Under the pieces are notes generated by a model, which saw only the letters and a program-made list of their open reading frames with translations, was not told the DNA's origin and searched no databases. From an uncultured Lachnospiraceae bacterium (GTDB lineage: Bacteria; Bacillota; Clostridia; Lachnospirales; Lachnospiraceae), in contig OMZG01000001.1 of NCBI GenBank assembly GCA_900315505.1, positions 1 through 64,000 of the forward strand: 64,000 nt of DNA. Reading direction: 5' to 3'. Positions 1 through 64,000 of this stretch are shown here, in pieces. Within the stretch, counting starts at the first letter, position 1; each line of letters starts with the position of its first letter. The translations under genes and the position numbers were made by a program.

Positions 1-17
1 CTCTATTATACCAAAGA

Positions 18-41
18 CAAAGGGCTTATGCCTTTTTTATC
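18..41 (+). terminator. Possible terminator of a gene left of the window
   Basis: An AAAGGGC arm, a TTAT loop and a GCCTTTTTT arm form a short hairpin with one bulged G, followed by T residues. It would end whatever gene lies to the left. The stem is weak. Confidence 0.35.
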
Positions 42-106
42 GGCTAAATTATTGAGTTTTCAAGGTTCAACTGACCTTCCTCATGTGGGAAGTTTCAGTA
101 TATAAA

Positions 107-172
107 TATACAACCTCTTCAGAATATGGTAGAATAGACTCATTAAACGGAATGATTATTCTACCAGTTTTT
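107..172 (+). promoter_or_regulatory. Promoter nested in a hairpin before the DUF1805 gene
   Basis: A -35-like TATACA (107-112) lies 17 bp before the -10 TAGAAT (130-135). TGGTAGAATA (127-136), which contains the -10, is perfectly inverted at 157-166 (TATTCTACCA) and is followed by a run of T (168-172). The same DNA can therefore act as a promoter for the gene at 188 and as a terminator-like hairpin for transcripts entering from the left. The -35 matches consensus at only four of six bases. Confidence 0.5.
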
Positions 173-187
173 TATAAGGAGAAAGAT

Positions 188-490
188 ATGGTCATAACAG
201 ACAGAATAGCAATTGGAAGTACGGCAGCTGGTGCGGTGATGGTTAAGAGCCCTGGTGGAGAGGGTCACCCGAATATGATCCTGATTGAATGCAGCAAGGG
301 ATACCTGATGTGCGGATATCTGAATCTCGAGGCAGCCGAGAAGTTCGGCGATGCAGCTGTACTTGTGGGCGGAGCTGATTTCAACGAAGTGCTCGCAAAC
401 CCGATCAAGGGCATGACAACGGCTGCGAGAAAGCTTGGTATCACTGATGGCATGACAGGTCACGATGCTGCCATGATACTGAATCAATGA
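188..490 (+). CDS. DUF1805 (YunC-like) family protein
   Basis: A 100-residue protein that aligns along its length with the DUF1805/YunC family: KGYLMCGYLN near residues 34-43, then GDAAVLVGGADF and a C-terminal LGITDGMTGHDAA. The function of the family is not established and I assign none. The ATG at 188 is chosen because AAGGAGAA lies 7-12 bp upstream; an in-frame ATG at 83 would lie before the promoter and has no ribosome binding site. The stop overlaps the next start in ATGA, so this gene is translationally coupled to the lipid kinase gene. Confidence 0.85.
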   Translation: MVITDRIAIGSTAAGAVMVKSPGGEGHPNMILIECSKGYLMCGYLNLEAAEKFGDAAVLVGGADFNEVLANPIKGMTTAARKLGITDGMTGHDAAMILNQ

Positions 491-927
491 TCAGCAATAG
501 AGAATCAGAATCGGTGAGTAGCCGCAGTCATTATGAAAATAGGGAGAGGCAGCCCGGACCGCGCAGGCACCAGCCTATATACAGGAGTTTCGGCTATGCT
601 TTTCAGGGCATCTGGGAATGCGTGAGGGATGAGAGAAATATACGGATCCACCTCACAATGACGGCTCTCGTAATAATTGGCGGGATCATTCTGCGCATTT
701 CTCTGAATGAGTGGATCATCTGCCTGATCCTGTTCGGACTTGTGATCAGTCTCGAGCTTGTAAATACTGCGGTCGAGAGCACAGTCGATCTGGTCACGGA
801 AGAGAAGCGGCCTCTTGCAAAGAAGGCAAAGGATACAGCAGCAGGCGCAGTGCTTGTAGCGGCGATATTTGCGGCAATCATCGGACTCATTATCTTCGTA
901 CCGAAGCTCATCGATTTTTTCAGATGA
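487..927 (+). CDS. dgkA: Diacylglycerol/undecaprenol kinase family membrane protein
   Basis: A 146-residue integral membrane kinase of the DgkA family. In Gram-positive bacteria these enzymes mostly phosphorylate undecaprenol, feeding the lipid carrier for cell-wall synthesis. A soluble N-terminal tail of about 35 residues precedes the family core: FGYAFQGIWECVRDERNIRIH, then three predicted transmembrane helices. The family signature is visible as LELVNTAVESTVDL (E and N bind the nucleotide metal) and later KDTAAGAV. The N-terminal tail is somewhat longer than usual. The start overlaps the preceding stop by 4 bp. Substrate (undecaprenol or diacylglycerol) cannot be decided from sequence. Confidence 0.9.
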   Translation: MISNRESESVSSRSHYENRERQPGPRRHQPIYRSFGYAFQGIWECVRDERNIRIHLTMTALVIIGGIILRISLNEWIICLILFGLVISLELVNTAVESTVDLVTEEKRPLAKKAKDTAAGAVLVAAIFAAIIGLIIFVPKLIDFFR

Positions 928-1024
928 AAAAAGACCGACACTATGATAAAATGGATTCAGAAATTATTGAGAGATTTATGAAGGATGACAAATGTCATCT
1001 TCTGAACAGACAGGAGGCATGAAT

Positions 1025-1411
1025 ATGGCAGAAGAAGGAATCATCGCAGGAGCTATGAAGAAGGTATTCCTGGCCGGAGTCGGAGCAGTCGCAGTGACGG
1101 CCGACAAGAGCGAGGAGATCTTCAATGATCTGGTGGAGAAAGGTGCGAGCACCGTTGAGCATGGCAAGTCCATGAATGAGGAGTTGAGGCATAATGCAAA
1201 GGAACGTGCAGAGGAGAGAAAAGCCAGGGCCAGGGAAGCTGGTACTTCTGACAACCCGATCCGCGATCTGAATGCCATTCTTGCAGGCATGACAGCTGAG
1301 CAGCTCGATGCATTAAAGGGCAGGATTGACGAAGCCGAGGCAAAGGTGAAGAAAACAGCCAATGATGCGGCTACAGATGACAGCCTGTTTGAAGAAAAGA
1401 AAGATTCATGA
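1025..1411 (+). CDS. Phasin-like / PHA synthesis regulator-type protein
   Basis: A 128-residue, highly charged protein that resembles the COG3937 phasin-like family: a hydrophobic N-terminal GAMKKVFLAGVGAVAVTADK segment, then an amphipathic coiled-coil-prone region rich in Ala, Glu and Lys, ending in DSLFEEKKDS. In Firmicutes such genes commonly sit directly before an ABC1/UbiB kinase, as here (ATGA overlap with the next gene). No PHA synthase gene is in the window, so a link to granules is not implied. The start at 1025 is chosen because AGGAGG (1012-1017) is 7 bp upstream; the ATG at 1019 is too close to it. Confidence 0.7.
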   Translation: MAEEGIIAGAMKKVFLAGVGAVAVTADKSEEIFNDLVEKGASTVEHGKSMNEELRHNAKERAEERKARAREAGTSDNPIRDLNAILAGMTAEQLDALKGRIDEAEAKVKKTANDAATDDSLFEEKKDS

Positions 1412-3036
1412 GTGGCGATACATCGAGACTTCGTGAGATCACATCGGTACTTCACAGGTACCATATTACAAGAGGCGTAACTCCAGAAAAGTTGCGCCTT
1501 ATTTTAGAAGATTTAGGACCGACCTATGTGAAGCTCGGACAGATCATGTCGCTTCATTCGGATATACTTCCGAAGGCATACTGTGAGGAACTGATGAAGC
1601 TGACGTCAGATGTGAAGCCGATGCCCTTTGATGAGGTCGAGTCTGTCCTTAATGAGTCGTATGGGAAGGACTGGCATCAGATTTTTTCTTCGATAGAGAA
1701 GGAGCCTATAGGCTCGGCTTCTATCGCACAGGTGCACAGGGCCATGCTTCAGGACGGAAGCGATGTCATCATCAAGGTCCGCCGCCGTGGGATCTATACG
1801 ATGATGAAGCGGGATATAGATCTGCTGCATAAGGCAGTGCGCGTACTCCCGGCAGCAGTTCCGAAGCTGAAGAATATAGTCGATCTTGATATGGTTCTCG
1901 ATGAGCTCTGGGAGGTCGCGCAGGAGGAGATGGATTTCACCCGTGAGGCTGCGAATATGAGGGAGTTCGCGGATAATAACCGTTCCATCATATATACGAC
2001 GACTCCTGAGCTGTATTCGGACTATACCACACACCATGTGCTCGTGATGGAGTATATAGGCGGCTTCGCGATAAACGACGCAAGGGCTCTTAAGGGAAAT
2101 GGCTATGATCTGAAGGAAATCGGCCAGAAGTTCGCGAATAATTTCATCAAGCAGGTAATGGATGACGGCTTCTTCCACGCAGACCCGCATCCGGGCAATG
2201 TGAAGATCCGTTATGGAAAAATAGTCTGGCTCGACATGGGCATGATGGGTCGTCTCACCGACCGTGACCGCAGGATAATGGTCCGCGGAGTCGAAGCCAT
2301 TGCCATGCATGATATTTCAAAGGTCACAGATGCTGTTCTTGATCTGGGTGATTTCTGGGCGAAGCCTGACAGGGATGCGCTCTACAATGATCTGAGGGAT
2401 TTTCTCCAGCAGTACCAGTCGAAGGCTATGGGCGATGTGGATCTGGCAGAGGCAATGAGTGATCTCATGGATATCATGAAGAATAATCACATGAGCATGC
2501 CTCACGGTATGACGATGCTGGCGCGCGGACTCACTCAGGTGGAGGGAGTGCTTGCAGAGATCAGCCCCGATATCAGTATGATGGAGATAGCCTATGAGCG
2601 GCTTCTGGAGGAATCCATTCACAATATAGATATCAGACAGGAGATCGGCCATGCCGGGCGCAAGTTCCTGCGCATGGTGTCGAACGGTTCTGAAATCCCG
2701 TCACTCACTTCCGAGATCATGAAAGAGCATCTCCGTGGAAAAGGCAGGATGACTCTTGATCTCGAGCCTACGTCAGAGCTTACGGCAGTCATAGACAGGG
2801 CTGTGAGGAATCTGGTCATAGGCCTCTGCATCACAGGATTGCTCGTAGGATCGAGCATCATCTGCACCACGAATCTGAGACCGCGGATACTGGGAATTCC
2901 GTTCCTGGGATTCATAGGATTTTTCATATCGGTCGCAGCGATATGCTATTTTACAGGCAGGTATTTCTTAAGAAAATGGCGACGCAAGAGGTCTGAAAGA
3001 CCGGGGAGAGCTAAAAAGAGAAAATATAAATTATGA
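1408..3036 (+). CDS. ABC1/AarF/UbiB family protein kinase-like protein
   Basis: A 542-residue atypical kinase-like protein. Family motifs in order are KLGQIMS (42-48), the Ala/Ser-rich loop GSASIAQVH (102-110), the invariant Lys in VIIKV (123), EEMDFTREA (173-181), VLVMEYI, the catalytic-loop equivalent HADPHPGN (257-264) and LDMG (275-278). Two hydrophobic helices near 466-520 anchor the C-terminus in the membrane, followed by a basic tail. UbiB members support ubiquinone synthesis in proteobacteria and mitochondria; an anaerobic Clostridium-type cell probably lacks ubiquinone, so the target here is unknown, perhaps another isoprenoid lipid. Overlaps the phasin-like gene in ATGA. Confidence 0.88.
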   Translation: MSGDTSRLREITSVLHRYHITRGVTPEKLRLILEDLGPTYVKLGQIMSLHSDILPKAYCEELMKLTSDVKPMPFDEVESVLNESYGKDWHQIFSSIEKEPIGSASIAQVHRAMLQDGSDVIIKVRRRGIYTMMKRDIDLLHKAVRVLPAAVPKLKNIVDLDMVLDELWEVAQEEMDFTREAANMREFADNNRSIIYTTTPELYSDYTTHHVLVMEYIGGFAINDARALKGNGYDLKEIGQKFANNFIKQVMDDGFFHADPHPGNVKIRYGKIVWLDMGMMGRLTDRDRRIMVRGVEAIAMHDISKVTDAVLDLGDFWAKPDRDALYNDLRDFLQQYQSKAMGDVDLAEAMSDLMDIMKNNHMSMPHGMTMLARGLTQVEGVLAEISPDISMMEIAYERLLEESIHNIDIRQEIGHAGRKFLRMVSNGSEIPSLTSEIMKEHLRGKGRMTLDLEPTSELTAVIDRAVRNLVIGLCITGLLVGSSIICTTNLRPRILGIPFLGFIGFFISVAAICYFTGRYFLRKWRRKRSERPGRAKKRKYKL

Positions 3037-3104
3037 AAGAAAGAAAAATATATATCTATAAGGAGCAGGGCATGAAGGGCGTCATGCAGGAGCTCGGAAT
3101 ATGA
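3033..3104 (+). CDS. Possible 23-codon coupling ORF between ubiB-like and truA
   Basis: An ATG at 3033 overlaps the stop of the kinase gene (ATGA), and its own TGA at 3102-3104 overlaps the truA ATG (ATGA again). The frame encodes 23 residues. A second in-frame ATG at 3072 has AAGGAG 6 bp upstream and would give a 10-residue peptide. No family match is recognised. It may serve only to carry ribosomes from the kinase gene to truA. Low confidence that the peptide itself has a function. Confidence 0.35.
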   Translation: MKERKIYIYKEQGMKGVMQELGI

Positions 3105-3835
3105 GGGTGAAGCTGACGGTCGCCTACGATGGCACCGACTACTGCGGATGGCAGGTCCAGCCGAATGGAGTCACGATTCAGGAAAAATTAAACGAAGCCC
3201 TGTCGGATCTGTTTCACACGGATATATCAACGATCGGCGCGAGTCGCACAGACTCCGGCGTTCATGCGCTCGGAAATGTTGCGGTATTCGATGTGGATTC
3301 GCGAATGCCAGCAGAAAAGATAGCATACGCACTGAACGAACGGCTGCCGCATGATATCGTGATCCAGAAGTCAGAAGAAGTTTCAACTGACTTTCATCCA
3401 CGCTTTGCGAAGACAAGGAAGGTATATGAGTACAGGATTCTGAACCGCACCTTTCCGAATCCATTACTGTCCAGGTATACGTATTTCTTTCATAGAGATC
3501 TGGATGCATGCCTGATGAATAAAGAGGCACAGACGCTGGTCGGAGAGCATGATTTCACAAGCTTCGCCTCGGTCAGGTCGCAGACGAATACGTTTGTAAG
3601 GACGATATATGGCATCAGTGTCAGCAGGGATGAAGAGGATGTGATCACGATCCATATTGAGGGAAACGGATTTCTCTATAATATGGTACGGATCATAGCC
3701 GGGAGTCTGATTCTGGTCGGAAGCGGCCAGCGCCAACCAGGCTTCATCAGGCAGGCACTGGAAGCTAAAGACCGCGAGACCGCCGGCCCGACCGCACCGC
3801 CAGAGGGGCTGGTATTGCTACATATTGATTATTAA
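3101..3835 (+). CDS. truA: tRNA pseudouridine(38-40) synthase TruA
   Basis: Converts uridines 38-40 of the tRNA anticodon arm to pseudouridine. The 244-residue length is typical. The N-terminal YDGTDYCGWQVQP and the active-site ASRTDSGVHALGNV are clear, with the catalytic Asp at residue 51. Later GNGFLYNMVRIIAGSLILVG is the conserved C-terminal family motif. The start ATG overlaps the stop of a 23-codon ORF, and AGGAG lies 8 bp upstream. Part of the same operon as the ABC1 kinase by spacing. Confidence 0.95.
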   Translation: MRVKLTVAYDGTDYCGWQVQPNGVTIQEKLNEALSDLFHTDISTIGASRTDSGVHALGNVAVFDVDSRMPAEKIAYALNERLPHDIVIQKSEEVSTDFHPRFAKTRKVYEYRILNRTFPNPLLSRYTYFFHRDLDACLMNKEAQTLVGEHDFTSFASVRSQTNTFVRTIYGISVSRDEEDVITIHIEGNGFLYNMVRIIAGSLILVGSGQRQPGFIRQALEAKDRETAGPTAPPEGLVLLHIDY

Positions 3836-3882
3836 TATTATTATAAAATGTGATGTGAAGGCGAATTGGGAGCGTAATTTTT

Positions 3883-4272
3883 ATGACACAAGATAGATAT
3901 GGTATTAATATCAAAAAATGGTGCAGACAACATCAGACTCAGGTAGAACAATTCATAAGTGAAGACCATACTCCCGAGGAAACTCAGCAGGAACTGAAAT
4001 ATCACCTGCAGAAAATACGCTTCCTCCAGCACGAGCGCCTCGTCCACCTGATTGTCGTATTCTTCACGATAGTCATCACCCTCTTCGCATTAGGAGTAGT
4101 CCTGTACCTGCCGGACACCATCATAGCCTCAGGCCCGATCTTCCTCGGATTCCTGATACTGTTGGCATTCTACCTGGCACACTACTTTTTTCTGGAGAAT
4201 ACTGTCCAGCACTGGTACAGACTGTATGAGGAACTGCTTGATAAGGCCGGCCTGAAGCCAGATAAAAGGTGA
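3883..4272 (+). CDS. Small two-helix membrane protein, unknown function
   Basis: A 129-residue protein with a hydrophilic N-terminal half (about residues 1-53, rich in Gln, Glu and His) followed by two strongly hydrophobic helices (about 54-78 and 84-107) and a charged tail. No family recognised. The upstream sequence has only a weak GGGAG ribosome binding site. Base composition of the first 50 codons is more A/T-rich than that of neighbouring genes. It stands alone between truA and a long non-coding stretch. Confidence 0.65.
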   Translation: MTQDRYGINIKKWCRQHQTQVEQFISEDHTPEETQQELKYHLQKIRFLQHERLVHLIVVFFTIVITLFALGVVLYLPDTIIASGPIFLGFLILLAFYLAHYFFLENTVQHWYRLYEELLDKAGLKPDKR

Positions 4273-4370
4273 ATCACATTATTATTAGAAAGTCAACAGA
4301 TAATAATATACAAAATTAACAGACAATAATTGTGCAAGGTGACAAAAATCATAAAAATCAGAAAAATTCC

Positions 4371-4399
4371 TTGACATAATGATGGAAGAGAATTAGAAT
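4371..4399 (+). promoter_or_regulatory. Strong promoter for a non-coding transcript
   Basis: TTGACA (4371-4376), a 17-bp spacer and TAGAAT (4394-4399), which is five of six matches to the -10 consensus. The expected start is near 4406. No gene on this strand follows; the next feature is the terminator at 4732-4766. Confidence 0.75.
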
Positions 4400-4405
4400 A
4401 CAGAT

Positions 4406-4766
4406 ATAGAGAAACAAAGGAAGCTTCCATAGAGACAAGCAATGAAGAAAAGGCGGTGAGCAGGAAACTTTTACCGACATGAAGCTTGTAGGAATATTTA
4501 TTACAAATACTAAGGCGTCCCTCACCAGAGATGCAGGCCAGACGATCTACAGACAGTGAGAAGGAATCCGAGCAGAGAGAAGATCGGAAATGAGGATACG
4601 ATCTGAGGTGTATCGCAGGAGAGACGGATTAGTCACAGACTTGTAAACCCAATTGTATATGTTTTATTTGATAGAATAAACAGATCTGTTGGACATATGG
4701 GAAGTTGAAGACGAAAATACCAATGACAGAAGGAGTCGTTCACACACAGGTGGACGGCTCCTTTTT
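4406..4766 (+). ncRNA. Candidate structured non-coding RNA (about 360 nt)
   Basis: The interval is bounded by a strong promoter (4371-4399) and a strong terminator (4732-4766) and has no convincing open reading frame: the longest ATG frames encode 5 and 26 residues. Several complementary segments suggest a folded RNA: GGTGAG (about 4455) with CTCACC (about 4521), AATCCG (4565) with CGGATT (4625), GATAC with GTATC around 4594-4614, and a hairpin domain in 4648-4700 where CCCA/ATATG pairs with CATATGGG around TGTTT-ATT/AATAAACA. I looked for RNase P, tmRNA, 6S, SRP and T-box hallmarks and saw none. This also accounts for most of the gene-free stretch 4273-4804. Confidence 0.55.
4732..4766 (+). 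terminator. Rho-independent terminator of the ncRNA candidate
   Basis: GGAGTCGTTCAC (4732-4743), loop ACACAG, and GTGGACGGCTCC (4750-4761) form a 12-bp stem with two G-U pairs, followed by TTTTT. Confidence 0.9.
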
Positions 4767-4772
4767 CTACGA

Positions 4773-4803
4773 GATGAAAAAGGGGACAGGTCCCTTTTTC
4801 ATC
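4773..4803. repeat. Palindromic repeat family A, copy 1
   Basis: A 31-bp near-perfect palindrome with outer arms GATGAAAAAGGG and CCCTTTTTCATC around a GACAGGT-like centre. An identical copy lies at 60212-60242 and a close variant at 24096-24126. This copy begins one base after the stop codon of the recombinase and can serve as its terminator on the minus strand. Confidence 0.85.
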
Positions 4804-4804
4804 T

Positions 4805-5380
4805 TTACAGGTTGTTCTTCAGGAAGACGCGGTCCTTGTCGTCCTGGTCGATGCCGAGGTAGCGCTTTGTGATCTGAAAGGAACTGTGATTGTAGATGTT
4901 CATAAGAAGCACAGGCTGGGCTCCATGCTTCCAGGCATGGTAGCCGAAGGTCTTGCGAAGAGAATGACAGCTGATATTGCCGGTTAGTCCGACAGCGTCA
5001 GCTGCCTTTTTTATTATGCGGTAGGCGGTGGAACGGTGCATCGGGCCGCTGCCGTAGCCCTTGAAAATATAGTCGTCAGGGTCAGGCGCGGGTTCACCTC
5101 TGAGTACAGACCTCAATGCATCACGAAGACTCTTATTGATGGCGATTTCCTGCTCCTTGCCGGTCTTGTGCTCATACAGGCGGATATGATTGCAGACCGA
5201 CTTACTTTTCACATCGTAAATATCGCCCCACTTCAGTGCGAGAATATCGCTTATACGAAGAGCAGTATTGAGCCCTGTTACGATCAGCAGATAGTTGCGC
5301 CTGTGCGGCTCAGTATCCTTATAATAATTCCTGAATTTCTGAAGCTTGTGTCTGTTTCTTATTGGTTCTGTTGTGCTCAT
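4805..5380 (-). CDS. Short tyrosine recombinase (phage-integrase family), candidate flagellar invertase
   Basis: A 191-residue site-specific recombinase with all six catalytic residues of the tyrosine recombinase family: R42 (in TALRISD), K72, H139 and R142 (in HSLRKT), H165 (in YNHSS) and the nucleophile Y174 (in TKRYLGI). It lacks the N-terminal arm-binding domain of larger integrases, as do FimB/FimE-type invertases. No prophage or integrative-element genes are near; instead it lies divergent from csrA and flagellin, with 21-bp inverted repeats in between. AAAGGAGGT precedes the ATG. I infer a role as the invertase of the 5499-5628 segment; a remnant integrase is the alternative. Confidence 0.88.
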   Translation of the reverse strand: MSTTEPIRNRHKLQKFRNYYKDTEPHRRNYLLIVTGLNTALRISDILALKWGDIYDVKSKSVCNHIRLYEHKTGKEQEIAINKSLRDALRSVLRGEPAPDPDDYIFKGYGSGPMHRSTAYRIIKKAADAVGLTGNISCHSLRKTFGYHAWKHGAQPVLLMNIYNHSSFQITKRYLGIDQDDKDRVFLKNNL

Positions 5381-5477
5381 GAAAATACCTCCTTTGTGAA
5401 AATATGCACAAGGGAGATGGTAGCACTAAGCTGTTCTGATGTGCTGAGGTCGGAAAAGTATTTATTCCATAAAAAAG

Positions 5478-5498
5478 CAAGCTGGTATGATCTGTTGC
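5478..5498 (+). repeat. Left inverted repeat of the candidate switch
   Basis: CAA-G-CTGGTATGA-TC-TGTTGC, the inverted partner of 5629-5649 with three mismatches. It lies in the presumed 5' leader of the recombinase gene. Confidence 0.65.
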
Positions 5499-5520
5499 GT
5501 TCTCCTTGCTTACACTTACT

Positions 5521-5546
5521 ATATCGGTCGGGGTTGTCAAAGCTTA
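5521..5546 (-). promoter_or_regulatory. Sigma-D (FliA-type) flagellar promoter on the invertible segment
   Basis: On the minus strand TTAAG (5547-5543) is followed after 15 bp by CCGATAT (5527-5521). This matches the Gram-positive sigma-D pattern TAAA-N15-CCGATAT with one difference in the -35. It reads toward the recombinase at 5380. If the 5499-5628 segment inverted, the promoter would lie at about 5581-5606 on the plus strand and read into csrA (5695) and flagellin (6178). A TTGACA also occurs within the spacer but has no good -10 partner. Confidence 0.6.
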
Positions 5547-5556
5547 ACCCCTTTTT
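5530..5556 (+). terminator. Hairpin with T tract inside the invertible segment
   Basis: GGGGTT (5530-5535) and AACCCC (5546-5551) form a 6-bp GC-rich stem with a 10-nt loop, followed by TTTTT. In this orientation it would stop transcripts running from left to right toward csrA. The stem is short, so termination strength is uncertain. Confidence 0.5.
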
Positions 5557-5628
5557 CTCACTTTTTTTCAAAAAATATTCAAATCAGTGCAATCCCGCTG
5601 CAGCAGGGCGTTTGCGGCCTTTAAGCAT

Positions 5629-5649
5629 GCAACATTTCATACCAGATTG
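5629..5649 (+). repeat. Right inverted repeat of the candidate switch
   Basis: GCAACA-TT-TCATACCAG-A-TTG, the inverted partner of 5478-5498. It overlaps a local hairpin ATGCAACA/TGTTGCAT (5627-5634 and 5648-5655), so the site itself has dyad symmetry, as tyrosine recombinase core sites often do. Confidence 0.65.
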
Positions 5650-5694
5650 TTGCATCTGGCACACAGAGGTGCCGCAGGTTACAAGGAGGTAGGA

Positions 5695-5943
5695 ATGCTT
5701 AAAGTCGGGATGAGGCCTGGCGAGTATATCACGATCGGAGACGATGTGAAGATCGTATTCTCAGGTGGCACAGGGAGACACATACATCTCCTGGTGGAGG
5801 CTCCGCGAGAGAAGAAGATTCTCAGGAGCAGCTACAGCGACAATGATGACAGGGCTCCGTATTACGCAGAGGAATCACTTTCGAAGGAGCATGTGAGGAA
5901 TCTCGTGAGAAGCCAGAAGAGGAAGGAAGCCGCAGGTAACTGA
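5695..5943 (+). CDS. csrA: CsrA-family translational regulator
   Basis: An 82-residue CsrA homolog. CsrA binds GGA-containing hairpins near ribosome binding sites; in flagellated Firmicutes its known target is flagellin mRNA. The core aligns well: MLKVGMRPGEYITIGDDV, a central strand region, then LLVEAPREKKILR, with R44 at the same position as the RNA-binding Arg of E. coli CsrA. The usual R6 is Met here and L4 is Val, so it is divergent, and a basic C-terminal tail extends past the core. The start at 5695 has AAGGAGGT 6 bp upstream. No fliW is visible. Its position directly before flagellin supports the assignment. Confidence 0.85.
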   Translation: MLKVGMRPGEYITIGDDVKIVFSGGTGRHIHLLVEAPREKKILRSSYSDNDDRAPYYAEESLSKEHVRNLVRSQKRKEAAGN

Positions 5944-6097
5944 AAGCCACATACATAGTGGCAGCAGGGAGCGGCAGGGCATTAAGGATACGTATCACCA
6001 CGAGAGTGATGCGTGATGAGGATAATAATGCATCAGGATTCAGGGTCTTATGTGCACTGGGACCGGGAGCCGGATGTTTATTATAAAAAAGCAACTA

Positions 6098-6177
6098 CGG
6101 GAACGGAATTCCCGGGGAGCTGCTGAGAGGCAGCTCAAAACCTATCAATCAACTTTTATTACACGGAGGTAATAATT
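6098..6177 (+). promoter_or_regulatory. Flagellin mRNA leader with two CsrA-site-like motifs
   Basis: A 6-bp hairpin CGGGAA/TTCCCG (6098-6114) presents CGGAA in its loop, the form of a high-affinity CsrA site. A second GGA lies in ACGGAGGT (6163-6170), which is also the flagellin ribosome binding site. Between them is a perfect 7-bp hairpin GAGCTGC/GCAGCTC (6117-6136). The layout matches the B. subtilis hag leader, where CsrA bridges an upstream hairpin and the ribosome binding site. No sigma-D promoter is seen in 5944-6097. Confidence 0.6.
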
Positions 6178-7578
6178 ATGGTAGTACAGCACAACATGCA
6201 GGCAGCCAATGCCAACAGGATGCTTGGCATCACAACAGGAGCTCAGGCCAAGAGCACAGAGAAGCTTTCAAGCGGTTACAAGATCAACCGTGCAGCTGAT
6301 GATGCAGCAGGACTCGCTATTTCCGAGAAGATGAGATCACAGATCCGTGGTCTTGACAGAGCTTCAACAAACGCACAGGACGGTATCTCTGTAGTACAGA
6401 CAGCCGAGGGTGCATTAAACGAAGTTCACTCAATGCTTCAGAGAATGAACGAGCTCGCAACACAGGCAGCGAATGATACTAACACCACTATAGATAGAAG
6501 CCAGATCCAGCTTGAGGTAGATCAGCTTACATCAGAGATCGACAGAGTATCATCCACTACCCAGTTTAATACCCAGAACCTTCTTGACGGGACCTTCCAG
6601 AACAAGAATCTTCAGGTTGGTTCACTCTCAGGACAGAAGATTGAGTTAAACATCGGAAAGATGAGTGCCGAGGGACTGGGACTTGCAGGAAAAGCTGAGG
6701 CGCAGTACTATACTGACACCACTGCAGCTTCACATGGAAAGGTTTCATATAAGGCAGGAGAGGCAGCTCCTACAGTCCCTGGTACTCAACCTAGTAAACC
6801 GGGTGATATTTTTTCAAACTATAAAGTAGGTACGGGTACAGGGGAAGTAACAGCTAGCACAAAGTATATATATGATGGTAACAACACTTGGCATCAGGAC
6901 GGCTTACCAGGTACCACTATTACTCTTAACTTTAAGAGTGGATATGATGCTAAAGTCGGAGCAGAGTTTACATCAGGTACGGATACGACAGCAAATATAA
7001 CGACTCAAAAGGACTTGGAGACTACATCGACACCTGCTGATCTGAATGACCTTAAGATTGCAGAGAGCGATCTTAATAATGCAAAAGCTGATACATATGT
7101 ATACGATTCGACTACTAAAAAGTGGACGGGGAAAGCAACTAACACGGAACTTACCGTAGATACAACCGACATTCCAACCGGGAAGTCCTTAGTTGACGGC
7201 TCTGAAATCACCATAGGCGAAGGGACAAAAGCTCATAACAAAGGCGACAAGATTGAGGACAGCGACAGAGATCTCACCTTAAAGGTCGACTCCTTCGCTA
7301 ATGCCGGAGATGCCATGGATCGTATCCAGAAAGCTATCGACAAAGTCTCTACTCAGCGTGCCCAGCTCGGTGCTGTCCAGAACCGTCTTGAGCACACCAT
7401 CGCTAACCTCGATAACGTATCTGAGAATACTCAGGCTGCTGAGTCACGTATCCGTGATACAGATATGGCTAAGGAAATGGTTACTTACAGCAAGAACAAC
7501 ATCCTTGCTCAGGCAGGACAGTCAATGCTGGCTCAGGCTAACCAGAGTAATCAGGGAGTGCTTTCTCTCCTTCAGTAA
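6178..7578 (+). CDS. hag: Flagellin
   Basis: A 466-residue flagellin, the subunit of the flagellar filament, secreted by the flagellar export apparatus. Conserved D0/D1 helices are present at both ends: MVVQHNMQAANANRMLG and LSSGYKINRAADDAAGLAIS at the start, and LGAVQNRLEHTIANL and NILAQAGQSMLAQANQ at the end, finishing in SLLQ. The middle, about residues 170-375, is a Thr/Asp/Lys-rich surface-exposed region with no family match and with more A/T-rich codons than the ends, as expected of a fast-evolving antigenic part. A strong ACGGAGGT site precedes it. It follows csrA, with no other flagellar gene in the window. Confidence 0.97.
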   Translation: MVVQHNMQAANANRMLGITTGAQAKSTEKLSSGYKINRAADDAAGLAISEKMRSQIRGLDRASTNAQDGISVVQTAEGALNEVHSMLQRMNELATQAANDTNTTIDRSQIQLEVDQLTSEIDRVSSTTQFNTQNLLDGTFQNKNLQVGSLSGQKIELNIGKMSAEGLGLAGKAEAQYYTDTTAASHGKVSYKAGEAAPTVPGTQPSKPGDIFSNYKVGTGTGEVTASTKYIYDGNNTWHQDGLPGTTITLNFKSGYDAKVGAEFTSGTDTTANITTQKDLETTSTPADLNDLKIAESDLNNAKADTYVYDSTTKKWTGKATNTELTVDTTDIPTGKSLVDGSEITIGEGTKAHNKGDKIEDSDRDLTLKVDSFANAGDAMDRIQKAIDKVSTQRAQLGAVQNRLEHTIANLDNVSENTQAAESRIRDTDMAKEMVTYSKNNILAQAGQSMLAQANQSNQGVLSLLQ

Positions 7579-7642
7579 TCACAGGAATAACCCATTTCTC
7601 CTCCCGGGAGACGGAGTTATCTCATACAAAGTGCACAATCAA

Positions 7643-7670
7643 GGCCCCGGATCAGTCCGGGGTCTTATTC
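7643..7670 (+). terminator. Terminator of the flagellin gene
   Basis: GGCCCCGGA (7643-7651), loop TCAG and TCCGGGGTC (7656-7664) form a 9-bp GC-rich stem followed by TTATTCCTTTATT, a weak T tract. A second imperfect hairpin lies just upstream (about 7588-7621). Confidence 0.75.
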
Positions 7671-7687
7671 CTTTATTAAGATTTAAT

Positions 7688-7716
7688 TTTACATTGTATG
7701 CAATCTAATATATAAT
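7688..7716 (+). promoter_or_regulatory. Promoter of the solute-binding protein gene
   Basis: TTTACA (7688-7693), a 17-bp spacer and a perfect TATAAT (7711-7716). Predicted start near 7723, giving a leader of about 30 nt that contains AGGAGG. Confidence 0.8.
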
Positions 7717-7753
7717 GCCTCTTGTAGAAAAAGATTACAGGAGGCATTTTTTG

Positions 7754-8557
7754 ATGAAAAAGAAAATACTGGCGGCTGTTCTTGCTGCATCGGCTGTGCT
7801 TATGACTGCGTGCGGATCGGGGAGTGCAGAGGAGAAGAGCAGCGCGGATCATCTGCAGCGGATAAAGGATGCAGGGAAGATCACTATAGGACTCGAGGGA
7901 GACTGGCAGCCGTTTTCATATCATGATAAGGATGAGCGGCTGGTAGGATACGATGTCGAGGTATCGAAGAATATAGCGAAGCAGCTCGGAGTAAAGGCAG
8001 ATATAGTCGAGGGTCCGTGGGACGGACTTTTCGCAGGAATGGATTCCGGCAGATACGATATAGTCGTGAACGGAGTGGATGTGACGCCGGAGCGTGAGAA
8101 GAAGTATGATTTTTCAGATCCGTATGCGTATGACCACACGGTGCTCATCGTGAAGAAGGGCAATACGGATATCAGGACCTTCGATGACCTTAAGGGGAAG
8201 ACGACAGCGAATTCGATCGGATCCACCTATCAGGAGCTTGGCGAGAGGTACGGAGCCACGGTGAAGGGAGTCGATACCTTAGTCGAGACTCTACAGATGG
8301 TGAAGAACGGACAGGTCGATGCGACGATCAATGCGTCTACCTCATTCGGTGATTATATGAAGTCGAATCCGTCGGATCCGCTCGAGGTAGCTGCTACCTC
8401 TGATGAGGCTACAAGCTACGCGATACCGATGGAGAAGGGAGCTGACAATACAAGCCTCCGCCAGGCCATCAATAAAGCAATCCAGGAGATGCGTGATGAC
8501 GGAACCCTGAAGAAGCTCTCCGAGAAATATTTCGGCGCAGACCTTACGAATAAGTGA
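7754..8557 (+). CDS. Extracellular solute-binding lipoprotein, family 3 (amino-acid type)
   Basis: A 267-residue substrate-binding lipoprotein of ABC importers for polar amino acids or cystine. The lipobox LMTAC places the acylated Cys at residue 20. Family features include GKITIGLEGDWQPFSY, GYDVEVSKNIAKQLG, the DIVVNGVDVTPEREKKYDFSDPY block and FDDLKGKTTANSIGSTY. No permease or ATPase gene is adjacent, so it must work with a transporter encoded elsewhere. The start at 7754 has AGGAGG nine bases upstream; an in-frame ATG at 7715 lies inside the -10 region and is excluded. Which amino acid is bound cannot be read from sequence. Confidence 0.9.
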   Translation: MKKKILAAVLAASAVLMTACGSGSAEEKSSADHLQRIKDAGKITIGLEGDWQPFSYHDKDERLVGYDVEVSKNIAKQLGVKADIVEGPWDGLFAGMDSGRYDIVVNGVDVTPEREKKYDFSDPYAYDHTVLIVKKGNTDIRTFDDLKGKTTANSIGSTYQELGERYGATVKGVDTLVETLQMVKNGQVDATINASTSFGDYMKSNPSDPLEVAATSDEATSYAIPMEKGADNTSLRQAINKAIQEMRDDGTLKKLSEKYFGADLTNK

Positions 8558-8564
8558 TAATTCT

Positions 8565-8623
8565 TTGAAAAAAGCCCTTTAGTATGGTAGAATAGTAATA
8601 CTACCATACTAAAGGGCTTTTTT
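8565..8623 (+). promoter_or_regulatory. Promoter overlapping a 20-bp perfect terminator hairpin
   Basis: AAAGCCC...GGTAG (8571-8590) is perfectly inverted at 8601-8620 and followed by T residues, a strong terminator for the lipoprotein gene. The same DNA holds TTGAAA (8565-8570), a 17-bp spacer and TAGAAT (8588-8593), so a promoter for the GGDEF gene fires from inside the stem, with a start near 8600 at the right arm. Transcripts from the new promoter contain only one arm and escape termination. Confidence 0.75.
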
Positions 8624-8637
8624 TGATAGAGAGAATA

Positions 8638-10365
8638 ATGAACAGAGAAGGGAATAAGATAACAAAACGAATAGTGATGGCAGTGCTATTCATCGTGGCG
8701 GCGGTCTGCATCGTGGCGATGATGGTCTATCTGTCGGCAAACCGCGGCAGCTACGATGTCAGTGATATGAGAGATGGCTGGAGCGTAGACTACTGCGGGA
8801 AGCACTATGACAATGTTTCCCGGAATGATACGAGGATAGAGAATATCAGCTCGAAGAAGAATGATGTCCTCGTGATGGAGAGGCGGATAGATGCTACAGG
8901 CTCCGACAGACTCACGGTGCGCATATACTCACGGCTTTCATCACTGCGTGTGAGTGTCGTAGGCCGCAATGGCTATGAGAAGGAAGTATATTTCTACGGA
9001 TACTCGGAGCTGAGCGGTATCAATACAGGGGATTTCCTCGGAAGCGGCTATCATTTCGTGGAACTGCCACAGGACAGCTACGGCAGGACGCTGAAGATCA
9101 TGGAGATGGGCTCGCAGGACGGAGCACTCCAGGGAATACCGGAAGTAGTCGTCACCCCATTCAATGCAGCAATGCCGGCATTCGCGCAGAGCAGAGCGTT
9201 TGCGGCCTTTGTCACTATATTCATGTTCCTGCTTGGAGCGATGATCATCCTGCTGTCGCTTTTTGTATCCATTTTTGACAGGAGATTCTTCACACTTACA
9301 TTTCTCGGACTTTTCTCGGTGACGGGCGGACTGTGGTGCATGTGCTCATCGAAGGCAGTGGAGATTTTTTCAAGGAATATCAGACTCAATAGCACGATAG
9401 AGTATATATCTCTGTATCTGCTGATCATACCGATACTGATCCTCGTGCTGACCTGCTTCCACAATATACCAGCCTGGCAGACTACGGTGCTTTTCACATC
9501 AATATGCGCGGCCGTGGGGCTGACGTGTGCAGCGATAGTGCTTCAGAACCTGCATCTGGTGAATGTAGATTACGTTTTGCCATATTTCCATGTGTTGCTG
9601 GCGATTGATGCACTGTTTCTCATTTTCATATCGGCGATGCACTGGAAGAATTCGAATCTCTCGGAGAGGCTCTTCGAATCAGGAATATTCGCGGCAGCTA
9701 TTTCAGGTGTCGCATATATGGTCATTTATCATGTGAGCTCGAGAGCTCATATGGATTCCGGAATCCTGGATCTCGCACTGGTGCCGGCGGCCTTCCTTCT
9801 GATGACCATGCTCATCCTCGTGGGATATGTCGAAGACCTGTATGAGAGAAGTGGCGAGCAGACACAGAGGGAGCGGCTTTTCGCTACCTCGGGCAATGAC
9901 CCGCTTACGGGCCTCAAGGACAATATCATAGGAGAGTCTGGGATGAGGAAGCTCCAGCTGGATGGAGGGGATTATCTGCTCATCAGTTTCGACCTGAACG
10001 GGCTTGGCGCTGTCAATGAAGAAAAGGGCAATCAGACCGGTGACCTTTTCATCAGGACCTTTGCAGATATACTGAAGCAGGTATTCCCTGATGCAGATCT
10101 GCTGTGCAGGATGGGCGGAGATGAATTCCTGGTGGCGTATGACAGAAAGGTGCTGTCAGTCCAGGAGCTTGAAAGGAGATTTGACCGGGTCGAGGCAATG
10201 GAGAAGAAGGCTTCCGATGAGCTGTCAGTGAAGATCGAGGCATCCTTCGGATATGCCATGTCCACCGAGGCCGTGGACAGGGATGTGAAGAAGGCATACC
10301 AGCTGGCAAATAAGAGAATGTTCCGGATGAAGACGGACCTGAAGAACCGGAGGGCAGGCGTATGA
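8638..10365 (+). CDS. Membrane GGDEF diguanylate cyclase, first of a tandem pair
   Basis: A 575-residue membrane protein predicted to make cyclic di-GMP. Layout: an N-terminal helix (about 12-33), an extracytoplasmic domain of about 145 residues beginning near DGWSVDYCGK, then seven or eight membrane helices (about 185-400), and a C-terminal GGDEF domain with DPLTGLKDN and the intact catalytic motif RMGGDEF near residue 495. The inhibitory-site Arg that normally lies in RxxD just before GGDEF is replaced (PDAD), so product inhibition may be absent. The ATG at 8638 is chosen; a TTG at 8623 is in frame but lies in the terminator T run. Overlaps its paralog by 4 bp. Confidence 0.85.
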   Translation: MNREGNKITKRIVMAVLFIVAAVCIVAMMVYLSANRGSYDVSDMRDGWSVDYCGKHYDNVSRNDTRIENISSKKNDVLVMERRIDATGSDRLTVRIYSRLSSLRVSVVGRNGYEKEVYFYGYSELSGINTGDFLGSGYHFVELPQDSYGRTLKIMEMGSQDGALQGIPEVVVTPFNAAMPAFAQSRAFAAFVTIFMFLLGAMIILLSLFVSIFDRRFFTLTFLGLFSVTGGLWCMCSSKAVEIFSRNIRLNSTIEYISLYLLIIPILILVLTCFHNIPAWQTTVLFTSICAAVGLTCAAIVLQNLHLVNVDYVLPYFHVLLAIDALFLIFISAMHWKNSNLSERLFESGIFAAAISGVAYMVIYHVSSRAHMDSGILDLALVPAAFLLMTMLILVGYVEDLYERSGEQTQRERLFATSGNDPLTGLKDNIIGESGMRKLQLDGGDYLLISFDLNGLGAVNEEKGNQTGDLFIRTFADILKQVFPDADLLCRMGGDEFLVAYDRKVLSVQELERRFDRVEAMEKKASDELSVKIEASFGYAMSTEAVDRDVKKAYQLANKRMFRMKTDLKNRRAGV

Positions 10366-12056
10366 AAAAGAAGATGTCGAGGATACAGCTTGCAGTCCGC
10401 ATCATAATAGCATCAGCCATAACGGCAGCAGCGTTTGCATTTTTCTTCGTGTCGCTTGACAATTTCGTGGACGGGAATGTCAGGGATTTCTCACACGGAT
10501 GGACTGTCAATTACAACGGGCAGGTTACAGTGGACGCAGATCTGTACACCTACCGCTTCAGCTCGCCGATCAGGAGGGGTGACATCATCACCATGAGGAA
10601 AAGGATTCCGCTGTCGATAGGTGATGAGATGATCCTGACCTTTGACGGGCAGATGTCAGCCTTTTCCGTGAAGGTGGATGGCAGGAATATATACAGCTAC
10701 GGATATAACCTGATCCGCAATGATAAGGTTCCGGGAAATGCATCGCATGTGGTGCTGCTGCCGACGGATGCAGCAGGTAAGACCTGCGAGGTGTCGATAG
10801 AGGCCGGAATAGACTATGCCTTTACGACGCTTCCGATGTTCCATCTGGTCCCGGCGCAGAATGAGACAGCCTGCTATACGAATCTGCATATAATGTCGAA
10901 TGTCATAGCATTTTTCCTTTTCACAATGGGAATGATGATGATCATCGCATGCATCGTGTCGGGAATCATGGGCAGAAGATATGAGCTCGCATTCTCCGTA
11001 GGCTCGCTGGCATTTACAGTCGGTATATGGGCGATGTGTACGACCCATGTGATAGAGATGTTCTCGAGAAACTATGTGGTCAATACCCATCTCGGATGCC
11101 TGATGCTCTATGTCAGCGTCATTCCCTTGCTCAGCATAATGTATTTCATCAGGAAGCCGGGGAAGGGCATGAGACAGAAGGCCTTCGTCGGGGCATCATA
11201 CGCTTCTATATGTACTCTGCTTGCGATAGTCATTATCATGGATTTCGCAGGCCGCATGCATCCGGCAGCTTTCCTGCTTCCGCTTCAGATCGCCTCACTC
11301 ATAGCCATCGTTCTAATGGTTGCAGGGACGACTCCGCACAGGCAGACTGATGACGGCTCAGTGAAGATATATTTTGCCGCACTGGCGATACTATTTGCAG
11401 GATGTATAGCAGATATGATAAGATACTATCTGAGCAGCGTGATAAGGATCGAGAGCCGGATACTGTTCACATCCATCATTCCGGCGGTGTCGGCTGTATT
11501 CATCATGATGATCATCGTGGGATATCTCGTGAGGCTGCGTCATCATTATCTGCGTGAGGCAGAGCTTGAGATCGCAGACCAGATAGCGTTTACAGATGTG
11601 GTGACGGGTCTGCGCAACAGGACGTACTGCAATGACCTTTTCGAGAGGCTTGAGGGAAGGAGCACAGATGAGACCTTCCAGATCGTAAGCTTCGATATCA
11701 ATGGTGTCACAAAGGTAAATGATACGCTGGGAAGAGCGGCCGGAGATATGCTGATCAAGGATTCGGCAGCCATCATAAGCAGGGCCTTTGCGGGGATAGG
11801 CGATGCCATCCGCATGGGCGGGGATGAGTTCATAGTGGTGATAGAAAACGGGAGATACAGGGATGTGAAGACGTCCCTGTCGAGAATGGAAAAGCTCGAG
11901 GCACAGTATGAGTTTCGAAGAAAGTATGAGATAAGGCTGAGCTATGGAGCGGCTTCGTCAGATGAGAAGGAAGGTCTCACACCTGAAGCAGTCTACCATA
12001 GGGCGACCGAGAGAATGTATGCAATGAAGAAGGAGACCAGGTACAGCACATATTGA
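10362..12056 (+). CDS. Membrane GGDEF diguanylate cyclase, second of a tandem pair
   Basis: A 564-residue paralog of the preceding protein with the same architecture: an N-terminal helix, an extracytoplasmic domain starting near HGWTVNYNGQ, a multi-helix membrane block containing CTTHVIEMFSRN (compare CSSKAVEIFSRN upstream) and a GGDEF domain with RMGGDEF near residue 486. The I-site RxxD is again absent (AGIG). The gene starts within the stop of its neighbour (ATGA), so the two are made together and could heterodimerise through their matching sensor parts. Ligand unknown. The pair lies 3 kb from flagellin, consistent with a motility or attachment input, but this is inference. Confidence 0.85.
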   Translation: MKKKMSRIQLAVRIIIASAITAAAFAFFFVSLDNFVDGNVRDFSHGWTVNYNGQVTVDADLYTYRFSSPIRRGDIITMRKRIPLSIGDEMILTFDGQMSAFSVKVDGRNIYSYGYNLIRNDKVPGNASHVVLLPTDAAGKTCEVSIEAGIDYAFTTLPMFHLVPAQNETACYTNLHIMSNVIAFFLFTMGMMMIIACIVSGIMGRRYELAFSVGSLAFTVGIWAMCTTHVIEMFSRNYVVNTHLGCLMLYVSVIPLLSIMYFIRKPGKGMRQKAFVGASYASICTLLAIVIIMDFAGRMHPAAFLLPLQIASLIAIVLMVAGTTPHRQTDDGSVKIYFAALAILFAGCIADMIRYYLSSVIRIESRILFTSIIPAVSAVFIMMIIVGYLVRLRHHYLREAELEIADQIAFTDVVTGLRNRTYCNDLFERLEGRSTDETFQIVSFDINGVTKVNDTLGRAAGDMLIKDSAAIISRAFAGIGDAIRMGGDEFIVVIENGRYRDVKTSLSRMEKLEAQYEFRRKYEIRLSYGAASSDEKEGLTPEAVYHRATERMYAMKKETRYSTY

Positions 12057-12102
12057 TAATGAAAAGTATGGGTATGTGTAAAAGTACAAAAAGGAGGTAA
12101 CT

Positions 12103-13554
12103 ATGTACGCTGACGAGGGAGTCATCAAGATCAAGCATGACGTACTGACTGCTGTGGCTAAGCTGGCGTTCGAGGGCAATCTCGAGCAGGAAAGGGATCA
12201 TCTGCCGGAGAAGCTGATACCGGGACCACAGGCGAAGTTCCGCTGCTGCATCTATAAGGAAAGAGAGATCATCAGGGAAAGGGTGCGTCTGGCATGCGGC
12301 GAGTCACCGGATATCGAGGACAATGGAAATATCATCCAGGTGCTGCACGCTGCGTGCGAGGACTGTCCGATCTCATCCTATGTCGTCACAGACAACTGCC
12401 AGAACTGTCTGGGGAAGGCCTGTGTATCGGCGTGTAAGTTCGATGCATGCCATCCTGGAGAGCTCAGAAGCCATATTGACCCGCAGAAGTGCAAGGAGTG
12501 CGGCAAATGCGCCCAGGCCTGCCCGTATCATGCGATAGCGGCCCTGAAGCGCCCATGCAAGTACGCCTGCCCGGTGGATGCCATCGAGTATGATGAGTAC
12601 GGAATATGCAGGATAAATAATGACAAGTGCATCCGCTGTGGCCAGTGCATCCACAGATGTCCGTTCGGCGCGATCGCCTCGAAGACGTACATAGTGCCGG
12701 TGATCAATGCTATAAAGTCAGGAAAGCCTGTATATGCAATGGCTGCTCCGGCTACCGAGGGTCAGTTCGGGCCGAAGGTCACCATGAATTCATGGAAAAA
12801 GGCCATGAAGGAGCTTGGCTTCAGGGACTTCATCGAGGTAGGCCTCGGTGGTGATCTGACCGCTAAGGCTGAGGCCGAGGAATGGTATGAGGCATACCAG
12901 AACGGCGAGAAGAAGTCGACGAGCTGCTGCCCGGCCTTCGTCAATATGATCAGGAAGCAGTATCCTGATCAGGCTGAGGCGCTCATCTCCACGTCTGTAT
13001 CTCCAATGTGCGCGGTATCGAGATATGTGAAGTCACAGGACCCTGAGGCTGTATGCGTATTCATAGGGCCGTGCATCGCGAAGAAGAGCGAGGCAATGGA
13101 GATGGGGATCGACGGTAATGCGGACTATGCCATGACCTTCTCTGAGATCCGTGCCATGATGAGAGCGAAGGGCATCTCACTTCAGGAGGACGAGGGATAC
13201 GAGTATCAGGAGTCTTCCATATTTGGAAAGAGATTCTCCCAGTCAGGCGGCGTGGCGAATGCAGTGCTCGAGGTACTGAAGGAAGAGGACAAGGACTTCG
13301 ATGCAAAGGTCTGCGTGGCAAATGGAGCCGCAGAGTGCAAGAAGCAGATGCTCCTGATGAAGGCCGGAAGAGCCGACTGGGATTTCATCGAGGGCATGGC
13401 CTGCGAGGGTGGCTGTGTCGGCGGCCCGTCCGCATATAGAGAAAAGCAGCTCTTCGCCCGTGACCGTGAGACCCTGTTCAAGGAAGCTGATAACCGTGGC
13501 GTGGTGGACAATCTCGAGAAGTACGATCTCAGCAAGGTAAAGATGCACAGATGA
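12103..13554 (+). CDS. Monomeric [FeFe]-hydrogenase
   Basis: A 483-residue iron-only hydrogenase that interconverts protons and H2 using ferredoxin-type clusters. The N-terminal part has Cys clusters (NCQNCLGKACVSAC, then CKECGKCAQACP and CIRCGQCIHRCP), giving at least two [4Fe-4S] clusters. The H-cluster motifs are all present: L1 TSCCPAF near 271, L2 GPCIAKKSE near 322 and L3 MACEGGCVGGP near 431. L1 differs from the common TSCCPGW, which I associate with the less studied monomeric group B type. AAGGAGG precedes the ATG. It overlaps a RACo-like gene by 4 bp. Its maturase HydE is at 61119-62231 in the same window. Confidence 0.92.
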   Translation: MYADEGVIKIKHDVLTAVAKLAFEGNLEQERDHLPEKLIPGPQAKFRCCIYKEREIIRERVRLACGESPDIEDNGNIIQVLHAACEDCPISSYVVTDNCQNCLGKACVSACKFDACHPGELRSHIDPQKCKECGKCAQACPYHAIAALKRPCKYACPVDAIEYDEYGICRINNDKCIRCGQCIHRCPFGAIASKTYIVPVINAIKSGKPVYAMAAPATEGQFGPKVTMNSWKKAMKELGFRDFIEVGLGGDLTAKAEAEEWYEAYQNGEKKSTSCCPAFVNMIRKQYPDQAEALISTSVSPMCAVSRYVKSQDPEAVCVFIGPCIAKKSEAMEMGIDGNADYAMTFSEIRAMMRAKGISLQEDEGYEYQESSIFGKRFSQSGGVANAVLEVLKEEDKDFDAKVCVANGAAECKKQMLLMKAGRADWDFIEGMACEGGCVGGPSAYREKQLFARDRETLFKEADNRGVVDNLEKYDLSKVKMHR

Positions 13555-15086
13555 TTGCAGAGCTTGATATTTCTGAACTGAATAGTCCTGATGAGACACT
13601 GGCGGATTTCCTGCGTGAGCAGGAAATCCGCCTTATTCTGCCATGCGGAGGCAATGGAACCTGCGGGCAGTGCAGGGTGAGGGTATATGCTGGGAGGCAG
13701 GTCCTTGATGTGCTTGCCTGTCAGACGAAGGCGGCGTCGTTGGGAGAAGGAGTAATACGGGTAGAGATTCCGGATTCCGGGGTCACTGTCACTACGGCCC
13801 CTCCAGGGTCGGCCTATGCGCTTTGTCTTCGACATCATGAATGGTCTGCCGCCACAGACCTGGGCTCTACGACTATCGAGACAGCGGCTGTCACGCCTGA
13901 TGGAGAGGTGCTTGGAACCGTGAGACGGCAGAATCCTCAGCGTACATATGGCGCTGATGTGCTCTCACGTATCAAGGCAGCGAGCGCGGGAAAGATTGCG
14001 GCTTCCGATATGCAGCGGCTCGCCGAGAGCACGATACAGAGCGAGCTCGCTGAGCTCTCGCAGAGGTACGGACTCAGGAGCAGACCGCAGACTCTGGCCG
14101 TTGCCGGGAATACGACAATGGGACATCTGCTGACGGGAGATGATGTGACTTCGCTCGGTCATGCGCCGTTTGATGCAGGAGATATCGGCCTCCGGGACAT
14201 TTCGAAGGTCTTCTTCGATGATGCTTCGAGGGCGTATCTGATGCCGGGGATCACGGCATTCGTAGGTGGAGATATACTTTCAGGCATGTATTATCTCGGG
14301 ATGGACAGGAGTCTGGAATACTCGCTTCTTATCGATCTCGGAACTAATGGAGAGATGGCCTTCGGCAATCAGGACGGCTTCATAGCAGCCTCTACTGCTG
14401 CAGGACCGGCCTTCGAGGCAGCGAATATCAGTTGCGGATGTGCAGGAGTGCCGGGAGCCATAACGGCGGTGACCTTTACCGGGCAGAGGCCGCATCTGAC
14501 GCAGATACCGTGGGATGAGGATACGAAGGGACTTCCGCCCGGAGAGAAGCTGCAGGCAGAGATGCGGCTTAAGGCGAGGAGACCTGCAGGACTCTGCGGA
14601 AGCGGGCTTGTGAGTGCGGCAGCAGGCATGAGAAGAGCCGGGATCATTGATGAGAACGGCACCTATACGAGGGATGAATGGATAGAAAAGGGCTTTCCGC
14701 TGTGGAAGGGTCGCAGCGAGCCGGACATCAGGCTCACTCAGGATGACATCCGTGAGCTTCTGATGGCAAAGGCCGCAATAGCAGCAGGCATGGCCATTCT
14801 TCTGGACTCAGTGCAGCAGGCGCCATCTGTGGTGTATCTGGCAGGCGGCTTCGGGGAAGGCTTATCAGTGGAGAATGCACTGGAGATCGGACTTTTACCT
14901 GAGACGCTTCGTAGAGTGAGCATCATACCGGCGGGAAATACATCACTGAAGGGAGCGGAGCTTTTTTTATCTGAAAGAGAGGCTGCCGCGGAGCGGATGA
15001 ATAAGATAAAAGAAAAAAGCCGCGAGATACGGCTCGGGGACGCACCTGATTTCGAAGAGCTTTACATAAGAAATATGAAAATGTAA
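13551..15086 (+). CDS. [2Fe-2S] / ASKHA-domain protein (DUF4445, RACo-like)
   Basis: A 511-residue protein. An N-terminal plant-type ferredoxin domain carries the Cys set CGGNGTCGQCR plus a later ACQT Cys, and is followed by an ATPase-fold domain with DLGSTTIETAAV, NTTMGHLL, LIDLGTNGEMA and GLCGSGLV motifs. This architecture is that of reductive activators of corrinoid proteins (RACo, DUF4445), which use ATP hydrolysis to deliver low-potential electrons. No corrinoid methyltransferase is nearby; coupling to the [FeFe]-hydrogenase (ATGA overlap) suggests it exchanges electrons with that enzyme or activates it, which is inference. Confidence 0.8.
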   Translation: MIAELDISELNSPDETLADFLREQEIRLILPCGGNGTCGQCRVRVYAGRQVLDVLACQTKAASLGEGVIRVEIPDSGVTVTTAPPGSAYALCLRHHEWSAATDLGSTTIETAAVTPDGEVLGTVRRQNPQRTYGADVLSRIKAASAGKIAASDMQRLAESTIQSELAELSQRYGLRSRPQTLAVAGNTTMGHLLTGDDVTSLGHAPFDAGDIGLRDISKVFFDDASRAYLMPGITAFVGGDILSGMYYLGMDRSLEYSLLIDLGTNGEMAFGNQDGFIAASTAAGPAFEAANISCGCAGVPGAITAVTFTGQRPHLTQIPWDEDTKGLPPGEKLQAEMRLKARRPAGLCGSGLVSAAAGMRRAGIIDENGTYTRDEWIEKGFPLWKGRSEPDIRLTQDDIRELLMAKAAIAAGMAILLDSVQQAPSVVYLAGGFGEGLSVENALEIGLLPETLRRVSIIPAGNTSLKGAELFLSEREAAAERMNKIKEKSREIRLGDAPDFEELYIRNMKM

Positions 15087-15097
15087 TCTGTGGTATC

Positions 15098-15126
15098 TTG
15101 CGAATTCATGCTGTAAGTGATAGACT
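15098..15126 (+). promoter_or_regulatory. Promoter of the aminotransferase gene
   Basis: TTGCGA (15098-15103), a 17-bp spacer and TAGACT (15121-15126). Each hexamer matches consensus at four positions. Predicted leader about 30 nt. Confidence 0.5.
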
Positions 15127-15162
15127 AGTAACAAACTGTTTAGCATATGTTGGAGGAAAAAG

Positions 15163-16455
15163 ATGACATATCAGGAAATGACAAAAGAAGAGCTTCTCGA
15201 GGAGAGGCAGTCTCTCCAGAAGGAGTACGATGCATGGAAGAGAAAGAATCTTTCACTCAATATGGCACGCGGCAAGCCGTCGAAGGCGCAGCTTGACCTG
15301 TCCAATCAGCTTATGGACGTGCTGAATTCCAACAGCTATTTCAATGACCAGACCGGTACCGACTGCAGGAATTACGGAGTCGGCGAAGGAATCCCTGAGG
15401 CGAAGGCCCTCATGGGAGAGATGAGCGAGGTGAGTCCTGATGATATGATCATCTTCGGGAATTCATCGCTCAATATAATGTTCGATTCGATAGCGAGAAG
15501 CTATGCGAAGGGCGTCTGTGGAAGCACCCCGTGGTGCAAGCTGGACAAATGGAAGTTCCTGTGTCCGGTGCCTGGGTATGACAGGCATTTCAGAGTGACA
15601 GAGTTCTTCGGCGCAGAGATGATCAATATCCCTATGACACCGGACGGACCGGACATGGATATGGTTGAGGATTATGTGAATAATGACCCGGCTGTCAAGG
15701 GTATATGGTGCGTTCCGAAGTATTCGAACCCACAGGGCTACAGCTATTCAGATGAGACTGTGAGACGCTTTGCGAATCTGACACCGGCAGCTTGTGACTT
15801 CAGGATATACTGGGACAATGCATATTCCATCCATCATCTCTATGATGAGCCTGAGAAGCAGGATGTGATCCTTGAGATCCTCGATGAGTGCCGCAAGGCC
15901 GGCCATCCTGATATGGTTTACAAGTTCATATCCACATCCAAGGTGACCTTCCCTGGCTCGGGACTCGCAGCTTTGGCAGCATCGAAGAGAAATCTCGACG
16001 ATGTAAGGAAGTATATGTCAGCCCAGACCATCGGCCACGACAAGCTGAACCAGCTGCGTCATGTGAGATTCTTCGGGAACCTGACTAATATGAAGCAGCA
16101 CATGAGAAAGCATGCAGCTATTCTCCGCCCGAAGTTCGAGGCAGTATGGGAGATTTTCGATAAGAAGCTTGGCGGACTCGGAGTCGGTGAGTGGACGAAG
16201 CCTAATGGCGGATATTTCGTATCATTTGATGCGCTTCCAGGTTGTGCGAAGAAGATTGTCGCCATGTGTGGGGACTGTGGCGTGACACTTACACCGGCAG
16301 GCGCTACCTATCCGTATGGCAGGGATCCGGAGGATAAGAACATCCGTATTGCTCCATCATATCCTCCTCTTGACGAGCTGAAGGAGGCTGCAGAGATCTT
16401 CACTATCTGTGTGAGAATCGTAAGCATTGACAAGATATTAGACAAAGCAGAATGA
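15163..16455 (+). CDS. PLP-dependent aminotransferase (class I/II fold, aspartate type)
   Basis: A 430-residue aminotransferase, probably acting on aspartate or a similar amino acid with 2-oxoglutarate. The N-terminus (LNMARGKPSKAQLDLSNQL) and overall layout match the atypical aspartate aminotransferase family PF12897. Visible fold-type I features are GNSSLNIMFD, KYSNPQGYSYS, WDNAYSIHHL and the PLP-binding Lys near residue 260 in ISTSKVTFPGSG. TTGGAGG lies upstream of the ATG. The following gene begins about 20 bp after the stop, so it may be cotranscribed with the signalling genes, though no functional link is evident. Confidence 0.88.
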   Translation: MTYQEMTKEELLEERQSLQKEYDAWKRKNLSLNMARGKPSKAQLDLSNQLMDVLNSNSYFNDQTGTDCRNYGVGEGIPEAKALMGEMSEVSPDDMIIFGNSSLNIMFDSIARSYAKGVCGSTPWCKLDKWKFLCPVPGYDRHFRVTEFFGAEMINIPMTPDGPDMDMVEDYVNNDPAVKGIWCVPKYSNPQGYSYSDETVRRFANLTPAACDFRIYWDNAYSIHHLYDEPEKQDVILEILDECRKAGHPDMVYKFISTSKVTFPGSGLAALAASKRNLDDVRKYMSAQTIGHDKLNQLRHVRFFGNLTNMKQHMRKHAAILRPKFEAVWEIFDKKLGGLGVGEWTKPNGGYFVSFDALPGCAKKIVAMCGDCGVTLTPAGATYPYGRDPEDKNIRIAPSYPPLDELKEAAEIFTICVRIVSIDKILDKAE

Positions 16456-16476
16456 ATGAAACGGAGAGGTTTCATA

Positions 16477-16845
16477 ATGAAAAGGATACTTATAGTAGAT
16501 GATGACCTTATCACCAGAAAGACAGCCGACTATATCCTGACGAAGGAAGGATATCAAGTGGATGCTGTGGAATCGGGGAACAGAGCTCTGACGAAGCTTT
16601 CACAGGAGTATTATGATCTCGTGCTTCTTGATATCGAGATGCCTGTGATGGATGGCTTCGAGACGCTCCGCTATATCAGGAACAATCCACCGACGAAGAA
16701 TCTGCCGGTGGCCTTCCTCACAGGGGATACATCTCAGGATTCCGTGATCCAGGCAGCCACGCTCAATGCGTCCGGATACATTGTGAAACCATTCATCCCT
16801 GAGAATCTGATTTCAAGAGTCCAGGAAATTCTTTCCGGTAAATGA
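16477..16845 (+). CDS. Stand-alone response-regulator receiver protein (CheY-like)
   Basis: A 122-residue single receiver domain with no output domain. The acidic pocket (IVDDD), the phospho-accepting Asp in LVLLDIEMPVMDG, the conserved Thr in AFLTGDTS and the Lys in YIVKPF are all present. The ATG at 16477 is preferred because GGAGAGG precedes it; an in-frame ATG at 16456 would add MKRRGFI. It overlaps the next kinase gene by 4 bp and is the likely shuttle or target of that kinase cluster. Confidence 0.9.
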   Translation: MKRILIVDDDLITRKTADYILTKEGYQVDAVESGNRALTKLSQEYYDLVLLDIEMPVMDGFETLRYIRNNPPTKNLPVAFLTGDTSQDSVIQAATLNASGYIVKPFIPENLISRVQEILSGK

Positions 16846-19568
16846 GTATGAAGCTTGATTACAATATTGATTATTCTATAGCTGCGGCGATTTTCCTCAG
16901 TATATTCCTTCTGTTCGTTATATTTTCCTATGATCTGAAGGTGAGGAAGAACCGCGGCTTTTTGTGGCTTATAATATTTATCCTGATCGCGGATATTTTC
17001 GACATCATCACGTCTTATACGATCAGCAATGCAGATGTAGTGCCAGTGATAGTAAATATCATTGTTAACGAGCTGTATTATATGGTGCTTGCGATGCTTG
17101 GATTTATTTTTCTCAGGTATTCGCAGGCAGTAGCGGGTGATGCATCGTACGATGATCGCGGGGAGCATTCTCTTCCACTGAAGAAGGTGCATATCATCCT
17201 TATGACGATATACCTTTCGCTTCTCGTGATCAATGTCCCGACGGGTATTCTCATGACATTCAGGGACGGGGAGTATATCCACGGACCGCTGTATTTCATT
17301 CTTTTCTTTTTCCCATATCTCGAGGTGGCATTTGCGTTCACGCGTGTGATCATGAGCGCTGACGAGTTCAAGCGTCGTGGCAAAAGAATCCTCGTGTGGA
17401 TCTATTTCGCATTCTGCGTGGCCGCAGCGGCACTCCAGCTGTTCGTATTCCCTAAGGTGCTCATATCTATTTTTGCAGTGGCAATAGGCCTCACCTTCCT
17501 CATGATACTCATGGAAACGCCTGACTACCAGGGAATGATGGCCGTCATGGAAAAGCTCCGCGATGCCCAGCAGCAGATGCGCGAGCAGGCAGATCTTGAG
17601 CAGAGGCGCAGCCAGTCGAAGACCGATTTCCTGCTGCATCTCTCGCACGAGCTCCGTACCCCGCTCAATGCGATAATCGGCTATTCCGAGCTGATCCTCG
17701 GAGATCATAAGAAAAAGGCTGCTGCCGAAGATGTGAAGAAGATCCGTACCGCGAGCCGCAATCTGCTGTCGATTGCTGACAGTATCAAGAATTTCATCGA
17801 GATCGAGGATGAAAATGTTTCCATCGAGAATGAGAATTACGATACTATCGAGCTGATCGAGGACATGAAGCGCAAGGTCGAATTCCTGAATGCTGACAAG
17901 AATCTGCGCCTGCATCTCCTTGTAGATCCTGATCTGCCGAGCACTCTGTATGGCGATGCGATCAGGATAAAGCAGCTGATGGATACACTCAATTCCAATG
18001 CCATCAAGTACACCCAGCATGGTGAGGTCGATATTTCCATAGAGTGGAAGGCAAATATAAGTGCGCTCACCTTCACGGTAGAGGATTCGGGCATAGGCAT
18101 GAAGCCGGCGGAGCTGAAGAGGATTTCAGAAAGCTTCTTCAAGGGAGACAGGAACGGCACGTCATCGGGTCTGGGTCTCGGCCTCGCCTTTGCGACGAAG
18201 CTGCTCGATCTCATGGGCTCGAAGCTGGAATACGAGAGTGCGTATAATGTAGGCTCGAGGTTCTGGTTTACCCTGAAGCAGGTGAATGTGAGCGATGATC
18301 ACATCGGCGAGGAAAAGGCCCTGGGCCTTGCTGACTTCACCGTGACGAAGCGTGAGACTGCGAAGAAGCTCGATGTGCTCGTCGTGGATGACAATCAGAT
18401 AAATATCGACATTACCGTGCGTCTGCTCTCTGCCGGCGGCTGTCATGTTGAGACTGCTATGAACGGCCAGGAGGCGATTGAGAGGATCAGGGCCAGACAG
18501 ACGGCCTACGATATCATTTTCATGGATCATCTGATGCCGGTGATGGACGGAGTAGAGGCTATGGATGCGATCAGGGCCGAGAATCTCTGCCCTGATACGC
18601 CTGTCGTGGCGCTTACTGCGAATGCCGTGACTGATGTGGAGAGAGAGTACAAGGCTCACGGATTCGCCACATACATGCTGAAGCCGGTGACACAGGATTC
18701 GCTTTTCGATACGATCGACAGGCTCTGTGGCACTGATTCCGAGACACATGAGGTGGTTCATGAGGAGACTGCTAGAGCACCCGCTGTTGCAGCGCCGGCT
18801 CTTTCTTCTGCTGAGAAAAGGGATCCGATGGATGCTCTCTCAGAATTCCTCGATACGAAGGCAGGGCTTCAGTACTGCGGCGGAATGCCGGACTTTTATC
18901 TCGATATAATAAACGACTATATCAACGGCGATAAGAGAGATGAGCTCTCGCAGCAGTTTGCGGATAAGGATTTCGACAATTACAGGATCGGCGTGCATTC
19001 GCTGAAGAGCAGCAGCAGGACCATAGGTGCGAATGAGCTTTCTGAGCGTGCGAAGAGTCTTGAGGATGCGTGCAAGTCCGGTGATCATGATTTCATCGAG
19101 AAGAATCATGATGCGGTGATGGCTGAGTACGGCGAGCTTCTCACCAGGCTTGACGCTGCCCTGCACCCGAAGGAGGTGGATGAGCCTGCCGCGCAGCCTG
19201 AGGAGAAGAAAGGCAAGGAGAGGGTGCTCCTGGCTGTGGGCTTCGATCTCGAGAGAAATATCCTCTCATATCTGCTTGGGAAGGACTACGATGTAATAGA
19301 GGCTCCTGACAGGGAATATGCATTTTCGCAGATTGAGAATGAAAAGCCGAGCCTTGCGATTTTTGACTCGGAGATGACCGTGGGACATGAGAATGAATTT
19401 GCAGAGCTTCCGGTGCCGCTTATTTTCCTGACTGATGAGAGAGACAGGCAGGCGAAGATCAGGAGCATTTCCTGCGGTGGCTCGGATATCATCGAGAGGC
19501 CGATCGACGAAAGCTTCATGAAGCGTCGTATCAGGGGTGTCCTGGCAACAACGGAGGCGGCTGTATGA
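16842..19568 (+). CDS. Multi-domain hybrid histidine kinase
   Basis: A 908-residue membrane phosphorelay kinase. Order: about seven membrane helices (12-225), a coiled coil, a HisKA dimerisation domain with the phospho-His H269 in HLSHELRTPL, a complete ATPase domain (N box NSNAIKYT, G boxes DSGIGM and GLGLGL), a receiver (510-628; D562 in IIFMDHLMPVMDG, K in MLKPV), an Hpt domain with H719 in GVHSLKSSSRTIGA, and a C-terminal receiver-like fold (about 793-900) whose acidic pocket is degraded (LAVGFD). All steps of a His-Asp-His relay are therefore in one chain. The ATG overlaps the preceding stop; an ATG two codons later is an alternative. Confidence 0.9.
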   Translation: MSMKLDYNIDYSIAAAIFLSIFLLFVIFSYDLKVRKNRGFLWLIIFILIADIFDIITSYTISNADVVPVIVNIIVNELYYMVLAMLGFIFLRYSQAVAGDASYDDRGEHSLPLKKVHIILMTIYLSLLVINVPTGILMTFRDGEYIHGPLYFILFFFPYLEVAFAFTRVIMSADEFKRRGKRILVWIYFAFCVAAAALQLFVFPKVLISIFAVAIGLTFLMILMETPDYQGMMAVMEKLRDAQQQMREQADLEQRRSQSKTDFLLHLSHELRTPLNAIIGYSELILGDHKKKAAAEDVKKIRTASRNLLSIADSIKNFIEIEDENVSIENENYDTIELIEDMKRKVEFLNADKNLRLHLLVDPDLPSTLYGDAIRIKQLMDTLNSNAIKYTQHGEVDISIEWKANISALTFTVEDSGIGMKPAELKRISESFFKGDRNGTSSGLGLGLAFATKLLDLMGSKLEYESAYNVGSRFWFTLKQVNVSDDHIGEEKALGLADFTVTKRETAKKLDVLVVDDNQINIDITVRLLSAGGCHVETAMNGQEAIERIRARQTAYDIIFMDHLMPVMDGVEAMDAIRAENLCPDTPVVALTANAVTDVEREYKAHGFATYMLKPVTQDSLFDTIDRLCGTDSETHEVVHEETARAPAVAAPALSSAEKRDPMDALSEFLDTKAGLQYCGGMPDFYLDIINDYINGDKRDELSQQFADKDFDNYRIGVHSLKSSSRTIGANELSERAKSLEDACKSGDHDFIEKNHDAVMAEYGELLTRLDAALHPKEVDEPAAQPEEKKGKERVLLAVGFDLERNILSYLLGKDYDVIEAPDREYAFSQIENEKPSLAIFDSEMTVGHENEFAELPVPLIFLTDERDRQAKIRSISCGGSDIIERPIDESFMKRRIRGVLATTEAAV

Positions 19569-20947
19569 GTGTGAGAGATGAACTGATAAGGAATATCACC
19601 TCGCAGGTGAATGTAAATATAGAGGAAGTGGCAGGAGTATTCGGAGTCATTCTGCTTATTTTCATCATGATAGACTGGAAGCATAATCTGGCCTCTTTCC
19701 GACTCCTGGCTATTGCCGCAGTGGCGAGTGATTTCATGGATCTGATCGCGACCTATGTGACCTTTACCATTGATGAGAACCTGTTCTTTGCACATTTCCT
19801 CGTGGTATTATTAAATACATTGAACTATTCTGGGTTCGGGTTCATTGCATATACCCTTTTCAGATATCTGAAGGCCTATGTGCGTCCGACGAGGCTGATG
19901 CACAGTATGACGAATGCCGTGGATATGATATTTGCTGTATATATCATGTTCCTGGGGCTCAGCGTGATCTGTCCGAGGCACTTCATCATCGATTATGATT
20001 TCGTCACGCAGAAATTTGTGCGTACTTCGATGTCGTATATCATAGGGTATGGGCTGCCGCTGTCGCTCGTGACTGTGACTATTCTGCTGCTCGTGCTGTA
20101 TAATAAGGAATTTTCGAATAAGCAGAAGAGGACGATCTTCTTAGGATATCTGCTCTGCGTGGTCGGGTGCGTGATACAGATGCTTGCAGATGCGAGGGTT
20201 CTCGTGGCGCATGGGATGGGCGTGCTAGCTGTCGTGGTGCTATACTTTTCTCTCGAATCACCTGACTACAAGCGGATGGCCGGGCTTCTGCGGGAAAGCC
20301 GCGAAGCTCAGGACAGGATAAAGGAAGCGCAGAGGGCGAGGGAGGATCTTTTCGCTGGAATGACGCACGAGATCAGGACGCCGCTCAATGCCGTGCTCGG
20401 TATCAACCAGCTGATCGAGGCAGAGGACAAGGACCCGACCGTGCAGGTTCTCACGAGGAAGATCAAGCGTGAGGGCGAGTCGGTGCTGACCGTAGTGACC
20501 CAGATCCTGAACCAGGCGAAGACCGAGGACGAGGAGCGGCATGCGGAAACAGGTATTCCGCAGCTTACGGACAAATATATCCTGAGCATTGACGACACTC
20601 CTATCAATCTGAAGATCATCGAGGGGCTGCTGAGCCAGACCGGTGCGAGTATCACCTCCGTGCGCAGCGGTAAGGAGGGCCTTGAGGAGATGGAAAAGGC
20701 TCACTTCGACCTCGTGGTGATCGATCACCAGATGCCAGGGATGGACGGCATGGCTACGATGAAGAGGATGCAGGAGAGTGATCTGAAGGGTGATACTCCT
20801 GTCATCATGGTGACAGGAAATGATGGAGAGGAGTACAGGAAAATGTACCGTGAGGCGGGCTTCGATGGATATGTGAAGAAGCCTGTGAAGCGCGAGGAGC
20901 TGTTCTCCGTGATCAATTCACTTATCGGAAGGGGGGAGAAGTCATGA
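19565..20947 (+). CDS. Kinase-like membrane protein with HisKA and receiver but no ATPase domain
   Basis: A 460-residue protein with seven predicted membrane helices (about 20-232), a coiled coil, a HisKA-type dimerisation helix with an intact phospho-acceptor H268 in MTHEIRTPLNAVLG, and then directly a receiver domain (about 338-455; SIDD pocket, D387 in LVVIDHQMPGMDG, K in YVKKPV). There is no N box or G box: only about 20 residues separate the DHp helices from the receiver. It cannot phosphorylate itself and must be phosphorylated in trans. It overlaps both neighbouring kinase genes by 4 bp. No frameshift is apparent, since the frame is continuous and the junction is in a normal linker. 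Confidence 0.85.
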   Translation: MSVRDELIRNITSQVNVNIEEVAGVFGVILLIFIMIDWKHNLASFRLLAIAAVASDFMDLIATYVTFTIDENLFFAHFLVVLLNTLNYSGFGFIAYTLFRYLKAYVRPTRLMHSMTNAVDMIFAVYIMFLGLSVICPRHFIIDYDFVTQKFVRTSMSYIIGYGLPLSLVTVTILLLVLYNKEFSNKQKRTIFLGYLLCVVGCVIQMLADARVLVAHGMGVLAVVVLYFSLESPDYKRMAGLLRESREAQDRIKEAQRAREDLFAGMTHEIRTPLNAVLGINQLIEAEDKDPTVQVLTRKIKREGESVLTVVTQILNQAKTEDEERHAETGIPQLTDKYILSIDDTPINLKIIEGLLSQTGASITSVRSGKEGLEEMEKAHFDLVVIDHQMPGMDGMATMKRMQESDLKGDTPVIMVTGNDGEEYRKMYREAGFDGYVKKPVKREELFSVINSLIGRGEKS

Positions 20948-22494
20948 GTCCGTTTTATGTACCGGTAAATATATATTTTAATCTGACGGCTGCTGTATTT
21001 GATCTCGTGCTTCTGATCTTCCTTGATCTGCAGTACGGGAATACGACTAAGCACAGCAGGGCCTTCAGGAACTGGCTCTTCGCTACGATGTTTGCCTCAT
21101 TTGCGGATGTGCTGCTGCATGCCCTGGCTTCCCTCACTGTGGTGCCGCACCTTGCTGCGAGATTCGGTTTCTGGCTGTCATTTTCGCTGATCGAGGTATC
21201 TGTCGTGGCGATGCTGCGATATATCTACATCTATTGCAGGGATAAGAAGAATAAATATACGAATGTGATGGTGGTCGTCGGGATTCTTGCCGCCGTCGTG
21301 ATCACGGGTGAGCTGTTCTTCAGTAATGCGCAGTTCGTGGTATGCTTCATCTCATTTTTCCTGTATATCTGCTTCCTCGCAGTGGAGTCGAGGGACTACA
21401 GGCAGATAAGCATCCTGATGGAGCGCGTCGAGAAGGAGAATCAGGAGGCCCGGTACGAGATCGATCAGAAGGAGAAGCTGTTCTCCGATGTGTCTGAGAA
21501 GATTTCTCTGCCGCTGCACCTGATCCGCGTGGATGCGATGCATATCGAGCAGGTATCCGGCAAGTCGCAGTCGAAGGAATATGCGAGACAGATTCTCTCA
21601 TCTGAGGAGATGCTGTCATTCCTGATCCGCGACATCTTCGATATGGTAAGCCTCAATGGCCGCAATCTCCAGCTGAATGAGCGCCGCTTCCACCTGTCCG
21701 AGCTCCTGAATGACATCAGGAATATGATGACCACTATGGCCGAGGAGAATGGGCTGTTCTTCGAGGTCACCACGTCCAATGACGTTCCTGATGTGTGGGT
21801 CGGCGATGATGACAGGCTGAAGCAGATCCTCATCAATCTGATCGGCAACGGCATCAAGTACACGAAGGAGGGCGGTGTAAGCCTCTACGTGACTGTCGAT
21901 GACAACATGAGCCTGCAGATGACGGTCTATGATACTGGTATCGGCATCCGTAAGGAAGATATGCCTTATCTCTTCGAGAAATATCATCGTTTCGACAAGA
22001 AAAAGAATGAGCATATCCAGGGCACGGGGCTGGGGCTCTCCATCGTCTCCTCGCTTGTGAACAGGATGAATGGAAATATAGAGGTGAAGAGCAGGTACGG
22101 CGAGGGCAGTCAGTTCATTGTGACGCTGCCGCTCAAGGTCGGTGGCAGGATCACGATTAAGCGTGGCAGCTTCCTCGATACTAAGGCCGGGCTGTCGTAC
22201 TTCTGCAACAGCATCGCTGACTACCGCACTGTACTCAATATCTTCCTTGACTATGCCCCGCATCTCGAGGAGGAGCTCAAGGGTCTCTATGGCCAGCCAG
22301 CTGCCGACATCTACAATGTCTGCCACCCGCTCGCCTACATGGCCCTGAACATCGGCGCTATGGAGCTCGCCGGCCGCGCCTTCTCCACGCAGCGTGAGGA
22401 AACACGCAAGACCAGCATGGAGGAGATCATCCCGGTGCTCGACGAGACCGTGTACAGGATCAGGGAGTACCTGGAGAGTATTAAGTTTATGTGA
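20944..22494 (+). CDS. Kinase-like membrane protein with ATPase domain but no phospho-His; degenerate Hpt
   Basis: A 516-residue protein. A membrane sensor with about five or six helices (10-150) and a coiled coil lead to a DHp-like region in which the usual SHE[IL]RTPL box reads SEKISLPL (184-191), so the acceptor His is missing. The ATPase domain is complete: N box LINLIGNGIKYT, DTGIGI and GTGLGLSIV. The C-terminus starts with FLDTKAGLSYF, the same words that open the Hpt domain of the 908-residue kinase, and keeps a His (H461, NVCHPLAYMALNIGA) but lacks the Hpt Lys. It is the mirror image of its neighbour, which has the His but no ATPase. Confidence 0.85.
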   Translation: MSPFYVPVNIYFNLTAAVFDLVLLIFLDLQYGNTTKHSRAFRNWLFATMFASFADVLLHALASLTVVPHLAARFGFWLSFSLIEVSVVAMLRYIYIYCRDKKNKYTNVMVVVGILAAVVITGELFFSNAQFVVCFISFFLYICFLAVESRDYRQISILMERVEKENQEARYEIDQKEKLFSDVSEKISLPLHLIRVDAMHIEQVSGKSQSKEYARQILSSEEMLSFLIRDIFDMVSLNGRNLQLNERRFHLSELLNDIRNMMTTMAEENGLFFEVTTSNDVPDVWVGDDDRLKQILINLIGNGIKYTKEGGVSLYVTVDDNMSLQMTVYDTGIGIRKEDMPYLFEKYHRFDKKKNEHIQGTGLGLSIVSSLVNRMNGNIEVKSRYGEGSQFIVTLPLKVGGRITIKRGSFLDTKAGLSYFCNSIADYRTVLNIFLDYAPHLEEELKGLYGQPAADIYNVCHPLAYMALNIGAMELAGRAFSTQREETRKTSMEEIIPVLDETVYRIREYLESIKFM

Positions 22495-22507
22495 GGGAGA
22501 TAATAGA

Positions 22508-22542
22508 AAAGACTGCCAAAATCTATGATTCCGGCAGTCTTT
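22508..22542. terminator. Bidirectional terminator between convergent genes
   Basis: AAAGACTGCC (22508-22517) and GGCAGTCTTT (22533-22542) form a perfect 10-bp stem with a 15-nt loop. It sits between the kinase operon and the convergent dipeptidase gene and can serve both. Confidence 0.8.
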
Positions 22543-22566
22543 CGTAATTCTATCAGATTGTGATTA

Positions 22567-23961
22567 TCATCCGCAGATTCTTGTGATTGCCTCTGCATAT
22601 ACCTCGACTGCTGTGATCAGATTGTCAATCGGCATGAACTCATCTGCACCATGCATTCTGGTGTCAATGCCAGGGAGCACAGCTCCGAAGGCCACGCCAT
22701 TCTTCAGGTCATGGACGTATGTGCCGCCACCGATACCTACGGCCTTGCCCTCGAGGCCGGTCACATCCTCGTATGCGCCGAGCAGCTTCTTCACGAAGTC
22801 TGAATCACCAGGTACATAGTGTGGAGGTACGATGCCAGGACTTAAGAAGGTGAAGCCTGCGTCCTCTGTAGTCTTCTTCGCTACGGCGAGGCAGTTGTCA
22901 TCATCTGCATTGAGTGGTGAGCGTGAATCGAACTGGAATGACATATGCTTTTCATCGACATTGAACAGGTCGAGAGTAGCAGAGAGTGACAGCCCTTCCT
23001 TATCAGTCATTGCGATTCCGAGGCCTGAGCCGTCATATACACCGTATGGGAAGAAGTCAAGCACCTTTTTGAAAAGCCGGTTTCTCTTATTATCAGCGAC
23101 CGGCAGGTGATCAAGCAGCATGAGAGAAGCAAGTCCTGCATTCACGCCGGTCTCAGGGGTGGATGCATGAGCGCTCTCACCTATGATCAGCACATGGGTA
23201 TCATCGCTTATCTCGTAGTCGATCGGAATCCTTTTCACAAGCTTCTCACAGGCATCGGTAAGCATAGCCTTGTCAGTGCGGGAGAATACGATCCTTGCAC
23301 GGTTAGGAACAGCATTGAGTGCCACACCGGCATCGAGTGATACGAGCTCCACGCCGCTTCCATCTATAGGGGCATCAGCCTCGAATTTTCCACGGAACTG
23401 ACCCTTCTCTATATTGATGAGTGGGAATTCAGCGTCAGGAGAGAAGGTGCATTCAGCCTCCTTTTCCTTAGCATAATACTTCGTGATATCGATAGAGCCG
23501 GTCTCCTCGTCAGAGCCCATGATGAGACGCACACCCTTTTTCAGAGGGATGCCGCATTCCCTGATGGCACGCATGGCATAGAGAGCAGTCAGAAGCGGCC
23601 CCTTGTCATCACTGGTTCCACGGCCCCAGAGCGAGCCGTCCTTCTCTATGACCCTGAATGGCTCTGTCACAGTCCATCCCTCGCCTGCAGGAACCACGTC
23701 CGTGTGGCCCAGCATATCGAGGTATCGCGGAAGTGACGGATCGAGGTCGGCTGCGATCACATAATTGTCATAGTTCGTCGTAGGGAAGCCGTATTTCTCG
23801 CACAGATCTCCGGCAGCGAGCAGCGCCCGCTTGCACTCCTGCCCAAATGGCGCATCACCATCCGCATCTGCAAGAACTGACGGGATAGCACACAGATCAG
23901 CGATATCCTTCTTCAGCTCGTCTATATGCTCCTCGGCATACTTCTTTATTCTTTCGTCCAT
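22567..23961 (-). CDS. pepV: M20-family dipeptidase (PepV-like)
   Basis: A 464-residue cytoplasmic dinuclear zinc aminopeptidase of the M20 family that cleaves dipeptides. Metal-site motifs are GHTDVVP (H86, D88), GRGTSDDKGP (D118/D119) and GSDEETGS with the catalytic E152/E153. The long insertion and overall length fit PepV/carnosinase-like dipeptidases rather than ArgE or DapE. The GAGG ribosome binding site is modest. It is transcribed alone from a good promoter at 24022-24050 and ends at a shared terminator. Confidence 0.9.
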   Translation of the reverse strand: MDERIKKYAEEHIDELKKDIADLCAIPSVLADADGDAPFGQECKRALLAAGDLCEKYGFPTTNYDNYVIAADLDPSLPRYLDMLGHTDVVPAGEGWTVTEPFRVIEKDGSLWGRGTSDDKGPLLTALYAMRAIRECGIPLKKGVRLIMGSDEETGSIDITKYYAKEKEAECTFSPDAEFPLINIEKGQFRGKFEADAPIDGSGVELVSLDAGVALNAVPNRARIVFSRTDKAMLTDACEKLVKRIPIDYEISDDTHVLIIGESAHASTPETGVNAGLASLMLLDHLPVADNKRNRLFKKVLDFFPYGVYDGSGLGIAMTDKEGLSLSATLDLFNVDEKHMSFQFDSRSPLNADDDNCLAVAKKTTEDAGFTFLSPGIVPPHYVPGDSDFVKKLLGAYEDVTGLEGKAVGIGGGTYVHDLKNGVAFGAVLPGIDTRMHGADEFMPIDNLITAVEVYAEAITRICG

Positions 23962-24021
23962 TTATTAAACCTCGTTTCTTTATAAAAATAGCGCCGGCGC
24001 CTTCCGATGCCAACGCCTGTT

Positions 24022-24050
24022 ATTATAAACCAATAGGTGAAACTAATCAA
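24022..24050 (-). promoter_or_regulatory. Promoter of the pepV-like gene
   Basis: On the minus strand TTGATT (24050-24045), a 17-bp spacer and a perfect TATAAT (24027-24022). The leader contains a GC-rich palindrome (GGCGCCGGCGC region, about 23991-24001). Confidence 0.75.
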
Positions 24051-24095
24051 ATAATCTGTAAATAAAACATTCTGATAATTAAATATATTGAACCA

Positions 24096-24126
24096 GATGA
24101 AAAAGAGGACTGTCCCCTTTTTCATC
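24096..24126. repeat. Palindromic repeat family A, copy 2 (variant)
   Basis: A 31-bp palindrome with the same outer arms as copies 1 and 3 (GATGAAAAAG...CTTTTTCATC) and a slightly different centre (AGGACTGTCCC). Followed by a T run, so it could terminate rightward transcription. Nothing is transcribed toward it from the left on the plus strand, so it is not simply a gene terminator. Confidence 0.8.
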
Positions 24127-24146
24127 TTTTTTTTGTGCGGGAAGTA

Positions 24147-24155
24147 TGTTATAGT
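24147..24155 (+). promoter_or_regulatory. Extended -10 promoter of the aldose epimerase gene
   Basis: TG-T-TATAGT matches an extended -10 element. No clear -35 is visible 17 bp upstream, where the T tract of the repeat lies. Confidence 0.4.
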
Positions 24156-24186
24156 TTTCTTTAGCGGTGGATGACTGGAGGAAACT

Positions 24187-25056
24187 ATGCAGACTTCAAT
24201 AGAAAAGAATGGAATAAGGCTTACAGCTGATACTCATGGCGGCGAGGCTGTCTCACTTCAGAAGGATGGGAAGGAATATCTGTGGAATGCGGATCCGGCA
24301 TTCTGGGGCAGACATGCACCGGTACTGTTTCCATTTGTAGGATCGCTCAGAAATCAGGAGTATATTCTCGATGGAAAAAAATATCCTATGGGCCAGCATG
24401 GATTTGCGAGAGATATGGAGTTTGAGCTGACTGAAAAGAACGACAGCGGCATCAAATATACGCTTAAATCCACGCAGGAGACTCTGGAAAAGTATCCATT
24501 TGATTTCACCCTTACCATCACATATACACTTACAGACAGCGGCTATGAGACGAGGTGGACCGTTACGAATGACAGTGACCGTTACATGCCGTTTTCCATC
24601 GGAGGTCATCCGGCTTTTATGTGCCCGTTTGATGGCAGTGATGACTATCGTATTTCTTTTGAAAAAATGGGCTTTGCCCCATCACATCTCACTATTCATA
24701 CAATCGCAGATGACGGTCTCATCAATACAGAGACAAAGGACCTCCCGCTCGATCATGGCATGATCACACCTACAGATGAGCTTTTCGCAGGAGACGCGCT
24801 GATCATTGAGAACAGGCAGGCTGACCGGGTTTCGCTGCTTCATAATGGAGAGTCATATCTGACTGTGAAGTTCAATACCCCATTGTTTGGCGTCTGGTCG
24901 CCGGCCGGAAAGCATGCACCATTTATCTGCATAGAGCCGTGGTACGGCAGGGCAGACGGAGTGGATTTCGAGGGTGAGCTCTCAGACAGAAAGTACAGTC
25001 AGGTTCTGAAGCCTGGAGAGACATTTACCGGCGGATTTGAAGTGATTTTGCTGTAA
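24187..25056 (+). CDS. Aldose 1-epimerase family protein (LacX/GalM-like)
   Basis: A 289-residue beta-sandwich sugar epimerase-like protein. Conserved elements are LWNADPAFWGRHAPVLFPFVG, the first active-site His in GQHGFARD (about 74-81), the second in IGGHPAFMCPF (about 138) and the acidic region near CIEPWYGRADG. Members interconvert alpha and beta anomers of hexoses or sugar phosphates; the sugar is not evident here, as there are no carbohydrate genes nearby. CTGGAGG precedes the start. A secreted peptidase gene follows after 29 bp and is probably cotranscribed. Confidence 0.85.
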   Translation: MQTSIEKNGIRLTADTHGGEAVSLQKDGKEYLWNADPAFWGRHAPVLFPFVGSLRNQEYILDGKKYPMGQHGFARDMEFELTEKNDSGIKYTLKSTQETLEKYPFDFTLTITYTLTDSGYETRWTVTNDSDRYMPFSIGGHPAFMCPFDGSDDYRISFEKMGFAPSHLTIHTIADDGLINTETKDLPLDHGMITPTDELFAGDALIIENRQADRVSLLHNGESYLTVKFNTPLFGVWSPAGKHAPFICIEPWYGRADGVDFEGELSDRKYSQVLKPGETFTGGFEVILL

Positions 25057-25085
25057 ATATAGGAAAAGATAAGGAGCTTAACAGG

Positions 25086-25811
25086 ATGAAAAGAAAACAC
25101 ACACGAATTATCGCGCTGATCATCGTGATCGCTGTAGTCGTGACGACTGTGATGTCGACAGTGCTTGCGTTTGCAGACGAGACTGATACAGACTATGATG
25201 ACAGCAGCTACAGTGAGTATGAAGACCCTGATGATTATGAAGATTCCGGCGATGACTGGGAAGACGACTGGGATGATTATGATATGGCGAAAAAGTATGA
25301 TTTTTCCAATGTCCAGCTGAAGCAGACTTCTGTAGTCATATGCTCACAGGATAGCAGTGCGACGGTAGATGTCGGGCTGAGGGGACTTCCACAGATGGAA
25401 GAGGCAGACTCGGATTATATTGATATTTCTGATAGCCAGGCTAAGAGAATGGACAAAGGCTATTTCGACTGCAGTTCGCTGGTTTGGAGAGCATACCACA
25501 GTCAGGGTATCAATCTGATGCAGAAGAAATGGGCACCGACGGCTGCCGACCTCGGGAAATATCTGGTGGGAAAGCATAAGAAGGTTGCAAGCGCAGACTG
25601 GAAGAACTATGAGAAACTGAAGTTCCAGGTAGGTGACCTGCTGTTTGAGACCGGAGAAAATAATGGCCGATACAAGGGCATCTACCATGTAGAAATGTTT
25701 GGCGGCTACAGCTTCGGTGGCTTCGATACCGATGGTCAGCCGATCCTTGGCACAGAGTTTGCCCGCCTGGGTGGAAGCACGAGCAGCTCGGACTTCCTCT
25801 GCCGCCCATGA
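25086..25811 (+). CDS. Secreted NlpC/P60-like cysteine peptidase with acidic linker
   Basis: A 241-residue exported protein. A signal peptide (basic start, hydrophobic 9-30, likely cleavage near VLAFA-DET) is followed by a linker of about 45 residues made almost wholly of Asp, Glu, Ser and Tyr. The C-terminal part has an NlpC/P60-like arrangement: Cys in GYFDCSSLVWRAY (about residue 128) and His in GIYHVEMFGGY (about 201), with a pre-catalytic RMDKGYFDC. Such enzymes cut peptide bonds in peptidoglycan stem peptides. The family match is weaker than for the 400-residue hydrolase at 41490, and no wall-binding domain is seen. Confidence 0.75.
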   Translation: MKRKHTRIIALIIVIAVVVTTVMSTVLAFADETDTDYDDSSYSEYEDPDDYEDSGDDWEDDWDDYDMAKKYDFSNVQLKQTSVVICSQDSSATVDVGLRGLPQMEEADSDYIDISDSQAKRMDKGYFDCSSLVWRAYHSQGINLMQKKWAPTAADLGKYLVGKHKKVASADWKNYEKLKFQVGDLLFETGENNGRYKGIYHVEMFGGYSFGGFDTDGQPILGTEFARLGGSTSSSDFLCRP

Positions 25812-25812
25812 A

Positions 25813-25860
25813 TTGACACGCCTCTGCTGATACTGTATAGTATCGGCGGAGGATTTTTTT
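25813..25860 (+). promoter_or_regulatory. Promoter nested in a terminator hairpin before the HAD gene
   Basis: CCTCTGCTGATACT (25821-25834) pairs with AGTATCGGCGGAGG (25839-25852) through 14 bp including two G-U pairs, followed by a run of seven T: a terminator for the NlpC/P60-like gene. The same stretch contains TTGACA (25813-25818), 17 bp and TATAGT (25836-25841). The predicted start near 25848 gives a leader of only about 12 nt, GGAGG-ATTTTTTT-ATG, so the ribosome binding site is at the very 5' end and is hidden in the hairpin in read-through RNA. Confidence 0.75.
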
Positions 25861-26709
25861 ATGTCTTTAAAAAATATGACAGGTCCAGCTCCTGATAAAT
25901 ACGACTTCATAGCGATGGATATGGATGATACCCTGCTTCGTTCGGACAAGACCATTTCGGATGAAACTCTTGCATCTTTTGCAAAGGTAAAAGATGTCGG
26001 CAAGTGTGCCACGATATGTACCGGACGTCCTGTAGCGGAGATTGGTCCATATGATGAGCAGTTCAGGGATATACATTACTACATCTGCGAGAGCGGTGCT
26101 CTTATATATGACCATTTTGCTCATAAACCGCTGAAGCGGCATACCATAGACCCGTCAGCCCTTCCTGCTGTGATAGACGCCATCGGAAAAGAAGACGTCA
26201 TGGTGCAGGTCATGATAAACGGTGAATCGATAGTCGAGGGATCAAAGGTCCCGAACATGGGGCATTACAATATGGGCGTCTACGTATCTCTGTATTCAAC
26301 GGTCGCTCATCATGTGGATGATATCGTACCAGTGCTTCAGGAGCATCCTTCTGATATTGAAAAAATAAACATCTATCACATCAGCCGTGAGGCCAGTATC
26401 CGCACCTCAGAGCGCCTTGAGGGTCAGAAGGTGGAGAGAATCTACGCGGAGATCTCATCTCTTGAGATAAGCCCCCTTGGAGTCCATAAAGGAGTCGGAA
26501 TTGCAGACCTGTCATCATATCTTGGCATCCCGATCGAGAAGACGATAGCAGTCGGTGATGCTGATAATGATATCCCGATGTTTCACGCAGCAGGCCTTGC
26601 ACTCGCTGTCGGCAATGCCAATGAGCACGCAAAAGCCGCCGCCGATATCATCATTCCTGACAATAACAGCGACGGCTGCCTGTACGCCATCAATAAGTAC
26701 ATACTGTAA
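25861..26709 (+). CDS. HAD-superfamily phosphatase (Cof type, subfamily IIB)
   Basis: A 282-residue cytoplasmic phosphatase. Motif I is MDMDDTLL (nucleophile D20, acid D22), motif II lies near CTGRPV, and motifs III/IV are seen as GVGIADLSSYLG and VGDADNDIPMF (about 227-236). The cap of about 100 residues between motifs II and III is the alpha/beta type of Cof proteins, which act on sugar phosphates, FMN or pyridoxal phosphate; the substrate is not predictable. GGAGG is seven T and one A from the ATG. It is transcribed from its own nested promoter. Confidence 0.9.
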   Translation: MSLKNMTGPAPDKYDFIAMDMDDTLLRSDKTISDETLASFAKVKDVGKCATICTGRPVAEIGPYDEQFRDIHYYICESGALIYDHFAHKPLKRHTIDPSALPAVIDAIGKEDVMVQVMINGESIVEGSKVPNMGHYNMGVYVSLYSTVAHHVDDIVPVLQEHPSDIEKINIYHISREASIRTSERLEGQKVERIYAEISSLEISPLGVHKGVGIADLSSYLGIPIEKTIAVGDADNDIPMFHAAGLALAVGNANEHAKAAADIIIPDNNSDGCLYAINKYIL

Positions 26710-26721
26710 GACAATTTTTTG

Positions 26722-28500
26722 TTAGTACCGGGCTTTGCCGGTGTTCACATAGAACGGGAGTGCCATTATACTCTTTGAGTCATCGGCGCTGGATTTAGTA
26801 GACACATAGAGGCCCGAATCCTTCAGGACTGCGAGGGTATTCGTGAAATCCTTGTACACCGGATATGTATAGGCACCTTCGCCGTATTCATTGCCAGTGA
26901 GATTTTTATTTATCTTCTGCATTTCGATAGTGCCGACAGGTACATGATATCCTGCCAGACTGAAATCGTAGTTCGCGAGATCCCTGATGTAGGCTTCCTT
27001 TATCCTGTTATAGGTATCCATGTCATCACTTACGATCCTGAAGTCGGTGGAATCACCATTGTAGTAGGTGATCGTAAAATGTTTCGCTGTGCTGGCCAGG
27101 CTTTCATCGTGATAGAACCTGAACCATCCTTCTTTGAACTCTTCGCTGGACAGAATCTTATTCAGAGAGTCCTTACAGCTCACAGGAATGTTTACCTTGC
27201 GGCCTTTTATCTGACCGTTTTTCATACGGTAGTATATGGTTATCCCATATATGCAATCTTCACTTTCACCATTTACAGCGGTTTCTTCACCGATTGACAG
27301 AAGAGTATTCATGGTGTCAATGTCGGTGAGCTTCATGTATTTTTTGGTGTATTCGTATTTGAAATTCTCCATGTTGCTATCGCTGGTGATGTACGCGCTT
27401 GATACCTGTGAAGCATCAGGAACCCAGTGGTTGTAGCCGGTTATATCGAAATAGAATCCGAGGAAAAGGACAAGAGCGGCGGCACATCCGATGACCGAAT
27501 AGCCGAATCCTTTGAAAATCTTTTTGACATCGGAATTGTAGATGGCCTCCATGACTCCGCCGACGACAATCATCGTGATCAGCATGATGACCACACACAC
27601 CGGGCCAGTCTGATATCTCGAACCGCCAGTGAATACAAGTGTAGCTACGATACAGCAGATAAAAATGACTGCAATCTTCGTGATGTACCTCACAACCCTG
27701 TATGGCACGGAGTTTCCGGCAAATTCAGCCTTTCTGTTTCTGTACAGAAGCCAGGCAATCAGAAGCACCACAATTCCCATGAAGATATTGTGACCGATCG
27801 CTTCACCGGTACGCATGTAGTTCCTGATTGTGGACAGTGGTGAAAAAATTCCATGTGTACTGAAGAAAGTTCCATTCGGCATTGTCACCATGTATCCGAG
27901 GCATGAGTTGATGCTTAAATCAAACATGATCTCATATGTGAGAAGTACAGCATCAGCAATCACAGCGACCACGATATTCCCTGTGAGCATGATCGCAAGT
28001 ACCGAGAAAGAGAATACTGAGAAATACAGGAACAGATTTCTTACAAAGGCCACAAAAGCTGTGCTTATGACAGACAGGTTGAGCGCATGCCCGATTCCTG
28101 CTACTATGAATCCGAGGAGCAGTGATACAAGATATGATACTGTATAGATGACAGTGCTGTTGATCACAATTCCGAAGAAATGAGCATTCCTGGATACTGG
28201 CTGGCTCTCATAGAAATCGAGCCGGGCCCTGCTGTCAAGCCAGTAAAATCCCTCAATTCCAAGGAGCACTGCACCGACAATGGTGATTATGCTGTTGAAT
28301 CCCTGGTTGCCAAACAGATATTTCACCTGATCGGCCATGCCGCCACCTGATATATCATGATTTGACAGGCGGATCCCGATGAACACTGCGTTGTACAGGA
28401 TGAACACGAGAAATGCCAGTATCACAAGCCATTTTCTTCTTTTAAAAATATTCTTCTGCAAAGTCATAAAATTACTGGATGATGAGTTTTCTGACATCAT
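26722..28500 (-). CDS. ABC-2-type membrane permease of a GntR-linked transporter
   Basis: A 592-residue membrane protein: an N-terminal block of about ten helices separated by short loops (residues about 15-355) and a C-terminal extracytoplasmic domain of about 220 residues. It is the permease partner of the ATPase encoded just upstream. The ATG at 28500 is chosen because GGAGGGAG lies 9 bp before it; the frame stays open to 28539 but that start is deep inside the ATPase gene. It still overlaps the ATPase coding end by about 29 bp, implying translational coupling. The large extracellular domain hints at sensing or at antimicrobial export, but the substrate is unknown. Confidence 0.82.
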   Translation of the reverse strand: MMSENSSSSNFMTLQKNIFKRRKWLVILAFLVFILYNAVFIGIRLSNHDISGGGMADQVKYLFGNQGFNSIITIVGAVLLGIEGFYWLDSRARLDFYESQPVSRNAHFFGIVINSTVIYTVSYLVSLLLGFIVAGIGHALNLSVISTAFVAFVRNLFLYFSVFSFSVLAIMLTGNIVVAVIADAVLLTYEIMFDLSINSCLGYMVTMPNGTFFSTHGIFSPLSTIRNYMRTGEAIGHNIFMGIVVLLIAWLLYRNRKAEFAGNSVPYRVVRYITKIAVIFICCIVATLVFTGGSRYQTGPVCVVIMLITMIVVGGVMEAIYNSDVKKIFKGFGYSVIGCAAALVLFLGFYFDITGYNHWVPDASQVSSAYITSDSNMENFKYEYTKKYMKLTDIDTMNTLLSIGEETAVNGESEDCIYGITIYYRMKNGQIKGRKVNIPVSCKDSLNKILSSEEFKEGWFRFYHDESLASTAKHFTITYYNGDSTDFRIVSDDMDTYNRIKEAYIRDLANYDFSLAGYHVPVGTIEMQKINKNLTGNEYGEGAYTYPVYKDFTNTLAVLKDSGLYVSTKSSADDSKSIMALPFYVNTGKARY

Positions 28501-29377
28501 AGCCCGCTCCCTCCGTTTCTGCAATAAATAGTTCCTCAAGCGTCAGCGGCAGTATCTCAAAGAAGACAGTATCTATATGAGAAAAAACTTCCGCCACCTG
28601 CTGTCTGTCAGCCTTCACCGTCATTACGTGAAGCATTCCCTGCCTCTCATCGGCCATTACGTCGAGCTTCTGCTTTACAGTGGCCAGATCTTTTTCATCA
28701 GAGAATACACACTGCAGCTTCAGAAGACCAGTCTTCATGTCATCAAGAGATTCGGACAGCAGCAATCCTCCCTTATGCAGCAGGCCAACATGATCACAGA
28801 TGTCCTCAAGCTCACGAAGACTGTGAGAGGAGATGAGAGGTGTGAGTCCTCGCTCTGACATTTCGTCAGCGAAAAGTGATTTCACCGCAGCTCTCATCAC
28901 CGGGTCGAGTCCGTCAAAAGTCTCGTCCAACAGAATATACTTCGTATTCGCACAGACAGCGAGAAGAATGGCGAGCTGCCTCTTCATGCCTTTTGAATAG
29001 GTCGAGATCCTCTGCGTGCTCCTGAGCGAGAAAGCATTTTTGAGACGCACGAATTTTTCCATATCATAATTCTCATACATAGATGCATAGTACAGTGCCA
29101 TATCCTTCGCAGTTGCATTATTGAAAAAATACAGTTCGTCAGGCACAAATACAAATTCCCTTTTTGCCACCGGATTGTCATATGCAGGCTGCTCATCGAC
29201 AGTCACGCTGCCCTTGTCAGGTTTCAGGACGCCTGCGATCAGACGCAGCAGGGTGCTCTTCCCGGCGCCGTTGGTCCCTACAAGTCCCGTTATCTCTCCG
29301 TCATTTACTGTAAGGGAGATATCTGACAGGGCCTTTGTTTGGCCGAAGGACTTGGTCAGATTTTTGGTAGCTATCAT
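28472..29377 (-). CDS. ABC transporter ATP-binding protein
   Basis: A 301-residue ATPase. Walker A is GTNGAGKS (34-41), the signature region is YSKGMKRQLAI, Walker B is KYILLDETFDGLD and the switch His is in ISSHS. The last 90 residues form the small C-terminal domain common to ABC-2 exporters. The gene starts in ATGA overlap with the GntR regulator and runs into the permease gene, so the three make one operon of the YtrABC type, which in B. subtilis responds to cell-wall antibiotics. This comparison is by organisation only. Confidence 0.92.
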   Translation of the reverse strand: MIATKNLTKSFGQTKALSDISLTVNDGEITGLVGTNGAGKSTLLRLIAGVLKPDKGSVTVDEQPAYDNPVAKREFVFVPDELYFFNNATAKDMALYYASMYENYDMEKFVRLKNAFSLRSTQRISTYSKGMKRQLAILLAVCANTKYILLDETFDGLDPVMRAAVKSLFADEMSERGLTPLISSHSLRELEDICDHVGLLHKGGLLLSESLDDMKTGLLKLQCVFSDEKDLATVKQKLDVMADERQGMLHVMTVKADRQQVAEVFSHIDTVFFEILPLTLEELFIAETEGAGYDVRKLIIQ

Positions 29378-29712
29378 TTTAGTAATTCCTCCCTGCTTAT
29401 TCCAATGTCTGAAGCCTCTTTGAAAATAGCGTCCAGACGATCCTTAAGTTCCTTTCTCTTTTTCTCTCTGAGGTCAGGGTTGTCCCTGACGAAATTTCCC
29501 CGCCCTTTCACGGAATATATGTAGCCCTCACGTTCGAGTTCCGTGTATGCCTTCTGCACCGTGTTCGGATTGGTCGACAGCTCCATCGCGAGCTTCCTGA
29601 CCGATGGCATCGGCTCATCAGGCTTCATGGCACCCTTCAGTATCAGCATCCTGTACATATCCGTGATCTGTTCATAAATAGGACGCGGGTCCTGCAAATC
29701 CAGATAATTCAC
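29374..29712 (-). CDS. GntR-family regulator (YtrA type)
   Basis: A 112-residue repressor with an N-terminal winged helix (PIYEQITDMYR, KPDEPMPSVRKLAMELSTNPNTVQKAYTELEREGYIYSVKGRGNFV split over about residues 12-77) and only a short helical tail, as in the YtrA subfamily. It starts with GTG at 29712, seven bases after AAAGGAGG; the ATG two bases upstream is out of frame. It is the first gene of the transporter operon and very likely represses its own promoter through the 23-bp dyad at 29759-29781. Confidence 0.92.
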   Translation of the reverse strand: MNYLDLQDPRPIYEQITDMYRMLILKGAMKPDEPMPSVRKLAMELSTNPNTVQKAYTELEREGYIYSVKGRGNFVRDNPDLREKKRKELKDRLDAIFKEASDIGISREELLK

Positions 29713-29758
29713 ATGCTTTCCTCCTTTCGAAGTTCTTTAAAAACAATTATTGTTCGAA

Positions 29759-29795
29759 CTGTACTAATCATACTAGTACAGACCCATTTTGTCAA
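29759..29795 (-). promoter_or_regulatory. Promoter and GntR operator of the ABC transporter operon
   Basis: On the minus strand TTGACA (29795-29790), 17 bp and TATGAT (29772-29767) form a strong promoter. A perfect dyad CTGTACTA-N7-TAGTACAG (29759-29781) covers the whole -10 and the start region, so a bound dimer would block transcription. The symmetry and position fit a YtrA-type operator. Confidence 0.8.
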
Positions 29796-29886
29796 GTATA
29801 TTTTTTCCGGATATGGAAGACGCGCTTATCGGCCGTGAAATAAGCCTCTGGTAGGTCTGACAAATACATCTTGCACAATTTGTTTC

Positions 29887-29915
29887 TTGAAAAATAGCTG
29901 TTTTCCCTTTAGAAT
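29887..29915 (+). promoter_or_regulatory. Promoter of the radical SAM gene
   Basis: TTGAAA (29887-29892), a 17-bp spacer and TAGAAT (29910-29915), followed by a 46-nt leader ending in GTAGGAGG. Confidence 0.75.
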
Positions 29916-29961
29916 TAGTAACGAAAATTAAAAGAAATACTATATGTAGGAGGAATCTTTA

Positions 29962-31380
29962 ATGGCTAGCTTAAAGCATAAAGCAGAGCGTGCAGCTTTT
30001 GATGTAGCGATAACAGCAGCGTTAAAACATGTTGATAAAGGCAGAGGAAAAGCAATGTGCCAGCTCATCGATCTGGTACAGAAGGTACTTAAGGACACCT
30101 GGCCGGATGCGGCTTATGATGCCCTGAGAGGACAGTTCGAGGATCCGGACAGCAAGTGGATGAAGTTCACGAACAAGATCTTCGACGAGGTAGATCCACG
30201 ACTTATCAAGATGGCAGCCTTAAACCTTGGCTATGAGTCAGCATTCAGAGGATATAAGGATACAAGAGCCCTTGGCGAGAAGGAGAACTGCAATATTCCA
30301 TGGACCATCCTTGTAGACCCGACCTCAGCCTGCAACCTCCACTGCACAGGATGCTGGGCAGCAGAGTATGGTAATAAGCTCAACCTCACATACGATGAGC
30401 TCGACAAGCTGATCACAGAGGGTGAGGAAATGGGTATTCACAACTGGCTCTTCACAGGCGGTGAGCCTCTTGTCCGCAAAGCTGATCTGATCAAGCTCGC
30501 AAAGAAGCACAATACATCATATTTCCAGCCATTTACAAATGCAACTCTGATCGACGAAGAGTTCTGCAAGGAAGTAAAAGAGTGCGGAAACATGAGCTTC
30601 GCAATCTCGGTAGAGGGATTTGCAGAGGCTAATGACGGACGTCGTGGCCAGGGTGTATTCGACAAGGTAATGCATGCAATGGATCTGCTGAAGAAGTACA
30701 AGCTCTTCTTCGGATGCTCAATCTGCTATACACATGTCAATTATAAAAATGTTACCAGTGATGAGTTCCTTGATCTCCTTGTGGAGAAGGGTGCCCGTTA
30801 CATCTGGTACTTCCATTATATGCCGACTGGTGCTGCCGGAGTCACAGAGCTCTGCCCGACACCTGAGGAGCGTGAGTACATGTTCCACAGGGTTCGTGAG
30901 ATCCGTGGATTCAAGGGTGGCAAGCCAATCTTCGCTCTCGACTTCCAGAATGATGGCGAGTTCGTCGGAGGCTGTGTAGCCGGAGGACGTGAGTACTGCC
31001 ATATCAATGCCCGTGGAGACGTTGATCCGTGCGTATTCATCCACTATTCAAGCGCAAATATCCGCAGGGACAGCCTGCTTGACTGCTTCAAGCAGCCGAT
31101 CTTCCAGCTGTACAGACAGCAGCAGCCGTTCAACAAGAATATGCTTCAGCCTTGCCCGATGCTTGAGAATCCATCGATCCTCGGACAGCTCGTCAAGGAA
31201 GGAAAGGCAGTTCCTACTGATCCTGAGTCGCCTGAGTCTACAGAGGATCTGTTCAAGAAGACTGAGCCGTACGCCAAGGCATGGGCTCCGGTTGCAAAGC
31301 GTCTCTGGGCAGAGGAGCATCCTGACCGCGTAGAGAAGGAGCCTGAGAAGGCAGAGGATAAGGCCACACAGGCAGTCTGA
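29962..31380 (+). CDS. Radical SAM enzyme with C-terminal Cys-rich region, function unknown
   Basis: A 472-residue radical SAM protein. An all-helical N-terminal region of about 110 residues precedes the cluster motif CNLHCTGC (about 124-131), followed by LFTGGEPLVRK (SAM-binding GGE), SVEGF and a C-terminal segment with several Cys (GGCVAGGREYCHINARGDVDPC and QPCPMLEN) that may bind an extra Fe-S cluster in the manner of SPASM/twitch domains. The tail after 430 is charged and probably disordered. Well expressed by appearance (strong promoter, GGAGG). No peptide precursor gene or pathway partner is adjacent; a patatin gene follows after a terminator. I do not assign a substrate. Confidence 0.85.
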   Translation: MASLKHKAERAAFDVAITAALKHVDKGRGKAMCQLIDLVQKVLKDTWPDAAYDALRGQFEDPDSKWMKFTNKIFDEVDPRLIKMAALNLGYESAFRGYKDTRALGEKENCNIPWTILVDPTSACNLHCTGCWAAEYGNKLNLTYDELDKLITEGEEMGIHNWLFTGGEPLVRKADLIKLAKKHNTSYFQPFTNATLIDEEFCKEVKECGNMSFAISVEGFAEANDGRRGQGVFDKVMHAMDLLKKYKLFFGCSICYTHVNYKNVTSDEFLDLLVEKGARYIWYFHYMPTGAAGVTELCPTPEEREYMFHRVREIRGFKGGKPIFALDFQNDGEFVGGCVAGGREYCHINARGDVDPCVFIHYSSANIRRDSLLDCFKQPIFQLYRQQQPFNKNMLQPCPMLENPSILGQLVKEGKAVPTDPESPESTEDLFKKTEPYAKAWAPVAKRLWAEEHPDRVEKEPEKAEDKATQAV

Positions 31381-31396
31381 AAATAAAGACGATTAA

Positions 31397-31430
31397 GGGC
31401 TTCGGTCTCATTGACCGGGGCCCGTTTTTG
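31397..31430 (+). terminator. Terminator of the radical SAM gene
   Basis: GGGC-TT-CGGTC, loop TCATT, GACCG-G-GGCCC form a GC-rich stem followed by TTTTT. Confidence 0.8.
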
Positions 31431-31465
31431 TTGTAAAGTATAAGAAGCGTTTTTGGAGGTAAAAT

Positions 31466-32320
31466 ATGAAGACAGGGCTTGTTGTCGAAGGCGGGGGAAT
31501 GAAATGTGCCTATTCATCAGGAGTACTCGACGTATTCATGGAGAATGGCATAACCTTTGACTATGTAAACGGAGTATCAGCCGGCTGTGCATGTGCGGCT
31601 TCGTTTCTGGCAGGACAGCGTGAGAGGAACCGCAGGTTCTATTCCATTCATTCCATGTCGAAGAAGTATGCAGGCATGGAGAGTCTCATAAAGACCGGCA
31701 GCTTTTTCGGACTTGACTATATATACAGCACGCTGACCAATGAGGACGGTGCTGATCCGCTCGATTTCGATGCAATGGAGGCCAATCCGGCTGAGTTCGA
31801 GGTCGTAGCGACTGATGCCCGGACCGGTCATGCGGTGTATTTCGACAAGAAGGATATGAGGAAGAATGACTACGCCGAGATCAAGGCCAGCTGCTCACTT
31901 CCAGTGATGAGCAGGCCACAGGTGGTGAATGGCAGGGAATATTTCGACGGCGGCGTGAGCGACTCCCTTCCTATACAGAGAGCCTGGGAAAAGGGCGTGC
32001 GCAAGGCCGTGGTTATTTTTTCAAAGCCGGAGGGATTCATCAAGCAGCCGGAGGGCCATAGGGTCATCTATACGCTTGCACTCCGCAAATATCCTGCAAT
32101 CATCTACAGGCTCAATCATCGTCATGAGTTCTACAACCGCCAGATTACGAAGATCAGACAGATGCGTGATGAGGGCAAGGTTCTTACCTTTTCACCTCGT
32201 GCGGATATCGAGGTCAGCACTTACAAGGTCGATCAGGACGTGATGGAAGAGCTCTATGCAAACGGAAGAGAGGATGCTGGGAGACGGGTAGACGAGCTTA
32301 AGGAGTTTTTACGTGTCTAA
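31466..32320 (+). CDS. Patatin-like phospholipase family protein
   Basis: A 284-residue acyl hydrolase with the Ser-Asp dyad of patatins: the oxyanion-hole VEGGGMKCAYSSG at 7-19, nucleophile S38 in NGVSAGCA, and the catalytic Asp (about 160) in YFDGGVSDSLP. It resembles the bacterial YjjU/RssA-like group of cytoplasmic patatins, whose lipid substrates are mostly unknown. TTGGAGG precedes the ATG. It overlaps the CPBP protease gene by 8 bp, so the two are coupled. Confidence 0.9.
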   Translation: MKTGLVVEGGGMKCAYSSGVLDVFMENGITFDYVNGVSAGCACAASFLAGQRERNRRFYSIHSMSKKYAGMESLIKTGSFFGLDYIYSTLTNEDGADPLDFDAMEANPAEFEVVATDARTGHAVYFDKKDMRKNDYAEIKASCSLPVMSRPQVVNGREYFDGGVSDSLPIQRAWEKGVRKAVVIFSKPEGFIKQPEGHRVIYTLALRKYPAIIYRLNHRHEFYNRQITKIRQMRDEGKVLTFSPRADIEVSTYKVDQDVMEELYANGREDAGRRVDELKEFLRV

Positions 32321-33170
32321 TAAAGGAAAAAATTTTCTGTTTGGCATTCTGCCACCGATCTGCGTATTTGTGCTGCAGAGCCTGATGTCTGTCATCGTGG
32401 CGGAATTCATGTTTGTATATCAGGGCGCTACCTTTGCAGGCGGCGATTATACCGACTTTTATAAGCAGATGACAGCCTCGCTTACAGGGAAGGCGTACAC
32501 GTCGGTCACCCTGTTTGCATACAGCATACTTGCACTCATCGTATTCGGAGTATGGTTTTCTAAGAAAAGATGCCAGTTCGAATGCAGGAGCATGACTCTG
32601 AAGGGCTTCAGACCGGTCTTTATGATAATCGGAGTGATCCTTTTCGTGCTAGGCGCACAGATCATCTCAAGCTTTCTGGTGTCGCTGCTCAGTGCGGCGT
32701 TTCCGAAGGAAATCGCGAAGTACACGGCCATGCTGAAGAGGTCAGGCCTGGCTGGAGATATTCCGCCACTCATGGTGATATATTCTGCAGTTCTGGGGCC
32801 TATCTCAGAGGAGCTTGCGTTTCGCGGGCTTTCGATGGGATATTTCAAGAAATCGATGACCTTTGCCTGGGCCAATATCCTTCAGGCACTGCTGTTTGGA
32901 CTGATCCACGGCAATTCGATCCAGTTCGTCTATGCATTCCTGCTAGGACTGCTGTTCGGATATATAGCTCACAAGACTGGCAGCCTGCTGGTCACTATCA
33001 TTCTGCATATCTGCTTCAACAGCTGCTCATTCATTATTGAAGCGCTGTTCCCGCATGCTCTGAATGGCGGCGCTATAATGGCTTTTGCAATTCTGGTGCT
33101 GTCGATGATGGCGGTTTACGCAGGAGTGATTCTGCTCGTATCGTCACAGCCGATGGCAAAAGAGAAGTAA
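32313..33170 (+). CDS. CPBP (CAAX-like) intramembrane metalloprotease
   Basis: A 285-residue membrane protein with about eight helices. The CPBP motifs are intact: EELAFR (EExxxR, about 165-170), FGLIHG with the first metal His (about 197) and ILHICFN with the second His and Asn (about 233). Bacterial members include proteins for bacteriocin self-immunity and for processing of membrane peptides; the role here is unknown. It starts with GTG at 32313, inside the end of the patatin gene (8-bp overlap), and is followed by a heptameric repeat array. Confidence 0.85.
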   Translation: MSNKGKNFLFGILPPICVFVLQSLMSVIVAEFMFVYQGATFAGGDYTDFYKQMTASLTGKAYTSVTLFAYSILALIVFGVWFSKKRCQFECRSMTLKGFRPVFMIIGVILFVLGAQIISSFLVSLLSAAFPKEIAKYTAMLKRSGLAGDIPPLMVIYSAVLGPISEELAFRGLSMGYFKKSMTFAWANILQALLFGLIHGNSIQFVYAFLLGLLFGYIAHKTGSLLVTIILHICFNSCSFIIEALFPHALNGGAIMAFAILVLSMMAVYAGVILLVSSQPMAKEK

Positions 33171-33206
33171 GTTAAAAGTTATGAGTTATGAGTTATAAGT
33201 TAAAAG
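33171..33206 (+). repeat. Heptameric AGTTNNN tandem array 1
   Basis: Five tandem 7-bp units with constant GTTA (GTTAAAA, GTTATGA twice, GTTATAA, GTTAAAA) starting directly after the CPBP stop. Eighteen bases (33177-33194) recur exactly, inverted, at 63441-63458. Confidence 0.75.
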
Positions 33207-33248
33207 AGTGAAATATATCACTTTAAACTTGTTACTAAGGGAAATAGC

Positions 33249-36200
33249 ATGGCTTTCGTACACTTGCATACGCATACGCAGTACTCAATACTCGATGCGT
33301 CCAATAAAATAGACAACTACATAGCCCGTGTGAAGGCTCTTGGCATGAATGCGGCTGCGATTACCGACCATGGCAATATGTATGGCGCCATTGAGTTCTA
33401 TCAGAAGGCGAAAAAGGCCGGTATCAAGCCAGTCATTGGCTGCGAGGCCTATGTTGCGACTGGCAGCAGGCTCGATAAGAACGCACAGAAAGGTGATACG
33501 AGATACTATCACCTTATTTTGTTATGTGAAAATATGACCGGCTACCAGAATCTGATCAAGCTGGTTTCAATCAGTAATACCGAAGGATTCTACTTCAAGC
33601 CGCGTATCGACCGTGAGTGCCTTGAAAAGTACCATGAAGGTCTCATCTGTCTGTCAGCCTGCATAGCAGGTGAGGTGGCGAAGGCCGCCATGATAAGCTA
33701 TGACAGGGCAAAGAAAGTCGCACTCTGGCACGATAAGGTCTTCGGCCACGGCAATTATTTCCTTGAGATGCAGAATCACGAGGACAATTCCATTGAGCAG
33801 AAGGTCACGAACCAGACTGTCATCAGGATAAGCAGGGAGACGGGAATCCCTCTCGTGGTGACGAATGACTGCCATTATACCCTGCCAGAGGATGCAGCGA
33901 GTCATGATGTGCTTCTGTGCATGCAGGAGAACAAGCTTGTAACGGACGAGGACAGAATCCACTACACCGGCGGGCAGTATTATGTGAAGAGCGAGGAGGA
34001 AATGAGGGCTCTTTTCCCTGAATTCGGAGAAGCTATTGATAATACGCAGAAAATAGCTGACAGATGTCAGGTTGACTTTGTATTCAACCAGTACAAGAAG
34101 CCAAATTACACTCTTCCTGAGGGACATGAGAATCAGACCGCTCTGGAGTTTCTGACGGAACTCATTGAGAAAGGGTTCGTTGACAGATATACCAACAACC
34201 CTGAATACAATGAAGAACAGACGAAAAAGATCCATGATGACACGCTGAAGGAACTCGATGTCATCAAGGAGAAGGGATTCGTCGAGTATATCCTGATAGT
34301 CTGGGATTATATCAACTGGGCTAATACCCATGGCTGCAAGACCGGACCGGGCAGAGGTTCTGCAGCCGGCAGCCGTGTCTGCTACTGTATCGGAATCACA
34401 GCTATTGATCCAGTGAAGTACAACCTCCTGTTTGAGCGATTCCTGAATCCTGAACGAGTATCCATGCCTGATATTGACGTGGATTTCGAAGATCGTGAGA
34501 GAAACCGTGTCATTAACGACTATATTTTCAAGAAATATGGCCAGGACCATGTGTCACTGATCACGACTTTCCAGAATATGAAGGCCAAGGCTGTCATCAA
34601 GGATGTCGGACGTGCAATGGGGATCCCGTTCAATGTGACGAATCGTGTATCCAAGCTGATCCCGAATGAACTCAATATCACACTGCCACAAGCCCTGAAG
34701 AAGAGTCCTGATCTGGCGGCAGTGGCTCAGGAATCAGACGAGAATAAGAAGTGGTTTACCGTTGCTGAAGAGCTCGAGGGAATCCCGAAGTCTACAGGTG
34801 TTCATGCAGCGGGTGTTGTCATTTATCCTGAAAGAGCAGACGAATGCATGCCGCAGGGACGGTCAAAGGATGGAACTCCGGCCTGCGAGTACAATATGAT
34901 CCAGCTCGAGCAGCTCGGATACCTCAAGATGGACTTCCTGGGTCTTCGTACCCTTACAGTTGTTAAGGATGCGGTGAAGAATATAAAGCAGACCCGTGGA
35001 ATAGATGTAGACATAGATCACATAGACTTAAATGACAAGGAGACTTTAGACTTCATAGGAACCGGCAGGACTGTAGGTGTATTCCAGCTCGAGGGTGCTG
35101 GCATGCAGTCATTCATGAAGGAGCTCTCGCCATCATCATTTGAAGATATCATAGCCGGAATTTCTCTGTACAGGCCTGGCCCGATGCAGTTCATTCCTGA
35201 CTATATCCGTGGGAAAAAGGATCCCGACTCTGTAGTATACAGGTGCAGGGCACTTGAGCCGATACTCAGGGATACCTATGGCTGTATTGTGTATCAGGAG
35301 CAGGTCATGCAGATCGTGCAGCAGCTCGCCGGATACTCGATGGGTCAGGCTGATATCATGCGCCGTGCCATGTCGAAGAAGCATCAGGATGAGATCAATG
35401 CCGGCCGTGATTCCTTTGTCTACGGGACAGGGAAGCCGGGTGAGAAGGGGTATGTGCCTGGCTGCATCAAGAACCATATCTGCGATACAGATGAAGAGTC
35501 GGAAAAGGTGGCTAATGAGATATATGATTCCATGCTGGATTTCGCCCAGTATGCATTCAACAAATCCCATGCAGCAAGCTACGCCGTGCTATCCATGCAG
35601 ACTGCATATCTCAAGCACTACTATCCAGCCGAGTATATGGCAGCTCTTCTTACATCTGTCATAGATTCAGCAGGCAAGCTGTATGACTACCTGAATGCTG
35701 CCCGTGATATGGGTATAGAGGTTCTGCCGCCCGATGTGAATGAAGGAATGGGAGAGTTCTCTGTCAGCAATGGAAAAATAAGATACGGCCTCAATGCCAT
35801 CAAGTCAGTCGGTGGAGTGATGGCCGATAATATCATTGCAGAGCGTGATCGCGCTGGAAAATATATTTCATATGAGGATTTCCTGAAGAGATGCATGCCT
35901 TTCGGTCTCAATAAAAAGGTCATGGAGAATCTTGTGAAGTCCGGAGCCTGTGACTGTTTCGGTGCGAACCGCAGATCCATGTATGCCGGGATCAATACGA
36001 TAATGGATGATATAGCCCGTGAACAGAAGGATTCAGTTTCAGGACAGCTGTCATTCCTCGATCTGATATCTGCAGGAGATGAGAGAAAGCAGCTCGAACA
36101 CAGGCTTCCGGTGACTCCTGAATTCGACCGTGACATGCTTCTTTCCTTTGAAAAAGAAGTGCTTGGCATATATATCAGCGGGCATCCGCTCGAGGAATAC

Positions 36201-36779
36201 CTGCCTGTCATCAGGAAGAATGTGGATCTGTATTCAAAGGACTTCCATCTGAGGGAAGAGACAGGTGAGCCTGATGTGAAACAGAACCAGCGCGGAACAA
36301 TGGCCGTGGTTGTAAATGAGATTTCGGTCAAGTTTACAAAGACGGACAGAGCCATGGCGTTCGTGACCGGCGAAGATCTGTATGGGACGATAGAGATCAT
36401 ATTTTTCCCAGACTGTTTTGACAAGTACCGTCATGAACTCGTTGAGGACGGCAAGTATCTGATCAGGGGCCATGCATCGGTCGACGATGAAAAAGATGCG
36501 ACATTTATAGCTGATGAGCTCGTGAGCTTCACTAACCTGCCAAAGGATGTATGGGTTCGCTTTGCAGACCGTGCAAGGTTCGATGCAAAAGAGCCGGCAC
36601 TACTGCAGCTATTTGAGGGCCGCCCGTCAGGCCGCGACACTCTGGTTGTCTATCTGAATGCGCAGAAGCAGATGAAGCGTTATTCATCCCTTCATTTCAC
36701 GGCCGATGACCAGCTGATAGACTACATCCGTGACCTTGCTGGCGAAGAAAATGTATCGATCACCAGTGGCCGGATCTAA
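33249..36779 (+). CDS. dnaE: DNA polymerase III alpha subunit (DnaE type)
   Basis: A 1176-residue replicative polymerase. The N-terminal PHP domain is clear (FVHLHTHTQYSILD, ITDHGNMYG), followed by the polymerase core with GPGRGSAAGS and the catalytic Asp motif PDIDVDFED (about 406-414), FQLEGAGMQ and KKHQDEI regions, a helix-hairpin-helix segment and a C-terminal OB fold (AVVVNEISVKFTKTDRAMAF). It is the DnaE rather than the PolC type, having no exonuclease insertion. The ribosome binding site AAGGGA is modest. It is preceded by a heptameric repeat and ended by a repeat-B hairpin. Confidence 0.97.
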   Translation: MAFVHLHTHTQYSILDASNKIDNYIARVKALGMNAAAITDHGNMYGAIEFYQKAKKAGIKPVIGCEAYVATGSRLDKNAQKGDTRYYHLILLCENMTGYQNLIKLVSISNTEGFYFKPRIDRECLEKYHEGLICLSACIAGEVAKAAMISYDRAKKVALWHDKVFGHGNYFLEMQNHEDNSIEQKVTNQTVIRISRETGIPLVVTNDCHYTLPEDAASHDVLLCMQENKLVTDEDRIHYTGGQYYVKSEEEMRALFPEFGEAIDNTQKIADRCQVDFVFNQYKKPNYTLPEGHENQTALEFLTELIEKGFVDRYTNNPEYNEEQTKKIHDDTLKELDVIKEKGFVEYILIVWDYINWANTHGCKTGPGRGSAAGSRVCYCIGITAIDPVKYNLLFERFLNPERVSMPDIDVDFEDRERNRVINDYIFKKYGQDHVSLITTFQNMKAKAVIKDVGRAMGIPFNVTNRVSKLIPNELNITLPQALKKSPDLAAVAQESDENKKWFTVAEELEGIPKSTGVHAAGVVIYPERADECMPQGRSKDGTPACEYNMIQLEQLGYLKMDFLGLRTLTVVKDAVKNIKQTRGIDVDIDHIDLNDKETLDFIGTGRTVGVFQLEGAGMQSFMKELSPSSFEDIIAGISLYRPGPMQFIPDYIRGKKDPDSVVYRCRALEPILRDTYGCIVYQEQVMQIVQQLAGYSMGQADIMRRAMSKKHQDEINAGRDSFVYGTGKPGEKGYVPGCIKNHICDTDEESEKVANEIYDSMLDFAQYAFNKSHAASYAVLSMQTAYLKHYYPAEYMAALLTSVIDSAGKLYDYLNAARDMGIEVLPPDVNEGMGEFSVSNGKIRYGLNAIKSVGGVMADNIIAERDRAGKYISYEDFLKRCMPFGLNKKVMENLVKSGACDCFGANRRSMYAGINTIMDDIAREQKDSVSGQLSFLDLISAGDERKQLEHRLPVTPEFDRDMLLSFEKEVLGIYISGHPLEEYLPVIRKNVDLYSKDFHLREETGEPDVKQNQRGTMAVVVNEISVKFTKTDRAMAFVTGEDLYGTIEIIFFPDCFDKYRHELVEDGKYLIRGHASVDDEKDATFIADELVSFTNLPKDVWVRFADRARFDAKEPALLQLFEGRPSGRDTLVVYLNAQKQMKRYSSLHFTADDQLIDYIRDLAGEENVSITSGRI

Positions 36780-36780
36780 A

Positions 36781-36808
36781 GACAGGGGGACGGTTCTCCT
36801 GTCTTTTT
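36781..36808 (+). terminator. Repeat family B copy 1, acting as dnaE terminator
   Basis: GACAGGGGGACGGTTCTCCT-GTC (36781-36803) forms a GACAGG/CCTGTC-based hairpin followed by TTTTT, two bases after the dnaE stop. An inverted near-identical copy (22 of 23) lies at 40013-40035. Confidence 0.8.
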
Positions 36809-36840
36809 ACATAAATTTTTTGAACTATAAGGAGACTTAA

Positions 36841-38631
36841 ATGACTGAATTAAAAGAACGTAAGGATATGGATCCTGAATTCGAATGGGACCTGACGACA
36901 CTGTATAAGAGCGATAAGGACTGGGAGAATACCCTGCCACAGCTCGATGAGAAGATAGCTGCAGTCACGGCTTTCAAAGGACGGCTGCATGATGCTGCTA
37001 CCATAAAAAAGTATTATGACGCGCAGGTCGATCTTGGCCTGCTGCTTGATGACCTGTTCGAATATGCGTCTCTCAGGAAAAATGAGGACAATGGCGCTGA
37101 TGCCGGACAGCAGATGTATGCAAAGATCTATTCTAAATATGTGCAGGCTGTTACGGCGACTGCGTTTGCAGAGCCTGAGATCCTTTCACTGCCTGAAGAT
37201 GAGCTGAAAAAGATCACTGACAGTGATGAACTGAAGGATTATCACTATACAATGGTGCAGCTCCTGAGACAGAAACCTCATACACTGACCGGCGATCAGG
37301 AAGAGCTCCTGGCTCAGTTCGGAGAGGTCTTCGGAGCTCCGAAGAATATCGCCAATACACTTCAGGATGTAGATCTGACATTCGATGAAGTTACAGATGA
37401 TAATGGGAAAAAGACTGAGGTCACCGGATCCAGTTACATCCTGCTCCAGTCTTCTGATGACAGGACTCTCAGGGAGAATTCTTTCCACAGCTTCTATAAA
37501 GGATATGAAAAACATATCAATACTTTCGCTGCTACCTATTCCGGAGCAGTAAAATATGCTGCAGCAGAGGCTAAGGCCCGCCACTATAAGAGCAGCAGGG
37601 CCATGGCGATGGCGGATGAGTATATTCCTGATGAAGTCTATGAGAATCTGATTGAATCCGTAAGGGCCCACATGCCTGCGATGTACAAATATGTATCGCT
37701 TCGCAAGAAGCTCCTTGGCATAGACGAGCTGCACTACTACGATCTGTATGCTCCGCTCGTGAAGGGCAATGACAAGAAGTATACATATGAAGAAGCCCGG
37801 CAGATGGTACTCGATACCGTATCTCCTTTTGGAAAAAATTATACAGATACTGTAAAGAAGGCTTTTTCGGAGCACTGGATCGATGTCTACCCGAACAAGG
37901 GCAAAACAGGCGGTGCTTATTCTTCAGGTACATATCAGAGTAATCCGTTCATTCTCACGAATTATACGGGAACTCTGGATTCGGTTTCTACAATTGCCCA
38001 TGAGATGGGTCATTCGATGCAGACCTGGCTGTCAAACCACGCCCAGCCGCCACAATATGCCCAGTACACTCTTTTCGTGGCCGAGGTTGCTTCAACTGTG
38101 AATGAGAATCTGCTTGTGGAGCATCTTCTGGATACGACCGATGATCCGCGAGAGAAGCTTGTGTATCTGAACCAGTATCTCGAGGGCTTCAAGGGGACTG
38201 TTTACCGCCAGACGATGTTTGCAGAATTTGAAAAACAGGCTCATGAGCTTGCAGAAAAAGGCGAGGCGCTCAATGCTACGGCACTGAATGCGATATATAA
38301 GAAGCTGATCGAAGACTATTTCGGACCGGAGCTTGTCGTAGATGATGAGGTGAAATATGAGTGGGCCAGAATCCCGCATTTCTACCGCCCATTCTATGTA
38401 TACAAGTATGCAACCAGCTATTCGGCTGCCGTTGCCATTTCCGAGGCTATACGAAAAGAAGGAACTCCGGCCGTCAAGCGGTACCTGGAGTTCCTTTCAA
38501 TGGGAGGCAGCGCCGATCCTATCAATGAGCTGAAGCACGCCGGAGTAGACCTCACAACGAAGGCCCCGATAGATACGGCACTTGAAAAATTTGAAAAAAT
38601 TGTAGAAGAGGCAGATCAGATCATTTTGTAA
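36841..38631 (+). CDS. pepF: Oligoendopeptidase F (M3B)
   Basis: A 596-residue cytoplasmic zinc peptidase that degrades short peptides. The metal site is HEMGHSMQTW with H387, E388 and H391, and the third ligand is the Glu in VAEVASTVNE about 28 residues later. The N-terminal WDLTTLYKSD and the C-terminal YKYATSYSAAVAI are typical of PepF. AAGGAGA precedes the ATG. The last 11 bp overlap the end of the convergent DUF438 gene, so neither has room for its own terminator. Confidence 0.95.
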   Translation: MTELKERKDMDPEFEWDLTTLYKSDKDWENTLPQLDEKIAAVTAFKGRLHDAATIKKYYDAQVDLGLLLDDLFEYASLRKNEDNGADAGQQMYAKIYSKYVQAVTATAFAEPEILSLPEDELKKITDSDELKDYHYTMVQLLRQKPHTLTGDQEELLAQFGEVFGAPKNIANTLQDVDLTFDEVTDDNGKKTEVTGSSYILLQSSDDRTLRENSFHSFYKGYEKHINTFAATYSGAVKYAAAEAKARHYKSSRAMAMADEYIPDEVYENLIESVRAHMPAMYKYVSLRKKLLGIDELHYYDLYAPLVKGNDKKYTYEEARQMVLDTVSPFGKNYTDTVKKAFSEHWIDVYPNKGKTGGAYSSGTYQSNPFILTNYTGTLDSVSTIAHEMGHSMQTWLSNHAQPPQYAQYTLFVAEVASTVNENLLVEHLLDTTDDPREKLVYLNQYLEGFKGTVYRQTMFAEFEKQAHELAEKGEALNATALNAIYKKLIEDYFGPELVVDDEVKYEWARIPHFYRPFYVYKYATSYSAAVAISEAIRKEGTPAVKRYLEFLSMGGSADPINELKHAGVDLTTKAPIDTALEKFEKIVEEADQIIL

Positions 38632-39913
38632 AATAATCTCTGGCAAATCCCATATGCTGGACTATTTCCATGGTCCCCTGATATCTGCCATTTTTGTCTC
38701 TTACAGCCATATAGCGGATCAGAACAGGCTCACCGGATCTCTCATTCCAGATGTCGACTGAGTCTTTCTGGCCGCTTTTCAGTTCAGAGATCACCATGCG
38801 TACCATCGGCTCTACCTTAGGCGGATGGCAGGTATATACTTCTCTGTCAAGCGCCGCAAGCGGTCTCTTGAAGAGTTTGGTGCCTTCATTCTGGTTGAAA
38901 TACCTGTTGATATCATTTTCATCAATAAAAGTGATTTCAAGCGGGATCGTATCAAGCATTGCATTCAGCTGTTCTTTGTTGAAATGACCGGATGGAAGTA
39001 CGATTTCATCATCAGATCCATTCACATTGGCAGTCTCTTGTGCTTCGCTCCATTCCGGAACAGGAGCAATGAGGCAGAATTCATAGTCTTTCATATCCCT
39101 TGCTATGCCTTTCCAGACATCCTCAGAGAAATTCTTTGCGCACAATGGGAGAAGGATGTTGTTCTCTTTATAGACCATCTCTTCAGCACGGGTCAGGACC
39201 TTGTCCATTCTCGATTGCCAGGCTTCCTCTTCCATGCGGTCAGCATTTTTACAAGCTTCATTGTAAAGGGTTTTCATCTCGTCACGGATCTCATCATCAA
39301 CACCCCACATCACATCAGAAGGTCCGGAGAAACCGTAATCTTTTTTCAGTACAGGATATAAGAGATCACCCTTTTTTGCATAATGCACAGCTATCTGTCT
39401 GGTCCTGTCAAATGTCTTAATAACATCCTTTTTTGAGTCAAGCGCATGGCGCATTGCTTTTAGCTGCTTCTCAACAGCCTGATTTTCGAGCCAGAATATC
39501 TGTAATGGGTGACCCTCGATCTGTCTTAATTTCATAAGATTGTCATCTGCACCGTCTGTCCTGTGCAGCTCATTCTGCTGTTTCCCGCCATTCAGTCTGT
39601 TGACAGCCGCCTGCTGGTCAGCACTAAGCGCTGCCTTAGCAGCCTTGTTCAATGATGCCTGTACAGCCTTCTCAGCATTGTCGATCTGTTCCTGCCTTGT
39701 GGCACCGTGGAAAAGAGCTGAATGCACATCGCATAGTCTCTGCACATCACTTATCCGTGTACCAGCTTCAATCAGGGTCTGCTCGGCCTTTGCAATCTCA
39801 GCAGCATCTACATCCTTAAAGTTCTTTACGAAATCAGCCCTTACTGACTCTAAGTCCTCACCCTCACTTAATCTCTGTACATATTCCTTAAGAAGTTCTG
39901 TTCTGTTTGTCAT
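38621..39913 (-). CDS. DUF438 protein with hemerythrin-like and PAS-like domains
   Basis: A 430-residue protein. An N-terminal DUF438 domain (TELLKEYVQRLSEGEDLESVRADFVKNF) is followed by a hemerythrin-like four-helix region (VHSALFHG, IEGHPLQ, HYAKKGDLLYPVLKK, EEMVYKENNILLP; His and Glu are potential di-iron ligands) and a C-terminal PAS-like fold (LPSGHFNKEQL, FIDENDINRYFNQ, PLAALDREVYTCHPP). Homologs are thought to sense or repair through iron or oxygen/NO, but no function is established. The ATG at 39913 is chosen for the GGAGG upstream; the frame is open 27 codons further. It overlaps pepF tail to tail. Confidence 0.85.
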   Translation of the reverse strand: MTNRTELLKEYVQRLSEGEDLESVRADFVKNFKDVDAAEIAKAEQTLIEAGTRISDVQRLCDVHSALFHGATRQEQIDNAEKAVQASLNKAAKAALSADQQAAVNRLNGGKQQNELHRTDGADDNLMKLRQIEGHPLQIFWLENQAVEKQLKAMRHALDSKKDVIKTFDRTRQIAVHYAKKGDLLYPVLKKDYGFSGPSDVMWGVDDEIRDEMKTLYNEACKNADRMEEEAWQSRMDKVLTRAEEMVYKENNILLPLCAKNFSEDVWKGIARDMKDYEFCLIAPVPEWSEAQETANVNGSDDEIVLPSGHFNKEQLNAMLDTIPLEITFIDENDINRYFNQNEGTKLFKRPLAALDREVYTCHPPKVEPMVRMVISELKSGQKDSVDIWNERSGEPVLIRYMAVRDKNGRYQGTMEIVQHMGFARDYFTK

Positions 39914-40012
39914 CGTATTTACCTCCGTTCGATGATTGAAATATATCATGTCAGTCAGATAATATATGTTGTAAATCCAACAGAAGATAAACATGTGTCA
40001 GGGGGATTGCAA

Positions 40013-40035
40013 GACAGGAGAACCGTCCCCATGTC
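40013..40035 (-). repeat. Repeat family B, copy 2
   Basis: On the minus strand this reads GACATGGGGACGGTTCTCCT-GTC, differing at one position from the copy after dnaE. It lies in the gap between the divergent DUF438 and DUF6472 genes, where no terminator is needed, so it is a mobile-type repeat rather than only a terminator. Confidence 0.75.
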
Positions 40036-40092
40036 TCCCTTGAAAAAACTGCGCTGGTATGCTATTTTTACGGGAATGAAAGGCGTGTATAT

Positions 40093-40272
40093 ATGAGTAA
40101 TCAGTGCGATACCTGTAATAATCTGGTATATGACGAGGATGAAGAAGCATATGTCTGTGACGTGGACATGGATGAAGACGATATGGTGCGGCTCTACACA
40201 GGCCATTATCCTACGTGCCCGTATTACCAGTCGGATAACGAATATGAAGTCGTGAAACATCAGGCCTTCTGA
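40093..40272 (+). CDS. DUF6472-like small Cys-rich protein
   Basis: A 59-residue acidic protein with a four-Cys pattern: MSNQCDTCNNLVYDEDEE, then YVCDVDMDEDDM and YPTCPYYQ. The arrangement CxxC...C...C and the LYTGHYPTCPYY segment match my recollection of the DUF6472 family, found mainly in Lachnospiraceae. A metal-binding (zinc-ribbon-like) role is plausible but not shown. AAAGGCG lies upstream of the ATG. It stands between the DUF438 gene (divergent) and trxB. Confidence 0.75.
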   Translation: MSNQCDTCNNLVYDEDEEAYVCDVDMDEDDMVRLYTGHYPTCPYYQSDNEYEVVKHQAF

Positions 40273-40327
40273 TGCCGGCGTCTCAAAAGGTCACTCGCGA
40301 CTCATGTGATGTCCGACCATACTACAT

Positions 40328-40375
40328 TTGACAAGAGGATACATATATGTTAAATTAAATTGCACACAATTCAAT
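40328..40375 (+). promoter_or_regulatory. trxB promoter with 17-bp dyad
   Basis: TTGACA (40328-40333), 17 bp and TAAATT (40351-40356). Overlapping and just downstream is the dyad ATTG-N9-CAAT (40359-40375). The surrounding 24 bases (40352-40375) match the cysK promoter region at 19 of 24 positions. Confidence 0.6.
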
Positions 40376-40395
40376 TAGCCTGAGAGGAGCAAAAT

Positions 40396-41295
40396 ATGTA
40401 TGATACAGTGATAGTCGGCAGTGGCCCGGCAGGACTTACAGCAGCCATTTATGCAAAGAGAGCAGGACTAGAGACACTTCTTATAGAAAATACACCGGTC
40501 GGCGGCGGACAGATCGCAACAACAGACAGGGTTGACAATTACCCGGGATTACCTGGAATCAATGGCATGGAACTCGGAATGAAGTTCCGTGAGCACGCAG
40601 AGAAACTGGGATGCGGGTTCAGGGATGGTCAGGTCGTAAAGGTGGAGCCGGATAAGGTGACACTCGATGACGGAACCACGATAGATACGAAGACAGTGGT
40701 TCTGGCGCTTGGAGCAGATCATAGACAGCTCGGAGTACCAGGAGAGAATGAGTTCCGTGGCAAAGGAGTATCATACTGTGCTACCTGTGACGGAGCTTTC
40801 TTCAGGAAAAAGGATGTAGCAGTAGTCGGCGGTGGAGATGTGGCACTTGATGATGCCATCTATCTTTCACGCTTCGCAAGCAGGGTTTACCTTATTCATA
40901 GAAGAGATGAGTTCCGCGGGGCACAGTCGCTCGTGGATGAGGCCTCTTCTAAAGAAAATGTAACATTTGTAATGGATACCGTCGTAAATCAGGTAGACGG
41001 TGAAAATATGGTCACAGGAGTCGAGACTTTGAACAAGAAGACAGGAGAAAAGAGCACAATCCCTGTTAACGGAGTCTTCATGGCAGTCGGAACCCAGCCG
41101 AATACGGCAGGCATCGAAGGCCTTCCGGATACAGATGAAAAGGGATATGTGATTGCAGGCGAGGACTGTGTGACTAGTATTCCGGGAATCTTCGCAGCAG
41201 GCGATCTGCGTACGAAGCAGCTGCGTCAGGTCATCACAGCAGCCGCCGACGGCGCCAACGCCATCACCTCCGTCCAGAATTTTTTAAGAAAATAA
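40396..41295 (+). CDS. trxB: Thioredoxin-disulfide reductase
   Basis: A 299-residue NADPH-dependent flavoprotein that reduces thioredoxin. The FAD-binding GSGPAGLTAAIYAKRAG is at 8-24, the redox pair is C128/C131 in CATCDGAFFRKK, NADPH-binding GGGDVALDDAIYL follows, and the C-terminal FAD motif is GIFAAGDLRTKQLRQV. AGAGGAGC precedes the ATG. It is monocistronic by spacing. The promoter shares an operator-like dyad with cysK, suggesting common thiol-responsive control. Confidence 0.96.
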   Translation: MYDTVIVGSGPAGLTAAIYAKRAGLETLLIENTPVGGGQIATTDRVDNYPGLPGINGMELGMKFREHAEKLGCGFRDGQVVKVEPDKVTLDDGTTIDTKTVVLALGADHRQLGVPGENEFRGKGVSYCATCDGAFFRKKDVAVVGGGDVALDDAIYLSRFASRVYLIHRRDEFRGAQSLVDEASSKENVTFVMDTVVNQVDGENMVTGVETLNKKTGEKSTIPVNGVFMAVGTQPNTAGIEGLPDTDEKGYVIAGEDCVTSIPGIFAAGDLRTKQLRQVITAAADGANAITSVQNFLRK

Positions 41296-41392
41296 CAATC
41301 TTCTGTTTGTAGTGAAAAATTCTCTGGCACGGCTGACACGGCACTTCCTTGAATTTTTTTAAAGAATCTTCAATTTTTTCTCAAGAAAATAC

Positions 41393-41444
41393 TTGACAAA
41401 GACCTCTTATGAGTGTATATTAACAAATGTAACAAATTTGTAAT
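41393..41444 (+). promoter_or_regulatory. Promoter with WalR-like box before the SH3-NlpC/P60 gene
   Basis: TTGACA (41393-41398), 17 bp and TATATT (41416-41421). Just downstream TGTAAC-N5-TGTAAT (41428-41444) fits the WalR (YycF) consensus of two TGTWAH half-sites five bases apart. Its place at and after the transcription start would favour repression. WalRK controls peptidoglycan hydrolases in other Firmicutes, in keeping with the product encoded here. Confidence 0.65.
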
Positions 41445-41489
41445 AAATGTTAAAGGCAGTATAACAAATTTATAAGAGGTTAGAAATTA

Positions 41490-42692
41490 ATGAATCGTAA
41501 TCGAAAAGTACAGGCAGCAGCACTTACACTTTCAGCAGGAATCATGATCGCGGGGGCATCACTTCCGGCAAAGGCAGCACCTGTTGCAGGAGCTTCAGCA
41601 ATGGTGAAGCTTGCAAGCAATACAGATTCAGCTGCAGCAGATACAGAGGACACTTCAGTCACAGGTACAGGAAGCACGCTTTCTGGTGTCAACAGAGCAT
41701 TAGCTGATGTAGTATCAGATACATCAGATGAGCTTGATGCAGAAGAGGATCAGGCAGCAGCCGATGCCGCAGCAGAGCAGAAGAAGTACGATAAGCTCGC
41801 AGTTGCCAGGGTTTCAGATTACGCAAATGTCAGGAAGCATGCAAGCCAGAATTCAAAGCTTGTAGGCCATATTTACAATAATAACCTCGGCCATGTCATC
41901 GGAACCAAGGATGGCTGGACGAAGATTTCTTCAGGAGATGTGACCGGCTGGGTCAAGAACGAGTACCTTACAGTAGGCAGCAAGGATGCAGTGAAGAAGG
42001 CAGCAAAGAAGGTTGCTACAGTCAATACTACTACACTCAAGGTTCGTGAAAAGGCCGATAAGGATTCAGAGGTACTTGACCTTGTACCTGGTTCATCAAA
42101 GCTTAAGGTTCTCTCAGGCGAGAAGGATGGCTGGATCAAGGTAAAGGCAGACGATGACAAGGGCTATGTGTCAGCAGAGTATGTCACAGTCAAGGATACC
42201 TTCTCACATGCGAAGACCATCGAGTCGATAAAGGCAGCACAGAAGACTAAGGCAGCTGAGTCAAGCGTAAGAGATGAAGCATCAGGAAGCAGCAGCTCAT
42301 CATCTTCATCTTCATCATCAGGCTCTTCATCATATTCAGCACCTTCAGGCGGCAGCGGAAGTTCAGTAGCAAGCTATGCATGCCAGTTCGTAGGCAATCC
42401 TTATGTATGGGGCGGCACATCACTTACCAATGGCGCTGACTGCTCAGGTTTCGTAATGAGCGTTTACAGACAGTTCGGTGTCAGCCTTCCTCATTCTTCT
42501 TCAGCAGACAGAAGCGTAGGAAGAGGAGTATCAACCTCAGATATGCAGCCGGGAGATATCGTATGCTATCCTGGCCATGTAGCAATCTACATCGGCGGTG
42601 GCAAGATCGTTCATGCATCAAATGCGCGTGACGGAATCAAGATTTCAAATGCCAGTTACAGAGGCATTTCAGCAGTACGTCGCGTACTGTAA
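41490..42692 (+). CDS. Secreted peptidoglycan hydrolase: two SH3 domains plus NlpC/P60
   Basis: A 400-residue exported D,L-endopeptidase-like protein. A signal peptide (cleavage likely after PAKAA) leads to an Ala/Asp-rich spacer, two bacterial SH3 domains (about 103-160 and 172-235; ARVSDYANVRKHAS and TTLKVREKADKDSE openings), a linker of consecutive Ser residues (about 263-280) and a C-terminal NlpC/P60 domain with C317 in ADCSGFVMS, H363 in PGHVAIYIGGG and a third polar His in VHASN. It cuts stem peptides between strands and is a probable partner of FtsEX encoded next. The Ser linker is coded by TCA/TCT repeats prone to length change. Confidence 0.93.
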   Translation: MNRNRKVQAAALTLSAGIMIAGASLPAKAAPVAGASAMVKLASNTDSAAADTEDTSVTGTGSTLSGVNRALADVVSDTSDELDAEEDQAAADAAAEQKKYDKLAVARVSDYANVRKHASQNSKLVGHIYNNNLGHVIGTKDGWTKISSGDVTGWVKNEYLTVGSKDAVKKAAKKVATVNTTTLKVREKADKDSEVLDLVPGSSKLKVLSGEKDGWIKVKADDDKGYVSAEYVTVKDTFSHAKTIESIKAAQKTKAAESSVRDEASGSSSSSSSSSSSGSSSYSAPSGGSGSSVASYACQFVGNPYVWGGTSLTNGADCSGFVMSVYRQFGVSLPHSSSADRSVGRGVSTSDMQPGDIVCYPGHVAIYIGGGKIVHASNARDGIKISNASYRGISAVRRVL

Positions 42693-42720
42693 GGGCCATA
42701 AAGATATAAGATCAAAAAAA

Positions 42721-42746
42721 CGCACCCCTGCGGGGGTGCGTTTTTT
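42721..42746. terminator. Strong terminator after the NlpC/P60 hydrolase
   Basis: CGCACCCC, loop TGCG, GGGGTGCG: a perfect 8-bp GC stem flanked by seven A and six T, so it can work in both directions. Confidence 0.92.
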
Positions 42747-42927
42747 GTTATAAATTGTGGTGTAAAACCCACAGGAAAAGCCTGACGCCGACAATGCAAA
42801 ATGCATAAAAAAATCGCAAAAAGTACTTCCAAATTTCATCAATATGTATTAAACTATAAAATGATATTGTAAATTTTGCTCAAAAATGCAATGCGTTTTT
42901 TGTGTACATTTACCAATGGGGGTTATA

Positions 42928-44019
42928 ATGATCACTAACCAGATATTGCAGAAGACGATAGATGGATTCAGTTCTATCACAAAAGTGGATTTCGCAGTTA
43001 CGGATCCGGAAGGAGCAGTGCTTGCATCTACGATGTCAGATGCATCACAGTACAGCACGCCAACCGTGGACTTCGCCAGGTCTCATGCAGAGAGCCAGGT
43101 CATGGATGGCAGCGAATTTTTCAAGGTCTATGATGACGGCAATCTCGAGTTCATCCTCATTGCAAGGGACGATGACGAGGAGAAGGCTGCCAGCATGGGA
43201 AAGGTGGCGGCATTCCAGCTGACTGAGCTCACAGTGGCTTACAAGGAGAGGTTCGACCGGGACAATTTCATCAAGAATCTCCTGTTGGATAATCTCCTTC
43301 TCGTGGATATCTACAACAGATCCAAGAAGCTGCATATAGATGTCGAGGCACTCAGGGTATGCATCGTCATAGAGATTGACGATGAAAGGAAGCATGGAGA
43401 TGAGCTCGAATGTGTCAGAGGGATATTCGGCAGTAAGAGCCATGACTTTGTCACGGCGGTTGACGAGCAGCATATAATAGTAGTAAAGCAGCTGGCCACC
43501 AACAGCTATGATGAGGTTGAGAAGGCAGCAGAGACGATCTTCAATACGTTCAGGGACAGGGATCAGGCCTTCGTGCGGATTTCCTACGGTACCATAGTCA
43601 CTGATCTGAAGGATGTCTCACGTTCATACAAGGAAGCGACGATGGCGCTTGATGTCGGCAGGATATTTTTCTCAGACAAGCAGATCATCGCCTATTCGGT
43701 GCTCGGCATAGGCCGACTCATTTATCAGCTTCCTATTCCGCTGTGCAAGATGTTCATCGGAGAGATCTTCGGAGACAAATCTCCTGACGATTTCGATGAG
43801 GAGACGCTCACGACGATCAACAAGTTCTTCGAGAACAGCCTCAATGTATCAGAGACCTCGAGACAGCTGTATATTCACAGAAATACGCTTGTATATAGGC
43901 TGGACAAGATCCAGAAAAGCACGGGTCTTGACCTTCGCGTGTTTGACGATGCCATTACTTTCAAAATCGCAATGATGGTGGTAGAATACATGAAGTATAT
44001 GGAGGCACAGGATTTTTGA
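42928..44019 (+). CDS. CdaR/PucR-type regulator upstream of ftsEX
   Basis: A 363-residue regulator. The N-terminal half has a sensory fold like the CdaR sugar-diacid recognition domain (ILQKTIDGFSSITKVDFAVTDPEG), a middle GGDEF-like PucR region follows, and the C-terminal PucR-type helix-turn-helix is clear (SLNVSETSRQLYIHRNTLVYRLDKI). In Clostridia such genes are often linked to ftsEX; the ligand is not known and need not be a sugar acid. The ATG at 42928 follows GGGGGTT; an ATG at 42886 has no ribosome binding site. It overlaps the ftsE start. Confidence 0.82.
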   Translation: MITNQILQKTIDGFSSITKVDFAVTDPEGAVLASTMSDASQYSTPTVDFARSHAESQVMDGSEFFKVYDDGNLEFILIARDDDEEKAASMGKVAAFQLTELTVAYKERFDRDNFIKNLLLDNLLLVDIYNRSKKLHIDVEALRVCIVIEIDDERKHGDELECVRGIFGSKSHDFVTAVDEQHIIVVKQLATNSYDEVEKAAETIFNTFRDRDQAFVRISYGTIVTDLKDVSRSYKEATMALDVGRIFFSDKQIIAYSVLGIGRLIYQLPIPLCKMFIGEIFGDKSPDDFDEETLTTINKFFENSLNVSETSRQLYIHRNTLVYRLDKIQKSTGLDLRVFDDAITFKIAMMVVEYMKYMEAQDF

Positions 44020-44690
44020 TCACACTTACTAATGTCAGCAAGACTTATGAGAAGGGCATAGCGGCTCTAAAGGATATAAATATAGATATCGGTCAGGGCG
44101 AGTTTGTCTTCATCGTAGGTGATTCCGGCTCAGGAAAGTCCACAATGATAAAGCTTCTCCTGAAGGAATTCCCGCCTACCGAGGGGCAGATAGTTGTGGC
44201 AGGAAAGGATCTTTCGAGGATTAAGCACCGTGATATCCCTGAATACAGAAGGAAGGTAGGCTGCGTATTCCAGGACTTCCGTCTGCTGCAGGACCGTAAT
44301 GTTTACGAGAATGTGGCATTCGCCATGAGAGTCACCGGAGCCACGAAGAGGGATATCAAGCGGAGAGTTCCGCAGATGCTCTCACGTGTAGGGCTGGCAA
44401 GCAAGTACAGGTCACTCCCGAGCCATCTGTCAGGCGGTGAGCAGCAGAGGGTGGCAATTGCGAGAGCTCTTGTGAATCACCCGAAGATACTGCTTGCAGA
44501 TGAGCCGACAGGTAATCTGGACGGCCACAATGCCTGGGAGATAATGAAGCTCCTCGATGAGATAAATAAGGACGGGACCACGGTCCTCGTCGTTACACAC
44601 AATATGGAGATAGTCCGCGCAATGAATAAGCGTGTCATCACTATATATAGGGGCACTCTGATGAGCGATGAAGAGGAGGCTGAGCCATGA
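44016..44690 (+). CDS. ftsE: Cell-division ATP-binding protein FtsE
   Basis: A 224-residue ABC ATPase that with FtsX controls peptidoglycan hydrolases at the division site or sidewall. Walker A GDSGSGKST, signature LSGGEQQRVAIARA, Walker B ILLADEPTGNLD and the switch His in VVTHN are present. It starts with TTG at 44016, overlapping the previous stop, with GGAGG 10 bp upstream; no ATG or GTG is available nearby and the N-terminus MITLTNVSKTYEKG matches FtsE well. Overlaps ftsX in ATGA. Confidence 0.96.
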   Translation: MITLTNVSKTYEKGIAALKDINIDIGQGEFVFIVGDSGSGKSTMIKLLLKEFPPTEGQIVVAGKDLSRIKHRDIPEYRRKVGCVFQDFRLLQDRNVYENVAFAMRVTGATKRDIKRRVPQMLSRVGLASKYRSLPSHLSGGEQQRVAIARALVNHPKILLADEPTGNLDGHNAWEIMKLLDEINKDGTTVLVVTHNMEIVRAMNKRVITIYRGTLMSDEEEAEP

Positions 44691-45595
44691 ATTTAAGTTC
44701 CTTTTCATATAATATCAAGCAGGGCCTTAAGAATATCTGGCGAAATAAAATGTTCTCACTGGCGTCTATAGCCACGATGACGGCATGCATTTTTCTCTTC
44801 GGACTCTTCTACGCGATAAGCGTGAATTTCGGCGGGATGCTGCGCAATGCCGAGAAGGGCGTTGCAGTGACGGTATATTTCGATAATAATGCCACCCAGC
44901 CCCAGATAGATAGTATCGGCACGGCGATCAGCAAGCGCAAAGAGGTCAGGTCGTACAAGTTCATTTCGGCGGATGAGGCCTGGAGCGAGTTCCAGAAGAG
45001 CTACTTCGGCAATCACAAGGATGCCGCAGATTCGTTTGCAGACGATAATCCCCTGAAGGATATGGCAAATTATGAGATATATCTGAAGGATGTATCGAAG
45101 CAGAAGTCGCTGGTGAAGTATCTGAATGGTCTTGACGGTGTACGTGAGGTACACCAGTCAGCATCCACGGCACGTACTCTTAGCGATTTCAATACCCTGG
45201 TACAGTTCGTGTCAATGGGCATTATCATAGTGCTCGTGGCGGTAGCCATTTTCCTCATCAGCAATACAGTCACGGTCGGCATCTCCGTCCGCAAGGAGGA
45301 GATAGCCATCATGAAGCTTATTGGAGCGAAGGATTCCTTCGTCAGGGAACCGTTCATAGTAGAAGGCGTGACTATAGGACTCATAGGTTCCATCATACCG
45401 CTACTCATTCTGTACATACTGTATGGCAGGATCATTCATTATGTGGCAGACCGTTTTGACGCTCTGTCAGATATGTTTGCATTCGTACCTATCGGCAGCA
45501 TTTTCAGGATATTGATTCCGGTTTCGCTGATACTCGGTGTTGGCATCGGTTACATCGGTTCAAGACTCACATTAAAGAAGCATCTGCATGTTTGA
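44687..45595 (+). CDS. ftsX: Cell-division permease-like protein FtsX
   Basis: A 302-residue membrane protein with the FtsX layout: a cytoplasmic start (YNIKQGLKNIWRNKMFSLAS), TM1 near 22-45, an extracellular loop of about 120 residues that in other species contacts the peptidoglycan hydrolase or its adaptor, then three helices (about 165-300) with ISVRKEEIAIMKLIGA between TM2 and TM3. It does not transport; it relays ATP hydrolysis by FtsE to the outside. Overlaps ftsE in ATGA and the peptidase gene by 8 bp. Confidence 0.95.
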   Translation: MNLSSFSYNIKQGLKNIWRNKMFSLASIATMTACIFLFGLFYAISVNFGGMLRNAEKGVAVTVYFDNNATQPQIDSIGTAISKRKEVRSYKFISADEAWSEFQKSYFGNHKDAADSFADDNPLKDMANYEIYLKDVSKQKSLVKYLNGLDGVREVHQSASTARTLSDFNTLVQFVSMGIIIVLVAVAIFLISNTVTVGISVRKEEIAIMKLIGAKDSFVREPFIVEGVTIGLIGSIIPLLILYILYGRIIHYVADRFDALSDMFAFVPIGSIFRILIPVSLILGVGIGYIGSRLTLKKHLHV

Positions 45596-46826
45596 TAAAG
45601 ATACAGATAAGGAAACTTCGCCCGAATTCAGGAAAGGAGTCCTGACAGGTGTCATAGCTGTGCTGATTGTCATAGCTGTGCTCCTGTTCGGCTTCTGGCT
45701 GTTTATCGGGCGAAATATTGATACAGATTTTTTAAATATAAAATCAATTGCAAAGGTAAAGACCATTTCAGGGCTTATCGACAAATACTACTATAAGGAT
45801 ATCTCCGATTCGAAGAAGGAGACCGGTGTCTATAAGGGCCTGATGAAGGCAATGGACGATCCTTATACCGAGTACATGACTCCGTCTGAGTATAAGGAAC
45901 AGCAGCAGGAGACCTCGGGAGAGTATGTGGGGATCGGCATCTCGGTATCGAAAGATGCTTCGTCCAACGAGGTAAAGGTGATAAAGGTATTCCCTGACTC
46001 GCCGGCAGAAGATGCTGGCATTGCGAATGGTGATATCATCATCGCAGCCGACGGCTACACAGCTTCGGATCTGTCATTGTCTGATTTTACCAAGAGAATA
46101 AAGGGAAAAAAGGGTAGCAGTGTCACAATAGTCTATTCCCATAAGGGGGAAAAGCATACGGTAAAGGCCAAGCGAGACAGCGTCACATCTCCGTCTGTCT
46201 GGGGCACGATGCTTGACAAAGAAGACGGTATCGGTTATATAAATATAGCCGAGTTCAACGGTACGACAACAGAAGAGTTTGAAAAAGAGCTGAAATCCCT
46301 CAAGAAACAGGGCGTGAAGGCTGTGATCTATGACCTCAGGACGAATCCGGGAGGCCTCGTGGATTCTGTGACAAAGATACTCGATGATATCCTGCCGAAG
46401 GGCACTACCGTCTACATGATGGACAAGTACGGCAAGAAGACGACGTACACCTCAGATGATAAGAAGCAGGAGAAGCTGCCGACGGTGGTTCTCGTATCGG
46501 GAGATACGGCATCAGCAGCAGAGATCTTTTCCGGGGCAGTCCGTGATTTCAAATACGGCACGCTTATCGGTACGAAGACCTTCGGTAAGGGAATCGTGCA
46601 GCAGGAATTTACCTTAGGCGATGGCTCTGCTCTCAAGATGACGGTCGAGAGATATTTCACACCGGACGGCGAATGCATCCACAAGAAGGGCATCAAGCCG
46701 GATATAGTGCTTAAGTATAAGTACGACGGCGATGCATCAAAGGTGACAGACCTGTCGGACTACGATTTTTCAAAAGATAATCAGGTACAGAAGGGGATCA
46801 GTGTGCTGAAGGAGAAACTGAAATAA
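45588..46826 (+). CDS. S41 carboxyl-terminal processing peptidase (Ctp) with PDZ domain
   Basis: A 412-residue membrane-anchored protease: a cytoplasmic N-terminus, one helix (about 20-45), a PDZ domain (about 108-185, YVGIGISVSKDA ... SPAEDAGIANGDIIIAADG) and an S41 catalytic domain with nucleophile Ser near 309 in GDTASAAEIFSGAV and the general-base Lys about 25 residues later in TFGKGIVQ. It acts on extracytoplasmic substrates. Linkage to ftsEX is common in Clostridia and suggests a role in processing a hydrolase or adaptor. Overlaps ftsX by 8 bp and prfB in TAATG. Confidence 0.95.
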   Translation: MFDKDTDKETSPEFRKGVLTGVIAVLIVIAVLLFGFWLFIGRNIDTDFLNIKSIAKVKTISGLIDKYYYKDISDSKKETGVYKGLMKAMDDPYTEYMTPSEYKEQQQETSGEYVGIGISVSKDASSNEVKVIKVFPDSPAEDAGIANGDIIIAADGYTASDLSLSDFTKRIKGKKGSSVTIVYSHKGEKHTVKAKRDSVTSPSVWGTMLDKEDGIGYINIAEFNGTTTEEFEKELKSLKKQGVKAVIYDLRTNPGGLVDSVTKILDDILPKGTTVYMMDKYGKKTTYTSDDKKQEKLPTVVLVSGDTASAAEIFSGAVRDFKYGTLIGTKTFGKGIVQQEFTLGDGSALKMTVERYFTPDGECIHKKGIKPDIVLKYKYDGDASKVTDLSDYDFSKDNQVQKGISVLKEKLK

Positions 46827-47968
46827 TGCTAGAATTTGACCAGATGAAAAGTGAGCTCGCAAGCTACGAACCTGCTCTGAAGGAGGTTCTGGGCTCTCTT
46901 GATATAGAAGGAAAAAAGAACAGGATCCAGGAGATGGAGCGTGAAATGGAGGCTCCTGATTTCTGGAACGACTCTGAGAAGGCCACCCAGAAGAGCCAGA
47001 CCCTGAAGAGTCTGAAGGATGATGTGGCCGTGGCTGATGCACTCCAGCAGAAGTATGAGGATATAGAGACATTCATCGAGATGGATTCAGAGATGGATGA
47101 GGATGATCCCTCTATGCTTGAGGATGCGAAAAAAGAGTTTGACGAGTTCAGGAAGGATCTCGAGGCACTTCGTCTCAAGACACTTCTCTCAGGGAAGTAT
47201 GACCACAACAATGCCATAGTCACTCTTCATGCCGGAGCCGGCGGAACTGAGGCCATGGACTGGACATCAATGCTCTACAGGATGTATACGAAGTGGGCAG
47301 ACAAGCATGGCTTCGGAATAGAGCTTCTCGATGAAGTCGAGGGTGATGAGGCCGGCCTGCAGTCAGTCACTTTCCAGGTAAATGGAGAGAATGCCTACGG
47401 ATACCTGAGGTCTGAGAAGGGCGTGCACAGACTCGTGCGTATTTCGCCGTTCAATGCGAATGGCAAGAGACAGACCTCATTTTCAAATGCAGACGTAATG
47501 CCGGAGCTGAAGGATGCACCGGATATAGAGATCAGGGATGAGGATATCAGGGTCGATACCTACCGTTCAAGCGGAGCCGGCGGACAGCATATCAATAAGA
47601 CCTCATCAGCCATCCGTATCACGCATTTCCCTACGGGAATCGTCGTTACCTGCCAGAATGAGCGAAGCCAGCACATGAATAAGGACAAGGCCATGGAAAT
47701 GCTCCGTGCCAAGCTCGAACTCCTGAGAGAGCAGGAGCAGGAACAGAAGGAGGCCGACATCCGGGGCGATGTGAATTCCATAAGCTGGGGCAACCAGATC
47801 CGCTCATACGTCTTCCAGCCATACACAATGGTGAAGGACCTGCGCACCGGCGAGGAGACCTCGAATGTAGACGGTGTGATGGACGGCGACCTTGACCCGT
47901 TCATGAATGCCTACCTCAAGTGGTGCTCGCTAGGCAAGCCGAAGCGCGGTGTCACAGACACAGAATAA
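46826..47968 (+). CDS. prfB: Peptide chain release factor 2, without programmed frameshift
   Basis: A 380-residue release factor that ends translation at UGA and UAA. The tripeptide SPF near 209 is the stop-codon reader of RF2 and GAGGQHINKT near 249-258 holds the catalytic GGQ. The reading frame is continuous from an ATG that overlaps the ctp stop (TAATG), with AAGGAG 9 bp upstream. Most bacteria have an in-frame UGA and a frameshift near codon 25; the short upstream frame here hits a stop after five codons and has no start, so the autoregulatory frameshift is absent. Confidence 0.96.
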   Translation: MLEFDQMKSELASYEPALKEVLGSLDIEGKKNRIQEMEREMEAPDFWNDSEKATQKSQTLKSLKDDVAVADALQQKYEDIETFIEMDSEMDEDDPSMLEDAKKEFDEFRKDLEALRLKTLLSGKYDHNNAIVTLHAGAGGTEAMDWTSMLYRMYTKWADKHGFGIELLDEVEGDEAGLQSVTFQVNGENAYGYLRSEKGVHRLVRISPFNANGKRQTSFSNADVMPELKDAPDIEIRDEDIRVDTYRSSGAGGQHINKTSSAIRITHFPTGIVVTCQNERSQHMNKDKAMEMLRAKLELLREQEQEQKEADIRGDVNSISWGNQIRSYVFQPYTMVKDLRTGEETSNVDGVMDGDLDPFMNAYLKWCSLGKPKRGVTDTE

Positions 47969-47976
47969 TTTTATAC

Positions 47977-48005
47977 TTGACAGACGCTGCCGTTCATGGT
48001 ATCCT
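47977..48005 (+). promoter_or_regulatory. Promoter of the rpmG-secE-nusG operon
   Basis: TTGACA (47977-47982), a 17-bp spacer and TATCCT (48000-48005). The leader runs about 125 nt to rpmG and contains a T run at about 48030-48037 with no clear stem before it. Confidence 0.7.
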
Positions 48006-48137
48006 AGTTAGGCTATGGATGACAGGGTCTTTTTTTTATGCTCTGAATTATGAATGGATAGCGGCTGTTCATGACTCACGGGTATGAAGGGAAGCCCACA
48101 GACAACACACACAATAACTGATTTGGAGGTGGAAGTT

Positions 48138-48287
48138 GTGCGTACAAAGATAACACTTGCCTGCACAGAATGTCAGCACAGAAACTACAATCTGACAAAG
48201 GACAAGAAGACACATCCTGAAAGGATGGAGACCAAAAAGTACTGCCCGTTCTGCAGAAAGCATACTTTACACAAAGAGACAAAGTAA
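48138..48287 (+). CDS. rpmG: 50S ribosomal protein L33
   Basis: A 49-residue L33 with a four-Cys zinc-binding arrangement, CTEC near 9-12 and CPFC near 36-39, that is, the zinc-containing form. It starts with GTG at 48138, seven bases after GGAGGT; the in-frame ATG at 48084 would add a non-homologous extension. First gene of the rpmG-secE-nusG cluster, the classical Firmicutes order. Confidence 0.95.
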
Positions 48288-48299
48288 AGGAGCGCTACT

Positions 48300-48512
48300 A
48301 TGGCAGAAAGCAATGCAAAGACAAAGAAGAAGACCATGTCAGAGCGTTGGGAAGGCGTAAAGGACGAGTTCCGCAAGATCGTATGGGCAGATGCTCCTAC
48401 AGTGGGACGCCAGACAGCAGCAACAGTCATTATTTCAGTGATACTTGCACTGCTCATCGTCATTTTCGATATGCTTATCCAGTATGGCTATGACAAGCTC
48501 ATCAAGCTTTAA
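48300..48512 (+). CDS. secE: Preprotein translocase subunit SecE
   Basis: A 70-residue protein with one C-terminal membrane helix (about 42-63) preceded by the conserved amphipathic WEGVKDEFRKIVWADAPTV. It clamps SecY in the translocon. Length is typical for the short Gram-positive form. AAAGGAG precedes the ATG by 10 bp. Confidence 0.95.
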   Translation: MAESNAKTKKKTMSERWEGVKDEFRKIVWADAPTVGRQTAATVIISVILALLIVIFDMLIQYGYDKLIKL

Positions 48513-48526
48513 TCGGAGGACATGCA

Positions 48527-49045
48527 ATGGCAGATACAGAGGCTAAGTGGTATGTGGCTCATACCTATTCAGGATATGAGAACAAGGTAAAGACCACAAT
48601 TGAAGAGGCCGCCAGGAATCGTCATATTGAGGACCAGATCCAGAAGGTCCTGATACCTACAGAGGATGTGGTAGAGGTCAGGGATGGCAAGAGCGATACG
48701 AAGCAGCACAAGCTTTTCCCGGGATATGTGATGATTAAGATGGTCATGAACGATGATACATGGTATATCGTAAGGAATACCAGAGGTGTCACCGGATTTG
48801 TAGGCCCGGAGAGCAAGCCGGTACCCCTTTCTGATATGGAAGTAAGGAGCATGGGCGTGAAGACGGCAGTCAGATCAGATCTGGAGGTCGGCGATACTGT
48901 CTCTGTACTCAATGGTGCCTGGAAGGGCACAACGAGTGTCATTACCTCGATGAATGCAAAGAAGCAGACGGTTACCATCAACGCAGAGATGTTCGGGCGT
49001 GAGACTCCGGTAGAGCTCAAGCTCGCAGACGTAAAGAAAGTTTAA
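48527..49045 (+). CDS. nusG: Transcription termination/antitermination factor NusG
   Basis: A 172-residue NusG: the NGN domain (KWYVAHTYSGYENKVKTTIE ... LFPGYVMIKMVMNDDTWYIVRNT) contacts RNA polymerase, and the C-terminal KOW domain contains VGDTVSVLNGAWKGTT. GGAGGAC lies before the ATG. Standard position between secE and rplK. Confidence 0.97.
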   Translation: MADTEAKWYVAHTYSGYENKVKTTIEEAARNRHIEDQIQKVLIPTEDVVEVRDGKSDTKQHKLFPGYVMIKMVMNDDTWYIVRNTRGVTGFVGPESKPVPLSDMEVRSMGVKTAVRSDLEVGDTVSVLNGAWKGTTSVITSMNAKKQTVTINAEMFGRETPVELKLADVKKV

Positions 49046-49063
49046 CTAGGAGGATGATTCAAA

Positions 49064-49489
49064 GTGGCTAAGAAGATCGAAGGTTATATCAAGCTTCAGA
49101 TTCAGGCCGGCAAAGCTACACCGGCACCACCAGTCGGACCAGCACTTGGTCAGCACGGTGTCAATATCGTGGAGTTCACGAAACAGTTCAACGCAAAGAC
49201 CGCTGATATGGGCGATACGATCGTTCCTACAATTATCACGGTTTATGCCGACAGGAGCTTCTCATTTATCACGAAGACTCCACCAGCTGCAGTTCTTATC
49301 AAGAAGGCCTGCAAGCTTCAGAAGGCATCAGGCGAGCCTAATAAGAATAAGGTTGCCAAGATTACCAGGGCTCAGCTTCAGGAGATTGCTGAGACCAAGA
49401 TGCCTGACCTTAACGCAGCAAACATTGATTCCGCTATATCAATGATCGCTGGAACAGCCCGTTCAATGGGTGTCGAGGTCGAAGGCTAA
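49064..49489 (+). CDS. rplK: 50S ribosomal protein L11
   Basis: A 141-residue L11, part of the GTPase-associated centre. Conserved starts [24 protein letters not shown] and the C-terminal RNA-binding [11 protein letters not shown] are present. It begins with GTG at 49064, with AGGAGG ten bases upstream. Confidence 0.97.
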
Positions 49490-49537
49490 TAGACGAAGGC
49501 GAAGCCCTAGTCATTAGACCAGTAAGTGCTAAGAATT

Positions 49538-49568
49538 GTGGGAGGGAACCTCTTCCCATATAGACCAC
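49538..49568 (+). promoter_or_regulatory. Putative L1-binding leader before rplA
   Basis: GTGGGAGGG and CCC...GACCAC segments form the short internal-loop hairpin usually found between rplK and rplA in Firmicutes, where L1 protein binds its own mRNA to repress translation. The GACCAC arm ends just before the AGGAGG of rplA. Confidence 0.55.
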
Positions 49569-49586
49569 AGGAGGAATTTTTTCATC

Positions 49587-50282
49587 ATGAAAAGAGGAAA
49601 AAAGTATCAGGACGCAGTAAAGTCCTATGATAAATCAAAGCAGTACGATGCAGCAGAAGCAGTTGCAATCGTTAAGAAAAACGCCACAGCCAAGTTCGAC
49701 GAGACAGTCGAGGTTCATATCCGTACAGGATGTGATGGACGTCACGCTGATCAGCAGATTCGTGGTGCGGTAGTTCTTCCTCATGGAACAGGTAAGACTG
49801 TACGTGTCCTTGTATTCGCAAAGGGTGCAAAGGCAGATGAGGCTACAGCAGCAGGTGCTGATTATGTTGGCGGCGAAGAGCTCATTCCGAAGATTCAGAA
49901 TGAGGGCTGGCTTGATTTCGATGTAGTAGTAGCTACACCGGATATGATGAGCGTTGTTGGACGTCTCGGACGTGTTCTCGGACCTAAGGGTCTCATGCCG
50001 AACCCTAAGGCAGGAACAGTCACAATGGATGTCACCAAGGCTATCAATGATATCAAAGCCGGTAAGATCGAGTATCGTCTGGACAAGGCTAATATCATCC
50101 ATGTACCAGTAGGAAAGGCTTCATTCAGCGAAGCTGATCTTGCTGACAACTTCCAGGCTCTTATGGATGCTATTGTCAAGGCACGTCCAAGCACCCTCAA
50201 GGGTACTTACCTGAAGAACATCACCATTACCTCAACAATGGGTCCTGGTGTTCGTGTAAATTCAGTTCCTTACGGAATGTAA
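49587..50282 (+). CDS. rplA: 50S ribosomal protein L1
   Basis: A 231-residue L1 ([20 protein letters not shown] start; [22 protein letters not shown] signature; SSTMGPG-like [10 protein letters not shown] end). The start at 49587 is preceded by AGGAGGA; the longer frame from 49536 runs through the leader hairpin and is rejected. Confidence 0.97.
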
Positions 50283-50289
50283 TTTTTAC

Positions 50290-50318
50290 TTGACAAGACA
50301 GTCCAAAAGATATATTAT
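50290..50318 (+). promoter_or_regulatory. Promoter of rplJ-rplL
   Basis: TTGACA (50290-50295), a 17-bp spacer and TATTAT (50313-50318), directly after the rplA stop. Confidence 0.8.
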
Positions 50319-50324
50319 TTAAAA

Positions 50325-50434
50325 GCTTGCCATAGACAGCAGGTGGTCGCGAGGCCGTAACGCAAGTCAACCTGCCGAGGTAATGATTGGTTATGATCAT
50401 TCTTGAATCCTGTGGCGCGTCCACAGGATTTTTT
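50325..50434 (+). promoter_or_regulatory. L10 leader with attenuator
   Basis: The leader before rplJ has the pattern of the L10 leader motif: GACAGCAGGTGGTCGCGAGG and AACCTGCCGAGG segments pair to form the kink-turn structure bound by the L10(L12)4 complex. It is followed by a strong terminator, AATCCTGTGG/CCACAGGATT (50406-50430) plus TTTT, allowing feedback by transcription attenuation. Confidence 0.8.
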
Positions 50435-50474
50435 ATTGCAGGCAGCAATACAATACTTACAGGAGGTATAGAAT

Positions 50475-51011
50475 TTGGCTAAAGTAGAATTAAAACAGCC
50501 AGTCGTAGACGAGATCTCAGAGCAGATCAAGGATGCGCAGTCAGTTGTTCTTGTTGACTACCGTGGCCTTACTGTTGCACAGGACACAGATCTGCGTAAG
50601 CAGCTCCGTGAAGCCGGATGCACATACAAGGTCTACAAGAACACAATGATGAAGCGTGCATTCGCCGGCACAGACTGTGAGCAGCTCAGTGACCTTCTTG
50701 AAGGAACCAATGCTATCGCAATCTCAAAGGACGATGCAACAGCACCGGCACGTATCATCACAAAGGTAGCAAAGGATGCACCTGCACTTGAGATCAAGGC
50801 CGGTATCGTAGAGGGTTCATACTACGATGCAGCAGGAATGAAGACAATCGCAAGTGTTCCATCAAGAGACGAGCTTCTTTCACGTCTCCTTGGTTCTCTC
50901 CAGAGCCCGATCACAAATTTCGCTCGCGTTCTGAAGCAGATCGCAGACAAGGGTGGCGGCGATGCAGCAGAAGCAGCAGCACCGGCAGAAGAAGCACCGG
51001 CAGCCGAGTAA
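50475..51011 (+). CDS. rplJ: 50S ribosomal protein L10
   Basis: A 178-residue L10, base of the ribosomal stalk. The N-terminal VVLVDYRGLTVAQDTDLRKQLR and VYKNTMMKRAF are diagnostic; the Ala/Pro/Glu-rich tail is the usual L7/L12-binding extension. It starts with TTG at 50475, about nine bases after AGGAGG. Confidence 0.97.
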   Translation: MAKVELKQPVVDEISEQIKDAQSVVLVDYRGLTVAQDTDLRKQLREAGCTYKVYKNTMMKRAFAGTDCEQLSDLLEGTNAIAISKDDATAPARIITKVAKDAPALEIKAGIVEGSYYDAAGMKTIASVPSRDELLSRLLGSLQSPITNFARVLKQIADKGGGDAAEAAAPAEEAPAAE

Positions 51012-51079
51012 CGGTTAGCGAAGTGGTCAGGGCGTGCGCCCGGATCATACAAAACAGATATCTATAGACATGACACAGG

Positions 51080-51114
51080 CAGGAGCGTGAGTGCGAATCA
51101 GCTCCTGCCGGGAT
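51080..51114 (+). promoter_or_regulatory. Hairpin between rplJ and rplL
   Basis: GGCAGGAGC and GCTCCTGCC form a perfect 9-bp stem with a 13-nt loop and no T run. It may be an RNA processing or stability element that lets L12 be made in excess over L10. Confidence 0.45.
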
Positions 51115-51146
51115 GAATCCTGAATTTAGTTTTGGAGGAAAAACAA

Positions 51147-51524
51147 ATGGCAAAGATGACAACAGACGAGTTTATCGCAGCAATCAAAGAGCTTTCAGTT
51201 CTTGAACTTAATGACCTTGTAAAGGCATGTGAGGAAGAGTTCGGCGTATCTGCAGCAGCAGGCGTTGTAGTAGCAGCAGGCGGCGCAGCTGGCGGAGACG
51301 CAGCTGAGGAGAAGGACAGCTTCGATGTAGAGCTCACAGAGATCGGACCAAATAAGGTTAAGGTCATCAAGGTAGTTCGTGAGGCAACAGGCCTTGGACT
51401 CAAGGAAGCTAAGGATCTCGTTGATTCAGCTCCAAAGGTTATCAAGGAAGGCGCTGATAAGGCAACAGCAGATGACCTCAAGGCAAAGCTCGAGGAGCAG
51501 GGAGCAAAGGTTACTCTTAAGTAA
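51147..51524 (+). CDS. rplL: 50S ribosomal protein L7/L12
   Basis: A 125-residue stalk protein: the N-terminal dimerisation helix ([22 protein letters not shown]), an Ala/Gly hinge, and the C-terminal factor-binding domain with [22 protein letters not shown]. The ATG at 51147 follows TTGGAGGA; a TTG at 51132 belongs to the ribosome binding site. Confidence 0.97.
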
Positions 51525-51530
51525 TTCAAG

Positions 51531-51551
51531 AGTTAAAAGTTAATAGTTAAG
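51531..51551 (+). repeat. Heptameric AGTTNNN tandem array 2
   Basis: Three 7-bp units (AGTTAAA, AGTTAAT, AGTTAAG) directly after rplL, of the same kind as arrays at 33171 and 63384. Confidence 0.55.
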
Positions 51552-51558
51552 AGGCAAG

Positions 51559-51595
51559 CTCCGCGGATCCCGGAAAGGGGTCTGCGGAGTTTTTT
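51559..51595 (+). terminator. Terminator of the rplJ-rplL operon
   Basis: CTCCGCGGATCCC, loop GGAAA and GGGGTCTGCGGAG form a 13-bp stem followed by six T. Confidence 0.9.
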
Positions 51596-51626
51596 ATTGA
51601 AAACAAATCCTGAGCTCAAAAACTCC

Positions 51627-51710
51627 TTGACACCCGCTTGATATTTGTGATAAACTGTACGTTGCTGTATTATCAGAAAAGTGGGTAAAGGGCCTTTTTT
51701 GCCCTTTTTT
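51627..51710 (+). promoter_or_regulatory. rpoBC promoter and leader attenuator
   Basis: TTGACA (51627-51632), 16 bp, then an extended -10 TG-T-GATAAA (51646-51654). About 30 bp downstream AAAGGGC (51687-51693) and GCCCTTT (51701-51707) form a hairpin ending in T residues. A terminator this close to the start would let transcription of rpoBC be cut short, a possible feedback on RNA polymerase level. Confidence 0.6.
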
Positions 51711-51760
51711 ATGGTAATACTCATAGAACAAGGTCAACTTTTACTGAAAGGGAATGCCAA

Positions 51761-54700
51761 ATGGAGAATAACAGAATACGTCCGGTCAAGGCAGGCAAGG
51801 GAATCCGAATGAGCTATGCCCAGCAGAAGGAAGTACTGGAGATGCCGAACTTCATAGAGGTTCAGAAGAAATCATTCCAGTGGTTCCTTGATGAAGGGCT
51901 TCAGGAGGCTTTTGACGATATCTCTCCTATTGAAGACTTCAGCGGACGCATGAGTCTCAGATTCACGGGATTCGAACTGCTTCGTGACAAGGCGAAGTAC
52001 ACTATAGCCGAATGTAAGGAAAGAGATGCTACATACGCAGCTCCATTACAGGTGACAGTGCAGCTGCTTGTCAATGACGAAATGGATGAAGAGAAGATTT
52101 TCATGGGAGATCTCCCTCTGATGACCGATACAGGTACATTCGTCATCAATGGTGCTGAACGAGTAATAGTCAGCCAGCTGGTACGTTCTCCTGGCATTTA
52201 TTATGGAATAGATCATGACAAGACAGGTAAGAAGCTGTATTCATGCACAGTTATCCCGAACCGTGGAGCCTGGCTTGAGTATGAGACGGATTCAGGTGAT
52301 GTATTTTACGTTCGTGTAGACCGTACCCGTAAGGTACCTATCACAGTGCTTCTACGTGCATTAGGACTCGGAACGAATGAGGAGATCATCGAGAAGTTCG
52401 GAGACGAGCCGAAGATTCTCGCATCGTTTGAGAAGGACCCATGCCTTGAGGGTGAGAATGCAGTAGGAAGCCATGAGAGAGGACTTATAGAGCTGTACAA
52501 GAAGATCCGTCCGGGTGAGCCTATGACGCCGGAGAATGCGGAGTCACTTCTTGAGACAATGTTCTTCGACCCTAAGAGATATGATCTCGCAAAGGTCGGC
52601 AGATACAAGTTCAATAAGAAGCTTTCATTCAGACAGAGGATTTTCAATCAGACTCTGGCAGAGGATGTAGTTGATAAGGAGACCGGAGAGATTCTTGCAG
52701 AGGCCGGCACCAGAGTCAGCCGTGACCTTGCAGATAAGATCCAGAACGCCGGAATAGAGTATGTATATATCCAGACCGAGGAGAGAAATGTCAAGGTTCT
52801 CTCTAATATGATGGTGGATCTTTGCACATACGTAGACTTCGATCCTTTAGAGAAGTGCGGCATCAAGGAGAAGGTTTACTATCCGAGGCTTAAGGAGCTT
52901 CTCGACCAGGATCTCGATGAAGAGGATCTGATCAGCGCACTTATCAGAAATAAGCATGAGCTCGTACCGAAGCATATTACCCGTGAGGATATTTATGCAT
53001 CGATCAATTATAATATGCATCTTGAGTGGGGCATCGGCAATGATGATGATATCGACCACTTAGGAAACCGTCGTGTAAGAGCAGTAGGCGAGCTGCTTCA
53101 GAATCAGTACAGGATCGGGCTTTCGAGACTTGAGAGAGTCATCAGAGAGCGTATGCAGACGCAGGACCCTGATACGATCAAGGTATCAAATCTGATCAAC
53201 AGCACGAGACCAGTGACTGCAGCAGTCAAGGAGTTCTTCGGATCATCACAGCTGTCACAGTTCATGGATCAGAACAACCCACTGTCAGAGCTCACACACA
53301 AGAGACGTCTGTCAGCCCTTGGACCTGGTGGTCTTTCACGTGACCGTGCCGGATTCGAGGTACGTGATGTCCACTATACACATTACGGCCGTATGTGCCC
53401 TATCGAGACACCAGAAGGACCGAACATCGGACTCATCAATTCACTTGCCAGCTATGCGCGTATCAATGAATACGGATTCATTGAGGCACCGTACCGCAAG
53501 ATCGACAAGAGTGATCCGAAGAATCCTCGTGTAACGAATGAGGTTGTCTATATGACAGCCGATGAAGAGGATAATTATCATGTAGCCCAGGCGAATGAGA
53601 AGCTTGATGCAGATGGTCATTTCGTAAGGAATTCAGTATCAGGACGTTTCCGTGAGGAGACACAGGAGTACGACAAGACCCTGTTCGACTATATGGATGT
53701 GTCACCGCGAATGGTATTCTCAGTTGCTACAGCACTTATACCGTTCCTTCAGAATGATGATGCGAACCGTGCCCTGATGGGATCTAACATGCAGCGTCAG
53801 GCAGTACCTCTTCTGACTACAGAGGCACCTGTTATCGGTACAGCAATGGAGGGTCGTGCAGCCCGTGACTCAGGAGACTGTGTCATCGCAAGGCATGCAG
53901 GAACAGTAATAGATGCAGAATCCACTCTTATCGTAGTGAAGACTGATGACGGTGAGAGAGATGAGTATCATCTGATCAAGTTCGAGCGTTCGAACCAGTC
54001 GAACTGCTACAACCAGCGTCCTATAGTATTCAAGGGCGATCATGTAGAAAAGGGCGAGGTCATCGCAGATGGTCCGTCTACACATGACGGAGAGCTGTCC
54101 TTAGGTAAGAATCCTCTGATCGGATTCATGACCTGGGAGGGCTACAACTACGAGGATGCCGTTCTTCTTTCAGAGAGACTCGTAAGGGACGATGTATTTA
54201 CCTCTATCCATATGGAGGAATTCGAGACAGATGCCAGAGGCACCAAACTCGGTAAGGAAGAGATCACGAAGGATGTTCCGGGAATCGGACAGGATGCAGT
54301 AGCCAAGCTTGATGAAGAGGGTGTCATCATGGTAGGCGCAGAGGTAAGAGCCGGAGATATCCTGGTAGGAAAGGTTACCCCTAAGGGAGAGACAGAGCTT
54401 ACCGCAGAGGAGAAGCTTCTCCGCGCGATCTTCGGTGAGAAAGCCAGAGAGGTCCGTGATACATCTCTCAAGGTACCTCATGGATATTATGGAATCGTAG
54501 TGGAAGCTACCACATTCGTAAGAGAAGGTACAGAGATCCCTAAGAATGCGAAGAATGTAAAGTATGCAGAGCTTCCAGCCGGAGTAGATAAGAGAGTCCA
54601 TGTGACGATTGCCCAGAAGAGAAAGATCTCCGTCGGAGACAAGATGGCCGGTCGTCATGGAAACAAGGGTGTCGTTTCAAGGGTACTACCGGTCGAGGAC

Positions 54701-55726
54701 ATGCCGTTCCTTCCGAACGGTCGTCCTCTTGATATCTGCCTGAACCCGATGGGCGTGCCTTCTCGAATGAATATAGGACAGGTGCTCGAAATCCATCTGT
54801 CACTCGCAGCCAAGGCACTCGGCTTCAATATCGAGACTCCTGTATTCGACGGAGCTACCGAGAAGGATATCGGAGATGCTCTTGAGATGGCAAATGACTA
54901 TGTCAACAGTGACTGGGATGACTTCAAGGCCAAGTATGAGGGTTCAGTCAATGCGGATGTCATGCAGTATCTGTGGGATCACAGAGACCACAGAGAGGTA
55001 TGGAAGGGCGTTCCGATAAGCCGTGATGGTAAGGTACAGCTCCGTGACGGACGTACAGGTGAGGATTTTGCATCACCGGTCACGATTGGACACATGCATT
55101 ACCTGAAGCTGCATCATCTCGTAGATGATAAGATCCATGCCCGTTCGACTGGTCCGTATTCCCTTGTTACCCAGCAGCCGCTCGGTGGTAAGGCACAGTT
55201 CGGCGGACAGCGTTTCGGAGAAATGGAGGTATGGGCACTCGAGGCTTATGGAGCAGCCTATACACTTCAGGAGATCCTGACCATGAAGTCCGATGATGTG
55301 GTAGGACGTGTGAAGACGTATGAGGCAATCATCAAGGGACAGAATATTCCTGCACCTGGTATTCCTGAGTCATTCAAGGTAATGCTGAAGGAGCTGCAGT
55401 CACTCTGCCTGGATGTAAAGGTTCTCGATGAGGACGGTAATGAAGTACATCTGATGGAGTCACAGGATTACGGCAACACAAATATCAACAGCATCATCAA
55501 TAAGGAAGACTCTAACAGCAACAACAGAAGCACATACGCTTTTGAGAATGCGGAGGATTTCGGAAAGCTTGGATTCTCCAAGCAGGAGTTCAACGATGAG
55601 ACCGGAGAGCTCGAGGAGATCTCAGAAGACAATGAAAACGAAGATGCTGATCTCGATGATGAGAATGCAGGACCTCTCGATGCAGAGTCTGCAGCATCAG
55701 ATATGATCAACCTTGACAACGACTAA
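51761..55726 (+). CDS. rpoB: RNA polymerase beta subunit
   Basis: A 1321-residue beta subunit. The rifampicin region is visible with [20 protein letters not shown] and [20 protein letters not shown], and [20 protein letters not shown] is near the C-terminus, followed by an acidic low-complexity tail ([19 protein letters not shown]) found in clostridial homologs. The Asp/Ser/Leu/His positions commonly altered in rifampicin resistance are wild type. GAAAGGGA precedes the ATG. rpoC follows after 15 bp. Confidence 0.98.
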
Positions 55727-55741
55727 CGGAAGGAGAAATTG

Positions 55742-58700
55742 ATGGCGGATAAGAGAGAAAAACAAACCAATCAGTCTACATCATTTGATGCAATTAAGAT
55801 CGGCCTTGCTTCTCCGGATCAGATCAGAGAGTGGTCTCATGGTGAGGTAAAGAAGCCTGAGACCATCAATTACCGTTCACTAAAGCCTGAGAAGGACGGA
55901 CTTTTCTGCGAAAAGATCTTCGGACCTACGAAGGACTGGGAATGTCACTGCGGTAAATACAAGAAGATCCGTTATAAGGGTGTTGTATGTGACCGATGCG
56001 GTGTAGAGGTAACAAAGGCTTCCGTACGTCGTGAGAGAATGGGACATATCGAGCTTGCAGCTCCGGTTTCCCATATCTGGTACTTCAAGGGAATACCTTC
56101 ACGAATGGGACTCATCCTCGATCTTTCACCAAGGATGCTTGAGAGAGTACTCTACTTTGCATCATATATAGTTCTTGATCCGAAGGACACACCACTCCAC
56201 AAGAAGGATGTGCTTTCAGAGCAGGAATATCAGCAGTATGTAGATCAGTATGGCGAGGGTTCCTTCCGTGCAGAAATGGGAGCCGAGGCTATACAGGAGC
56301 TTCTGAAGGAGATCGATCTCGACAAGGATGCGGAGGAGCTTACAGAGGAGCTGAAGAATGCCTCAGGCCAGAAGCAGGCCCGTATCATGAAGAGACTCGA
56401 GGTAGTAGAGGCCTTCCGTGAGTCGGGAAATAAGCCTGAATGGATGATCCTCAATGTACTTCCGGTCATCCCACCTGATCTGCGTCCTATGGTACAGCTT
56501 GATGGTGGAAGATTTGCCACCTCAGACCTCAATGATCTGTACAGAAGAATCATCAACAGAAATAACCGTCTGCGTCGTCTCCTGCAGCTTGCAGCTCCTG
56601 ATATCATCATCAGGAACGAGAAGCGCATGCTTCAGGAAGCAGTAGATGCACTTATAGATAATGGCCGTCGTGGAAGAGCAGTCACAGGAGCCGGAAACAG
56701 ATCCCTGAAGTCTCTTTCAGATATGCTGAAGGGAAAGAACGGAAGATTCCGTCAGAACCTTCTTGGAAAGCGTGTCGACTATTCAGGACGTTCCGTTATC
56801 GTTATCGGACCAGACCTCAAGATGTATCAGTGTGGTCTTCCGAAGGAAATGGCTATCGAGCTGTTCAAGCCTTTCGTAATGAGAGAGCTTCAGGCAAGAG
56901 GCATTGCGACAAATATAAAGAGCGCCAAGAAGATGGTCGAGAAGCAGGATGACCCGAGAGTATGGGATGTCCTCGAGGATGTAATAAAGGAGCACCCTGT
57001 AATGCTCAACCGTGCCCCGACACTCCACAGACTCGGTATCCAGGCCTTCGAGCCAATCCTCGTAGAAGGAAAGGCAATCCGTCTTCATCCTATGGTATGT
57101 GCAGCATTCAATGCCGACTTCGATGGAGACCAGATGGCGGCGCATCTGCCACTGACACAGGAAGCACAGGCAGAGTGTCGTTTCATGCTTCTCTCCCCGA
57201 ACAACCTCCTGAAGCCTTCAGACGGCGGAGTGGTAGCAGTTCCGGGACAGGATATCGTACTCGGAATCTATTACATGACCCAGGAGAGACCTGGTGTCAC
57301 CGGCGAAGGAAAAGTTTTCAGGAGCTATAATGAGGCACTTCTTGCCCATGAGAATGGCGGACTCGACTATCACGCCAGGATTAAGGTCAGAATGACCCGT
57401 ACAATGCCGGATGGCAGGAAGGTTTCAGGACTTGTAGAGTCTACACTCGGACGCTTCATGTTCAATGAGATCATTCCTCAGGATCTTGGATTCGTTGACA
57501 GAAGCATCCCGGGAAATGAGCTGAAACTCGAATATGACAAGCTGATCAAGAAGGGCGATCAGAAGACCATCCTTGAGAAGGTCATGAACGTACATGGCGC
57601 CACGAAGACGGCAGAGGTTCTTGATGATATCAAGGCAATGGGATATAAGTACTGCACACTCTCAGCAATGTCAGTTTCTATCTCAGATATGAAGGTACCT
57701 GATCAGAAGCAGGATCTCATTGATGAGGCAGAGAATAAGGTGGACTTCATCCGCAAGCAGTACAGAAAGGGTAAGCTGACCAATGAGGAGCGTTACAAGT
57801 CAGTAATCTCTATCTGGGAAGCAATGGATAAGAACCTGACAGAGGATCTTCTTGCAGGACTTGATGATTATAATGAGATCCACATGATGGCTGACTCAGG
57901 AGCCCGTGGTTCTGATAAGCAGATCAAGCAGCTCGCTGGTATGAAGGGTCTGATGGCCGATACTACAGGTCATACGATCGAGATGCCTATCAAGAGTAAT
58001 TACCGTGAGGGACTTGACGTACTCGAGTACTTCATGTCAGCGCATGGAGCACGTAAGGGAATGAGTGATACGGCTCTTCGTACAGCCGATTCAGGATACC
58101 TGACCAGACGAATGGTCGATGTATCACAGGAGCTCATCATCAAGGAGCAGGACTGCAACGAGGGTACCGGCAGGGATATTCCTGGCAAGTATGTATATGT
58201 CTTCGAGAAGGAAGCCGAGAACGGTGGAAAGCCGGAGCTTATCGAGTCTCTTCAGGACAGACTTACAGGACGTTTCAGCTGTGAGACGATCTGCGATGCA
58301 GATGGCAATGTGATCGTCAAGGCTAATCACATGATCACACCGAAGCGTGCCGAGAACATCATCAATAAGGGTGTCGATGCAGATGGCAATCCGATAGAGA
58401 AGGTAAAGGTCCGTACAATCCTTACCTGCCGCTGCAAGAACGGTATCTGCGCGAAGTGCTATGGCGCGAATATGGCAACAGGCCAGCCTGTACAGGTCGG
58501 CGAGGCTGTCGGAATCATCGCAGCACAGTCTATCGGAGAGCCTGGTACACAGCTTACAATGCGTACCTTCCATACCGGTGGTGTTGCAGGTAATGATATC
58601 ACCCAGGGTCTTCCTAGAGTTGAGGAGCTCTTCGAGGCACGTAAGCCTAAGGGAATGGCAACCATCACTGCTATCGATGGTAAGGTCCACTTCAGAAATG

Positions 58701-59419
58701 AAGAGAAGAAGGGACAGGAGATCGATATCGTAAGCGACGCTTCACAGGGCGAGGCTGAGGTAAAGACATATCCTATCACCTACGGCAGCCATATCATCGT
58801 TCAGGAGGACCAGCATGTAAAGGCCGGAGATCCGCTTACTGCAGGTTCTATCAACCCGCATGATCTGCTTGATGTCAAGGGCGTTGACGCAGTTCAGGAC
58901 TATATCCTGAAGGAAGTACAGAGCGTGTACAGACGTCAGGGTGTTGATATCGCCGACAAGCATATCGAGGTCATTGTCCGTCAGATGATGAAGAAGGTCC
59001 GTGTCACTGCCTCAGGCGAGAGTAAGTTCCTTCCTGGCGCTCAGGTTGATTTCCTTGACTTCGAGGATGAGAATGAGAGACTTGCCAAGGAAGGTAAGGA
59101 GCTGGCAGAAGGAGAAAGAGTTCTTCTCGGTATCACAAAGGCAGCTCTGGCTACCGATTCGTTCCTGTCAGCAGCTTCATTCCAGGAGACCACCAAGGTT
59201 CTCACGGATGCGGCCATCAAGGGTAAGGTTGACCATCTCCAGGGACTTAAGGAGAATGTCATTATTGGTAAGCTGATCCCAGCCGGAACAGGTATGAAGA
59301 GATACAGGGATATCAAGCTCAATACTGACTATACGACAAGAATCGAAGACCTTGTAAAGGATGAACCGATCGTCGATGAGGACGAGAAGGAAGATGCCGA
59401 CGACAAGGTAGAAATCTGA
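55742..59419 (+). CDS. rpoC: RNA polymerase beta-prime subunit
   Basis: A 1225-residue beta-prime subunit. The N-terminal zinc ribbon ([20 protein letters not shown]), the catalytic [17 protein letters not shown] near residue 457 and the trigger-loop [16 protein letters not shown] are all intact; a second zinc site is [13 protein letters not shown]. The ATG at 55742 is used, with AAGGAGA seven bases upstream; a TTG codon directly before it is less likely. It ends at a strong terminator. Confidence 0.98.
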
Positions 59420-59430
59420 TAAAAAGGTGG

Positions 59431-59461
59431 GCCTGCCAGTGACTGCTGGCAGGCTTTTTTG
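59431..59461 (+). terminator. Terminator of rpoBC
   Basis: GCCTGCCAG, loop TGACTG and CTGGCAGGC form a perfect 9-bp stem followed by seven T. The next gene starts three bases after the T run. Confidence 0.93.
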
Positions 59462-59463
59462 CT

Positions 59464-60216
59464 ATGAATAATAAAGTATCAATAATCACTCCGTGCTATA
59501 ACGGAGCAAGGTATATAGGAGAGACCATAGAGAGCGTGCTCGCGCAGGACTACACCGACTGGGAGATGATCATCGTAAATGACGGCTCATCGGATAATTC
59601 AGAGGAGGTAGTAAATGCATACGTGCAGAAGGACCCGAGAATCCGTCTTATCAATCAGAAGAACGGCGGCTCCGCCAATGCGAGGAATCATGGTATCAGG
59701 GAGGCCTCGGGAAGATATATCTGTCTTCTCGATGCAGATGATCTGTGGTATCCTTCTTTTCTCTCGGAGCAGCTCGCCTTCATGAATGAGAAAGGGGCAG
59801 CCGTGGTATGCTCCTCGTATGAGCATATCAATGCTGACTCAGAGGTCTTCGGAAGAGTAGATGAATGCATGCCCGTGATCACTACGAGGGATATGTATGT
59901 GATGAACCGCATCGGCTGTCTCACCGGATTATATGACGCCGGAACCTATGGCAAGATCTATCTCAGGGAGGAGCTTAATAGCCTGCGTGATGACTATGCC
60001 TACTGGCTCGACTGCGTCGAGAAGACAGGCCTTGCCTACGGGAATCAGAAGGTACTCGCGAAATACCGTGTGCTCGACACTTCCACGACCGGGAACAAGA
60101 GGAAGCTGATAAGGGTGCAGTGGCGCTTTTATCGTGAGTATCTGCACCTGAACCCGTTCGCAGCCTGTGGCAATCTTTTCAGATGGGGCCTCGCCGGCCT
60201 CCGCAAATTCAGATGA
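59464..60216 (+). CDS. Family 2 glycosyltransferase
   Basis: A 250-residue GT-A fold glycosyltransferase: VSIITPCYNGARYIGETIESVL, the nucleotide-binding VNDGSSDNSEE, and the DDLW-type acidic motif in LLDADDLWYP. Acceptor and donor are not predictable; such enzymes decorate cell-wall polymers, capsule or flagellin. It has no membrane helix. There is no ribosome binding site: the ATG lies just behind the rpoC terminator. Its stop codon is formed within the first bases of a family-A repeat. Confidence 0.88.
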   Translation: MNNKVSIITPCYNGARYIGETIESVLAQDYTDWEMIIVNDGSSDNSEEVVNAYVQKDPRIRLINQKNGGSANARNHGIREASGRYICLLDADDLWYPSFLSEQLAFMNEKGAAVVCSSYEHINADSEVFGRVDECMPVITTRDMYVMNRIGCLTGLYDAGTYGKIYLREELNSLRDDYAYWLDCVEKTGLAYGNQKVLAKYRVLDTSTTGNKRKLIRVQWRFYREYLHLNPFAACGNLFRWGLAGLRKFR

Positions 60217-60242
60217 AAAAGGGGACAGGTCCCTTTTTCATC
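60212..60242. repeat. Palindromic repeat family A, copy 3
   Basis: A 31-bp palindrome identical to the copy at 4773-4803. It begins inside the last codons of the glycosyltransferase gene, supplies its TGA stop and may terminate its transcript. Confidence 0.85.
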
Positions 60243-60267
60243 TGATTCAGTTTTTTGAAGGAAATAT

Positions 60268-61122
60268 ATGCTAGAACTATGTAAATATAATGAATTAAAA
60301 ATTACCCGATTCAAGGAGTTCGGTGCCCTGCTCGCAGAGAATATGGACGACGAGAAAAGGGTGCTGCTTCCGAAAAAGGAAGTACCTGATGATGCGAGGA
60401 CCGGAGATACCGTGAGGGTCTTCCTGTATCTTGACACGAAGGACCGGATGATAGCAACGATCACAGAGCCGCTCATCACAATGGACCGGCCTGAGGTACT
60501 TACGGTAAAGGACGTGACCAGGATCGGACTTTTCCTGGACTGGGGACTGCCGAAGGATCTGCTGCTTCCATTTCATGAGATAGCAGGCAGGCGGGACTCT
60601 GATCACAGGATCGAGGCAGGCGATGAGGTCCTTGTGCGTCTGTATATAGATAAAAGTGGCAGGCCGTGTGCCTCGATGAAGCATCTGTATGATGTGCTGA
60701 GCACGGACAGCCCGTATCAGAAGGATGATGTGGTAGAGGGACGGATCTACGAATTCGGCCATGATTTCGGGACCTTTGTCGCAGTAGATGATATCTATTC
60801 AGGCATGATCCCGCGCCATGAGGACATGAGAGATCATAATATAGGTGATGAGCTTGAGCTGCGTGTGACCGAGGTAAAGCCTGATGGCAAGCTTTCTCTT
60901 ACCACGAGAAAGGATGCGTATCAGGAGCTCGATTGTGACGGGGCAAAAGTCATGTCAATAATCGATTCATACGCAGGCGTGCTTCCCTTTACAGAGAAGG
61001 CTTCGCCTGAGGTCATCCTGCGTGAGACCGGACTGTCGAAGGCAGCATTCAAGCGGGCGGTCGGTCATCTGTATAAGGAGAGAAAAATTTCCCTGGAGGG
61101 CGGAAAGATACGAAGGATCTGA
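60268..61122 (+). CDS. cvfB: CvfB-like S1-domain RNA-binding protein
   Basis: A 284-residue protein with the CvfB/YitL arrangement of three tandem S1-type RNA-binding folds (about 8-65, 70-135 with IGLFLDWGLPKDLLLP, and 148-213 with VVEGRIYEFGHDFGTFVAV) and a C-terminal winged helix (LPFTEKASPEVILRETGLSKAAFKRAVGHLYKERKI). In Staphylococcus CvfB affects virulence gene expression and binds RNA. GAAGGAA lies before the ATG. Its stop overlaps the presumed CTG start of hydE. Confidence 0.9.
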   Translation: MLELCKYNELKITRFKEFGALLAENMDDEKRVLLPKKEVPDDARTGDTVRVFLYLDTKDRMIATITEPLITMDRPEVLTVKDVTRIGLFLDWGLPKDLLLPFHEIAGRRDSDHRIEAGDEVLVRLYIDKSGRPCASMKHLYDVLSTDSPYQKDDVVEGRIYEFGHDFGTFVAVDDIYSGMIPRHEDMRDHNIGDELELRVTEVKPDGKLSLTTRKDAYQELDCDGAKVMSIIDSYAGVLPFTEKASPEVILRETGLSKAAFKRAVGHLYKERKISLEGGKIRRI

Positions 61123-62231
61123 TAGAAAAGTTAAAAAAAGAGCACAATTTAACAGATGAGGAGTTCCTTTCGCTTATCACCATGCCTACGGGGATAGATG
61201 AGGATCTTTTTCCTAATACGCCGGAGGCATCAGCGCATCCAGCGAACAGGCTTCCGCTTTTTCCTGAATTCACGGATGACGAGGAAGCGCTTTTTACAGC
61301 GGCTGATGAGGTGAGGAGGCAGGAGTACGGCACGGATGTATATGTGAGAGGACTTATAGAATTTACAAGCTTCTGCAGGAACAACTGCTATTACTGCGGC
61401 ATCAGACGGGATGACAGGGAGCTCACCCGATACCGTCTGACGAAGGATGATATCATGAGGTGTGCAGCAGAGGGCTATGACCTTGGCTATAGGACCTTCG
61501 TGCTGCAGGGCGGAGAGGACCCATTTTTCACTGACGATATGATCTGCGATATAGTATCAGCTATCTGCGAAGGGTATCCTGACTGCGCCGTGACTCTTTC
61601 CATTGGAGAAAGGGAGCATGAGTCATATCAGAGATATTATGATGCAGGGGCAAGGAGATATCTGCTGCGTCATGAGACCGCATCTGATGAGCATTACCAT
61701 ATCCTGCATCCGGCGGAGCTGTCACCGGAGCACAGGAAGAGGTGCCTCTACGATCTGAAGGGTATCGGATATCAGATAGGGGCGGGGTTCATGGTCGGAT
61801 CACTCGCGCAGACACCGGAATATCTACTGGAGGATCTGAGGTTTCTGCAGGAGCTTAAGCCTGACATGATAGGCATAGGCCCTTATCTCACTCATCATGC
61901 GACTCCGTTTAAGGACTGCTGCAATGGCTCAATGGCGATGACGCTTCGGATGATAGCAATACTCCGGCTGATGTTTCCTTACGCGCTGATCCCGGCGACC
62001 ACGGCTCTCGGGACGATACATCCGAAGGGAAGGGAGTACGGACTATGTGCCGGAGCAAATGTCGTGATGCCGAATCTGTCGCCGACCGGAGTGCGGAAGC
62101 TGTATGCACTTTACGAGAACAAGATATGTACCGGAGAGCTTTCGAGCGAATGCAGGGGATGTATAGCCAGAAGAGCCGAGTCGAGTGGCTACAGAATTGT
62201 CGTAGACAAAGGGGATGTAAGGCCTCACTGA
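61119..62231 (+). CDS. hydE: [FeFe]-hydrogenase maturase HydE (radical SAM), likely CTG start
   Basis: HydE helps build the diiron subcluster of the H-cluster. The radical SAM motif CRNNCYYCG, the LQGGEDPFF segment, LRHETA and IGPYLTHHATP are diagnostic. The first ATG is at 61182, but the frame upstream encodes LIEKLKKEHNLTDEEFLSL, which matches the first helix of HydE proteins and would be lost. The only plausible start that keeps it is CTG at 61119, sharing CTGA with the cvfB stop, with AAGGA just upstream. A conservative annotation would begin at 61182 (349 residues). hydF and hydG are not in the window; the hydrogenase is at 12103. Confidence 0.85.
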   Translation: MIEKLKKEHNLTDEEFLSLITMPTGIDEDLFPNTPEASAHPANRLPLFPEFTDDEEALFTAADEVRRQEYGTDVYVRGLIEFTSFCRNNCYYCGIRRDDRELTRYRLTKDDIMRCAAEGYDLGYRTFVLQGGEDPFFTDDMICDIVSAICEGYPDCAVTLSIGEREHESYQRYYDAGARRYLLRHETASDEHYHILHPAELSPEHRKRCLYDLKGIGYQIGAGFMVGSLAQTPEYLLEDLRFLQELKPDMIGIGPYLTHHATPFKDCCNGSMAMTLRMIAILRLMFPYALIPATTALGTIHPKGREYGLCAGANVVMPNLSPTGVRKLYALYENKICTGELSSECRGCIARRAESSGYRIVVDKGDVRPH

Positions 62232-62259
62232 ATGTTTTAAATTATTTGAAAATTTCCTC

Positions 62260-62293
62260 TTGACAAACTAAATTAAGTTGCATATAATACAAC
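62260..62293 (+). promoter_or_regulatory. Consensus promoter of cysK with overlapping dyad
   Basis: TTGACA (62260-62265), exactly 17 bp and TATAAT (62283-62288), a perfect consensus promoter. The dyad GTTG-N9-CAAC (62277-62293) spans the -10, so a bound regulator would block polymerase. The trxB promoter has ATTG-N9-CAAT in a similar surrounding. Confidence 0.8.
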
Positions 62294-62352
62294 CATAGCA
62301 AGAAAACCTAGTTTATCCATAGGAATTATGGGAAAGACAAAAGGAGATGCTT

Positions 62353-62403
62353 ATGAAGACTGATCAGAGGAAGATCTTTCGATGTTGGTTTCATCGAATG
62401 TGA
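62353..62403 (+). CDS. Cys-containing leader peptide upstream of cysK
   Basis: A 16-codon ORF, MKTDQRKIFRCWFHRM, with AAAGGAG seven bases before its ATG, lies in the long leader between the promoter and cysK. Its single Cys codon (TGT, followed by Trp) falls at the top of the hairpin TTCGATG/CATCGAA (62378-62398), and a T run follows at about 62410-62415. Ribosome stalling at Cys when cysteinyl-tRNA is low could change the fold. There is no known family; function is inferred from position. Confidence 0.5.
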   Translation: MKTDQRKIFRCWFHRM

Positions 62404-62450
62404 TGATTATTTTTTGTATATATTGTATATAAAGGAAAGGACATTTTATT

Positions 62451-63383
62451 ATGAGCAGCTATGTTAACAGTATTATTGAACTGATTGGAAAAACACCACT
62501 TCTGAAGGCAGACCGTTATGCAAATGCGGCTGGTTCAACAGATGCCAATATTTTTGTAAAGCTCGAGCTTTTCAATCCGGCAGGTTCCGTAAAGGACCGT
62601 ATAGCACTCGGAATGATCGAGGACGCAGAGAAGAGAGGAGTCCTGAAGCCAGGCGCAACTCTTATCGAGCCTACCTCAGGAAATACCGGAATCGGTATCG
62701 CAGCAGTTGCAGCCATCAAGGGCTACAAGGCGCTGATCACACTTCCTGAGACAATGTCAGTTGAGAGAAGAAATCTCCTCAAGGCATATGGCGCAGAGCT
62801 CGTACTCACAGACGGAGCCAAGGGCATGAAGGGAGCCATCGAGAAGGCCAATGAGCTTCACAAGCAGATTCCCGGCTCACTCATTCTCGAGCAGTTCGAT
62901 AATCCGTCAAATGCCACCACACACGAGAAGACTACAGGCCCGGAGATCTGGGAGCAGACAGACGGCAAGGTAGATTACTTCATCGCAGGTGTAGGAACAG
63001 GTGGAACTCTTACAGGTGTAGGTCATTACCTGAAGAGCAAGAACCCGGATGTGAAGATCGTAGCAGTAGAGCCTGCAGGAAGCCCGGTTCTCTCTAAGGG
63101 TCAGGCAGGACCTCACAAGATTCAGGGTATCGGCGCAGGATTCGTACCAAAGGTACTTGATACCAAGGTATATGATGAGATAATCACAATTGAGAATGAT
63201 GATGCATTCGAGGAGGGACGCCGTTTCGCAGTTAATGAAGGCACTCTCGTAGGCATTTCATCAGGAGCAGCTCTCAAGGCAGCTGATATCATTGCCAAAA
63301 GACCTGAGGCCAAGGGCAAGAATATAGTAGTGCTTCTTCCTGATTCAGGAGACAGATATCTGTCAACAGCACTGTTTTCATAA
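62451..63383 (+). CDS. cysK: Cysteine synthase (O-acetylserine sulfhydrylase)
   Basis: A 310-residue PLP enzyme that makes cysteine from O-acetylserine and sulfide. The PLP Lys is K48 in NPAGSVKDR, the substrate loop is PTSGNTGIG, the phosphate-binding loop is [15 protein letters not shown], and GISSGAAL near the end binds the pyridine N. AAAGGAAAGG precedes the ATG. It is followed by a repeat region and a sulfhydrylase gene of the same pathway. Confidence 0.97.
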
Positions 63384-63385
63384 TT

Positions 63386-63461
63386 AGTTAAAAGTTCGAA
63401 GTTTATAGTTCGAAGTCCGAAATATCAACCTAAAACTTAGAACTCATAACTCATAACTCAA
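63386..63461. repeat. Heptameric AGTTNNN array 3, with opposing halves
   Basis: Five 7-bp units on the plus strand (AGTTAAA, AGTTCGA, AGTTTAT, AGTTCGA, AGTCCGA) are followed by about four units on the minus strand (AGTTATG twice, AGTTCTA, AGTTTTA). The two halves face each other. It fills most of the cysK-metY gap. Confidence 0.7.
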
Positions 63462-63476
63462 TCAAAGGAGAAATAA

Positions 63477-64000
63477 ATGGCAAGATACGCAGATAGAAAG
63501 TTACATTTTGAGACACTGGCTCTTCATGTAGGTCAGGAGCAGGCTGACCCTGTTACTGATTCAAGAGCAGTGCCTATTTATCAGACATCATCATATGTCT
63601 TCCACAATTCAGACCATGCTGAGGCCAGATTCGGACTCAAGGACGCCGGAAATATCTACGGAAGACTTACAAACCCTACAGAGGACGTATTCGAGAAGAG
63701 GATCGCAGCTCTTGAGGGCGGAGTTGCAGCACTTGCTGTATCATCAGGCGCAGCAGCTGTTACATACGCTTTTAAGGCAGTAGCAAAGGCCGGGGACCAT
63801 ATCGTTTCTGCAAAGAACATCTACGGCGGTACTTATAACTTCCTTGCACATACATTCGTAGATTACGATGTACATACTACATTCGTTGATCCGTTCAACT
63901 ATGACGAGATCGAGAATGCCATTCAGGACAATACCAAGGCCCTCTATGTAGAGTCTCTTGGGAATCCGAACAGTGAAGTAGTGGACATCGAGAAGTGGGC
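63477..64000 (+). CDS. metY: O-acetylhomoserine sulfhydrylase, 5' part (cut by the window end)
   Basis: The first 174 codons of a Cys/Met-metabolism PLP enzyme: FETLALHVGQEQADPVTDSRAVPIYQTSSYVF, then IYGRLTNPTEDVFEKRIAALEGG and SSGAAAVTYAF, characteristic of MetY (O-acetylhomoserine to homocysteine with sulfide) rather than cystathionine gamma-synthase. The PLP Lys lies beyond the window. AAAGGAG precedes the ATG. Together with cysK it forms a sulfur-assimilation pair. Confidence 0.92.
   Translation, partial: MARYADRKLHFETLALHVGQEQADPVTDSRAVPIYQTSSYVFHNSDHAEARFGLKDAGNIYGRLTNPTEDVFEKRIAALEGGVAALAVSSGAAAVTYAFKAVAKAGDHIVSAKNIYGGTYNFLAHTFVDYDVHTTFVDPFNYDEIENAIQDNTKALYVESLGNPNSEVVDIEKW

Follow-up and report, generated by a model that had tools for sequence, protein, structure and literature searches.

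The gene arrangement at this locus raises the question of whether a flagellin gene is turned on and off by the flipping of a short promoter-bearing segment in front of it. The DNA comes from an uncultured Lachnospiraceae bacterium (GCA_900315505.1, contig OMZG01000001.1), and the analysed stretch, positions 1–64,000 of the forward strand, is referred to as the window (64,000 bp). Between 4805 and 7578 bp, a recombinase gene, a recombination site, a sigma-D promoter, a second site, a csrA-like gene and a flagellin gene follow one another, and every element noted earlier was found in its place. Judged from the sequence, the 130-bp segment with its sigma-D-type promoter is very probably flipped by the neighbouring tyrosine recombinase and acts as a flagellin switch. 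The original prediction of a promoter-inversion switch aimed at csrA and flagellin is well supported by the recurrent linkage of these genes, the core identity within site pairs and a contig fork in a congener, from which we infer that the segment flips in the source organism. A search of titles and abstracts revealed no earlier description of a csrA–flagellin switch; most subscription papers lay outside this search, so an earlier report may exist.

Recombinase, promoter and the putatively switched genes

The putative invertase gene (4805–5380 bp, minus strand) is an intact ORF encoding a 191-aa tyrosine recombinase (PF00589, 6.1e-24), whose homologs lie beside csrA-like genes in relatives. 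The protein was described before as FimB-sized with a full catalytic set, and R, K, HxxR, H and Y were indeed located in the motifs ALRISD, EHKTGK, CHSLRKT, YNHSSF and KRYLGI, where we take these residues to have their catalytic roles. NCBIfam models of tyrosine-type DNA invertases gave 36 and 32 bits, far under their cut-offs of 222 and 221. By coordinates, the recombinase gene is inside the segment in 30 of 33 mapped loci, and in the window it is outside.

The sigma-D-type flagellin promoter TTAA-N16-CCGATAT (equivalent to TTAAG-N15-CCGATAT) was confirmed inside the segment at 5521–5547 bp on the minus strand, facing away from csrA (OFF). Calculated from the cores, a flip would place it at 5580–5606 bp on the plus strand. 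The pattern TWAAG-N14-16-CCGATAT occurs three times in the 2.05-Mb genome (its reversed control not at all), and one of the other two exact matches is upstream of another flagellin gene; the promoter in front of another flagellin gene in this genome (AAAGGGGTTAA...CCGATATAGTAAGTGTAA) is similar to the switch promoter. If a single mismatch is tolerated, the motif loses its rarity (four in the window vs 1.6 expected), and the match at 5521–5547 bp is the single exact one. The doubt formerly attached to the −35 mismatch is weakened, as TTAA stands for TAAA in 11 of 33 loci. As anticipated, no further sigma-D site leads toward flagellin: no plus-strand match with fewer than three mismatches was found in 5550–6180 bp. 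Thus, with respect to sigma-D-type promoters, the locus has the layout of an inverton, that is, a promoter between inverted repeats and genes beyond that have no other such promoter.

The gene next to flagellin (5695–5943 bp, plus strand) is where csrA had been placed; its 82-aa product, however, is a divergent paralog, which passed the PF02599 cut-off (49.9 bits) and missed the cut-offs of the NCBIfam csrA equivalogs. Canonical csrA and fliW are located elsewhere in the same genome. In the alignment, residue 6 is Arg in canonical CsrA and another residue in the csrA-like rows; R6 is presumably of functional importance in CsrA. The leader that follows contains a predicted hairpin (6022–6084 bp, plus strand), the window counterpart of an element aligned from 21 relatives, for which an Rfam search gave no match. 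Further downstream on the same strand are a hairpin resembling a CsrA site, with NGGA in its loop (CGGGAACGGAATTCCCG, 6098–6114 bp), and the ribosome-binding site, itself ANGGA (ACACGGAGG, 6161–6169 bp). The flagellin gene occupies 6178–7578 bp (plus strand; 466 aa, PF00669 and PF00700). Genomes of 15 relatives tested contain two to seven Flagellin_N matches each.

A similar layout was found in dozens of related bacteria. A csrA-like gene adjoins the recombinase gene in 12 of 16 loci of one set and in 18 of 40 regions of a second, annotated as the first, usually together with a flagellin gene, and inverted site pairs recur at these loci. It is hardly credible that the recombinase is part of a passing mobile element linked to flagellin by chance. 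Its relatives in other families of the order are often multicopy, and 12 of the 15 loci examined from those families have no flagellin match in the DNA covered, but the linkage to csrA-like and flagellin genes recurs across many genera, the annotated neighbouring ORFs of the window are not mobile-element genes, and the sites bracket a promoter.

Predicted recombination sites and exchange core

The inverted arms (5478–5498 and 5629–5649 bp) match at 18 of 21 positions as reported before, but the 21-bp repeats proved to be parts of longer, 27-bp sites. The proximal site (5628–5654 bp) is a perfect dyad, TGCAACA-N13-TGTTGCA, with its core at 5638–5644 bp, and the distal one (5473–5499 bp), AAAAGCA-N13-TGTTGCG, has the core TGGTATG at 5483–5489 bp and a decayed outer half. 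Five of the 14 half-site positions are mismatched in the distal site, four of them in the outer half (5473–5479 bp), which agrees at three of seven bases. The 7-bp core is identical in both sites, and all three arm mismatches, once a reason for doubt, lie outside it. Both the catalytic residues and an identical 6–8 bp overlap in two inverted sites, as expected for inversion by a tyrosine recombinase, are therefore present. One more 18/21 arm pair with a gap of 60–400 bases occurs in the 64 kb (59721/60008) and looks like coding sequence; ten random first-order Markov controls gave no such pair in nine cases and five in one.

The sites of the family are dyads of the form TGYAACA-N12/13-TGTTRCA. 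Within all 33 mapped pairs, including that of the window, the central 6–7 bases are identical (218/218 positions), whereas agreement in the outer spacer is 153/198 positions (Fisher p 1.6e-16, a nominal value, since similarity played a part in finding the pairs and some relatedness exists among the loci, with the same site sequences in L034 and L046). For the 20 pairs with any mismatch, the figures are 133/133 in the core versus 75/120 in the outer spacer. Between loci the cores vary: 17 distinct ones occur in the 20 loci whose spacers are 13 bases long. A core that is matched within pairs and differs between loci is the pattern that active strand exchange would be expected to leave. In a control free of similarity, where sites were located by half-sites alone in 32 loci other than the window, exactly two equally spaced sites were obtained in 25, and their cores were identical in the inverted register in 25/25 cases and in the direct register in 0/25. 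The matched core offers a simple signature by which such switches may be found and their orientation scored in metagenome reads.

In a congener (G004), the final base of the core TGTAATA is where the contig with the recombinase gene ends, and one of the two csrA contigs ends there as well, as would be expected if both orientations coexist. The other csrA contig, however, ends outside any site. Around the locus, the G004 contigs showed no synteny with the window, so that the two contigs are only presumed to be adjacent, and most other contig ends near surveyed loci are not at a site.

The decayed outer half-site could mean that the element is frozen here, the family switching elsewhere and the segment being locked OFF with a silent flagellin gene. 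The window contig, which passes through the segment without a break, would fit this, and decayed members are known: L116, whose recombinase gene has an internal stop, and L117 and L120, which have one site only. We consider freezing unlikely, however, as the core is the same in both sites and the recombinase ORF is intact; moreover, the outer half is similarly A-rich in G004 (AAAAACA), whose contigs still end at the core, and in another congener (G002) a short site pair is retained, of which one site is imperfect and the core is the same in both.

Orientation in relatives and the predicted hairpin at the outer site

If the segment is a working switch, the opposite orientation might be met in relatives, as had been proposed. 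Nevertheless, all 33 scored pairs were OFF and no two-site ON locus was found among them: in 33/33 loci, the top-scoring sigma-D match is directed away from csrA, toward the outer site and the T run behind it. Promoter matches are weak in L043, L125, L116 and L062 (in the last, score 3.5 with an equally scoring inward match), and a sigma-D match also runs inward from the distal site in L036 (exact) and L039 (one mismatch). The 33 pairs leave out loci for which no csrA-like gene or no second site was mapped (L007, L009–L013, L032, L037, L045, L047, L063–L066, L106, L113, L114, L117, L120, L122, L124, L127–L137, L139–L142) as well as the OFF loci L103, L108, L109, L150 and L201–L203.

A promoter-to-site pattern designed for ON loci gave 16 matches in 13 of 397 family-level genomes; it is insensitive, because the recombinase search of the same genomes matched 42. 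Nine matches were loci already scored OFF, L150 was a new OFF locus, L143 had no csrA-like gene, the sequence of L147 did not include the csrA side, and L158 turned out to be the csrA-facing inner site of L121, with no good promoter score (4.0); L152, L154 and L155 were left out of this sorting. Among 392 order-level genomes, the recombinase search matched 49 at E 1e-30, and the 20 regions examined yielded the OFF loci L201–L203 and the pair L199/L200. These two, from two species of one genus, have a promoter and a single site without T run (in L199 also flagellin), and are likely locked-ON derivatives. L204, L212 and L218 had a flagellin match and were left out of orientation scoring. The populations behind the assemblies seem to be strongly biased to OFF.

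A terminator-like hairpin, which would be read leftwards when the segment is OFF, is predicted to overlap the distal site (5471–5511 bp, minus strand; stem AAGCAAG/CTTGCTT followed by T6, −6.3 kcal/mol). T is richer after the distal than the proximal site in 33/33 loci, the ten bases after the stem containing on average 7.0 T in the OFF direction versus 2.6 in the ON direction. Transcription of the recombinase gene from the OFF promoter, as suggested earlier, thus holds up poorly, since the hairpin lies between them and relatives also have the T run. The same T run and the uniform OFF orientation would suit sites that are chiefly terminators or regulatory hairpins, the outward promoter giving a short RNA and inversion being rare or absent. 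This is highly improbable, as it leaves the inverted-register core match, the linked recombinase and the G004 contig ends without explanation.

Proposed mechanism and comparison with known switches

In the promoter-inversion switch we propose, the neighbouring recombinase would exchange strands within the matched 7-bp core. With the segment OFF, transcription from the sigma-D promoter would be terminated by the hairpin that overlaps the outer site, and csrA–flagellin would be without a sigma-D promoter; with the segment ON, transcription would continue across the inner site, where a T run is absent, and reach the csrA-like and flagellin genes. More speculatively, the CsrA-like protein might bind the leader hairpins of the flagellin encoded beside it, and perhaps those of other flagellins, which would result in an output like that of Salmonella fljBA. 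Gut Lachnospiraceae-type flagellins are immune targets. A recurrent DNA switch found OFF in almost every assembly would account for the possible silence of some of these flagellins and makes the time and place of their production testable.

In E. coli, the small tyrosine recombinases FimB and FimE act beside the short invertible promoter segment fimS; the arrangement here is alike, although fimS serves fimbriae and has other sites. In Bacillus subtilis, CsrA–FliW controls flagellin through a leader hairpin and a ribosome-site motif. A CsrA-type hairpin and ribosome-site motif are likewise predicted in the flagellin leader here; unlike in B. subtilis, a divergent CsrA-like paralog is within the switched operon, canonical csrA and fliW being elsewhere. 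The CsrA–FliW control of B. subtilis flagellin is cited in PMC3720852.

The Clostridioides difficile switch, formerly named as a parallel, is hardly the nearest one. According to PMC5386303, the segment inverted by RecV lies in the flgB leader, contains no promoter and affects this early operon at a step after initiation, whereas the segment here carries a sigma-D-type promoter for a single flagellin operon; the repeats differ in sequence as well. The logic appears closer by analogy to Salmonella Hin/hix/fljBA, where, as PMC9368917 describes, an invertible promoter drives an alternative flagellin together with a regulator of another flagellin. As there, a promoter would invert before a flagellin-plus-regulator operon, with the recombinase gene within the segment in most loci, though outside it in the window. 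The differences are a tyrosine recombinase (PF00589) versus the serine recombinase Hin, TGYAACA dyads in place of hix, and, instead of FljA, a CsrA-like protein encoded before flagellin, whose control of other flagellins is putative. Tentatively, and with somewhat less than even confidence, we propose that commensal clostridia have a counterpart to flagellar antigen switching in Salmonella that extends through the whole family, in which a tyrosine recombinase would invert its own gene (in most members) along with a sigma-D promoter, the sites would double as OFF terminators, and a dedicated CsrA-like translational repressor would swap one flagellin for another when ON, the switch being held OFF nearly always in nature.

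Recombination sites and their cores

Re-examination of the window, the initial 64 kb of the 260-kb contig C34 in a genome of 2.05 Mb and 42 contigs, located every element named in the original prediction: the recombinase (4805–5380, minus strand), the segment carrying a sigma-D promoter, the csrA-like gene (5695–5943), and the flagellin gene (6178–7578). The segment is bounded by a dyad, TGYAACA-N12/13-TGTTRCA, found as inverted pairs and present here at 5473–5499 (outer site) and 5628–5654 (inner site). Upstream of csrA-like genes, 33 such pairs were mapped in 31 genome records, some of which may be common to the named and the unnamed collections. The recombinase gene is enclosed by the sites in 30 of these pairs, the arms lying mostly 0.65–0.95 kb apart. 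The segment is short in the window and in two fetched loci, L008 and L062, where the recombinase lies outside it or beyond the available sequence; it is likewise outside in L150 and L203, which do not belong to the 33 pairs.

Within the pairs, identity was complete (218/218) at positions 4–10 of the 13-base spacers (20 pairs) and 4–9 of the 12-base spacers (13 pairs), and the outer spacer positions of the same 33 pairs agreed in 153/198 cases. Among loci the cores vary, with 17 distinct sequences in the 20 loci having 13-base spacers (mean identity 0.49); because the loci are related, the p values of the core comparison are nominal. A control using the half-sites only was tried on 32 loci, the window excluded, and after seven were skipped for having one site, three sites, or spacers that differed in length, identical cores were found in 25/25 in inverted register versus 0/25 in direct register. 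Such a pattern is the one expected of a tyrosine recombinase overlap region that is still being used. The window core, TGGTATG, occupies 5483–5489 and, in reverse, 5638–5644, and the three repeat mismatches that had raised doubt earlier all fall outside it.

In the congener G004, the recombinase contig ends with ...AAAAACA AAT TGTAATA, and the csrA contig C44, followed away from csrA, with ...TGCAACA ATC TGTAATA. Each thus terminates where the 7-base core does. Assembly is expected to stop at such a point when the sequences beyond it diverge, as with both orientations in a mixed population. Synteny comparison gave no proof that the two contigs are neighbours, and G004 has a second csrA contig (C21) whose end is not at a site, so the evidence for two orientations is strong but indirect. 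Elsewhere around these loci, contigs mostly break off away from any site.

Promoter, orientation and read-through

The pattern TWAAG-N14-16-CCGATAT occurs three times in the whole genome (reversed-pattern control, 0), and one of the two other exact sites lies upstream of a different flagellin on contig C31. A search tolerating one mismatch finds the motif four times in the window versus 1.6 expected; it is hence not rare, and the weight of the promoter call rests on its context. The promoter of another C31 flagellin resembles that of the segment (AAAAGGGGTTAA, then CCGATATAGTAAGTGTAA), and the congener G008 carries a similar block. One more flagellin leader of the window genome (L067, upstream of ORF 5154–6038) contains the 12-mer CAATCTGGTATG, also present in the inverted-repeat arm; this may be chance.

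Orientation was scored from the best sigma-D match just within each segment end, read outward. All 33 two-site loci were OFF, the promoter pointing away from the csrA-like and flagellin genes, with no ON locus and no tie; the matches are weak in L062, L043, L125, and L116, and L036 and L039 have an additional match reading inward from the distal site. Seven further loci outside this set also look OFF (L103, L108, L109, L150, L201, L202, and L203). The prevalence of OFF in assemblies suggests a strong bias, from the enzyme or from selection. In L203, from a one-contig genome, a reverse-transcriptase-like ORF (1,617–3,008, recognized by eye) lies in the invertible segment between promoter and outer site.

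L199 (2449–2520) and L200 (5087–5158), which come from two species of genus g23, each have a single site that is not followed by a T run, with a sigma-D promoter pointing through it. This promoter leads to flagellin in L199 with no csrA-like gene in between, and in L200 the contig stops after the site. No inverted partner site of at least 62% identity and no csrA-like gene was found within the fetched sequence of either locus, and these are likely locked-ON derivatives.

In 33/33 loci, the 10 bases that follow the outer site (OFF direction) are richer in T than the 10 that follow the inner site (ON direction), with a mean of 7.0 vs. 2.6 and, in the window, 4 vs. 2. The decayed outer half-site of the window lies within the reach of a predicted hairpin (−6.3 kcal/mol) whose stem, AAGCAAG/CTTGCTT, is followed by T6. 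Transcription from the OFF promoter would thus mostly stop short of the recombinase, which the original prediction had supposed it to drive.

Recombinase family, predicted target genes and flagellin leader

Recombinase searches gave some match, mostly distant, in 59/61 genomes of relatives at E 1e-3, 16 loci in GTDB species contigs (8/16 titled Lachnospiraceae), and matches in 42 of 397 family-level genomes at E 1e-20 and in 49 of 392 order-level genomes at E 1e-30. The window probably comes from a Lachnospiraceae-type bacterium. A csrA-like gene, usually with flagellin, adjoins the recombinase in 12/16 of the GTDB species-contig loci and 18/40 fetched regions. Eight loci (L129, L131, L206, L211, L213, L214, L216, and L217) have related recombinases next to paired sites separated by about 110–150 bases. 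Neither a csrA-like nor a flagellin match is clear in them, and no sigma-D-type match was reported within the segment; they are probably other phase-variable loci. L116 (G345:C61), with a stop codon interrupting the recombinase and a weakened promoter, is a decaying copy, and its genome has two more recombinase matches. In another family of the order, the related recombinase of L218 (G516:C3) is accompanied by two weak csrA-like matches, which precede a long frame resembling flagellin.

The canonical csrA of the window genome adjoins fliW on contig C31, and the csrA-like gene next to the segment is its divergent paralog. Six Flagellin_N matches occur in the genome, among them the switched flagellin and one that appears FlgL-like by eye; in every one of 15 relatives, between 2 and 7 matches were counted. 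CsrA-type targets include hairpins with NGGA in the loop and ribosome sites with ANGGA. Of 24 leaders scanned, 18 place NGGA in the loop of the best hairpin around ANGGA; in the window leader the scan chose the ribosome site, and a hairpin at CGGGAACGGAATTCCCG was spotted by eye. Upstream of the NGGA hairpin, between the csrA-like and flagellin genes, 21 aligned loci (L033:5589–5630 and 20 others; alignment A1) share the element GGTAATAA-stem-CCTAGG loop-stem-TTATTATA. Each of the 21 is predicted to fold alone as a hairpin, the stem sequences differ among loci, and Rfam gave no match in the leaders scanned; this is possibly a new RNA element.

Proposed mechanism and known systems

Most likely, the recombinase exchanges strands within the core and inverts the segment, which would move the promoter to plus-strand positions 5580–5606 and leave about 90 bases between it and the start codon of the csrA-like gene. 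That the CsrA-like protein acts as an fljA-like repressor is offered as a proposal only. A search of titles and abstracts, with subscription papers mostly outside its reach, returned no report of this switch, and an earlier description is possible. Invertible flagellar control is already known in Salmonella (PMC9368917) and in C. difficile, whose segment was shown by reporter tests to hold no promoter (PMC5386303).
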